Source: Deltaproteobacteria bacterium
GTDB taxonomy: Bacteria; Myxococcota_A; Polyangia; Polyangiales; Polyangiaceae
Direction: 5' to 3'
Length of the DNA stretch: 37,897 nt
NCBI GenBank assembly: GCA_016209145.1
Contig: JACQWT010000158.1
Coordinates: 1-37,897, forward strand
Made by a program: the position numbers and the translations under genes
Notes under the pieces: model-generated
What the model saw: the letters and a program-made list of their open reading frames with translations, nothing else
Database searches by the model: none
What the model was told of the DNA's origin: nothing
Shown: piece by piece, positions 1 to 37,897 of the stretch
Position numbering within the stretch: the stretch's first letter is position 1
Layout: the number at the start of each line of letters is the position of its first letter

Positions 1-179
1 ATGCGTGATAACCAAGCAGACAGCCGGCGGCCGAGGCGCCGCGCCGGCCGAGCGCGCCCGCAGCGCCGGGCCCGAGCGTACTCCTGTACGTGAGGGCCCG
101 GCGCGAGGACGTAAGCCGGCCAGCGCGGATGGATCGGCCGTCGTCGTTGCCGTCGAGGAGTTCTTGGTTATCACGTATG
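1..179 (+). mobile_element. Palindromic repeat element, copy 1
   Basis: First of four copies of a dispersed imperfect palindrome. The core GCGTACTCCTGTACG is at 76-90, followed by a conserved stretch ending in GACGTAAG at 115. The ends are inverted repeats: ATGCGTGATAACC at 1-13 matches the reverse complement of 166-179 (CATACGTGATAACC) with one difference, so the left end is at or one base before the window edge. The block around the core is nearly identical to copy 2. The right end overlaps the last codons and the stop codon of the PilZ gene on the minus strand. The left-flank duplication cannot be seen because it lies outside the window. Confidence 0.8.
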
Positions 180-533
180 CCCTTCCCCCTCCGGGCCGCG
201 CTCCGAGCGCCGCGCGAGCAGCCGCTCGATGATTGCCTGCGAGCACTGGGGCAGCTCCGTGAACGCCACGCCCATGCCGGGCGGATCGTCGTGCACGCGC
301 ACCACCTTGCCCACGCCCGCCACTGTCTCCACGCCGTCCATGAGGACGGTGAAACGCAGGTTCACCCTGGTGCCCACGGGCAGCGGCCTGCGCGAGCGCA
401 CGAACACCCCCGAGCGCGAGATGTTACTCACGTACTCGCTCACGAACGCGTCGAAGGACTCGAACTCCTTGTTGATGGTGACGCGCTCTTGCTGGCGCTT
501 GCTGCTCGCCGGGCCGTCGCCGGGGCCGGACAT
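171..533 (-). CDS. PilZ-domain protein (c-di-GMP receptor type)
   Basis: A 120-residue protein made almost entirely of one PilZ domain. The family binds cyclic di-GMP and alters motility, secretion or surface polysaccharide. Visible hallmarks are the strand pattern with SNISRSGVFV near the middle (the PilZ D/N-x-S-x-x-G motif appears as N-I-S-R-S-G), then the P-x-G-T-x-V-x-L segment and a late G-M-G-V-A-F strand. The RxxxR motif is not clear before the barrel, so nucleotide binding is uncertain. Many Myxococcota PilZ proteins are of this short single-domain type. The start at 533 is chosen because it lies two bases after the rng stop and follows it in the same direction, so the two are probably co-transcribed and coupled; a longer frame upstream overlaps rng and looks non-coding. 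The TGA stop and last few residues lie inside repeat copy 1, so the native C-terminus may have been replaced. Confidence 0.75.
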   Translation of the reverse strand: MSGPGDGPASSKRQQERVTINKEFESFDAFVSEYVSNISRSGVFVRSRRPLPVGTRVNLRFTVLMDGVETVAGVGKVVRVHDDPPGMGVAFTELPQCSQAIIERLLARRSERGPEGEGHT

Positions 534-535
534 GC

Positions 536-2500
536 TCAGATCCCTTGCAGGTCGAACTGCTCCAGGTGGTACTCCTTGCGCGCACAAAGCTCAATGCGCC
601 GCTCGAAGCGGCGCTCCGCTTCCTTGAGCGCCTCCTCTTCCTCGTGCTGGAGCAGATCCACAATCGCGGGATGGGCGTTTACGGTGACCTTGTAGCCGCG
701 AAGGTTCATCCGCTCCCGGCGGATCTGCCGCAGGATCTCGTAAGCAATGGTCTGCTTGGCCTGCAGCCACCCCGTGCCGTCGCAGTAGAAGCAAGCCTCG
801 TGCATCAGCCGGCCCAGGCTCTCCCGCGTGCGCTTGCGCGTCATCTCGATGAGCCCGAGCTCGCTGATGCGGTTCACGGTGGTCCTGACCTTGTCGCGGG
901 CGAGGAGCTCGTCGAGCCGCCGGCGCACCTTGGTGCGGTTGCCCGGCTTCTCCATGTCGATGAGGTCGAGGATGATGAGGCCGCCCAGGTTGCGGAAGCG
1001 AAGCTGGTAGGCGATCTCCTCGACCGCCTCCAGGTTCGTGCGCACGATCGTCTCCTCCAGGTCCTTCGAGCCCTTGCCCACGAACCGGCCGGTGTTGACG
1101 TCGATCGCCGTCAGGGCCTCGGCCTCGTCGATGACCAGGTAGCCGCCCGAGGCGAGCGGCACCTTGCGCGACAGGGCACGTCCGATCTCGTCCTCGAAGC
1201 CGTAGGCGTCGAACAGGGGCTCGCTGCCCTCGTACAGCTCGATCGCTTGAGCCCGCTCCGGCATGAACATCTCGATGAAGCGCCGCAGCCGGCCGTACTG
1301 CTCGCGGTCGTCGATGACGATCTTGTCCACGTCCTCGGTGAACAGGTCGCGCGCCGCCTTGAGCACCAGATCCAGCTCCTCGTACAGGCAGCACGGCACG
1401 CTCGTAGCGGCGTCGCGGCGCTTGGCGATGTCGTCCCAGAGCCGCACGAGGTAGCCCACGTCCGCCTTCAAGTGCTTCTTGGTCAGGCCCTCGGCCACGG
1501 TGCGCACGACCAGCCCGCCGCTCGGCGGCTTGACCGTCGCGACGACCTCGCGCAGCCGCACGCGCTCGCGGGCCGAGCCGATGCGCCGGGAAACGCCCAC
1601 GTGCTCCACCGTGGGCAGGTAGACGACGTAGCGGCCGGGCAGCGAGATGTGGCTCGTGACGCGCGCCCCCTTGGTGCTGATGGGCTCCTTGGAGATCTGC
1701 ACGACCACCTGCTGGCCCTCGCGTACGACCTCGCGGATGGGTGTGCTCTTCGAGATGCGCGCGCCTTCGATCCGGCCCCTGGGCCCTTTGGCCGGCCCTG
1801 CGCCGCGGCCGCGCACGCGATCCCCGCGACGGGGCCGGTCCCCCGGCGCCTCGGCCCGGCGCTGGGCCGGCCCGTGGCCTTGGCGGCCGGCACGCGCCGA
1901 TCGGGGCACACGGGTGCGCCGGCGCCTTCGCCCGGCGGCGTCCCCTTGCGCCCCGGCGCGATTCTCGCTCGGCCCGGCCTCGCCCCCAGCGGCCCCCGCC
2001 TCGGCCTCCTCGTCGGCCGGCGGAGCCGGGGCGTCGGCCGCTCCGGCCTCGGTCTCGGCCTCCCCGGCCGGGGCGCCTTCGTCCGGCTCGGCTTCCTCGT
2101 CTGGCGGCTCCGGCTCGTCCGGCGCGGCGCCAGCGTCTCGGTCCTCGGCGTTCTCGTCCTCCTCCACCGTCGCGGCGCCGGGCTCTGCCTGCGCCGGCGC
2201 CGTCCAGCCTTCGTCGTCGGCGAGGCCCAGCACCTCGCGCCCGCCCGACAGGTACGCCTCGAAGTCGTCCGGGCGGATGAGGTCCTCGACGTGCAGGAAG
2301 GCGGCCCTGCCCTGCCCGATGTCGATGAACGCCGCCTGCATGCCCGGCAGCACGCGGCTGACCTTGCCGAGGTAGACGTTGCCCAGCGTGCTGCGGGAGC
2401 CGTGGCGCTCCAGGTGCAGCTCCACGAGGATGCCGTTCTCCACGAGCGCCACCCGCGTCTCGGGCAAGTCAACGTTGATGACGAGAAGGTTCCCGCTCAT
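536..2500 (-). CDS. rng: Ribonuclease E/G family endoribonuclease
   Basis: A 654-residue endoribonuclease of the RNase E/G family, which cleaves single-stranded AU-rich RNA in rRNA maturation and mRNA decay. The catalytic DNase I-like region is clear: AIDVNTGRF with the first metal-binding Asp near 467, and ILDLIDM with the second near 512. The zinc-link cysteines are C570 and C573 (CFYC), used in the family for dimerisation. The S1 RNA-binding domain is split. Its first strands lie at about 40-75 and its last at about 255-300, with a low-complexity insert between them: an acidic, Ala/Glu/Asp-rich block (about 104-190), then an Arg/Gly-rich basic block (about 190-245). The start at 2500 begins the normal N-terminus MSGNLLVINVD; the 26 residues upstream are Pro/Arg-rich and unlike the family. 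No strong ribosome site is seen. It is probably co-transcribed with the PilZ gene. Confidence 0.92.
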   Translation of the reverse strand: MSGNLLVINVDLPETRVALVENGILVELHLERHGSRSTLGNVYLGKVSRVLPGMQAAFIDIGQGRAAFLHVEDLIRPDDFEAYLSGGREVLGLADDEGWTAPAQAEPGAATVEEDENAEDRDAGAAPDEPEPPDEEAEPDEGAPAGEAETEAGAADAPAPPADEEAEAGAAGGEAGPSENRAGAQGDAAGRRRRRTRVPRSARAGRQGHGPAQRRAEAPGDRPRRGDRVRGRGAGPAKGPRGRIEGARISKSTPIREVVREGQQVVVQISKEPISTKGARVTSHISLPGRYVVYLPTVEHVGVSRRIGSARERVRLREVVATVKPPSGGLVVRTVAEGLTKKHLKADVGYLVRLWDDIAKRRDAATSVPCCLYEELDLVLKAARDLFTEDVDKIVIDDREQYGRLRRFIEMFMPERAQAIELYEGSEPLFDAYGFEDEIGRALSRKVPLASGGYLVIDEAEALTAIDVNTGRFVGKGSKDLEETIVRTNLEAVEEIAYQLRFRNLGGLIILDLIDMEKPGNRTKVRRRLDELLARDKVRTTVNRISELGLIEMTRKRTRESLGRLMHEACFYCDGTGWLQAKQTIAYEILRQIRRERMNLRGYKVTVNAHPAIVDLLQHEEEEALKEAERRFERRIELCARKEYHLEQFDLQGI

Positions 2501-2685
2501 CGCAAAACTCGGAAGCACGCGCCCCGGGGGGCGCGCGGAAGTCCTGGCCGCGGGCGGGCCCCTCGGGCAGAGGCCCACGGCGGCGATCCCCAGTCGATAG
2601 CACGTCGCGCGCCCTCGATGAAGGGCAACATACCCGACCTTGCCGTTTGAGCCGGCGGGGCGTCCGTGCCAACGTCCTCGGACAG

Positions 2686-3396
2686 ATGGATCGCTCCTAC
2701 CTCGTGCTCGACATCGAGACGGTGACCGACAGCGCCCTGCCGCGCGAGCAGGCCGTGGAGGGCTCCGGGCTGCCCCCGCCCCCCTTCCACGAGATCGTGG
2801 TCATCGGCCTGATGTGGCTGGACGCGGACTACCGGATCCAGCGCCTCGGCGTGGTCGGCGACGGCAAAGGCGAGGCGCAGATGCTGCGCGACCTGTGCCG
2901 CTTCGTGGGCGAGCGCAAGCCCGAGCTCGTCACCTACAACGGCCGCGGCTTCGATCTGCCGGTCATCGCCATGCGCTGCCTGCGCCACGGCGTGCCGTTC
3001 GAGCACTACTACGGCTCGCGCGACGTGCGCTACCGCTACTCCCCCGCCGGCCACCTCGATCTGATGGACTACCTGACCGACTTCGGCGCGAGCAAGGCGA
3101 GCAAGCTCGACGTCGTCTGCCGGCTCGTCGGCATGCCCGGCAAGGTGGGCGTCGAGGGCAAGGACGTGGGCCCGATGGTGCACGCCGGCCGCCTCGGCGA
3201 GGTCCAGGCATACTGCCTGTGCGACGTCGTACAGACTGCCGGTCTGTTCCTGCGCGTGCAGCTCCTGCGCGGCGAGCTCGGCCGCGAAGGCTACCTCGCG
3301 GCCATGCGCGAGCTGATAGCTCGCATCGCCGAGGACGAGCGACTCGCCCCGGTGGCCACGGCTATGGACCGCGCCGCCCTGCTGCTCGAGGCGTAA
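2686..3396 (+). CDS. PolB-like 3'-5' exonuclease (DEDD superfamily)
   Basis: A 236-residue stand-alone exonuclease domain of the kind found at the N-terminus of family B DNA polymerases (predicted PolB exonuclease-like 2 family). It starts at once with the Exo I motif LDIETV (D9, E11). A YNGRGFDLPVI Exo II segment follows about 80 residues later, and an Exo III-like YCLCDVVQT lies near 180, supplying the remaining acidic ligands for two metal ions. The reaction expected from the family is removal of nucleotides from 3' ends of single-stranded DNA or RNA; the substrate cannot be told here. The ATG at 2686 is preferred because it puts the Exo I strand at the very N-terminus; a TTG at 2647 would add 13 unconserved residues. 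It is divergent from rng, and the 185 bp between them carry both promoters. A hairpin terminator follows. Confidence 0.85.
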   Translation: MDRSYLVLDIETVTDSALPREQAVEGSGLPPPPFHEIVVIGLMWLDADYRIQRLGVVGDGKGEAQMLRDLCRFVGERKPELVTYNGRGFDLPVIAMRCLRHGVPFEHYYGSRDVRYRYSPAGHLDLMDYLTDFGASKASKLDVVCRLVGMPGKVGVEGKDVGPMVHAGRLGEVQAYCLCDVVQTAGLFLRVQLLRGELGREGYLAAMRELIARIAEDERLAPVATAMDRAALLLEA

Positions 3397-3419
3397 GCGG
3401 GGCGAACGCCCCCACGCGA

Positions 3420-3457
3420 AAGCCGCCCCACCTCCGTTTGGGGGAGCGGGGCGGCTT
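3420..3457. terminator. Hairpin between convergent genes
   Basis: AAGCCGCCCC at 3420-3429 pairs perfectly with GGGGCGGCTT at 3448-3457, with further partial pairing inside. It lies between the convergent stops of the exonuclease gene (3396) and the lipoprotein gene (3469), so it could serve both strands. The A-run on the left and T-run on the right are short (2), so its strength as an intrinsic terminator is uncertain. Confidence 0.6.
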
Positions 3458-3468
3458 CCCGCAGTGTG

Positions 3469-4008
3469 CTACTCCGGGCAGTCTTGCAGAGACGTGGCGA
3501 AATCGATGCAGCTCTGGTCGGCCTTGCAGCTCGCGACGAAGCCCTGGATGCAGGCGCTGTCCTGCTTGGCCGTCGTCTCGTCGAAGCAAGTGGAGCACGG
3601 CGTTCCGTCCTTGAGCGAGTTCGGGTCCTTGCACTCGGCCGCGCACTCCTCCTTGCACTCGTTGGCGCACAGGCAGTTGTCGACGATGGCCTGAACGTAG
3701 GCGTTCGCCCCGTCCGGGTTCTCCTCGGCAAAGCAGTTGGCGCAGTCCTGGAAGTTGGCCTCGTCCGCACAGCCGCCGCTGCTCGATCCGGTGCTCGATG
3801 TGCTCACGCCCGAGCTGCTGCTGCTGCTGCTCGAGCTGCTCATGCCCGTGCTGCTGCTCGAGCTGCCGCTGCTCGTGCTGGTCGAGCTGCCGCTGCTGGA
3901 GGCACTCTCGCCGCCGCCACCCTCACCGCCGTTGCTCGACTTCTTCGTGGTGCACGCCACCGCCAGCGCCAGCCCCATTCCCAACCCGATCCATCCCCAA
4001 GTTCTCAT
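3469..4008 (-). CDS. Ser-rich, Cys-rich lipoprotein
   Basis: A 179-residue predicted lipoprotein of unknown function. The N-terminus is a short hydrophobic signal ending in the lipobox AVAC (Cys 19). Residues about 30-80 are a linker of almost only Ser, Gly and Thr, which probably holds the C-terminal domain away from the membrane. The last 100 residues hold about 14 cysteines in repeated C-x2-C and C-x3-C spacings (for example CADEANFQDCANC, CANECKEECAAEC), which suggests a compact disulphide-bonded domain. This layout (signal, lipobox, Ser/Gly spacer, Cys domain) is common in Polyangia. A GGAGG about 11 bases before the ATG supports the start. The Ser tract is coded by runs of AGC and TCG triplets, which may be prone to slippage. 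Confidence 0.7.
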   Translation of the reverse strand: MRTWGWIGLGMGLALAVACTTKKSSNGGEGGGGESASSSGSSTSTSSGSSSSSTGMSSSSSSSSSSGVSTSSTGSSSGGCADEANFQDCANCFAEENPDGANAYVQAIVDNCLCANECKEECAAECKDPNSLKDGTPCSTCFDETTAKQDSACIQGFVASCKADQSCIDFATSLQDCPE

Positions 4009-4238
4009 TTTCGTCGTTCCTCCAGCTTGTTGTCTCGGCCGAGCCGATTAAGCATCCGAGCCCCTCCACCGCACTGGGGGAGATCTTCCGCCGGCGGGTG
4101 GGGAGCCCACTCCGCGACCGGAGCCCGAAAGCTCCTGGCAGCCCAAAGCCCGGAAGCCCCTGACATGTACACCCCTTCTGGGGGCTGTGCAAGCGCCGGC
4201 GCATCCCTGCGCGGCCGGCGAGCACGAACGCGACGCGG

Positions 4239-5060
4239 CTACGGCAGCGCGCAGCCGTAGGCCGCGGTAGCCGCTCCCAGGGGGATCATCCAGAGGCCGA
4301 GCCAAGCAACGCGGCGGGTGGCGCACAGCCAGCGCACCAGGCCCGTCCCGAGCGCCGCGGCCACGCCGGCGCCGAGCAGGGCAGCCACGGCCGCCGCGGC
4401 GCCGAGCGAGGTCGCAATCGACTGGCCTTGTTGCAGCGCCTGGAGCAACCCCCGTGCCGCGCCGAGCGCGAGCGGCGGCCCACTCGCCAAGAGCGCGAGC
4501 TCGGCCCCGCGCCAGCCGCCCGCGCCGAGCCAGCACAGCACGACCAAGGCGCCCCCGACGGGCGAGCCCCCGGGCACCACGCCAAGGCCGTGGGCCAGGC
4601 CCACCAGGGCCGCTCCCGGGGCGCCAGGGCAGATGCGGCGGGGCGGCGGGGCGAGCGCCGCCAGCCCGAGGGCCACGGCACCGAGCAGCAGGCCGGCACC
4701 GACGAGGGCGGGCACGTGGCGCCAGGGAGCCACAAGCGGCCCGAGCAGCACCTGCGCCGCCGCGGAGACGAGCGCGGCCACGGCCACGGCAATGGCGTCG
4801 CGGCCGCCGGCGTCGTGCTGCAGCACGGAGGGGCGTGCGATGCCCCGGATCCCCGCGGCGCAGGCGCGGGCGAGCCGGGTGCGCAGCACCACGACAAGGG
4901 CGCAGAGCGTGCCGATCTCGCCGAGGGCCGAGAGCAGGGGCCTGCCGGGGGGGCTGCCGAGCCAGATCTCCGCCGCGGCCAGATGGCCCGAGCTCGAGAT
5001 CGGCACGACCGTGGTCAGCCCCTGGATCGCGCCCCAGAGCGCGCCCTCGACGAGCTTCAT
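4239..5060 (-). CDS. UppP/BacA-like membrane protein, degenerate active site
   Basis: A 273-residue integral membrane protein of the undecaprenyl-diphosphatase (UppP/BacA) family, whose normal job is to recycle the lipid carrier of cell-wall synthesis. Length and topology match the family: an N-terminal re-entrant segment with PISSSGHL, several Ala/Leu-rich membrane helices, and a second half with a P-G-x-S motif. The key residues are altered. The first motif normally reads E-G-L-T-E before the PxSSxGHL; here it is Q-G-L-T-T, so the essential second Glu is Thr. The second motif P-G-x-S-R-S-G is P-G-G-S-P-V-G here, losing the Arg that contacts phosphate. The fold is supported but phosphatase activity is doubtful; it may bind or move a lipid instead. 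The start at 5060 begins at the family's normal N-terminus. It is divergent from the Cys-repeat gene. Confidence 0.75.
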   Translation of the reverse strand: MKLVEGALWGAIQGLTTVVPISSSGHLAAAEIWLGSPPGRPLLSALGEIGTLCALVVVLRTRLARACAAGIRGIARPSVLQHDAGGRDAIAVAVAALVSAAAQVLLGPLVAPWRHVPALVGAGLLLGAVALGLAALAPPPRRICPGAPGAALVGLAHGLGVVPGGSPVGGALVVLCWLGAGGWRGAELALLASGPPLALGAARGLLQALQQGQSIATSLGAAAAVAALLGAGVAAALGTGLVRWLCATRRVAWLGLWMIPLGAATAAYGCALP

Positions 5061-5220
5061 GCGTGGCCCAAGGTAGACGAGGCTGCCGTGCTTGGCGAGA
5101 CGGCTTCCTGCTCGGGGCTTGCGCGGGAGCCGCCTCACCGGCATGATAGCAGGAGTCCAATCGAGCTTACGGCTTTGCGTGCCGCCTGCGGGCACGCTGC
5201 TACGCGAAGGAGATCTCTCG

Positions 5221-6069
5221 ATGAAACGACTCACCACCCCCACGGTGCTCTGCGCGCTCTCGGGCGCTGCGTTCCTGCTCGTCGGCTCCCCGGCCCGGGC
5301 CGGCATCGAGGCCTGCGGCAACATCGACGTCGACGCCAGCGCCAAGTGCGAGGTGAAGTTGACGGGCGGCTGCACCGTCATGTGCGAGCCGATCAGCTTC
5401 ACGGCCGCGTGCGACGCCAAATGCAGCGGCCAATGCAACGTCAGCCTCGACGTGGAATGCAAGGGAAGCTGCGAGGCCGAGTGCTCGGGCCAGTGCGAGG
5501 CAGATCCCGGCAAGTTCGACTGCGAGGCCAAGTGCGAGGGCCAGTGCGGCGGCGAGTGCAGCGGCAAGTGCTCGTCCAGCGACGACAAGAGCGCCTGCGA
5601 GGGCTCGTGCAAGGCGACCTGCTCGGGCGAGTGCGGCGCCTCCTGCGAGGTCGTGCCGCCCCAGGCCAAGTGCGAGGCCAAGTGCGAGGCCCAGTGCGAG
5701 GGGTACTGCAAGGCCGAGGCCAAGGTCGACTGCGATATCGACTGCCACGCCGGCTGCGTGGTCGACCTCAAGGGCGGCTGCGAGGCCGCGTGCGAAGAAC
5801 CGGAGGGCGCGCTGTTCTGCGACGGCCAGTACGTCGACGACGGCGGCAACCTGCAGGAGTGCATCGACTCGCTCAAGGCCCAGCTCAACATCGTGGTGAC
5901 GGGGCAGGCCAGTGCGGACTGCTCGGGCAGTGAGTGCACTGCCGAGGCCGAAGGCAGCGTGAGCTGCGCCACGGCGCCCCAGACAAGGGGCGGCGTCGCC
6001 TGGTTCGCGGCCCTGGTGGCGGCGATCGGCTTGACGGCGCTCGGCCGGCGGCGGCGGGGACGAAGCTAG
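5221..6069 (+). CDS. Secreted C-x3-C repeat protein with MYXO-CTERM-like tail
   Basis: A 282-residue secreted protein not assigned to a known function. It has a clear signal peptide with likely cleavage after SPARA (residue 27). About 35 cysteines follow, most in long runs of C-x3-C spacing, for example CEAKCEGQCGGECSGKC, with Glu, Lys, Gly and Gln between. A roughly 60-residue region with few cysteines comes next. The end is a hydrophobic helix (about 255-275) flanked by a Cys before it and RRRRGR after it, resembling the MYXO-CTERM sorting tail that anchors proteins to the myxobacterial cell surface. GAAGGAG about 8 bases before the ATG fixes the start; the frame continues upstream into UppP promoter sequence and is not coding there. 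The Cys spacing could give a disulphide rod or bind metal; the sequence does not decide. Confidence 0.75.
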   Translation: MKRLTTPTVLCALSGAAFLLVGSPARAGIEACGNIDVDASAKCEVKLTGGCTVMCEPISFTAACDAKCSGQCNVSLDVECKGSCEAECSGQCEADPGKFDCEAKCEGQCGGECSGKCSSSDDKSACEGSCKATCSGECGASCEVVPPQAKCEAKCEAQCEGYCKAEAKVDCDIDCHAGCVVDLKGGCEAACEEPEGALFCDGQYVDDGGNLQECIDSLKAQLNIVVTGQASADCSGSECTAEAEGSVSCATAPQTRGGVAWFAALVAAIGLTALGRRRRGRS

Positions 6070-6078
6070 CCTGGGAGG

Positions 6079-7287
6079 CTAGCCCTTGGCCCGCAGGACG
6101 AGCTTGCGCAGCACGGCGGCGGCCAGCTTGTCGAGCGCACCGTTGAGCTGCCCGCAGCTTGTCAGGGCCACGAAGCCGAGCTGGTGCTCGGGCAGGAACA
6201 TGACGACCGCGGCGTAGAAGCGCGTGGCGCCCACGTGCGAAACGGCGTGGCCGGCGGCGCGCAGCTCGGAGACCACCCAGCCCAGGCCGGTGCCCTGCCC
6301 GCTCGCGCGCGCGAAGCCGCCGAGCAGGTGCGACTCGCGCACCGAGGCGTTGCGCAGCGGCTCCCTATCGGGCCGGGCGTCCGGGGGCCAGGCCGTCAAG
6401 TGGAAGGCCGCGTAGCGGATCATGTCGTCCAGGCTGGCGTAGAGGCCGCCCAGGGCCTCGGCCGCGCCCATCCTCCAGTGCGGGCCCGTCACGTACTTCT
6501 CGCCCTCGAGGGCGTAGCCCGTGGCGAGCCTTCCCGGCGGGACCTGCTCGGCCTCCCAAGCCGTGCCGCTCATCCCCAGAGGCGCCAGGATCTCTTCGCT
6601 CACGTAGCGTCGGTAGGGGACGCCGCTGGCCCGGCCCACCACGAGCCCGAGCAGGCCGAACCCGAGATTCGAGTAGACGTGGTCGGTGCCCGGCACGTGC
6701 TCCAGTCGCAGCCCCTTCAGGCCCGCCACGAGATCGGCCTCGCTCACCGGCTCGGGCCGGGACGCGTAGCTGAGCCTTCCGAGCCGCGGCAGGCCGGAGC
6801 TGTGCGTGAGCAGATGGCGCGAAGTGACAAGCGGGCTGTCGAGGGTCGGGTAGAGCACTTCGCCCAACTCGGGCAGCCAGGCCACGGCCGGGCTGTCGAG
6901 CGCGAGCAGCCCCTCGTCGCGCAGGCGCAGCATCGCCATGGCGGTCACGGTCTTGGTGACCGAACCGATGCGAAAGACCGTGTGCGCCGAAAGCTCTCCG
7001 CCCGCAGACAGGTCGCGCACGCCGAAGACGCGCGACCAGAGGAGCTCGCCCCCATCCAGCACCGCCGCCGCGAGCGCCGGCATGCGCTCGGCGCCGAAGC
7101 GCTCGTAGACCATGGCCTCGATCTCGGGGCGCGCGTCCAGGATGCGCTGGCGGCGTGCCTGCCGGCCGGGATCGGCCGCGGCAGGGCGCAGGCCGTAACG
7201 CTGGGGATACTCCGGCGCCGGGACGCGCTCGGCGCAGCCCGTAAGCAACAGCACCGCGGTGAGCGCCAGAGCGCGCGTCGCCCTCAT
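6079..7287 (-). CDS. Serine beta-lactamase-fold hydrolase, lipoprotein
   Basis: A 402-residue member of the serine hydrolase family that includes class C beta-lactamases, DD-peptidases and esterases. The signal ends in a lipobox (LLTGC), so the enzyme should be lipid-anchored outside the cytoplasm. The nucleophile motif S-x-x-K is SVTK, near residue 90 in GSVTKTVTAMAML. The second motif is Y-S-N in HVYSNLGFGLLG, and the third is H-V-G late in the protein. LLTHSSGLP between the first two is also typical. The substrate cannot be predicted; many members are esterases or peptidases rather than drug-resistance enzymes. The ATG at 7287 lies inside a 12-bp direct repeat that borders repeat copy 2, so its own upstream region has been replaced by the element and no ribosome site is visible. 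The propeller lipoprotein gene upstream ends 25 bp before the other copy of this start codon. Confidence 0.85.
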   Translation of the reverse strand: MRATRALALTAVLLLTGCAERVPAPEYPQRYGLRPAAADPGRQARRQRILDARPEIEAMVYERFGAERMPALAAAVLDGGELLWSRVFGVRDLSAGGELSAHTVFRIGSVTKTVTAMAMLRLRDEGLLALDSPAVAWLPELGEVLYPTLDSPLVTSRHLLTHSSGLPRLGRLSYASRPEPVSEADLVAGLKGLRLEHVPGTDHVYSNLGFGLLGLVVGRASGVPYRRYVSEEILAPLGMSGTAWEAEQVPPGRLATGYALEGEKYVTGPHWRMGAAEALGGLYASLDDMIRYAAFHLTAWPPDARPDREPLRNASVRESHLLGGFARASGQGTGLGWVVSELRAAGHAVSHVGATRFYAAVVMFLPEHQLGFVALTSCGQLNGALDKLAAAVLRKLVLRAKG

Positions 7288-7538
7288 GGCCGGCACGGGT
7301 GTTGACCAGCCAATCGCCCGGCGGCCGAGGCGCCGCGCCGGCCGAGCGCGCCCGCAGCGCCGGGCCCGAGCGTACTCCTGTACGTGAGGACCCGGCGCGA
7401 GGACGTAAGTCCGTCCCTTCGGGACGGGGTTGGGGTCCCGACGCGCCCTTCGGGCGCGTCACCCCTGCCCCGGCCTGCGCGGATGGATCGGCCGCCGTCG
7501 TTGCCATCGCCAGGTTCTTGGCTAGCGCGCATGCTCAT
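7284..7538 (-). CDS. Element-spanning ORF from the duplicated start codon
   Basis: An 84-codon frame running through repeat copy 2. Its ATG (7536-7538) is in the right-hand copy of the 12-bp direct repeat and should be the original start codon of the beta-lactamase-fold gene, now cut off from it. Its TGA (7284-7286) overlaps the present ATG of that gene as ATGA. If translated, it could let ribosomes re-initiate on the displaced gene. The peptide is Arg/Gly/Pro-rich with no recognisable domain and is probably not functional in itself. This is an inference from the arrangement. Confidence 0.2.
   Translation of the reverse strand: MSMRASQEPGDGNDGGRSIRAGRGRGDAPEGRVGTPTPSRRDGLTSSRRVLTYRSTLGPGAAGALGRRGASAAGRLAGQHPCRP
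7295..7533 (+). mobile_element. Palindromic repeat element, copy 2
   Basis: Same family and orientation as copy 1, with the 15-base core at 7370-7384. It is bordered by a perfect 12-bp direct repeat, CTCATGGCCGGC, at 7283-7294 and 7534-7545, read here as a target-site duplication. Its ends pair less well than those of the other copies (AGCCAA on the left against TTGGCT on the right). It is 60 bp longer than the others because of a hairpin-rich insert at 7410-7469. It lies between two genes of the same strand that were probably 25 bp apart before the insertion. Confidence 0.8.
7410..7469. repeat. Double-hairpin insert within repeat copy 2
   Basis: Sixty bases absent from copy 1 at the same point, just after GACGTAAG. 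It holds two perfect hairpins with TTC loops: CCGTCCC (7411-7417) with GGGACGG (7421-7427), and GACGCGCCC (7440-7448) with GGGCGCGTC (7452-7460). Outer G-rich and C-rich arms (GGGGTTGGGGT, ACCCCTGCCCC) can also pair with two mismatches. It may be a second small REP-like unit nested in the first. Confidence 0.65.
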
Positions 7539-7563
7539 GGCCGGCGTCCGTCCGCGCTCCCAC

Positions 7564-9219
7564 TCATGGGCTGAGCTTGAGCAGGAACATGTCGGGGTCG
7601 GAGGCGTTGAGCACGCCGGCGCCGAAGTTGACGTTGCCGGTCATGACACCTGTCGCGAGCACGTTGCCGCTCTGGTCGCCGGCCACAGCCAGCGCCTTCT
7701 GGGGCAGCTTGTCGCCATAGCGGCGGCCCCACAACGGCACTCCGGCCGGCGTGAGCTTGGCCACGAAGATGTCGCCGCCGCCGGCACCGACCAGCGTGCT
7801 CGGGCCGACCTTGACGACCCCGTTGATGGCTCCGGCCAAGAGCACGTTGCCGGCGCCGTCGAGCCCGACGTCGCTCGCGCTCTGGGCGGCGGGATCGCCG
7901 AAGCTGCGGCTCCAGACGGCCGCGCCGTCCTTGTCGAACTCGACCACGAAGGCGTCGTCCCCGCCCGCACTGGTCAGGCTCTGGCCGCCGCCAAAGACCA
8001 TCGTACCCTGGAACGTGCCGGCCATGAGCAGATTGCCCTTGGGGGTGAAGGCGATGGCCGCGGGGGACTGGTCGAGATCGTCGCCCCAGAAGAGGGTGAG
8101 CATGGGCAAGCCGAACCCGTCGAGCCGGAGCAGGAAGACGTCGCTGCCGCCCATGCTGAAGGCCGGTCCCAACCCGAAGTCGGCGCTGCCGCGCAGCTCG
8201 CCGACGACGATCGCCTCGGTCAAGCCACTGGGGAGCAACGCGGTGGCCCGCTGCCCGTCGGCGTCACCGAAGCGCCTGGCCCAGAGGGGAAAGCCCCCCG
8301 GATCGAGCCGAACGACGAAGATGTCCTCGGCCCCGGCGCTCGTGAGCAGCTCGAGCGGGGCGAAGTCGAGCGTGCCGCGAAATGCGCCGGCCAACAGCAC
8401 GCTGCCCGTGCCGTCCACGCCCAGTCCGGTGAGCTCGGCGTCGTCCTCGCCGCCGTAGCTCCTGCTCCAGAGGTGCTTGCCCGACTTGTCGAACTTGGCC
8501 ACGAACAGATCCCGGCCCCCCGTGCTCGTCAGATCGTCGCCGCCCAGGTTGATGGTGCCGTCGAAATCTCCGGCCACGAGCATGCTGCCCGCGGCATCGA
8601 CGGTCACGCGCCGGGCGTGCTGGGCGCCGGGGCCACCGAAGCTCTTGCTCCAGTCCTCGCTCGCGTCCGCCTTCACCTTGGCGAGGAAGCCGTCGAAGCT
8701 GCCGGCGCTCTTGTGTACCTGTCCCCCGAAGTAGATATCGGTTCCCGCAGCCTGGGGCGAGCATGTTCCCTCGCTGCCGGCCTGCGCGCACGATCCGCAG
8801 GGCCCTTCGCATGCGCTCGTGCAGCAGACGCCGTCGGCGCAATACCCGCTCTCGCAGGCGGTGGCCTTGGTGCAGCTCCCGCCGGCGGGGATCTTGGCGC
8901 AGTGACCCTCGCCGTCGCACACGCCCCCGCCATCTTCCGGACAGGGCGTGCCCTTGGGCGCGGCCTGGACGGCGCAAGCGCCGCCCGTGCAGGTGCGCTT
9001 GCCGCAAGTCTCGTCCTTGCCCGGACAGGCCTCCGGGTCGCAGCCCCCGCCCGCGGCCGCCGCGCCGGCGACGGCGCCGGAGCCGCCGCCCGCGCCCCCC
9101 GCGCCGCCCGCGGCGGCGGCACCGCTGCTGGTGTTGCCGCCGTCGGGGCCGGTTTCCGCGCCGCAGCCTGCCGCGGCCAGCGCGGCCCAAGCCCAGATGG
9201 CGAGGTCAGCTCTCATCAC
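7564..9219 (-). CDS. Beta-propeller repeat lipoprotein with Cys-rich N-domain
   Basis: A 551-residue predicted surface lipoprotein of unknown function. The signal ends in the lipobox AAAGC, followed by a Gly/Ala linker to about residue 58. A Cys-rich segment (about 60-155, some 20 cysteines) has the C-x4-C-C-x2-x-C pattern seen in many Polyangia secreted proteins. The remaining 390 residues are repeats of about 50 residues of the form D-G-x-G-N-V-L-L-A-G-x-F-x-G-x-x-x-F-G then D-x-F-V-x-K-x-x-x-x-G-x-x-x-W-x-R-x-F-G, matching the SBBP beta-propeller family; about seven can be counted. Such propellers usually bind proteins or glycans. It could start at either of two adjacent Met codons. Its stop is 25 bp from the original start of the beta-lactamase-fold gene, so the two probably formed an operon before repeat copy 2 inserted. 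Confidence 0.8.
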   Translation of the reverse strand: MMRADLAIWAWAALAAAGCGAETGPDGGNTSSGAAAAGGAGGAGGGSGAVAGAAAAGGGCDPEACPGKDETCGKRTCTGGACAVQAAPKGTPCPEDGGGVCDGEGHCAKIPAGGSCTKATACESGYCADGVCCTSACEGPCGSCAQAGSEGTCSPQAAGTDIYFGGQVHKSAGSFDGFLAKVKADASEDWSKSFGGPGAQHARRVTVDAAGSMLVAGDFDGTINLGGDDLTSTGGRDLFVAKFDKSGKHLWSRSYGGEDDAELTGLGVDGTGSVLLAGAFRGTLDFAPLELLTSAGAEDIFVVRLDPGGFPLWARRFGDADGQRATALLPSGLTEAIVVGELRGSADFGLGPAFSMGGSDVFLLRLDGFGLPMLTLFWGDDLDQSPAAIAFTPKGNLLMAGTFQGTMVFGGGQSLTSAGGDDAFVVEFDKDGAAVWSRSFGDPAAQSASDVGLDGAGNVLLAGAINGVVKVGPSTLVGAGGGDIFVAKLTPAGVPLWGRRYGDKLPQKALAVAGDQSGNVLATGVMTGNVNFGAGVLNASDPDMFLLKLSP

Positions 9220-9234
9220 CGTTCAGCCTAGCCG

Positions 9235-9575
9235 ATGCGGCGCTGCCCCCCAAGCAATCTGGGCTACCCGGACAAGCAGCTCGTCTGCACCGAGGCCGGC
9301 GTCTGCCAGAGCGGCTGCTACCTCGACGCGCATTGCCCGTAACCGTTCACGCATTCCAACACCCGGCTCGTCAGGCGGTCGCGAGCGCGAGCGCGCCCGG
9401 AGGCCCGGGCCGCAGCGTACTCCTGTACGCGAGGACCCGGGCCGAGGACGTAAGCCGCGATCGCGGCCGCCTCGGCGAGCCGTCGTTGCTAGCGCCGCAA
9501 TGCGTGAACGCATACCATTGCCCGCAGGGCATGCACTGCACGTCTCCGGGCGCAGCGCTGGGAAGCTGCGCGTAG
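9235..9575 (+). pseudogene. Small Cys-rich gene split by repeat copy 3
   Basis: The left part, 9235-9339, reads a Cys-rich peptide ending ...CYLDAHCP before a TAA at 9340. The right part, 9525-9572 plus TAG, reads QGMHCTSPGAALGSCA in another frame. Deleting 9340-9524 (the 176-bp element plus one 9-bp CATTGCCCG) joins them in frame as CYLDAHCPQGMHCTSPG. The restored peptide has about 50 residues and 8 cysteines and resembles the C-terminal end of Cys-rich secreted Polyangia proteins. It has no signal peptide, and an in-frame TAG lies just upstream (9229-9231), so the N-terminal part was already missing, perhaps lost where the neighbouring divergent gene now begins. Confidence 0.75.
9340..9515 (+). 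mobile_element. Palindromic repeat element, copy 3
   Basis: A 176-bp copy with the core at 9415-9429. Perfect 9-bp direct repeats CATTGCCCG lie at 9331-9339 and 9516-9524. The inverted ends are TAACCGTTCACGCATT on the left and the reverse complement of GCAATGCGTGAACGCATAC on the right; 11 bases (GTTCACGCATT) match exactly. Its interior is closer to copy 4 than to copies 1 and 2. It interrupts the Cys-rich gene described separately, which gives independent proof of the borders. Confidence 0.9.
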
Positions 9576-9615
9576 CGCAAGGGGCGCAGGCGGGGCGGGG
9601 CTTGGCCTCCGGCGG

Positions 9616-9876
9616 TCAGCCGCGCCGGTAGATCTCGCGCCGGTGGCCGATGCGGAGCACCACAACGTCGGATCGCTCGAGGTCGAAGATCACGCGCCAG
9701 TCCCCGACCCGGACGCGGTACTGGCCGAGATCGGTCGACGACAGCCTCCTGGCGTGGCGCAGCGGATCTTCGGTGAGCTCCAGGAGGGCTCGGTGGATCC
9801 TGGTCCGCACCTCGTTGTCGAGCCGGGCGATGTCTCGCTCGGCTCGCCGCGTGATGACCACGTCAAACCGGCTCAT
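9616..9876 (-). CDS. RelE/ParE-family toxin
   Basis: An 86-residue protein of the RelE/ParE superfamily. Visible features are the N-terminal strand and helix (FDVVITRRAERDIARL), the central R-R-L-x-x-T-D-L-G-Q-Y-R-V-R-V-G-D-W-R-V-I-F-D hairpin, and the C-terminal I-G-H-R-R-E-I-Y. The basic G-H-R-R-x-x-Y end fits RelE-type ribosome-dependent mRNA interferases better than ParE gyrase inhibitors, but the two cannot be split with certainty here. Its ATG overlaps the antitoxin stop as ATGA, so the pair is translationally coupled with the antitoxin first, the usual order. Only about 40 bp separate its stop from the broken Cys-rich gene region. Confidence 0.88.
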   Translation of the reverse strand: MSRFDVVITRRAERDIARLDNEVRTRIHRALLELTEDPLRHARRLSSTDLGQYRVRVGDWRVIFDLERSDVVVLRIGHRREIYRRG

Positions 9877-10085
9877 CCCCCGAAGACCTCGTGCAACGTC
9901 TTCGTTCGCCGGGCCCGCCGGTCGGCTCGGGCCTCGCGGATGCCGGAGAGGTACTCCGGGCTGGTAGCGGCGAGCAAATCCTCGATGAACTCCTCGCGCT
10001 CCTTCTTCCTCATGCGCCTGACGGCGGTGATGATTTGATCGGCGCCGAGGTCGATCTCCAGGGTTCTCCCAGCTCCCGCGCGCAT
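9873..10085 (-). CDS. Antitoxin partner of RelE/ParE toxin
   Basis: A 70-residue, highly charged protein directly upstream of and overlapping the toxin gene by four bases. The N-terminal part (TLEIDLGADQIITAVRRM) could form a small dimerisation or DNA-binding unit; the C-terminal half is helical and rich in Arg and Glu, suited to wrap the toxin. It is called an antitoxin from position and size rather than from a strong family match. A much longer frame continues upstream but runs antisense through the next gene. AGGAGAG about 8 bases before this ATG fixes the start. The 290 bp between this gene and the next (10086-10376) hold the divergent promoters and no gene. Confidence 0.75.
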   Translation of the reverse strand: MRAGAGRTLEIDLGADQIITAVRRMRKKEREEFIEDLLAATSPEYLSGIREARADRRARRTKTLHEVFGG

Positions 10086-10376
10086 CGATGCTCTCTCCTT
10101 CTCGGCAGTGATCCTACGCGACCAGGCCGGTCCGAGCGACGCCAATCGTGGGCAGCGCGGGCACCGCCCGGCATGCGGCGAGGTCGGCACCTGGACGCAC
10201 GCTCTTCGTGCATTCGCTGCCCGACCTCGGCGGACCCGCGCTCCGGAGTGTGCCGCGCCCACACTGTCACCGCAGGTGAGTCCCGGCGCCGTGCTAGAAT
10301 GAAACTGTTCCGGCCTGTGGCCGGCGCGTCGGCGAGCTGCCGCGGGCGAAAGACGGAAGAGAGCGCGGGTGAGATC

Positions 10377-11784
10377 GTGACCAAGCACAAGACACGTACC
10401 GAGCTTCGGGTAGTCCTGGCACTGCTCGCCGTGCCACTCGCAGCCTGTGCCGTGGCCGCGGCCGGCTGCGCGAAGGGCAGCATCGCCTTCAAGGACAACG
10501 ACGGCCAGGGCGGGGCCGGCACGCAGAGCGGCGGCGGGGCGGGCGGAGGCCAGGCCGGCGCCGGGGCGGGCGGAGGCCAGGCCGGCGCCGGGGCGGCGAC
10601 ATCGGCCTGCGCCATCGACTGCGCGAGCATCGAGACCGACGCCTGCCACCAGGGCGTGTGCAACGAGGAGAGCGGCCAGTGCGCCGTCGTGGCGGCCCAG
10701 GACGGGGCACAGTGCGAGGACGGCCTGTTCTGCACCCTGGGCGACTCCTGCGCCGCCGGCCTGTGCAAGAGCGGGGCGCAGCAGAACGACTGCGGCTTGC
10801 AGCCGCCCATCTGCCAGGTGGCCCAGTGCGTGGAGAACAGCAAGACGTGCACCACCACGCCCGCGCCGCAGTTCACGCCCTGCAAGAGCGAGGATCTGTG
10901 CCTGGTCGCCACGTACTGCCAGAACGGCCTGTGCACGGGGCAGAAGAAGGACTGCACTTTCGCGCCGGTGCCCGACCAGTGCCACGTCGCGGTGTGCAAT
11001 CCGCAGAACGGCACCTGCGAGCCGGTGCCGGGCAACGAGGGCAAGGACTGCACGGACAAGAACGACCTGTGCAGCGTGGGCAACAAGTGCGCGGGCGGGG
11101 ACTGCAAGGGCGGCAAGCCCAAGGACTGCTCGCAGCTCACCAAGGGTTGCTTCAACGGGGTGTGCGACAAGCAGAACGGCAACTGCAAGCAGGAGCCGGT
11201 GCCGCCCGGCGGCAAGTGCAACGAGGCCGCAGACGACTGCAACCACGGCCAGTGCGACGACAACGGCAAATGCCTTCCCGTGCCGGCCCGGCGTCGAGAT
11301 CGTGCAGTGCACCGACAACGACAACTGCTGCCCGCAGGGGTGCAGCATCGATCAGGACAGCGACTGCGCCCTCATCTACTCGGAGCTAGTCCCCAAGGGG
11401 TCGCTGGCGCAGAACTCGCCGCAGTGCACGGCCTGGAACGCCTTCCGCGCCACGATCAAGGGGCCCTACAGCAAGGTCACCATCAGCGGCAGCCTCAACC
11501 CGGTGGGCGTGAGCTGCACCGGCCCCAAGGCGGACCAGATCTGCCAGGCGTTGAAGACCGGCAACCTCAACTTCTCCATCGACTGCGACGGCCGCAACTG
11601 GCGCACCGGCAACTGCTCGGTCCAGGGCGTCCAGATCGAGCTCAGCGCCGCGAACTCCATCTGCGCCTGCCCCGGCAACGAGTTCATCGCGCGGCCGTGC
11701 ATCGGCAACGAGAACTGGGGCGGGGCGGGCACGGACACCTGCAACCCGCCGACACAGACTCTGACCGTGACCTGTGGCAAGTAG
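10377..11784 (+). CDS. Cys-rich repeat lipoprotein, one-base frameshift
   Basis: A predicted lipoprotein of about 468 residues if one base is removed. From GTG 10377 it has a signal peptide with lipobox AAAGC, a Gly/Ala linker with a duplicated 30-base unit (near 10531-10590), then many short disulphide repeats of the form C-x-x-G-x-C, matching the myxobacterial disulphide-repeat type. The reading frame fails near 11268-11292. Upstream coding is in one frame to ...GKCLPVPA, and downstream it resumes in the next frame at GVEIVQCTDNDNCC. Dropping one C from GGCCCGGC (11285-11291) restores PVPAGVEIVQC. The C-terminal 140 residues form a second domain seen in other Polyangia secreted proteins (pattern C-x-A-W-x-x-F, then C-x-G-x-x-W and RPC-I-x-N-x-x-W-G-G). 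Function is unknown. It may be a true frameshift or a sequencing error. Confidence 0.72.
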
Positions 11785-11790
11785 CCGGGC

Positions 11791-12285
11791 TCAGATCTCC
11801 TTGGGCCGGAGCACCGCCTCCAGCTTCCAGCCGCCGTCGCGGGCCGCGGCCTCGGCCCAGGTGTCGGCGTCGGCCACGAGCAAGGCGGCGTTGGCCGTCG
11901 TCATGCGCACCGGCTCGCCCGTGAGCCGGAGCAGCGCCTGCTCCCAGCCCGGGTTGTGCCCGATGGCCATGGCCGTGCCCACGGCGTCGGGCAGCGCGCC
12001 CAGGGCCTGGCGCAGCTCGTCCACCCCGCCGAGGTAGAGCGAGGGCACCAGCGTCGCCTCCACCCTGTCGCCGAAGCTCTTGCGCACGCGCTTCCAGGTC
12101 TGCCGGGCGCGTCTGGCGTCGCTCGACAGCACGCGCTCCGGCACCCAGCCGCGCCTGGCCAGCTCCTTGCCGACGCGCGGCGCCTCGCGCTTTCCCCGCT
12201 CGGACAGGGGGCGGTCGTGGTCTCCTTGCGCGTCTGCATCCCAGTCGCTCTTGGCGTGTCGCATGATGATGAGCCGGCGCTGCAT
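11791..12285 (-). CDS. sixA: Phosphohistidine phosphatase SixA-type
   Basis: A 164-residue histidine phosphatase. The N-terminal catalytic motif is R-H-A in LIIMRHAKSDW, where the His forms the phospho-enzyme. The S-S-D-A-R-R-A-R-Q-T segment supplies a second Arg, and A-I-G-H-N-P-G-W the second catalytic His. These three motifs and the small size are typical of SixA, which removes phosphate from His residues of histidine phosphotransfer proteins; related enzymes act on other phosphohistidine substrates. It lies near a histidine kinase gene but on the other strand, so a link to that kinase is only a guess. It is convergent with the Cys-rich lipoprotein, with only 6 bp between stops, and follows the L,D-transpeptidase gene on the same strand with a 41-bp gap. 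Confidence 0.88.
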   Translation of the reverse strand: MQRRLIIMRHAKSDWDADAQGDHDRPLSERGKREAPRVGKELARRGWVPERVLSSDARRARQTWKRVRKSFGDRVEATLVPSLYLGGVDELRQALGALPDAVGTAMAIGHNPGWEQALLRLTGEPVRMTTANAALLVADADTWAEAAARDGGWKLEAVLRPKEI

Positions 12286-12326
12286 GGCTGCTTACCTCCG
12301 GGGCGAGGGATCGATCCTACTACGTC

Positions 12327-13814
12327 CTAGCGCGTCACGACCACCGCGCTCGTAGGGCCGTTCTCGTTGGCCGCCGCGCCGGTGGCCCCCTGCCAGCCCT
12401 CGGGCACGGGCGGGTCGCTCCAGTCGAACAGCCACTTGGCGTCGGCGGGCGACAGATTGACGCAGCCCGCACTGATGGGCTCGCCGAGCTCGTCGTGCCA
12501 GTAGGCGCCGTGCAGGGCAAAGGGCGCGGCGAAGTACTGGATGTGGGGCACATCCGCGATCCAAGAGGAGCGCTCCTCGCCCGCTTCGTGCGCCATGGTG
12601 GCCGCCCGGTCCTTGAACGTGATGTTGTACGTGCCCAGGGGAGTCGTGGCGGTCTCAATCGGATCGCGGCCGGCGATGGGCACGCCGCCGCGGCCGGGCG
12701 AGATCAGCGTGGCGTAGACGGGCCGCAAGTCCTCGTAGGCCACGAGCGTGCCCTGCCCGATGCTCACGAGCATCCACTTGCGCCCCGGGCCGACGAGGAA
12801 CGGCCTCTGCGCGCGGGCCTGCACCACGGTGGCATCGGCCGCGGCGGCGTAGAGCGTCGTGCCGCCGCCCGGCGGGCCCGGCGGTGGTGCCGTCTCCAGG
12901 TAGGCGCGGCCGTCCTGCTCGATGCGTCCGCCCGCAAGCTGGACGAAGGAGCGTGCCGGCCAGCTCGCGCCGGTCGGCTCGATGCGGCCCGAGGGGACGC
13001 GGCGGTACTGGGGCCGCGGCTCGCGGCGAAACCAGGCGATGGGAAGCGGCACGTCGTCGCCGAGCTCGACCCCGCGGAAGCCGTTCGCGCGGAACGGCCG
13101 CACGCGGTCGGCCGGCAGCAGCGTGAGATCGGGTGAGAGCAGGAAGGTACGGCCGCCGAAGTCGAAGGCGCGGGTGAAGGCCAGCATCGTGCCTGCCGGG
13201 GCGCTGCGCCGCACAAGATCGAGCGACGGGCCTCGCACGGGCCCTTGCTGCGCCAGCGAGGGCGGGACGGGATCGCGTGCCGCGATGGGCTCGACCACCG
13301 CCAGATCCTCGTGGCCGCGCTGAAACAGCGGCAGGCGCCGGAAGGTGCCGGCCCGGCCGTGGCCTCGCTCCATGCGCCGCTGCTCGGACGGCGTCGGCAG
13401 CCGCGCGTACATCGGCGCCCCGTTCGACAGGGCGTAGCGGTAGGGGAGCGGCCCACCTGCCGCAGCCACGTCCGCCAGAGCGCGCCGCGCGGGATGGTCC
13501 GGATCGACGGTCACGGTGCCGTTGGCGCAGGCGTAGCCGCGAGGCTCCACGGCGTAGAAGCCGCGCGGGCACAGCGCGCCCGGGACGAGCCCAGGCGAAC
13601 GCAGAGCCACGCTGCTGCCCTCGCGCAGGTAGCCCAGGAACCGGCCGCCGGCGCTCGGGGTCGGCCAGATCCAGGTGCGGTAGCCGATGCTGTAGAGCCT
13701 CCCCGTGCCAGTCGGCTCGGCTGCGACAGTGATCGGCGGCGCCGCGCCGAGCGCCGCGGCCGTTGCCGTGGCCACCAGCACCGTGGCTGTCGTCCGCCGT
13801 GCCCGCATAGACAT
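12327..13814 (-). CDS. L,D-transpeptidase (YkuD domain)
   Basis: A 495-residue exported protein with a C-terminal YkuD/ErfK domain. These enzymes make 3-3 cross-links in peptidoglycan or attach proteins to it, using a catalytic Cys. The motif is visible near the end: H435-G, then S448-A-G-C451-V-N, so the nucleophile is C451. An N-terminal signal peptide (cleavage near VAA-AE) is present. The 300-residue middle part is not recognised; it is rich in Pro, Arg and Gly, contains short strands (W-x-W-P-x-P, L-R-E-G-S-x-V) like SH3-type wall-binding modules, and has an RFL-x-Y-L-R-E-G segment often found before YkuD in Polyangia. Two Met codons, 13814 and 13808, are both possible starts. It is divergent from the histidine kinase, with only 50 bp between starts. 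Confidence 0.87.
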   Translation of the reverse strand: MSMRARRTTATVLVATATAAALGAAPPITVAAEPTGTGRLYSIGYRTWIWPTPSAGGRFLGYLREGSSVALRSPGLVPGALCPRGFYAVEPRGYACANGTVTVDPDHPARRALADVAAAGGPLPYRYALSNGAPMYARLPTPSEQRRMERGHGRAGTFRRLPLFQRGHEDLAVVEPIAARDPVPPSLAQQGPVRGPSLDLVRRSAPAGTMLAFTRAFDFGGRTFLLSPDLTLLPADRVRPFRANGFRGVELGDDVPLPIAWFRREPRPQYRRVPSGRIEPTGASWPARSFVQLAGGRIEQDGRAYLETAPPPGPPGGGTTLYAAAADATVVQARAQRPFLVGPGRKWMLVSIGQGTLVAYEDLRPVYATLISPGRGGVPIAGRDPIETATTPLGTYNITFKDRAATMAHEAGEERSSWIADVPHIQYFAAPFALHGAYWHDELGEPISAGCVNLSPADAKWLFDWSDPPVPEGWQGATGAAANENGPTSAVVVTR

Positions 13815-13864
13815 GAAGGTAGTGATCCGGCCGCCGATGGCGCAAGCTTTGTGGGCGAGCTCCC

Positions 13865-16099
13865 ATGATCCGTCCCGTCCTCGAGAGCTGGCGCCGGAGC
13901 AGCCCGCTGCTGCGCGCCGAGGTGCTGCTGACGAGCTGGGAGTGCTTTTCGGCCTGGCTTCTCGTGTCGGCGGTCGTGCCGGCGGCCTTCTCGACGCCTG
14001 CGCCGCTGGCGCTCTTCGGCGCCGGCATGGCGGCGTCGTGGGCCGCGGCGCGGCGGCTCGGGCGCCGGCGCAGCTCCGGCTACACGCAGGCCGCGGCGCT
14101 GCGCCTCTTGGGCTGGCTGCTCCCGGCCGCGCTCGTGCCCGGAACCGACGTGCGGCTGCTGGGCCCCGCCCTCGGCTTCGGGCTGATGGCCGGCGGGGTG
14201 CGCCGCGCCCTGTACCGCCGCATGCTGGGCCCGCAGCCGGCCGAGCTGGGCGACCGGCGCCTGGCCGTGGAGCTGCCGACCCGGCTCGCCGAGGTGGCCA
14301 TGGTGGCCGGCATCCTCGGCGGCCACGTCATGCTGCTCTTCGGCGTGGCCTTTCTGCGTACGGCGACGCCCATCCTCTTTCGCGCCTTCTGGGGGATCAT
14401 CCCGGCCCTGGCCATCCTCGGCACCGCCGTCTTCACGATCGCCGTCCGGCCCGCCACGACCGCGCTGCGTGCCGCGCTGCGCGCTGGCCCGACCGGCGAT
14501 CCGGCGCTCCTGCAGGGGGGCCTGCGCACGGCCCGAGCGCTGCCCCGGACCCTGGCGCACATCAACTTTGCCCTGTGGCTGCCGTGTACCAGCATTGGCG
14601 TGCTCTACTTCCGTCGCGGGCCGGGGCAATGGTCGGGAGGCGACACGGCCATGCAGTTGGGCTTCGGCGCCCTGTTCGCCTGGGGAGTGTCGTTCTTCCA
14701 GCGCGGCTGGCACGAGGACACGCTCTCGGTCGCGGTGGAGCGCCTGCGCGCGTGGACGGGCAGCGAGGCATCCGCGGGCCAAAGCCTGCAGCGAGGCATG
14801 CTGCGGGAGTTCGGCGTGCCGCTCTTGTTTGCGCTCGCCCTCTCGCTTTTCGCCTCGCTCGGCCTCTATCGCTCGCTCAGCCCGGGGGCGCCGCTGGGGC
14901 AAGATCTTGGGGCGAGCGCCGCGCTCGTGGCCTCCTTCGCCATTCTGGTGCTCGCGGTGGGGGCCATCTTCCTGCGCGCCGCGCGGCAGCTCTCGCGGCC
15001 GCTCGAGCGGCTCGGCCGCGCCGCCGACCGCGTGGCGGGCGGCCAACTCGATGCGGCCGTGGGCCCGGTCGAGGGGCCAGCGGAGGTGGCCCTGCTCGGC
15101 GAGAGCATCGAGCGGATGCGCCGGGCCCTCGCGCGCACCATCGAGGAGCTGCGGCGCGAGCGCGCCGGGCTCGAGTCGCACGTCGAGAGGAGGACGGCCG
15201 AGCTGCGCCGCGCCATCGAGGAGCTCAAGAGCGCGCAGGCGGCGCTGGTGCACAACGAGCGCATGGCCTCGATCGGCGCGCTCGTCGCCGGGGTGGCGCA
15301 CGAGATCTACAATCCCCTGAACGCCATCGCCGGCAGCGTCGCCCCGCTGGAGCGGGTCGCGCGGGAGCTGGGGCAGATGGTCGATGCCTACCGCGCCGCC
15401 GAGCCACTGCTGCCGGCCGCGGCGCTGCGGGCCCTGCGCGCCGAGCGGGAGAAGCTCGATCTCGACGGCGCGCTCGCGGACCTGACGGGCATCGCCAAGG
15501 TCGTGCACAGCGCCACGCGCCGCAGCGTCGAGATCGTGGCCGGCTTGAAGAGCTTCTCCCGCGTGTCCGGGGAGAGCGTGCCCACGGACTTGCGTGCCGG
15601 GCTGCGCGAGACCCTCGGCCTGCTCGCCCACCGCATGGGGCAGGCCGGTATCCGCGTGGTCGAGCGCCACGGCGATCTGCCCCTTGTCACCTGCCGCGGC
15701 GGCGAGGTGAACCAGGTGCTGATGAACCTGCTCACCAACGCCATCCAGGCCGTAGGGGAGGGGGAGCGCGGCCCGGGCACGCGCGAGCGCGCGATCGAGA
15801 TCGAGTCGAGCGCGGACGGTGGCGCCGTCACCATCGCCGTCTCCGACAGCGGTCCCGGTGTGCCGGAGATCCTGCGGGAGCGGATCTTCGACCCCTTCGT
15901 GACCACCCGGCCGCGCGGCGAGGGAACGGGGCTCGGGCTGTCCATCTCTCGCGACATCGTGCGCCGCCACGGCGGTACGCTCAGCGTGCACGCTGCCCGG
16001 GGCGAGGCCGTGGCGGGCGGGGCACGCTTCGAGTGCATGCTGCCGATCCACGGCCCGGCGGGCGGCAGCGCTCCGGGCGGGGGCCGGGGCGAACAATAA
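13865..16099 (+). CDS. Membrane sensor histidine kinase
   Basis: A 744-residue kinase. Residues 1-370 hold about seven to eight predicted membrane helices (for example 20-42, 140-165, 175-195, 315-335, 350-370), a multi-pass sensor with no known extracellular domain. A HAMP linker (about 370-425) and a coiled coil (about 425-465) lead to the phospho-acceptor H479 in GVAHEIYNPLNAI. The ATP-binding domain has the N box (NQVLMNLLTNAIQAV), G1 (DSGPGVP), F box (IFDPFVTTR) and G2 (GTGLGLSIS), so it should be active. The start at 13865 is close to the divergent gene. No response regulator is adjacent; the next gene is a Ser/Thr kinase 41 bp downstream on the same strand, so the two may be co-transcribed. 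The orphan state is common in myxobacteria. The signal sensed is unknown. Confidence 0.92.
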   Translation: MIRPVLESWRRSSPLLRAEVLLTSWECFSAWLLVSAVVPAAFSTPAPLALFGAGMAASWAAARRLGRRRSSGYTQAAALRLLGWLLPAALVPGTDVRLLGPALGFGLMAGGVRRALYRRMLGPQPAELGDRRLAVELPTRLAEVAMVAGILGGHVMLLFGVAFLRTATPILFRAFWGIIPALAILGTAVFTIAVRPATTALRAALRAGPTGDPALLQGGLRTARALPRTLAHINFALWLPCTSIGVLYFRRGPGQWSGGDTAMQLGFGALFAWGVSFFQRGWHEDTLSVAVERLRAWTGSEASAGQSLQRGMLREFGVPLLFALALSLFASLGLYRSLSPGAPLGQDLGASAALVASFAILVLAVGAIFLRAARQLSRPLERLGRAADRVAGGQLDAAVGPVEGPAEVALLGESIERMRRALARTIEELRRERAGLESHVERRTAELRRAIEELKSAQAALVHNERMASIGALVAGVAHEIYNPLNAIAGSVAPLERVARELGQMVDAYRAAEPLLPAAALRALRAEREKLDLDGALADLTGIAKVVHSATRRSVEIVAGLKSFSRVSGESVPTDLRAGLRETLGLLAHRMGQAGIRVVERHGDLPLVTCRGGEVNQVLMNLLTNAIQAVGEGERGPGTRERAIEIESSADGGAVTIAVSDSGPGVPEILRERIFDPFVTTRPRGEGTGLGLSISRDIVRRHGGTLSVHAARGEAVAGGARFECMLPIHGPAGGSAPGGGRGEQ

Positions 16100-16140
16100 G
16101 ACGCCGAACCGGCCCCGCTCGATGCTAGGATGGTACCAAC

Positions 16141-17922
16141 ATGGCCTTGCGCGTGGAGAAACTCCCGCCCCGACGCAGCAGCGACCCGCTCATCGGCAAG
16201 GTGGTAGCCGGACGCTACCGCCTCGAGTCCCGCCTGGGCGAGGGCGGGATGGGGCTCGTGTACCGGGCCCGCCACGTGCTCATCGATCGAGTCGTGGCGC
16301 TTAAGCTCATCCGGCCCGATCTGCGCGCCGAGACGCACCTGCGCGCCTGGATGCTGCGCGAGGCCAAGGCCGCCAACCGCGTCAACCACGCGCACATCAT
16401 CGACATCCACGACATCGGCGAGACCGAGGAGGGCGAGCTGTACCTGGTCATGGAGTACCTGGTCGGCACCCCGCTGTCGGCCGAGGTCACCAAGGGACCG
16501 ATGCCCATCGCGCGGGCCGTGGACGTCATGGAGCAGATGTGCGCCGCGCTGGCGCGCGCCCACGACCTCGGCGTCGTGCACCGCGACTTGAAGAGCGACA
16601 ACATCCTCTTGACCGACCGCGGCGGGCGCAAGGACTTCGTCAAGATCCTCGACTTCGGGCTGGCCGCGCTGCACCGCGACTCGCGGCTGGCGCCCAAGGG
16701 CGCCGTCTTCGGCACGCCCGAGTACATGTCGCCGGAGCAGACCCGCGGCGAGGAGCTCACGGCGTCCTCCGACCTGTACACGATTGGCGTGCTCTTCTTC
16801 GAGATGCTGACCGGGCAGCTCCCCTTCCGCTCCAACGACCGGGACACGCTGCTCAAGATGCACCAGTCGCAGCCGCCGCCCCGGCCGACCACGCTCAACG
16901 CCGAGGCCCATCCCAAGGCCGAGGAGATCGCGCTCAAGCTCCTGGCCAAGGATCCGAAGGACCGCTACCGCGACGCGCACCATCTGCAGGAAGATCTCAA
17001 GAAGCTGCAGCGCTCGCTGCCCTCGCCGCAGACCTGGGAGACGCTGCGGCTCGACTCGACCCCGGCGCCGCCTCCCCCTCCGCCCTCCCACACGCCGCAC
17101 GTGACCGAATGGGCCAGCCGCGCCGCGATCTTCACCCGCATGGTCTCGCGCGCCTACTCCGGCAAGGAGACCCCGAACGACATCCTCGGCGCGCTGTCGC
17201 AGGCCTGGGACCTGGCGGCCCGCGCCAACCGGCTGGAGGGCGAGGTGGCGAGTCTGACGCGCAAGAACGACGCCCTGGAGCGCCGCGGGCGGGCGCTGCG
17301 CGCCGAGATCGGCCGCAAGGTGGAGGATCTCGCGGCGGAGGAGTCGCGCGTGCTGCGCCAGGGCGCTGCTTTCGCCCAGGAGCAGAGCCGGGCGGGGCGC
17401 GAGCTGGGCGAGATCGAGCAGGCGGCGAGCGACGCCCGCCGGGCCGCCGACGAAGCCCGGCGCGCGGTCCGTTTCGACCCCGCGCTATTCGAACGCGCCG
17501 GCTTCACGGCGGCGCGCGTGGAGGCCAAGGCCGAGGAGGTCGCGCGCGTTGACGAGAAGCGCCAGCGCTGCGAGCAGACGGCCAAGGGGCTGCGCAAGCA
17601 GATCGAGCAACTGCGCGAGCAGCTCGCGCGCTACGCCGAGGCGCTCGAGGAAGATCTGAGTCGCGGCCGCGAGCAGGTAGCCCAGCGCACCCGGGACGGG
17701 CTGGCCTTCGAGAAGGCTTTCGCCCGGGTGCAGCAGCAGCTCCTGGAGCGCCTGCGCGACAAGCCGGAGTGCCGGGACCTCGTGCCGGAGCTGCTGAGCG
17801 ACTGGGCGCCGGCGCAGGAGGGCTCGGAGGCGGCGCCCCAGAGCGGCAAGCGGCGCCCCCCGCCGCCCGCCCCTGCGATCGTCCGTGCCCGCGCGCGCGA
17901 GGAGGAGGGGGACTCCGGCTAG
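16141..17922 (+). CDS. Cytoplasmic Ser/Thr protein kinase with coiled-coil tail
   Basis: A 593-residue eukaryotic-type kinase. The kinase domain spans about 22-290: glycine loop GEGGMG (33-38), ATP Lys in VALKL (K55), catalytic loop HRDLKSDN (D149), DFG (171-173), and GTPEYMSPEQ in the activation segment. All key residues are present, so it should be active. After a Pro-rich hinge (about 310-322), residues about 345-540 form a long charged coiled coil, and a Pro/Arg-rich tail ends the protein. Unlike many bacterial PknB-type kinases it has no membrane helix or outer sensor domain, so it probably acts in the cytoplasm and dimerises through the coil. It follows the histidine kinase gene by 41 bp. 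It is convergent with the DUF1232 gene, with five bases between stops. Confidence 0.93.
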   Translation: MALRVEKLPPRRSSDPLIGKVVAGRYRLESRLGEGGMGLVYRARHVLIDRVVALKLIRPDLRAETHLRAWMLREAKAANRVNHAHIIDIHDIGETEEGELYLVMEYLVGTPLSAEVTKGPMPIARAVDVMEQMCAALARAHDLGVVHRDLKSDNILLTDRGGRKDFVKILDFGLAALHRDSRLAPKGAVFGTPEYMSPEQTRGEELTASSDLYTIGVLFFEMLTGQLPFRSNDRDTLLKMHQSQPPPRPTTLNAEAHPKAEEIALKLLAKDPKDRYRDAHHLQEDLKKLQRSLPSPQTWETLRLDSTPAPPPPPPSHTPHVTEWASRAAIFTRMVSRAYSGKETPNDILGALSQAWDLAARANRLEGEVASLTRKNDALERRGRALRAEIGRKVEDLAAEESRVLRQGAAFAQEQSRAGRELGEIEQAASDARRAADEARRAVRFDPALFERAGFTAARVEAKAEEVARVDEKRQRCEQTAKGLRKQIEQLREQLARYAEALEEDLSRGREQVAQRTRDGLAFEKAFARVQQQLLERLRDKPECRDLVPELLSDWAPAQEGSEAAPQSGKRRPPPPAPAIVRARAREEEGDSG

Positions 17923-17927
17923 CCCGC

Positions 17928-18476
17928 TCAGGCGCTCGGCAGCTTGGCCGCGAGGAAGCTCCTGAGCTTGATGATGTTCTTCTCGTCGCGCGTGAAGCCG
18001 GGCGGCTCGTAGCTGCGCGCCCAGCCCGAGACCTCGTTCAGGAAGTCGCTGCGCACGGCGGCGTCGGTGACGATCTCGTCCACGCTGCGGCCGCGGGCCG
18101 CGCCGCCCTTGAGCTTGCGCACGTACGCCTCCAGCCGCGCGTAGTCGCCGCCGAGCAACTCGCGCACCAGCGCAGTCTCCTTGGCGAGGCGGGCGAGCTT
18201 CGGCACCTTGGCCTCGGCACCGGGACTCTCGGCCAGGGCCAGCGCGGCGGCCACGCGCAGCACGAAGGCATCGTCGAGGTAGCCCAGATCCTCGATTCCG
18301 TCCGGGATGAGATCGAGCGACTTGAACAGGTAGTTCAGACCCCCGGCGGCATAGCGGCGCACGGCCTCGGGCAAGTCCGCGAGGCTCAGCGCCTCGGCCA
18401 GATCGGTCGCGTCCGTGGCCAGCGTGCGCAGCCACTGGGGGAAAGTGTCCAGGCACCGGGTCTCGAGCTCGCTCAT
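17928..18476 (-). CDS. DUF1232 (YkvA-type) protein
   Basis: A 182-residue protein with a DUF1232 segment around residues 45-80: L-N-Y-L-F-K-S-L-D-L-I-P-D-G-I-E-D-L-G-Y-L-D-D-A-F-V-L closely follows the family pattern D-L-I-P-D then G-x-x-D-D. The family is small and its biochemical role is not known; the motif usually lies in or near a membrane-associated helix. The rest is helical and charged, with no membrane span of normal length. ATG 18476 is preferred because GGAGG lies six bases upstream; a TTG two codons earlier is possible. It is divergent from the tRNA-Cys gene. Confidence 0.75.
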   Translation of the reverse strand: MSELETRCLDTFPQWLRTLATDATDLAEALSLADLPEAVRRYAAGGLNYLFKSLDLIPDGIEDLGYLDDAFVLRVAAALALAESPGAEAKVPKLARLAKETALVRELLGGDYARLEAYVRKLKGGAARGRSVDEIVTDAAVRSDFLNEVSGWARSYEPPGFTRDEKNIIKLRSFLAAKLPSA

Positions 18477-18533
18477 CGGCAACCTCCGCGGTTTCGCCTT
18501 ATAGTACCCGCCGGCGCAGGTTGCTAGACGGCG

Positions 18534-18562
18534 TTGACAGGGGCCGAAAGTAGCAGCAAACT
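18534..18562 (+). promoter_or_regulatory. Possible promoter of tRNA-Cys
   Basis: TTGACA at 18534-18539 is a perfect match to the -35 consensus of the housekeeping sigma factor. Seventeen bases later CAAACT (18557-18562) is a weak -10. The tRNA begins 20 bp downstream. The -35 match is strong for such GC-rich DNA; the -10 is the doubtful part. Confidence 0.4.
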
Positions 18563-18581
18563 GCCGTCTCTTCGGGACCTC

Positions 18582-18653
18582 GGTGAGGTAGCCAAGTGGT
18601 TAGGCAATGGTTTGCAAAACCATCACACGCGGGTTCGAATCCCGTCCTCACCT
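18582..18653 (+). tRNA. tRNA-Cys (GCA)
   Basis: A complete cloverleaf can be drawn. The acceptor stem is GGTGAGG (18582-18588) with CCTCACC (18646-18652). The D arm is GCC/GGC, the anticodon stem is ATGGT/ACCAT with loop TTGCAAA (anticodon GCA), and the T arm GCGGG/CCCGT carries loop TTCGAAT. The discriminator base is T (U73), as expected for tRNA-Cys. CCA is not encoded (CCG follows), so it must be added after transcription. It suits a genome so rich in secreted Cys-rich proteins, but one copy says nothing about dosage. Confidence 0.97.
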
Positions 18654-18659
18654 CCGCGA

Positions 18660-19094
18660 TCATTGCGGCGTAACCTCCGTGGCCACGCCGAGCACCGCGG
18701 CCCCGGCCTGCTTGGCCCCGTCGAGCACCCGGACCACCCGGCCGTAGTTCGCCCCGTCCTCCGGCACCACGAACACCGTCTTGTCGAAGCGCTCGGCCAG
18801 GATGTCCCGTAGGCGCGCGACGTAGCTCGCCTCGTCCACGGGACGGTCGTTGATCCTGAGATCGCCGCTGGCCGCGAGCTGGACCACGAGCTGGCTCTGC
18901 GGCACCTGGGAAGCGCTCTGCACTTGCTCGGTCGCGGGCACCTTCACGCCGATGTCCTTCTCGAGCAGCGGCGTGACCACCATGAAGATGATGAGCAGCA
19001 CCAGGACCACGTCCACCAGCGGGGTGACGTTGATCTCGGAGCTCTGTTGCCCCATCGGGCGGATGGCCAGCGTTCTGGTTCTGCGAGAGCGCAT
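18660..19094 (-). CDS. exbD: ExbD/TolR-family transport protein (first copy)
   Basis: A 144-residue inner-membrane protein of the ExbD/TolR family, which with ExbB uses the proton gradient to power outer-membrane transport. The single membrane helix INVTPLVDVVLVLLIIFMVV has the conserved proton-pathway Asp (D28). The periplasmic domain follows with the usual K-V-P-A-x-x-x and R-L-R-D-I-L regions. It is the last gene of the exbB-exbD-exbD set, 12 bp after the other exbD, and ends six bases from the tRNA on the opposite strand. Two exbD genes beside one exbB are common in this group. With the linked exbB damaged, these proteins would need an ExbB made elsewhere. Confidence 0.93.
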   Translation of the reverse strand: MRSRRTRTLAIRPMGQQSSEINVTPLVDVVLVLLIIFMVVTPLLEKDIGVKVPATEQVQSASQVPQSQLVVQLAASGDLRINDRPVDEASYVARLRDILAERFDKTVFVVPEDGANYGRVVRVLDGAKQAGAAVLGVATEVTPQ

Positions 19095-19106
19095 GACTCG
19101 GCCCGC

Positions 19107-19520
19107 CTACTTCTTGAGCTCCTGCACCGCGAGCGCGATGCCGCGGGCGCCGGCGCGCCGGGCGAGATCCATGACCTCGCGCACCTGGCCGAAGGTCAGC
19201 CGCTCGTCGCCTTTGAGCAGCAGCTTCCGGCCCGGGTTGGCGCGGATTTCCACTTGCAGCCGCTCCCGCAGCGTCCCGGGCGCGTAGCTCGTGCTCTCGA
19301 TCCAGGTCCGGCCGTCGGCGGTGACGGACAACACCAGCGGGTCGGCCTGCTTGCCCTCCTGGTCGATCCTGGCCGCCGCGGGCAGGCGCACCTCCTTGCC
19401 GCGCTGCAGCATGGGGGTGACGACCATGAAGATGATGAGCAGCACCAGCACGACGTCGACCAGCGGCGTCACGTTGATGTCCGCGCGCAGTCCCTTGTGC
19501 GGGCCGGTGGCGAAGGCCAC
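19107..19520 (-). CDS. exbD: ExbD/TolR-family transport protein (second copy)
   Basis: A 137-residue paralogue of the neighbouring exbD. The membrane helix INVTPLVDVVLVLLIIFMVV is identical over 20 residues, with the key Asp at D22. The periplasmic parts differ, so the two are separate subunits rather than a recent duplication. A periplasmic domain with G-R-K-L-L-L-K-G-D-E-R then V-R-E-V-M-D-L-A is typical of ExbD. It starts 3 bp after the exbB stop and should be co-transcribed with it. Confidence 0.93.
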   Translation of the reverse strand: MAFATGPHKGLRADINVTPLVDVVLVLLIIFMVVTPMLQRGKEVRLPAAARIDQEGKQADPLVLSVTADGRTWIESTSYAPGTLRERLQVEIRANPGRKLLLKGDERLTFGQVREVMDLARRAGARGIALAVQELKK

Positions 19521-19523
19521 GGC

Positions 19524-20090
19524 CTATGCCTCCCCTCGACGCGGGCCTTGCAGATGCCGGGCCACGACGTCCAGTAGCTCGTTGGACGACTCCGAGATGT
19601 CCACGGCACGCTGGTCGATCCAGTTCTGCAGGAAGTTGTAGGCCATGACCGCGGGGATGGCGACCAGCAAACCGAAGGCGGTCGTCACCAGCGCCTCGGC
19701 GATGCCGGCCGACACCGTGCCGAGCCCACCCGCGCCGGTCTTGGCCATCTGCTGGAAGGCGTTGACGATGCCCATGACCGTCCCGAGCAGCCCGACGAAC
19801 GGCGCGGTGGCGCCGACCGTGGCGAGCACGGCGTGGCCGCGCCGCAGGACGAGCAGCTCGCGCTGGGCCTGGCGCTCGAGGGCGCGGGCCACCGACTCGT
19901 ACGCGAGATCCGCGTTGTCCCGGTCGGCGCTGCGATAGGCGCCCAGGCCCGCCATGATCACCCGGCCCAGGTGGCCGATGCGGCGCCCGAGCGCGGCGGC
20001 GGCCGCGCCGTCCACGTCGCCGGCGCCGAGCAGCTCGGCCAGGCGCCGGGCAAAGGCATGGGACTGTGCCTGGCTACGGCGCAGCACCAT
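19524..20090 (-). pseudogene. exbB: ExbB/TolQ-family protein lacking its N-terminus
   Basis: The remaining 188 residues (from ATG 20090) contain the second and third membrane helices of ExbB: VGATAPFVGLLGTVMGIVNAF and the VTTAFGLLVAIPAVMAY region, with the family's G-L-L-G-T-V-x-G signature. The first membrane helix and its leading residues are missing; homology begins only at the V-L-R-R segment that normally follows that helix. The frame can be read further upstream to 20228, but there it is antisense to a TonB receptor gene and resembles nothing. The break lies at about 20085-20098, exactly where the receptor begins. Without its first helix, a normal ExbB channel is unlikely to form. Confidence 0.7.
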
Positions 20091-20091
20091 C

Positions 20092-22809
20092 CGGCAGATC
20101 CCGGTGGTCCGCCCGGGGACCAAGGGGTCGGCCGCGCGCTCCTTCGAGTCGCTGGCCGAGACCACGCCGGGCGCCGCGAACGACCGGTACGGCAGCTCGC
20201 TCAATGGCACGACCTCGCCGGAGAACAACTACGTGATCGACGGCGTGAGCGTGAACGACCCGGCGTTCGGCGTTCTGGGCACGCCGCTGTCGATCGAGTT
20301 CGTCGAGGAAGTCAACGTCATCAGCGGGGGCTACATGCCGGAGTACGGTCGCGCGACCGGCGGCGTGCTCGACGTCGTCACCAAGCAGGGCTCGAACGAT
20401 TTTCGCGGCTCGGTGTTCACCTACCTGACTCCGGGCGCGCTCGAAGGCCCGCGCGAGAAGGTCCGCACCAACGGCCAGACGATCGGCTACGAGACGAGCT
20501 TGATCTCGATCAACGACTTCGGCTTCGACCTGGGCGGGCCCATCCTCAAGGACAAGCTCTGATTCTACTCCGGCTTCGACGTTGCCTTCCAGCGCTACAA
20601 GATCCTGCGTAGTCTCAACCGGATCCGGATCGATCCCGGCACGAACGATCAAGCCTTCGACGCAGAGGGCTTCACCCTGGTGGACCCCATCCCCGGCGCC
20701 GAGCAGACCTACTACGCCACCTCGCGCGCGCTCCAGTACATCGGCAAGTTGACCTACGGTGTCACCCCGAACCACAGCCTGTCCTTGACGGTCTACGGCA
20801 CGCCGACGTTCAGCGGCGGTGACGGCGACCTCGGCATCGACGCGCAGCAGGACCTGCCCGAGAACCAGGTGCTCGACATGTTCGGGCAGATGGGCACGAT
20901 CCGGCACCGCTTCAGCGCCTTCGCGAACGACCTGTCGCTCAAGTACTCCGGGGCCTTCGACAACAAGAACTGGCTCCTCGATGTGGCCTTCGGCTGGCAC
21001 TACCAAAACGGGGGGACGAGGCCCTCGGACGGCGGCCAGCCCGGCGACAAGACGGGGCTGGCGAGCATTCCCCGCGTCATGTTCCGTCGCGCCATCGACG
21101 CGGACGGCAATCCCTACCCTCACCCGATCACCGACTTCGAACGACTGCCGGATCCGACGGTGTGCGATCCGCCCGCCGGCTCGCCGCTCACCACCCTGTG
21201 CCCGGTGGACGACTACCAGTGGGGCGGCCCCGACTTCATCGACGACGCGACCCTGAACCGCTACCAGATCCGCGGTGTCGTGACGCGCCTGCTCCAGGGG
21301 CTCGGCCATCACGTGATCAAGGGCGGCGTGGACCTCGAGACCATGACCTACGACCACGTCAAGGCCTACTCCGGCGGGCGGCGCTTCCGCGAGGGCCTGG
21401 ACGGCAGCTACTACAGCGACAACCGCATGTTCGGCTTCCTCAGCGGGCCGGATCAACCGGTCATCACCGATCCGACCGAGGCCCGGGCCACCTCCACTAC
21501 GCTCGGCGGCTTCGTCCAGGATAGCTGGGCGATCATGGACGTGGTCACGCTCAACGCGGGCCTGCGCTACGACGCGCAGTTGCTGTTCGGCGACGACGGC
21601 AAGCTCGGCATGTCGCTGCCCAACGAGTGGTCGCCGCGGGTGGGCGCAATCTTCGATTTCACCCAGAAGGGCCGCAGCAAGATCTTCGCCAACTTCGCCA
21701 TGTACTACGAGAACGTGCCCCTCGATCTGGTCGATCGCTCGATGCCGGGCGAGCGCCAGATCGCCTCGTTCCACGATGCGGCCACTTGTGACCCGCGCGA
21801 TCCCGAGCAGGCCCGGGGTGCGTGCCAGGATCCCTCGAACCTGCTGCCGGTCGGCACGGCGGCCGATCCGAACCAGAGCTGGATCGTCACGGGCGGTGAC
21901 CGCGTCCCGGTCGATCCGGATATCTCACCGCAGAGCTCCAGCGAATTCGTGGCCGGCGCCGAGTACGAGGTCATGCCCAAGGGCACCCTCGGCTTGGCCT
22001 ACACGCGCCGCTGGATGAACAACGTCATCGAGGACATGAGCCGCGACGAGGGCCAGACCTACTTCATCGGCAACCCGGGCAGCGGCATCGCGTCCGACTT
22101 CCCGGAGGCCGAGCGCGCCTACGACGGCATGAGCGTCTACTTCGAGAAGAAGTTCGCGGGCGACGACCTCATCCACTGGCTCGTTTCGGGCAGCTACACC
22201 ATCAGCTACCTGCGCGGCAACTGGGCCGGCCTCTTCCGGCCCGAGACCGGACAGCTCGACCCCAACATCAACAGCGATTTCGATCTAATCTCGGCGCTCC
22301 CGAATCGCAGCGGGCCGCTGCCGGGCGACAGCCGCTACACCATCAAGCTCTTCGGTGCCACGCAGTTCACGCCCGAGAGGTTCCTGATCGATCTCGGCGT
22401 CGGCTGGCGGAGCTGGTCGGGCGGGCCGACCAACTACTACGGCGGGCACGAGCTCTACGGCGACGGCGAGGTGTTCATCTTGCCCCGCGGCATGGGCGAA
22501 CGGCTGCCGTGGGTGCATCGCTTGGACACGCACCTCGGCTTCGGGAGGAAGCTCGGCAAGCAGAACAGCATGATCCTCACGATGGACGTGTTCAACCTCA
22601 TCAACTTCCAAGAGGAGACGAGCGTCGACGAGAACTACACCTACGCCAGCGTGCTGCCGATCGTGGGCGGCACGCCCGGCGACCTGGGGCGGGTCGTGCA
22701 CGCGGACGGCTCGGCGCTCAGCCCCAGCGAAGTGAACCCGAACTTCGGCCGCGCCACGTCCTACCAGGCGCCGCGCAGCTTCCGCTTCGGCCTGAAGGCC
22801 ACCTTCTGA
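20092..22809 (+). pseudogene. TonB-dependent receptor, 5' truncated with internal TGA
   Basis: This region encodes most of a TonB-dependent outer-membrane receptor. The plug is clear from ARSFESLAETTPGA through SPENNYVIDGVSVNDPAFG to GRATGGVLDVVTKQGSN; the barrel follows and ends in FRFGLKATF, a normal outer-membrane C-terminal Phe. The signal peptide and any N-terminal carboxypeptidase-regulatory domain and TonB box are missing; the frame begins abruptly at the junction with exbB. An in-frame TGA at 20560-20562 interrupts KDKL-stop-FYSGF, where relatives have Trp, so a TGG to TGA change is likely. The frame stays open for 749 codons after it. With two separate lesions it is very probably inactive. 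The substrate is unknown; the linked ExbB/ExbD set is consistent with its role. Confidence 0.8.
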
Positions 22810-22820
22810 GGAGACCCGCC

Positions 22821-23738
22821 ATGAAGCATCGCACGCTAGGTTGGGCAATCGGGCTACTCGCCGCGGCCGCTCCGCTCGGCTTCGTGCTCTGGTGGCTGCC
22901 GACCGGATGCGCGCAAGCGCCGATCGACTGCCGTTCGGCGCGCGGCGACTTCGCGGCGCGCTACACCTGGGTCAGCGGCGATCCGCACTGCGGCGGGCTG
23001 ACGACGGGCTTCGTCGGGTTGCAGAGCTTCTACGGCGCGGACGGCACGAGCCAGGACTACAGCCGCTCCTCGCTCGCCATCCAGCCCGACGTGCTCGGGT
23101 ACCTCTTGTGGACGAGCCAGGGCTTCGGCGTGGTGGACGAGGCGAACAAGCCCTACGGCCTGGGCAACTTCGCCAGCACCGAGCCCTCGGACAACGTCTG
23201 CAGCGTGCCGGCTCTCTCGCTGGCCGAGCAGAACATCATCGAGATCCCGGCCGAGGGGACCGGCGGCGGCGGCGGCGCGGGCGGCGGTGCCCAGGGCGGT
23301 GGCGGCGGTGCACCGGTCGGGGCTGGGGGAGTCGGCGGCGGCGCGGGCGGCGCTGGCGAGTGCCCCGGGCCCGGCCCGTTCCCGGGGCAGCCCGCCATGG
23401 ACATCAAGTTCCAGTGGAGCAACGTCCGGCTGCTGGTCACGACCGCGGCTCCCGGAACGCGGTTCCTCGCCGACCTCGCCTACCCCGAGACCATCGGCGC
23501 CGTGAGCTGTTCGGCCAACTACCGGGTTGTCGGCATCTGGCCGCCGGTGGATTGCGGGATCTACGAGTTCGACGAGTGCGGCAACGTGGCGAGCGCCACG
23601 CCCGACGAGACGGTCTGTCACCTCGATCCGAGCACTGCCCCTCCCGGCAGCGTGGTCATCAACCCCGATTTCGCCACGAGCTGCGACCCGAGCCTGCTCT
23701 ACTGCGTACCGACGACGCCCGTGGCCGACTTGCACTAG
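22821..23738 (+). CDS. Lipoprotein linked to the TonB receptor
   Basis: A 305-residue exported protein of unknown function, 11 bp after the receptor pseudogene and with a good GGAG site, so in the same transcript. The N-terminus is a signal with PTGC as a possible lipobox (Cys 30). The middle has a Gly/Ala linker of about 45 residues (about 150-193). The parts before and after contain paired cysteines (for example DPHCGG, CSANYRVVGIWPPVDCG, CDPSLLYC). Lipoproteins next to TonB receptors often help capture a ligand; that is only a suggestion here, since the family is not recognised. Its TAG stop is inside the left 9-bp direct repeat of repeat copy 4, so the insertion lies directly after the gene. 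Confidence 0.7.
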   Translation: MKHRTLGWAIGLLAAAAPLGFVLWWLPTGCAQAPIDCRSARGDFAARYTWVSGDPHCGGLTTGFVGLQSFYGADGTSQDYSRSSLAIQPDVLGYLLWTSQGFGVVDEANKPYGLGNFASTEPSDNVCSVPALSLAEQNIIEIPAEGTGGGGGAGGGAQGGGGGAPVGAGGVGGGAGGAGECPGPGPFPGQPAMDIKFQWSNVRLLVTTAAPGTRFLADLAYPETIGAVSCSANYRVVGIWPPVDCGIYEFDECGNVASATPDETVCHLDPSTAPPGSVVINPDFATSCDPSLLYCVPTTPVADLH

Positions 23739-23741
23739 GGG

Positions 23742-23920
23742 TAGCCGTTCACGGCATTCCGGTGCCAGCAACGACGGCTCGCCGAGTCGGCCGCGATCGC
23801 GGCTTACGTCCTCGGCCCGACTCCTCGCGTACAGGAGTACGCTCCGGGCCGGGCCTCCGGGCGCGCTCGCGCTCGCGACCGCCTGACGAGCCGGGTGGGG
23901 GGAAGGCGCGAGCGGGTACC
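23742..23920 (-). mobile_element. Palindromic repeat element, copy 4
   Basis: A 179-bp copy in the reverse orientation, with the core CGTACAGGAGTACGC at 23829-23843. Direct repeats CACTAGGGG (23733-23741) and CAGTAGGGG (23921-23929) differ at one base. The left end TAGCCGTTCACGGCATTCC is nearly the same as that of copy 3 although the cores point in opposite directions; the right end pairs with it less perfectly. The interior is close to copy 3. The rest of the 242-bp gap (23930-23980) shows nothing else. Confidence 0.82.
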
Positions 23921-23980
23921 AGTAGGGGGCAAGAGCCGGGAATTTTGCCGGTGGCGCGGCGTGGTGCATGTTCGCGGTAG

Positions 23981-25435
23981 ATGCCGCGACCGCGCCAGGC
24001 CTGCGCCACCGCCGCCATGCTCCTGCTGCTCGGCGCCGCGGTGCGCTGCGCGGACGTGTGGCCGGCGAGCGTGCCCGCAGGGGCGGCGGGCCCGGCCACG
24101 GCCGCGGCGGAGCCCACCCGTGGCGCCGTGCGGGCCTTGCCGGTGCAGCCGGCGCCGGTCGCGTCCGCTTGCACGGGCGGCCCCGGCGCCCCGCCCGCCG
24201 ATCCCGCGCCGGCCGATGAAGATCTCCAGGTCGCCCCGGACTCGCTACGGGCTCTCTTGGCGCGCCATCGCAACCGGCGTCCGGACTTGGCCGAGCTCGT
24301 CGAGATCGGCACGACGCGGCAGGGCAGGCCCCTGTTGGCCCTGGCGCTCGGCCGCGGGTGCCGGCGCGACCGGGCCGGCGCCGCCATCCTGCTCGACGGC
24401 TCGCACCACGGCGACGAGCCGCTTGCCACGGCCATCGTGCTCGACGCCGCCCGCTACCTGCTGGAGCGGCAGGGGCGCGATGCCCGGGTCGATCGCTGGC
24501 TGCAGGAGCTGACCTTCTGGCTGGTGCCGCTCGTCAATCCCGATGGCTGGCAGGCGCGCCTGCGCTTCGGCCGCGGGGGCCGCAAGAACGGTCGCGACCA
24601 CGACGGCGACGGCCGGCTGTGGCTCTCCGAGGGGGTAGATCTGAACCGCAACTACCCCTTCCGCTGGGGCGCGCTCGGGCAGGCCGGATCGAGCTCGCGG
24701 CCGGCTCACCGCTCCTACCGCGGCCCGGCGCCGGCCTCCGAGCCGGAGACGCGGGCGCTGATGCGCCTGGCCGAAGCCGAGCACTTCGTGGGCGCCATCA
24801 CCTACCACGTCGGCGCAGTGGCCCTGCTCGTGCCCTACACGATCGACTTTGCCAGGAGCCCCGAGCCGAACGAGGCATGGAGCGTGGCCTCCTGGATTGC
24901 GGCGCGCATGCCCCGGCACCCCGACGCGGCGCCGGGGATCGGCTTCCCGGTCAGGCGCAAGCTGTACGCGGTCGACGGCACGAGCCAGGACTGGCTGCGG
25001 TTCGCCCATGGTACGGCCGCCTTCCTCATCGAGGCGGGCCTGCGTCCGGCCGGCAACCCGGCGGCCCGCGCGCGCCGCATCGTGCGCTCCGTGCGCCCGT
25101 CGTGGATGCTGTTGGCCGAGCGCTTCCTCTCCGGCCCGTCGATCGATGGCTATGTGAGCGACGCCGCCGGCCGCCCCGTGTCGGCCGAGGTCGAGATCCT
25201 GGAGACAGAGCTTCGCGAGGGCGAGCTCTGGCGCTCCCGCTGCCGCGACGGCTACTACGCGCGCTACCTGCCCGGGCCGGGCCGCTACACGCTGCGCGTG
25301 AGCGCGCCGGGGCTCGCGCCCGTCGAGCGGCCGGTCGCCGTCGGCACCGAGCGGGCTCGCCTCGACATCGCCCTCGGCGTCGTCGTCGCGCCTGCCCTCG
25401 CCTGCCTGGACGGCGTCGAGCCGAGTGCCGGCTGA
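23981..25435 (+). CDS. M14-family zinc carboxypeptidase
   Basis: A 484-residue exported metallocarboxypeptidase. After an N-terminal hydrophobic segment and a 50-residue Ala/Pro-rich linker, the M14 domain spans about 85-370. The zinc ligands are H143-x-x-E146 in SHHGDEPLA and H276 in ITYHVGAV. Substrate-binding N-R-N is at 222-224 in DLNRNYPFRWG, and the catalytic Glu is E351 in AAFLIEAG, so all key residues are present. A C-terminal domain (about 385-465; IDGYVSDAAGRPVSAEVEI then Y-T-L-R-V-S-A-P-G) is the transthyretin-like carboxypeptidase-regulatory fold. The enzyme should trim C-terminal residues from peptides outside the cytoplasm. The start is only moderately supported: no clear ribosome site precedes it. 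It may be the first gene of the run to 29987, with a 74-bp gap before the next gene. Confidence 0.88.
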   Translation: MPRPRQACATAAMLLLLGAAVRCADVWPASVPAGAAGPATAAAEPTRGAVRALPVQPAPVASACTGGPGAPPADPAPADEDLQVAPDSLRALLARHRNRRPDLAELVEIGTTRQGRPLLALALGRGCRRDRAGAAILLDGSHHGDEPLATAIVLDAARYLLERQGRDARVDRWLQELTFWLVPLVNPDGWQARLRFGRGGRKNGRDHDGDGRLWLSEGVDLNRNYPFRWGALGQAGSSSRPAHRSYRGPAPASEPETRALMRLAEAEHFVGAITYHVGAVALLVPYTIDFARSPEPNEAWSVASWIAARMPRHPDAAPGIGFPVRRKLYAVDGTSQDWLRFAHGTAAFLIEAGLRPAGNPAARARRIVRSVRPSWMLLAERFLSGPSIDGYVSDAAGRPVSAEVEILETELREGELWRSRCRDGYYARYLPGPGRYTLRVSAPGLAPVERPVAVGTERARLDIALGVVVAPALACLDGVEPSAG

Positions 25436-25509
25436 GTGGCCAGCGACAACCCGGATTAAAGTACCCGCCGGCCAGATAGGCGTGCCAGAATCGGCGCGGA
25501 GATCGACCG

Positions 25510-26910
25510 ATGAGAGTGCACATCCGAGCTCTGGCGCTCGCTTGCGCGGCACTTCTGGCGCCGGCCCCGGCCGCGGCAGCCGGAGCGGCCGCCCCCGAGC
25601 CGAGGGGCGACGAGGCTGCGGGCAACGCCGGGAGCCCCGAGGACGAGGACGAAGCGGCTGAGGCGAGCACCGGCGCGCCGGGGCAGGAGCGCGCCGAGGA
25701 CGACGAAGCCGGCGAGGAGCCGGCAAGCTGGGACGTCCCGTGGCTGGGCGGCATTCGCTTCGTGCCACAGGCGCAGTACCGGATCCGCTACCGGCACGAG
25801 GAGGGGCACGACTTCACCGAGGGACGGGTGAGCGACACCCTGCGCCACCGGGCGCGGGTGGGCCTTTCGGCGATGTGGGCGGACCGCGTCGGCGCTCTCT
25901 TCCAGATCCAGGACGTGCGCACCTTCGGCGAGGAGTCGAGCCCGCTGGGCGACTACAGCGCCGGCGGCCTCGACGTGCACCAGGCCTACGCCTCCCTCCT
26001 GCCTCTCGCCGAGGTCGAGCTGCGCCTGGGCCGCCAAGAGATCGCCTTCGAGAACGAGCGCCTGCTCGGCGCGGCCGACTGGAACGAGCCGGGCCGGAGC
26101 TTCGACGCCCTGCGGGCCCGCTACGAGGCGCGCGGCCTGTGGGTGGACGCCTTCTACGCCAAGCTGCGCGAGGGCGCGGCCGGGCTCGGGCTGGCGCCCG
26201 GCTCCTCCGTCGCCGGGGACCAGCACTTGATGGGCGCGCTCGTGCACTACGAGATCATGGCCGAGCTCAGCTCGGGCATCATGGCCCTGGGCGAGCGCGA
26301 CCAGGTCACGGGCAAGCGGCTCTACTCGGTCGGTGCCGTTCTCGCCGGCGACGTCGGGAAGAAGCTGTTCCACTACTCGGCCGAGGGCTACTACCAGTTC
26401 GGCAAGGCATATGGCGACATCAGCCACTCCGCGTTTCTCGCCGCCGCCACGGCGCGCGTCACGCTTCCGCTTGCCGCCGATCCCTATCTCGAGGCCCACG
26501 CCGATATGTTGTCGGGCGACGCCGATCCCGGCGACCGGCTCGACCGGACCTTCGAGGTGAGCCTGGCCACGAACCACAAGTTCTTCGGCGAGATGGACTT
26601 CTTCACGGACATGGAGCGGGACACGGGCGAGCGCGGGCTGCGGGACGTGGGCGGCGCGCTCGGCGCTTCTCCGGTCGATGGCCTGGACCTGCGCGCGGCC
26701 TACCACTTCTTCCAGGCCATGGCTTCTCGGCCGGATGAGCTCACGGACTTCGGCCACGAGCTCGACATCAAGGCCGCGTACCGCTTCTGGGAGCACGCCT
26801 CCGTCGCTGCCCTCTACGGCGTCTTCTTCCCGGGCGACATCAAGAAGGCCGGCGTGCCCGACGTCCGGCCCGAGCACTTCGTCTACGCTACCCTCGACGT
26901 CGTGTTCTAG
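25510..26910 (+). CDS. Alginate-export-type outer-membrane barrel
   Basis: A 466-residue predicted outer-membrane protein. It has a signal peptide (cleavage near AAAA-G, about residue 24), then a 45-residue stretch rich in Glu, Asp and Ala, probably disordered. From residue 77 the sequence has amphipathic strands typical of the alginate-export (AlgE-like) domain: F-V-P-Q-A-Q-Y-R-I-R-Y-R, L-R-H-R-A-R-V-G-L-S-A, D-V-H-Q-A-Y-A-S-L, L-R-L-G-R-Q-E-I-A-F-E-N-E-R-L-L-G. The last residues end in Phe, as in barrels handled by the Bam machinery. Members are found in many Proteobacteria that make no alginate, so it is better read as a porin of unknown cargo. It is followed at 36 bp by a lipoprotein gene. 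Confidence 0.78.
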   Translation: MRVHIRALALACAALLAPAPAAAAGAAAPEPRGDEAAGNAGSPEDEDEAAEASTGAPGQERAEDDEAGEEPASWDVPWLGGIRFVPQAQYRIRYRHEEGHDFTEGRVSDTLRHRARVGLSAMWADRVGALFQIQDVRTFGEESSPLGDYSAGGLDVHQAYASLLPLAEVELRLGRQEIAFENERLLGAADWNEPGRSFDALRARYEARGLWVDAFYAKLREGAAGLGLAPGSSVAGDQHLMGALVHYEIMAELSSGIMALGERDQVTGKRLYSVGAVLAGDVGKKLFHYSAEGYYQFGKAYGDISHSAFLAAATARVTLPLAADPYLEAHADMLSGDADPGDRLDRTFEVSLATNHKFFGEMDFFTDMERDTGERGLRDVGGALGASPVDGLDLRAAYHFFQAMASRPDELTDFGHELDIKAAYRFWEHASVAALYGVFFPGDIKKAGVPDVRPEHFVYATLDVVF

Positions 26911-26946
26911 GCCCCGGAGGGTGCGCGCCTTGCGCCAGGAGTCAGC

Positions 26947-27468
26947 ATGAAACCGACCGTTGCCGCGGCCCTCGCCCTGCTTGCGCTCTGCGCCGGGTGC
27001 GCGAAGGAGGACGGGGACCGGGGCGGAGCCGCGGCCGGCCCCACGGCGAGCGCTCTCGTGTCGGCGCCGGCGCCGGCCGGCGCACAGGACGAGGCGCTCC
27101 GCAGCGTGGCCAAGGACGCCCTCGCGGCGCTCAAGTGCAAGGACGTCGAGGCCATCGCCCGGCTCGTGCCGGCCGACAAGCAGCAGGAGGCGCGGCAGGC
27201 TTTTGCCTCCGGCGGCGCCGCGGCGCGGAGCTTCTACGACGAGACGGGCTGGCGGTGGAAGTCGCTTGCGGCCTGGGACGGGAAGGTCGGCGAAGCACGC
27301 GTGGCTCGGGGCGGCGAGCGGGCCAAGGCGCGCGTCAAGTACGGCGCGATCGACGGCCGGGAGGCGGCAGTGGTCCAGCTCGCCGAGCAGGGGGGGCGCT
27401 GGTACTTCGACGATCTCAAGAGCCCGTCGCTGGAGAGCTACGCCACCTGGGGCGAGCTCGTGAGGTAG
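26947..27468 (+). CDS. Small lipoprotein of unknown function
   Basis: A 173-residue protein with a signal ending in the lipobox CAGC (Cys 18). Residues about 20-45 are a Gly/Ala/Pro spacer. The remaining 125 residues look like one small folded domain of the SnoaL/NTF2-like style (helices first, then strands V-K-Y-G-A-I-D-G-R-E-A-A-V-V-Q-L and a conserved W-Y-F-D-D-L at the end), a fold seen in many lipoproteins that bind small ligands; this is a judgement from pattern, not a match. GGAG about 8 bases before the ATG supports the start. It sits between two barrel genes and ends 9 bp before the next start, so it is probably in their operon. Confidence 0.72.
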   Translation: MKPTVAAALALLALCAGCAKEDGDRGGAAAGPTASALVSAPAPAGAQDEALRSVAKDALAALKCKDVEAIARLVPADKQQEARQAFASGGAAARSFYDETGWRWKSLAAWDGKVGEARVARGGERAKARVKYGAIDGREAAVVQLAEQGGRWYFDDLKSPSLESYATWGELVR

Positions 27469-27477
27469 GCTCCGGCC

Positions 27478-29031
27478 ATGCGGTGGTGGCGAACCGCGGC
27501 GCGCACCGTGGCCCCGGCGGGCGCGGGCCTGGCGTTGCTTCTCTCCGGCGGCGTAGCCCGCGGCGCCGGTGTCCCGACCATCTACGACAACTACCAGAAC
27601 TTTCCCATCGGCAGCCGGGCGGCGGGCATGGGCGGGGCGTACACCGCCCTTTCGTGCGACGAGGCGGCGCTGCAGTACAACCCGGCGGCGCTCGCTTGCG
27701 CCGAGCAGTCGCGGCTCGAGCTCGCCGCCAACGCCTACATCATCCAGGCGCTGTACATCCCGGACGCGCTTGGTCCGGGCGAGGATGCCGACGCGCTCAC
27801 CTACCATTCGGTGCCGTCCATCGTGGGCGGGGTTCGGCTGTTCCTGGACGGCGATCCCCAGACCCACGACGGCCGGCTGGCGTTTGGCCTATCGGTGGCT
27901 GTGCCGCACTCGCTGGCCTTGAAGGGCGACCCCGCCAACCCCGACAAGCCCAACTACTTCTCCTTCTCGGTGCGCGATGACATCACGACCGCGGACGTCG
28001 GCCTGGGCTACAAGATTGGCCGCTACGTCGCCCTCGGCCTGTCGCTTGGCGCGGTGGTGCGCACGGCCGAGGGGCGCACGAGCTTCTTGCTCGCCACGGA
28101 CCAGGCGATCTCGTGGCCTGACCTGCACTGCGGCAACGGGCAGGACGGGGCGCCGTGCTGGCCCTACCTCAGCGCCTTGAACGAGTGGGAGGAGCTCGCC
28201 GTGGGCGCGCGGGCGAAGCTCGGGCTGCGGGTGACGCCTACGCCCGAGCTGTCCTTCGGGCTGGCGGTCACGAGCCCCACCCTGGACGTCTACGGGACGG
28301 CGGAGGCCGCCTCGAACACCAGCATCGCCACCGTCTGGGCCTACCCGGAGGGCTCGCAGCAGTTCTGGCCCGTCTTCTTCTCGGTTCCGCGCCGGCTCTC
28401 CGGCGCGAGCAACGTGGGCTTCCCGCTGCGCGTGGCCCTGGGCGGCGCGTACTCGACTGCGTCCTTCACGGTCTCGCTCGATCTGTCGGCGAACTACTAC
28501 GTGCAGCCGGTCTACGTCGCGTACGACCTGGAGGAGCAGCAGATCCAGGGTATCCCACCCCTGACCAAGCAGGATCTTCGCGCCTCCGAGCTCGTGCTGA
28601 CCCGTGACTTCCAGCCCAACGCCAATCTCGGCGTGGAGTTCGCGGTGGCCGAGATGGTCGCCATCGACGTGGGCGCGTTCACGGACATCTCGGCAGTCTC
28701 CGAGCTCGACGTACAGGAGCAGGACCAGGACCGGATCCACATGTTCGGCGGCAGCGTGGCCTTGGGCCTGCTGGGCAAGCAGACGCGCGGCTGGTTCGGC
28801 GCCAGCTTCGAGATCGGCATGGCGGACGTCAAGGTCGCCACCGGCGACTACAACTTCGAGACGTTCCTGGAGCAGGGTCTCGGGATCCCGTTCGATGGCT
28901 GGGCGACGGCCACGCGCTGGACGCTGGCCGGCGTCATCGGATCGAACTACTCGTTCCTGCCGGAGCCCAAGGCCGAGCCGCCGGCCGACAAGCCGCCGGC
29001 CAAGCCCGCGCCGGCCGGAGCGCAGAAGTAA
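27478..29031 (+). CDS. FadL/OmpP1-type outer-membrane transporter
   Basis: A 517-residue predicted barrel of the FadL family, which brings hydrophobic compounds across the outer membrane. The signal peptide (to about 29) is followed by the family's N-terminal motif: G-S-R-A-A-G-M-G-G-A-Y-T-A-L, then D-E-A-A-L-Q-Y-N-P-A-A-L, which plugs the pore. Strand-like repeats continue to about 490. The C-terminus is unusual: a roughly 20-residue Pro/Ala/Lys tail follows the last strand, which ends near SNYSFLP, so the usual final Phe is not terminal. The substrate is unknown. It is the third gene of a run with 36-, 9- and 11-bp gaps (barrel, lipoprotein, this gene, OB-fold membrane protein), suggesting one transport or envelope unit. 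Confidence 0.8.
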   Translation: MRWWRTAARTVAPAGAGLALLLSGGVARGAGVPTIYDNYQNFPIGSRAAGMGGAYTALSCDEAALQYNPAALACAEQSRLELAANAYIIQALYIPDALGPGEDADALTYHSVPSIVGGVRLFLDGDPQTHDGRLAFGLSVAVPHSLALKGDPANPDKPNYFSFSVRDDITTADVGLGYKIGRYVALGLSLGAVVRTAEGRTSFLLATDQAISWPDLHCGNGQDGAPCWPYLSALNEWEELAVGARAKLGLRVTPTPELSFGLAVTSPTLDVYGTAEAASNTSIATVWAYPEGSQQFWPVFFSVPRRLSGASNVGFPLRVALGGAYSTASFTVSLDLSANYYVQPVYVAYDLEEQQIQGIPPLTKQDLRASELVLTRDFQPNANLGVEFAVAEMVAIDVGAFTDISAVSELDVQEQDQDRIHMFGGSVALGLLGKQTRGWFGASFEIGMADVKVATGDYNFETFLEQGLGIPFDGWATATRWTLAGVIGSNYSFLPEPKAEPPADKPPAKPAPAGAQK

Positions 29032-29042
29032 GGGGAGGAGCC

Positions 29043-29987
29043 ATGGCTGAGATCGCGACCCTCGTGGCGAGCTACCCGCTGGTCGTGCTGAGCGTGCCGT
29101 TCGCGCTGGTGCTGCTCTACTGGCTGTTCGTGGTGCTGGGCGCGCTCGACATCGATCTGTTCCACAGCGCGGACGCGGCAGCCGCAGGGGCCAAGGGAGC
29201 GCTCGAAGGCGCCGCCAAGGGAGTGCTCGAGGGCGCGGGCAAGGGCGTTTTCGAGGGCGCGGCCAAAGGCGTGCTCGAGGGCGCGGGCAAGGGCGTGTTC
29301 GAAGGCGCCGCCAAAGGCGTGATGGAGGGCGCGGGCAAGGCGGTGCTCGAAGGGGCGGGCAAGGGCGTGCTCGAGGGTGCCGCCAAGGGCGCCCTGGCAA
29401 CCAGCGGAGAGGCGGCCGTCGCGGCCGGAGCGAGCGGGTCAGGGGAGGCGGCGATCGGGGCTCTGGCCGCGCTCCGGGCGGTGCCGGCCACGGTTTCGCT
29501 CAGCGTGTGGGTCGCACTGTCCTGGCTGGTGTGCGCCGTCGGGGCGCGGCTGCTCGCACCGCTGGCGCGCGGCGGCCCGGCGTGGTGGCTGCTCGGTGCC
29601 GGGATCCTCGTAGGCTCGCTCCTTGTGGCGGCGGCGCCCACGACCTGGGTGATCCGGCCCCTGGCCCGGCTCTTCCTCACGCGGCAGGGCAAGCGGCACC
29701 GCGATCTGGTCGGCCAAACGTGCGTGGTGAGCACCGGCTCGGTCAGCGACCGCTTCGGCCAGGCGACGCTGGAGGACGGCAGCCTGAGCCTGCTCTTGCA
29801 GGTGCGCCACGAGGCCCACAGCCCGCTGCGCAAGGGCGATCGCGCGCTCATCGTGACTTGGGATCCCGAGCGCCAGGCGTTCACGGTCGAGCCGCTCGAA
29901 GCGCTGCTCGGGCGCGCGGCCGAAGCCAGCGAGGCAGAGGACGAGGAGGATGAGGCCGGGGACGGGGAGAAGCGGGTGCGGAGGTAG
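29043..29987 (+). CDS. YqiJ-like OB-fold membrane protein with octapeptide repeats
   Basis: A 314-residue inner-membrane protein. The first helix (about 12-33) ends in LLYWLFVVLGALDIDLF, a close match to the start of the YqiJ/DUF1449 family, whose members usually partner flotillins. A second pair of membrane helices (about 150-200) and an OB-like domain (about 220-285: R-H-R-D-L-V-G-Q-T-C-V-V, then G-D-R-A-L-I-V) follow, then a highly acidic tail. Between the first helix and the second pair lies an insert: nine near-perfect octapeptides, A-(A/G)-K-G-V-(L/F)-E-G, at residues 49-120, which would form an amphipathic helix or coil. No flotillin gene is adjacent. Gene order and the 11-bp gap tie it to the FadL-type gene. 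The start follows GGGGAGG. Confidence 0.75.
   Translation: MAEIATLVASYPLVVLSVPFALVLLYWLFVVLGALDIDLFHSADAAAAGAKGALEGAAKGVLEGAGKGVFEGAAKGVLEGAGKGVFEGAAKGVMEGAGKAVLEGAGKGVLEGAAKGALATSGEAAVAAGASGSGEAAIGALAALRAVPATVSLSVWVALSWLVCAVGARLLAPLARGGPAWWLLGAGILVGSLLVAAAPTTWVIRPLARLFLTRQGKRHRDLVGQTCVVSTGSVSDRFGQATLEDGSLSLLLQVRHEAHSPLRKGDRALIVTWDPERQAFTVEPLEALLGRAAEASEAEDEEDEAGDGEKRVRR
29187..29402 (+). repeat. Nine tandem 24-bp coding repeats
   Basis: Within the OB-fold gene, nine units of 24 bp encode octapeptides such as AAKGVLEG, AGKGVFEG and AAKGVMEG. The pattern alternates A-A-K and A-G-K for units 2-6, which suggests that the array grew by duplication of a 48-bp double unit. Synonymous differences between units show it is not a very recent expansion. 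Confidence 0.9.
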
Positions 29988-30268
29988 ATCACCGCGCGCG
30001 ATCCTGAAACGATCGATCCAACATATGGAAAACGGCCCCTTGACGGGCGGCAGTCAGCCAGGTTGAGCGGCCCATTTCGGGGCGCCGCGAGCCGTGCGGT
30101 CAGGCGCCACGGCCGGCAGGCAAGAACCATGTCGTGGTTCCGTTGCGGGCCCGCGATGGCGGCGCGACAAGTCGCCAGCGGTGGTGTACATTGCCGGCTC
30201 GATGGGGTGGGTAGATGAACAAGCAACGGCGGCCATCCGCCCTAGGACGTCACCAAGGAGAGAGAGTG

Positions 30269-30589
30269 ATGAACCGTTCCACAAGGCTGACCACGATCCT
30301 CGGAGTGATCGCAGGGGGCCTCTGCGTGCACTTCGCGTTGGTGGCATGCGAGGCGGCCCTCAAGAGCCGCGGCGGCGGCAGCACACTACCTGACGCAAGT
30401 GCGGCAGAGCCTCCGTGTGCACAGTGGGAGGTTCGGATGGATCTGATGTCATCAGTAGTGGCGGGTTCATCCATCTTGGTTCCCACCGGCTGGGAGCCCT
30501 TCGGTGCCAGTGGGCTCACGGAGGGCGGCTATACCGAGCTTCCCGTCTTCTCCAGACGTTGTGTCCCCGCGGGGCCCGACGGTGGCTAG
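30269..30589 (+). CDS. Short lipoprotein, possibly truncated
   Basis: A 106-residue predicted lipoprotein of unknown function. The signal ends in ALVAC (Cys 27). A Gly/Ser-rich stretch follows, then C-A-Q-W-E-V and a possible strand region, ending CVPAGPDGG. The start at 30269 is set by AAGGAGAGA six bases upstream; the frame is open 18 codons further but has no site there. It may be only the N-terminal part of a longer protein, because nothing recognisable follows and the region to 30935 is degraded. The 281-bp gap before it (29988-30268) shows only a short hairpin AACCA/TGGTT near 30127-30142 and no gene. Confidence 0.6.
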   Translation: MNRSTRLTTILGVIAGGLCVHFALVACEAALKSRGGGSTLPDASAAEPPCAQWEVRMDLMSSVVAGSSILVPTGWEPFGASGLTEGGYTELPVFSRRCVPAGPDGG

Positions 30590-30821
30590 GTGTGTTGATC
30601 CCGGACGTCTTGTCGCCCAGTTCCGCAGGCGCTCGGTCGGTGGCGGGCACGGGAAACGCTCGGCGAAGTTCAGTGTAGCGCCGGTCGCGGCGGTCGCACA
30701 GTGGGCTGTTGCTCGTGCTCCAGGTCGAGGAGAACGGGAACTCACCGCGCCCCCGGACTTCGCGGTTCGTGCCGCCTCGGCGACCGTTGTCGGTTCCTCA
30801 ACCGCATGATATTTTGGAGCA

Positions 30822-30935
30822 GTGATTCAAAGGCACATCAAGCTGCCTCCAGCGGGTACCGAGACCTTCTTCCTCTGGGGACCGCGTCAGACCGGCAAGA
30901 CCACGCTGCTCGGCCAGACCTACCCCGGGGCGTGA
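30822..30935 (+). pseudogene. N-terminal stub of an AAA-type ATPase
   Basis: A 37-codon frame (GTG 30822 to TGA 30935) reads V-I-Q-R-H-I-K-L-P-P, then FFLWGPRQTGKTTLL, a clear Walker A motif (GPRQTGKTT). This matches the N-terminus of the ATP-binding proteins that carry DUF4143. All of the rest (Walker B and the C-terminal domain) is missing: the frame ends where the 3' end of the opposite-strand protease gene starts (30936). It is therefore a remnant. The preceding 230 bp (30590-30821) contain no gene I can support. Confidence 0.65.
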
Positions 30936-33900
30936 CTAAGGCTCCGTGGCCAGCCAGCACACCCGTCCCTGCGCGGCAATGGCCTGGTCCAGCACGGCCA
31001 CCGTGCTCGACGCCACGGTGAGCAGCCGCAGCTCGCCCTGGACCGGGCTCAGGTTCTGGAACCAGTACAGCGCCCGCTCGCCCGACGGCGACAGCGCCGG
31101 GATGTCCGGGCTGCCGCCGGAGAGGGACGTGAGCTGCTCGGCCTGGGAGCCCCCGGCGAAGACGCGGTAGAGCTCGCCCAGGGCCTTGGGGTCGAGGGGA
31201 TCCGCGCCCAGGCTCTCCAGGGTGGCCTTGAACTCGAGGAGCTGCGCCTCGTCCGAGGAGAAGATCACGTCGCCGCTCGGGGTGAACGCCCCGCCGAAGA
31301 TGCGCACCCGCTGCTTGCCCACGCCGATGCCTCCCGGGAAGGTCACGCCGATCACCTTGTCGTACAGGGCGCTCGTGGCCCCGCTCTTGAGGCTCATGAC
31401 GAGGTCGTGCGGGGGGCCGGGCTGGGCGCCGCCGGGGCTCATGTTGCCCATGCCTTGCGAGGATGGGTCTCCCACCAGCAGCGAACCGCCGTCGGGGGAG
31501 AGCGAGAGAGAGGCCGGATCCGCCTGGAACGCCGCGAGCGTGAAGCTCTGGGGCTCGCCGTCGCCCGTGGGTGCAACCACGACCTTGGTGCCGGAGCCGG
31601 CCTTCTCGATCCACACGAGCCGGGAGCCGTCGTCCGACAGCAAGGGCGAGCCGGCGGCGGCGGGGGGGATCGCGAAGCTGAGGCTCGTCCCGTTCGCCCG
31701 GTAGATCCGGAGCTGGTCGTCCACGCGGTAGCCCACGTGCTTGCCGGTCGGCGAGCAGCTCCACCCGCCGAAGACCTGCTTCGGCTCGATGCCCTGGAGC
31801 AGATCGAGGGGCGGGCTCAGGCCCGCCGGATCGGCCAGCCACAGCCTGGGCTCCGCGCCCTCGAGGTCGGCGTAGACGATGCTCTCGCCCGCCGGCTTGG
31901 GCTTGGGGCCGAAGACGGCCACCCGGTCCTCGCCCGCTTGCGCATCCACGATCGAGGCGGTGAACTTGTCGTCGTCGAGCTGGGGGCTGGCCGTGCCGGG
32001 CGTGACCTCGGCAGCCGCGGGCTTGCCGCCGGCCGGCAGGTAGTAGGCTCGGGCGCGCAGCGTCCGCTTGGTGCCCACCGGCCCAAGGAGCAGGGCCGTG
32101 ACGACCACGCTGTGGGACGGAGCCGAGCGCTTCATGCGCCGGACGCGAGGTCCCGGCTCGCCCGGCCCGGGCTCGGCCTCCCCCGAGCGCCAGACGTGCA
32201 CTTCGATCTCGTCCACCTTCTTCATGGCTTCGTCGGCGAACATGCGCTCCACGCGCACCTCGACGTCGGCGGAGACGAGCAGCGCCTGGAGCCCGTCGAG
32301 GCTTGGCTCGTTCCAGCCCTCGAGATCGGGTTGGCGCTTTGCCGACGCGTTCGACTTGCCCCAGGCCGCCACCAGTACGCCCAGATCGGTCGTCGGCTTT
32401 CCCTTGAAGAGCATGGTCCAGTCGCGGTGCAGCACGCCGTCGCCGTTGAAGTCGAAGCGGCTCCAGACGTTCTCGCCGCGCATGGCCTTCGTCCCCGGCG
32501 GCACGTACTGGGCCGGAGGCGAGGGCGACAGCTTGCCGTCGCCGTTCAGGTCCATCTTCGCCGGCATGCCGGTCGGCTCGCCCTCGGCGCTCTTGTCGAG
32601 CCCGTCGAGCCCTGCGCCGTCGTGGTACGCCAGCAGGTAGGCGTCGCGGAAGCGGCGGAAGTCGCGCATGTCGACCACGCCGTCGCCGCGTTCGTCGGTC
32701 GTGACCGTGCCGAGAGCCGCGCCGTCGTCGCCGCGCGCCACGCGGCGGCAGCCGTCGGCCGTGCCGTCGTCCGTGTCGACCAGCGCAACCTGCAGCGGCA
32801 TGCTCTTGGGATCGTCGAGCGCCATGGCCGCGCCGAAGGCGTCCAGCACGGGCACGTTGCCGAAGAGCGGCCCCAGCCCGGCAAAGGGCAGTCCGCTTGC
32901 CAGGATTGCGTCGCGATAGGCCGAGTAGCTCCGGCCGGGCGCCAGCATCTGGAGGAGCGCCGCCGTGCCCGCGACAATGGGCGTGGCGAGCGAAGTCCCG
33001 TGCGCGGCGCCGGTCGTCGCCTGGCCGTCCTGCAGCGTGACGGCGCCGATCCCCACTCCGCCGGCGAACACCGATGGCGGGCGATTCGAGTGGGCGGCGA
33101 TGCCGAGCGAGCCCGTGCGGGTGGCCGAGCCGACCACGATGCCGTTGGGGATGAAGCCGTGCACGGCGGCGTAGGCCATCGGGCTCGTGGCCGCCGGGCT
33201 CAGGCCCCCGGGGAAGCCCGGGTAGATCTTGCCCTCCAGGGCCACGTCCTTGCCGCCGCCGTCGTTGCCGGCGCTGACTACGACGACCAGGCCGGGGAGC
33301 TGCTTCAGCCAGCGCAGGACGAGCTTGGCGAAGACGGCCGCCTGGCCGGCGATCTCCAGCCGGATGTCGTCCCTGATCCCGTCCATGCCGGCGGGATCCC
33401 GGGGATCGCCCTTGCCCGCGTACCAGTTGTAGCCGCTCGACCAGCTCACCACCTGCACGCCTGGGCCCGCATACTGCTTGAGCGCCCCGCCGAGCACGTC
33501 GAAGGCATCGCTGAAGACGCCGGTGAGCGGGCCCGGCCACGCCGCGAACGTGGCCCCGACCATGTGGACCGGCGCGGGCAGCAGCCCGTCGATGGCCTTC
33601 CCGTTGCCCCACTTGGCTCCAATCACGCTGCCGACGAGCGTGCCGTGGTCGATCGGCGCATCGGCGGCGAGCGGGTACCGGTCGATCGGCACCTCCTCGG
33701 TCGCCGGGAAGCCCTGGTCCACGACCCACACCGTTCCCTCGGTCTTGCCGGCTCTCGCCAGGTAGTCGCGCAGGTTCCAGGCCGCCGGCACGCGCGCCAG
33801 CTCGATCGCCCAGGCCGGCGAGCCCGACAGCATCGGCCCCGCCGGACCCTTGGGGGAATCGAAGAAGATGCCGGAGTAGCGCCATGGCTCCGAGGTGCCG

Positions 33901-34391
33901 ACCGGCCCTGGCGTGCCGTGCGGGCCGAGCAGCGGGACGTGCGCGGCCGCTTCGATCTCGCCCGCGCCGCCGAGCGCCGCGAGCAGCGCGTCGATGGCGC
34001 TGTGATCGCCCGGATCCGGCACTTCTACCAACCACACGCCGAGCTCCGGCTTGTGCGCCACGACCCGCGCGCCGTGCGCCTCGAACAGGGCCAGCGCCTG
34101 CCCGTCGTCCACGCCCTCGCGCACGGCAACCAAGCCACGCGCGCGCGACAGCACCATCAGGAGCTGCGGGTGCTGGCTGAAGCTCGACAGTTCCTCGGGC
34201 GGGAAGTCGGCCGGCACGGAAGCTGGCGCCCTGGCCGCGGCCGGCTCCTCGGCGCCGCAGCCGCCGAGCGCGAGCGCCGCGGCCAGGAGCGCTCCGGCTC
34301 TGCCGGCCAGCCTGCGGCCGCGGCCAGCACCGGCACGCTGCTTGCCATCCGGTCGCCGCGCCAACCGCCCACGCATATCAAGCCTTGCCAT
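30936..34391 (-). CDS. Large subtilase (S8) lipoprotein with EF-hand-like and propeller parts
   Basis: A 1151-residue secreted serine protease. After an Arg-rich start and hydrophobic segment the lipobox is LGGC (Cys 45). The S8 domain (about 195-515) has the catalytic Asp in VWVVDQG (D225), His in IDHGTLVG (H249), oxyanion Asn in VVSAGNDGG (N376) and Ser in GTSLATPIVAG (S467). The propeptide-like region lies at about 75-150. Three Asp-rich loops follow (about 545-660; D-T-D-D-G-T-A-D-G, D-L-N-G-D-G-K, D-F-N-G-D-G-V), resembling EF-hand or dockerin calcium loops. The last 400 residues are beta-strand rich with S-x-D-G-x-x-L-x-x units, resembling a TolB/WD-type propeller. It should act at or outside the cell surface as a calcium-stabilised protease. 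Its stop meets the AAA stub; the region upstream is a 391-bp gap. Confidence 0.9.
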   Translation of the reverse strand: MARLDMRGRLARRPDGKQRAGAGRGRRLAGRAGALLAAALALGGCGAEEPAAARAPASVPADFPPEELSSFSQHPQLLMVLSRARGLVAVREGVDDGQALALFEAHGARVVAHKPELGVWLVEVPDPGDHSAIDALLAALGGAGEIEAAAHVPLLGPHGTPGPVGTSEPWRYSGIFFDSPKGPAGPMLSGSPAWAIELARVPAAWNLRDYLARAGKTEGTVWVVDQGFPATEEVPIDRYPLAADAPIDHGTLVGSVIGAKWGNGKAIDGLLPAPVHMVGATFAAWPGPLTGVFSDAFDVLGGALKQYAGPGVQVVSWSSGYNWYAGKGDPRDPAGMDGIRDDIRLEIAGQAAVFAKLVLRWLKQLPGLVVVVSAGNDGGGKDVALEGKIYPGFPGGLSPAATSPMAYAAVHGFIPNGIVVGSATRTGSLGIAAHSNRPPSVFAGGVGIGAVTLQDGQATTGAAHGTSLATPIVAGTAALLQMLAPGRSYSAYRDAILASGLPFAGLGPLFGNVPVLDAFGAAMALDDPKSMPLQVALVDTDDGTADGCRRVARGDDGAALGTVTTDERGDGVVDMRDFRRFRDAYLLAYHDGAGLDGLDKSAEGEPTGMPAKMDLNGDGKLSPSPPAQYVPPGTKAMRGENVWSRFDFNGDGVLHRDWTMLFKGKPTTDLGVLVAAWGKSNASAKRQPDLEGWNEPSLDGLQALLVSADVEVRVERMFADEAMKKVDEIEVHVWRSGEAEPGPGEPGPRVRRMKRSAPSHSVVVTALLLGPVGTKRTLRARAYYLPAGGKPAAAEVTPGTASPQLDDDKFTASIVDAQAGEDRVAVFGPKPKPAGESIVYADLEGAEPRLWLADPAGLSPPLDLLQGIEPKQVFGGWSCSPTGKHVGYRVDDQLRIYRANGTSLSFAIPPAAAGSPLLSDDGSRLVWIEKAGSGTKVVVAPTGDGEPQSFTLAAFQADPASLSLSPDGGSLLVGDPSSQGMGNMSPGGAQPGPPHDLVMSLKSGATSALYDKVIGVTFPGGIGVGKQRVRIFGGAFTPSGDVIFSSDEAQLLEFKATLESLGADPLDPKALGELYRVFAGGSQAEQLTSLSGGSPDIPALSPSGERALYWFQNLSPVQGELRLLTVASSTVAVLDQAIAAQGRVCWLATEP

Positions 34392-34763
34392 GGTGAAGCT
34401 CCCGCGCGCCGGGCCGACCTGCTGGCCCGGCGTGCGAGTAGGGCACGTTGGATGCCAGGCCGGCGCGGACGCACCAGCCGGCTGTTATCGCGGACTTCTA
34501 CGGGCGGGGGCGCTCTCGGCCAGGGATCCCATGTCTGCCTCGGGCGTTCATTGCGGCGACATGTTCGCGGAGTAGACAACAGACCGGACACGCCGGCCGA
34601 TGCCGGGGACGCGCACGTCTTGATTGGGGTCGATCATGTGCCGGGCCGCTCGCAGTCCTCGACGGCGTCGCCCCCGAGGCGCACTACCCCCGACATCCCG
34701 CGGATCGTCTTCCAGCACGCTGTCCTGGAGCAACTTGCCCTCGGTGTTGCCTGGAACTAGATT
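34392..34763. other. Gap upstream of AbiE-like operon and protease gene
   Basis: A 372-bp stretch between the divergent protease gene and the AbiE-like operon. No gene or tRNA is supported. It must carry both promoters. A downstream frame (about 34630-34760, ending ...QLALGVAWN) could be read as the tail of something lost, but I recognise no family in it. Confidence 0.4.
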
Positions 34764-34782
34764 GTTGCACGAGACGCGCAAC
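34764..34782 (+). promoter_or_regulatory. Inverted repeat touching the AbiEi start codon
   Basis: GTTGC (34764-34768) and GCAAC (34778-34782) form an inverted repeat separated by nine bases, ending directly before the ATG at 34783. No ribosome-binding sequence is visible here. AbiEi-type antitoxins repress their own operon by binding inverted repeats near the promoter, so this may be its operator, or the site may control translation. The repeat is short and could be chance. Confidence 0.35.
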
Positions 34783-35832
34783 ATGGTCGCCCGAGACAAC
34801 ACGCTGGTCCGCGAGGCACTCCGCGAGCTTCGGCGACGGCTTCCGCCGGGCTGGAGCGTGAGCGAGCCGGAGATCGAGCCGGCCTCGCGCGTCATCGACG
34901 CGGAGGCCGCGGTCACCGCGCCCGGCCGCCGGACGGGGCCGATCTCCATCGAGGCCCGAGCCCGCCTCGACCCGAAGGGCGTCCTGCCCCTCGTCGAAGC
35001 CATGCGCCGCACCCCCTCGCGCGGGCCACTGATCGTGGTGTCCCGCTACTTGAGTGAAGCCACTAGGGATCGCCTCCGAGAGCGTGATGTCGGCTATCTC
35101 GACCTCACGGGCAACGTGCGCATCGTCGTGCCCCGGCCGGGCCTCTTCATCGAGACCCACGGTGCCGCGGAAGACCCCGACCGCGAGCGGAGACCTGCCC
35201 GCTCGCTGCGTGGTCCGAAGGCGGGCCGGATCGTGCGGGCCCTGGTCGACCGCAAGCGGCCGCCCGGCGTCCGCGAGCTCGGCGCGATTACGAAGATCGA
35301 TGCCGGCTACGTCTCGCGTGTGCTCGCCTTCCTCGACACGGAAGCGCTCGTAACGCGCGTCGGCCGCGGACGCGTGCAGAGCGTGGACTGGCCGGCGCTG
35401 CTCCGACGACGGGCACGAGACGCTCCCCTCGAGTCACGCGGACGGACGCGCACGTACCTCCATCCGCGAGGTCTGTCGGCGCTGGTTGCCCGGCTCGCGA
35501 AGTCCGACGAACGGTACGCGATCACCGGAGGTCTGGCTGCCGCCGCCTTCGCACCGACCGCTCCCGCACGCCTGGCGACGATCTGGGCTCGGGACGCAGC
35601 GCAGGCTGCGCCGCGACTCGGTCTCCGGCCGGTCGAGGCCGGGGCAAACGTGCTGCTCATCGAGCCCGGCGACGACGGAGTGTTCGAGGGAGCAGCCCAG
35701 CGCGACGGCCTCTGGTACGCCGCTCCGAGCCAGGTCGCGGTAGACCTGCTGACGAGTCCCGGACGGGGGCCCGCCGAGGGTGAAGAGCTGATCGGCTGGA
35801 TGCTGGCGAACGAGGAGGCGTGGCGCCGATGA
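34783..35832 (+). CDS. AbiEi-like winged-helix antitoxin/regulator
   Basis: A 349-residue protein resembling the AbiEi family of antitoxin regulators. Residues 1-135 carry the segment VVSRYLSEATRDRLRERDVG, followed by Y-L-D-L-T-G-N, the D-x-x-G-N motif of this family. A winged helix-turn-helix follows at about 145-200 (V-R-E-L-G-A-I-T-K-I-D-A-G-Y-V-S-R-V-L), then a C-terminal domain (from about 240) with Y-A-I-T-G-G-L-A-A-A, reminiscent of a degenerate nucleotidyltransferase fold. In AbiE systems this protein represses the operon and neutralises the toxin, in a phage-abortive type IV toxin-antitoxin system. The ATG at 34783 begins the conserved part; the frame upstream is open to 34624 but is not supported. 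The stop overlaps the next start as ATGA. Function is inferred from the pattern. Confidence 0.65.
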   Translation: MVARDNTLVREALRELRRRLPPGWSVSEPEIEPASRVIDAEAAVTAPGRRTGPISIEARARLDPKGVLPLVEAMRRTPSRGPLIVVSRYLSEATRDRLRERDVGYLDLTGNVRIVVPRPGLFIETHGAAEDPDRERRPARSLRGPKAGRIVRALVDRKRPPGVRELGAITKIDAGYVSRVLAFLDTEALVTRVGRGRVQSVDWPALLRRRARDAPLESRGRTRTYLHPRGLSALVARLAKSDERYAITGGLAAAAFAPTAPARLATIWARDAAQAAPRLGLRPVEAGANVLLIEPGDDGVFEGAAQRDGLWYAAPSQVAVDLLTSPGRGPAEGEELIGWMLANEEAWRR

Positions 35833-36665
35833 GCGAGGCGGATGAGCTGTACGTGCTGGCGCGCCGCGTTCTGCTCGACGCTCTGGCTGCGCTGGGCCCG
35901 CACCGCGACGCCATCGTGCTCGTCGGTGCGCAGGCCGTGTACCTGCGCGTCGGTGAGGCCGACCTTGCCGTCGCACCCTTCACGACGGACGGCGATCTCG
36001 CCATCGATCCAGCCGTGCTCGCCGGGATCCCGCCGCTCGAGCGGGCCTTGATGGAAGCGGGCTTCCTCCCGAAGACGAAGGACTCGGTAGGCGTCTGGAT
36101 CACGAAGCGCCCGACGAGTCGGAGCCCGGACACGGAGGTCGCCCTCGACCTGCTCGTGCCGGCGTCGGTGAGCCCCGGCACGGGACGGCGAGCAGCGTGC
36201 CTGCCCGGCCATGACTCCCGCGCAGCTCGCATCGTGAGAGGGCTCGACGGCGCCATCGTCGATGCGGACGTGATGCGCCTGGCGGCTCTCGATGCGGCGG
36301 ACGCACGCGCGTTCGACCTGCGGGTCGCCGGACCGGCGGCCTTGCTCGTCGGCAAGGTGCACAAGATCGGCGAGCGCCATGGCACCGACCGCCAGAGCGA
36401 CAAGGATGCGCTCGACGTCCTCCGACTGCTGCGAGGCACCGAGACCGACGACCTCGCTACGCGCTACGACAAGCTGCTCGCCGACGCGCGATCCGCCGAT
36501 GCCGCGAGAACGGGGCGTGACCTCCTCGAGACGCAGTTCGCCGCGCGTGCCGGGATCGGCGTCCAGATGGCTGTTCGCTCCGCGGGCGCCCTCGCCGACG
36601 CGGACGAAATCGCGGCGTCGTGTGAGGCGCTCGCCAGAGAACTCCTCGCGTCGCTCGATGGCTGA
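35829..36665 (+). CDS. AbiEii-like nucleotidyltransferase toxin
   Basis: A 278-residue protein with the features of a nucleotidyltransferase-fold toxin partner. The N-terminal V-L-V-G-A-Q-A-V-Y-L-R resembles the G-G-x-A loop of this fold, and T-T-D-G-D-L-A-I-D gives the D-x-D metal-binding pair (the Asp residues of DGDLAID). A later V-A-L-D-L-L-V-P strand may give the third acidic residue. V-G-K-V-H-K-I-G-E-R then S-D-K-D-A-L-D-V-L-R-L-L matches the K-x-x-D-x-x-D region of AbiEii-type proteins. It starts at ATG 35829, overlapping the antitoxin stop by four bases, so the two are translated in tandem. AbiEii-like toxins modify tRNA or other targets with a nucleotide; the target here cannot be known. 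I would call it a probable homologue. Confidence 0.65.
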   Translation: MSEADELYVLARRVLLDALAALGPHRDAIVLVGAQAVYLRVGEADLAVAPFTTDGDLAIDPAVLAGIPPLERALMEAGFLPKTKDSVGVWITKRPTSRSPDTEVALDLLVPASVSPGTGRRAACLPGHDSRAARIVRGLDGAIVDADVMRLAALDAADARAFDLRVAGPAALLVGKVHKIGERHGTDRQSDKDALDVLRLLRGTETDDLATRYDKLLADARSADAARTGRDLLETQFAARAGIGVQMAVRSAGALADADEIAASCEALARELLASLDG

Positions 36666-36864
36666 GCCGCTGCGGCTGCCCGACGGCACGCTGACGCGCT
36701 CGGTGACCCGTGGCACGCAGCGCGCCGCCGGCGTCCTGGCAGCGCTCGGCATCAAGGAGCTGGATCCACCGCAACCAGCCCCGAAGCCCCGTGTGGTGAC
36801 AAACCGGCCAGCCCGCCCCAGCAATTCCGGCCGCTTCGCGGCCGAAGTGTCAAATCTGGGCTAG
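36658..36864 (+). CDS. Small third gene of the AbiE-like operon
   Basis: A 68-residue protein whose ATG (36658) overlaps the nucleotidyltransferase stop by eight bases (ATGGCTGA), so it is coupled to it. It is not recognised. The N-terminal half is helical (T-R-G-T-Q-R-A-A-G-V-L-A-A-L-G-I-K); the second half is Pro/Arg/Ala-rich and probably disordered. The TAG stop is part of the CTAG duplicated by the MITE insertion, so the gene probably kept its original stop, and the element begins right at its end. Confidence 0.5.
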   Translation: MAEPLRLPDGTLTRSVTRGTQRAAGVLAALGIKELDPPQPAPKPRVVTNRPARPSNSGRFAAEVSNLG

Positions 36865-36981
36865 GAGTGTGTCGGAGAAAGCGTGCTCGAAATGGTCCAA
36901 GTTATCGAAATCGCTCACTTTGCTCTGACGCTGGAACCGAACAATTCCGCGCACTTAGTTTTTTCTCCGACAGACTCCTAG
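36861..36981. mobile_element. MITE-like element with CTAG duplication
   Basis: A 121-bp segment with terminal inverted repeats of about 16 bases: GAGTGTGTCGGAGAAA (36865-36880) and, in reverse complement, GAGTCTGTCGGAGAAA (36962-36977), which differ at one base. CTAG flanks it on both sides (36861-36864 and 36978-36981), a 4-bp target duplication of the YTAR type favoured by some IS5-group elements. It has no room for a transposase, and its interior is more AT-rich than its surroundings. It is probably a non-autonomous derivative moved by a full insertion sequence elsewhere. Confidence 0.85.
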
Positions 36982-37039
36982 GCGCTTCCAGAGGATCCCG
37001 GAAGCTCGTTCACGAGCGTAAGCGGGCGGCTCACCCAGG

Positions 37040-37837
37040 ATGACACCACGCGCGCTCACGGGCATCCTGGCGCTGGCGGCGGCGACGGCGGCGTGCTCGG
37101 AGGATCCCGTGCGCCGGGCCGAGGAGCGGGCGACCGCCGCGCAGCAGCGGATCCCGCTCGCGGAGATCTCGTCGACGCGGCTCTCGCCGCCGAAGCCTCG
37201 GCTGCGAGTCCTGGTGGGCGCTTCGGGGATCGACGTCGATGCGGCAGGTCTGTTCGCCTCGTGGAAGGAGGAGGATCGAGCCGAGTTGCTTCGCTCGTAC
37301 CCCGAGGAGGAGCGCGCCGGCCTGCCCTTCGTGCACGAGCAACTCGTGCGTATCAAAGAGTGGCGCGTGGCGCCGCCGGACGACGGCGACTCGTGGTTCA
37401 TCCGGCCGCTCGGAGAGGTGGTCGCCTACGCTCAAGACCTCGAGCAGCGGCACGCGAACATCGCGGGCGGCTATCCCTCCACCGAGGTGAACGTCTTCAT
37501 TCATCGCGACGCGCCCATCTCGCTCGTGCTTCCCGTGTTCGCCACCTGCAGATCGAGCCACCCGATCGTGCGAGGGCCGAGCGGCGAGGTCGCCCTTCCG
37601 ATCCAGGCCCGAGGTGGGTGTGGGAAACCAAGGTGCAGCCTTTCGCTTCGCTTCGGATCGGAGGGCATCACCGTGAAGGTGCACGGCACCCGCGCGCTCG
37701 CGCGGGAGATCAGGAGCATGGCGCACTCCGCGGCGCTGGAGGAGGCACGGAAGATGCGCTCTTCGGCGAAAGTCGGGGTGAATGATTCCGTGCGGCTGGC
37801 TGCGATCGGCGGCGCGGACGGGCGCAGGCGAGCTTGA
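37040..37837 (+). CDS. Lipoprotein of unknown function
   Basis: A 265-residue predicted lipoprotein, cut off from the AbiE-like operon by the MITE. The signal ends in the lipobox TAAC (Cys 19). After a helical, charged segment (about 20-45) the protein has strand-helix units: R-L-R-V-L-V-G-A-S-G-I-D-V-D-A-A-G, and later T-E-V-N-V-F-I-H-R-D-A-P-I-S-L-V-L-P-V. That arrangement is reminiscent of the periplasmic domain of ExbD-like proteins, but no membrane helix is present and the match is weak. Paired cysteines lie at about 170-205 (F-A-T-C, G-G-C-G-K-P-R-C). No strong ribosome site precedes the ATG, so an alternative start is possible. I do not assign a function. Confidence 0.6.
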   Translation: MTPRALTGILALAAATAACSEDPVRRAEERATAAQQRIPLAEISSTRLSPPKPRLRVLVGASGIDVDAAGLFASWKEEDRAELLRSYPEEERAGLPFVHEQLVRIKEWRVAPPDDGDSWFIRPLGEVVAYAQDLEQRHANIAGGYPSTEVNVFIHRDAPISLVLPVFATCRSSHPIVRGPSGEVALPIQARGGCGKPRCSLSLRFGSEGITVKVHGTRALAREIRSMAHSAALEEARKMRSSAKVGVNDSVRLAAIGGADGRRRA

Positions 37838-37857
37838 TGGCCCTTGCCGCCGCGAGC

Positions 37858-37880
37858 GCCGTCCGGCTGCACCGGACGGC
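37858..37880. terminator. Perfect hairpin after the last gene
   Basis: GCCGTCCGG (37858-37866) pairs fully with CCGGACGGC (37872-37880) around a 5-base loop, 21 bp after the last stop codon. There is no T-run after it, so it may be a weak terminator or only an RNA-stabilising stem. Confidence 0.45.
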
Positions 37881-37897
37881 AGCCCGAGAACAACGAC

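Follow-up and report, generated by a model that had tools for sequence, protein, structure and literature searches.

A 12-bp direct repeat, CTCATGGCCGGC, occurs at positions 7283-7294 and 7534-7545 of the window (the whole 37,897-nucleotide stretch of DNA analyzed here, from a draft genome of 596 contigs and 7.9 Mb) and includes the start codon of a hydrolase gene on the minus strand. The preliminary description took the repeat for the scar of a mobile element that had copied the start codon and proposed that the gene is rescued by translational coupling through that element. The locus raises two questions: what was inserted in front of the hydrolase gene, and how the gene would now be translated.

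Insertion scar at the start codon of a hydrolase gene

The hydrolase gene (6079..7287, minus strand) is intact and encodes a predicted lipoprotein of 402 aa, a serine hydrolase of beta-lactamase fold (PF00144, E 6e-68), the N terminus of which, MRATRALALTAVLLLTGC, reads as a lipoprotein signal. Both copies of the 12-bp repeat with the hydrolase start codon were indeed present. Sibling copies of the element with the same ends are flanked by 11-bp duplications and begin with C, and the repeat therefore resolves into an 11-bp target-site duplication, CTCATGGCCGG, and one coincident C, such that the element spans 7294-7533 and base 12 of the direct repeat (7294/7545) is a chance match. The duplication copy on the hydrolase side (7283..7293, no strand assigned) holds the displaced ATG (7287-7285, minus strand) and is identical at 11/11 bases to the copy on the side of the upstream gene (7534..7544, likewise unstranded), which holds the upstream ATG of the minus strand (7538-7536). 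Agreement of all 11 bases directly outside the element ends is far beyond chance. The claim that a mobile repeat inserted and duplicated the start codon was borne out by the siblings, which share the end type and the 11-bp duplications, and by a transposase gene flanked by such ends at another site in the genome. Moreover, at least one further start-codon duplication was seen, at locus L012, where an 11-bp duplication, ACCTTCATCGC, by reading includes the first codon of a gene. By itself the start-codon scar is ordinary, as the insertion of MITEs with duplication of their targets is familiar. No near relative with an empty site was found among 59 relatives searched, none of which was of the same genus, and the best hydrolase homologues were less than 50% identical.

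The upstream gene (7564..9219, minus strand, 551 aa) is SBBP-repeat lipoprotein-like (NF047494, E 2e-28, below the cut-off of that family); gene calls around insertions were made with a simple codon-usage script. Its stop codon (7566-7564) lies 25 bases from the upstream ATG, the spacing that had been given for the two genes before insertion. An 84-codon frame of the minus strand (7284..7538, by ORF reading) opens at the upstream ATG and closes at TGA 7286-7284, which overlaps the hydrolase ATG to form ATGA at 7287-7284, also as first described. ATGA overlaps couple genes in bacteria, and ribosomes from the upstream operon might translate the 84-codon frame, reinitiate at the ATGA, and so rescue the hydrolase. 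We consider such coupling quite unlikely, even though both the overlap and the open frame are real. Open frames are common in the element, as 33/66 antisense frames in 22 delimited copies were without a stop, and the hydrolase gene begins with ATGAGG, so that an upstream frame without stops, if in one particular phase of the three, necessarily ends in ATGA; the joint chance of the overlap is about 1 in 6. By reading, no well-placed or strong Shine-Dalgarno sequence was seen at either start, folding indicated that the element is strongly structured on the coupling strand, and a GTG in frame with the hydrolase (7296), as well as the hydrolase's own ATG, provides an alternative start. Moreover, an SBBP gene was near hydrolase homologues in 0/19 loci of relatives, so that an ancestral gene pair, the "original operon" of the preliminary description, is not supported.

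No promoter-like or terminator-like site was found within the element, and the 84-residue frame matched no protein family. A coding role for the frame was rejected on the latter ground and on the commonness of open frames. We conclude that the overlap is set by the first four bases of the gene, that the ATGA bridge requires no function and the 84-codon frame is probably a by-product, and that the proposed rescue by coupling is not supported. The start now used by the hydrolase would most likely be either its own displaced ATG or the in-frame GTG.

Element copies, ends, and candidate transposase partners

The inserted element (locus L001) is a dispersed repeat of type A, 240 bp in length (7294..7533, plus strand, with its core on the plus strand), the boundaries of which are derived from its siblings. 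The left end, CACGGGTGTTGACC (7294..7307, plus strand), and the right end read inward, CATGCGCGCTAGCC (7520..7533, minus strand), each have 4 mismatches to the type-A consensus, CATNGGCGTTAAGC, a degeneracy that counts against our explanation of the element as a transposon with ends like those of an insertion sequence (IS). The terminal inverted repeats match at 8/14 positions in this copy and at up to 13/14 in siblings. An extra 60-bp segment with two short C-G hairpins (7410..7469, plus strand) is missing from the window's other three copies. It appears as an alignment gap against copy 1, a type-A copy (1..179, plus strand) that is cut at its left end by the contig start and that aligns to 7299-7409 and 7470-7534, skipping the segment. 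In the wider family the C-G-rich segment, located 3′ of the core, is found in some copies only and is partly duplicated in L006, L009, and L012. The remaining two copies are of type B: one of 177 bp (9339..9515, plus strand) with the 8-bp duplication CATTGCCC, and one of 179 bp (23741..23919, minus strand) with a duplication that agrees at 7/8 positions (CCCTACTG/CCCTAGTG). The window also holds a ParE-like toxin gene (9616-9876, minus strand, PF05016, E 3e-13) near the 177-bp copy, a 24-bp tandem repeat of at least 8 units in an apparent coding frame (29165-29428, AKGVLEGA-like), and cysteine-rich repeats spaced by 12 bp in a predicted secreted protein (5402-5721, CEAKCEGQC-like).

The core motif GCGTACN(0-8)GTACGNGAGG occurs in 241 copies in the 7.9-Mb genome, 4 of them in the window, and a reversed control gave 0; copy counts from some searches are lower bounds, to be read as "at least." The roughly 240 core copies lie within two MITE types that differ in ends and in duplications. 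Type-A copies end in sequences close to CATAGGCGTTAAGC and are flanked by 11-bp duplications (L001, L006, L008, L012, L220, and L237, with L003 agreeing at 10/11). In type B the ends are close to GTATGCGTTCACGC and the duplications are of 8 bp, with about 25 copies showing perfect agreement; the type-B boundaries were found with an end-template search. The interior next to the core is also common to both types.

At 240 bp, below 500 bp, and with inverted ends, a flanking duplication, and no transposase gene, the window copy has the features of a MITE, and an autonomous partner with identical consensus ends was found in the same genome. That partner, L216 on contig C299, is a 1413-bp IS with CATAGGCGTTAAGC at both ends (0 mismatches) and a transposase ORF of 376 aa. 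Judged by its matches to NF033592 (E 3e-30, 105 bits, below the cut-off of 115) and PF01609 (E 1.9e-10, over the cut-off), the transposase appears to be of the DDE type and close to the IS4 family. The matching ends together with the DDE transposase make L216 the likely source of type-A movement, and L216 thus probably mobilizes type-A MITEs in trans. The flanking duplication of L216 itself is obscured by the contig edge, and past the ends the MITE interior has no meaningful similarity to the IS. A candidate partner for type B would be an IS66 transposase between GTA..CGTTCACG ends, of which no more than an IS66 fragment at a contig end was found; an 8-bp target duplication fits IS66. No element-related DNA was found in phages or plasmids. 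We conclude that type-A MITEs share their ends with an IS4-like IS of the same genome.

Conservation of a hairpin core across phyla

The core of the window copy (7354..7402, plus strand) scored 50.1 bits (E 9.8e-11) with model R3 and consists of a variable helix, CC, a GA/GA loop, GCGUAC-UCCU-GUACGU, GG, and A. Many copies folded alike, with a GCGUAC/GUACGY stem closed by a tandem G-A loop (GA/GA or GNA/GA), and the consensus fold was N-CC-GNA-GCGUAC-loop-GUACGY-GA-GG-A with tandem G-A internal loops. Outward of the G-A loop, the folds continue with CC/GG, a mismatch or bulge that has an A on the 3′ side, and finally the variable helix. The G-A pairs, which may have sheared geometry, are favorable on one strand only, as the other strand carries T and C in their place, which argues for folding of that one strand as RNA or single-stranded DNA. 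From this polarity we infer that the core is most likely a strand-specific hairpin of RNA or single-stranded DNA. Apart from tRNA, no Rfam family reached the gathering threshold in the window copy or in 13 loci. In several genomes (L149, L150, L260, L303, and L334), cores follow one another in close tandem at distances of about 85 to 220 bp.

The stem has changed with its pairing intact in GUGCAC/GUGCAU (L033), GGUAC/GUACC (L032), and GCGCAC/GUGCGU (L274). Stem letters are partly fixed by the search pattern; at pattern-free positions of 46 non-redundant hits, +6 was A in 40/46, and in the same hits the pairs -8/+8 and -10/+10 exceeded shuffled partners (z 5.7 and 4.5, respectively). Across 86 distinct sequences the covariation score was 0.306, compared to 0.096 (sd 0.008) for shuffled and at most 0.053 for slid alignments, a score that leans towards structure because the alignment was fitted to it; the A4 and A5 alignments were fitted to the model. 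A separate comparison is provided by L262 and L274 (1411-1600), from two genomes of one genus, in which a single homologous hairpin with the core lies just past the 3′ end of a tRNA. Of its 63 pairs, 53 were unchanged, 4 were changed on one side, 6 were changed on both sides, and 0 were broken, such that all 10/10 changed pairs still pair. The two loci have no similarity outside the tRNA and the hairpin, and the hairpin is possibly a site-specific insertion at the tRNA. Covariation could come in part from template-switch correction of quasi-palindromes, but such correction would also erase the G-A mismatches, and yet the mismatches persist.

Models R1 to R3 were built from the Myxococcota copies. 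R1, based on one loop type, did not recover lineages whose third helix is longer, which R2 and R3 include. R2 matched 50/379 Myxococcota genomes, from about 20 families, and gave no match in the other 329; in other families, orders, and classes of the phylum the motif was frequent and lay in elements with differing outer palindromes. A scan of contigs from 84,980 species with the pattern CCGNAGCGTACN(2-8)GTACGYGAGG returned at least 110 stretches, against an estimated chance expectation of about 6.5 over the collection if base composition is uniform. Among the matches listed, record titles placed the core in about ten phyla besides Myxococcota, with stretches from Bacillota, Fibrobacterota, Pseudomonadota, desulfobacterial lineages, Planctomycetota, Nitrospirota, Bacteroidota, Chlorobiota, Verrucomicrobiota, Actinomycetota, and Rokubacteria. 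R3 matches were present in 18/18 further genomes, which had been picked for already holding a pattern match, at 1 to 130 per genome; one of these genomes, of 1.3 Mb and the source of the Rickettsia rhipicephali locus, has 48. Core-bearing genomes range from low to high GC, and a single weak match (E 0.67) was returned when R3 was run on about 93 kb of unrelated loci. We conclude that conserved sequence and pairing extend across phyla.

Origin of the core and comparison with known repeats

Taken as a whole, the explanation we hold with considerable confidence is that a non-autonomous 240-bp transposon with ends resembling those of an IS4-like IS inserted at the hydrolase start codon, that the 11-bp target duplication copied the ATG, and that the element carries a strand-specific hairpin core, found across bacteria, that would be recognized in single-stranded form. 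The ends would be interchangeable transposase handles, as the same interior lies under two end types in one genome, and the hairpin unit would on more than one occasion have gained ends compatible with a transposase, spreading in the form of MITEs. When single-stranded, as RNA or lagging-strand DNA, the core would probably be a recognition site, for a putative factor, that aids persistence or spread. Such recognition could serve mobility, tolerance of the element by the host, or host regulation. At 38 scored intergenic sites, the orientations of the core and the neighboring genes were ++ 14, -- 9, +- 9, and -+ 6. As no clear preference is seen, we favor a function in the element itself rather than a fixed one in mRNA. 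A UTR-type orientation bias towards genes was considered, and none was clear. The broader proposal, that one ancient mobile hairpin class is the common heart of repeats in about 12 phyla, swaps its ends, and has its core recognized when single-stranded, seems to us evenly poised between true and false; it would cover RPE1, the E. coli repeats, and the myxobacterial MITEs, and perhaps ERIC.

The core might instead be a by-product of palindrome spread, in which MITE interiors are copied between transposons with no function of, or selection on, the fold. Most copies do lie within mobile elements, those of one genome are nearly identical to each other, and the interior flanking the core is shared between types A and B, but the G-A mismatches and the core letters are kept across phyla despite differing flanks, and the single-copy hairpins next to tRNA retain every changed pair; we therefore rate this account as possible but rather doubtful. 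Held to be just as doubtful is the idea that the core is a regulatory RNA or mRNA-stability element useful to the host and spread by MITEs, as has been suggested of ERIC and NEMIS. In its favor, fixed sites retain single copies (E. coli pyrH-frr and the tRNA-adjacent sites), and Yersinia ERIC alters mRNA levels, according to a review of prokaryotic MITEs (PMC10969869), whereas the host genome shows no clear orientation preference, as described above, and Rickettsia copies lie within coding frames. Finally, likeness across phyla could reflect convergence or search bias, as palindromes were chosen by an exact pattern in which CCGNAG, CGTAC, GTACG, and YGAGG were fixed, and the scan of the collection had no control matched for composition. 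Such an origin is very improbable, as positions outside the pattern are conserved and covary, the models recover copies with other stems (L033, L032, and L274), and matches are nearly absent from the unrelated loci, absent from 329/379 Myxococcota genomes, and present in low-GC and high-GC genomes alike.

If a mobile hairpin class with a common core is real, its sequence and fold would merge RPE, enterobacterial intergenic repeats, and possibly ERIC into one testable question, namely, which factor recognizes the core hairpin, and the core model would help to annotate such repeats, for example, the copy between pyrH and frr in E. coli K-12. The 2024 review treats RPE and ERIC separately, with no common core mentioned in the portion consulted (PMC10969869). 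In open-access text, no literature was found that links these repeats via the core or that prints the core sequence in the sense of a repeat, the 20 matches listed, of 78, appearing to be primers or chance hits.

In Rickettsia, copies lie in frame within ilvE-like and Xaa-Pro peptidase genes, and the RPE1 domain TIGR01045 covers the core there (E 8.5e-19 and 5.9e-22). RPE1 is alike in core sequence and fold but differs in being rickettsial, in often lying in frame inside genes, and in having unrelated outer sequence; in the frames through the window element, the RPE1 peptide gave no NCBIfam match. In E. coli, a related repeat was found in 5375/5426 genomes at a median of five places, including a copy between pyrH and frr of K-12 MG1655 (L391 982-1031, 53.4 bits) that is an unannotated feature in the record. 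The pyrH-frr repeat has the same core but differs in its few copies, fixed sites, and unrelated flanks. The antisense strand of the E. coli copy (L386 1516-1566, minus strand) weakly matches the Xanthomonas small RNA sX9 in Rfam (21.9 bits, gathering threshold 44). Yersinia RU-2/YPAL was considered as an enterobacterial member and set aside, its printed sequence lacking the core.

ERIC (IRU, RU-1) is likewise a long hairpin of imperfect pairing, in which a GA/GA loop is placed around GCUUAC/GUAAGU, but it differs in its stem letters and ends and in its length of about 127 bp. The window element lacks the ERIC consensus and TA ends and has only the core layout in common with it, and ERIC gave the top R3 score in its own locus, 19.5 bits; the similarity is weak, and so kinship of ERIC with the core family is no more than suggested. 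REP and BIME palindromes are GTAG- or CGTC-tagged (PMC3733652). REPs and BIMEs are also dispersed, mostly intergenic hairpins, but REPs are 20 to 40 bp and tagged at one end, whereas the elements described here are about 177 to 310 bp with inverted ends and duplications. In this last respect the elements resemble MITEs of IS4/IS231-type transposases, which are short and geneless, have inverted ends in common with an IS of the same genome, and make 11-bp duplications. They differ from these MITEs in that the interior is no deletion-derived remnant of the partner IS and in that another end type, flanked by 8-bp duplications, carries the same interior as well.
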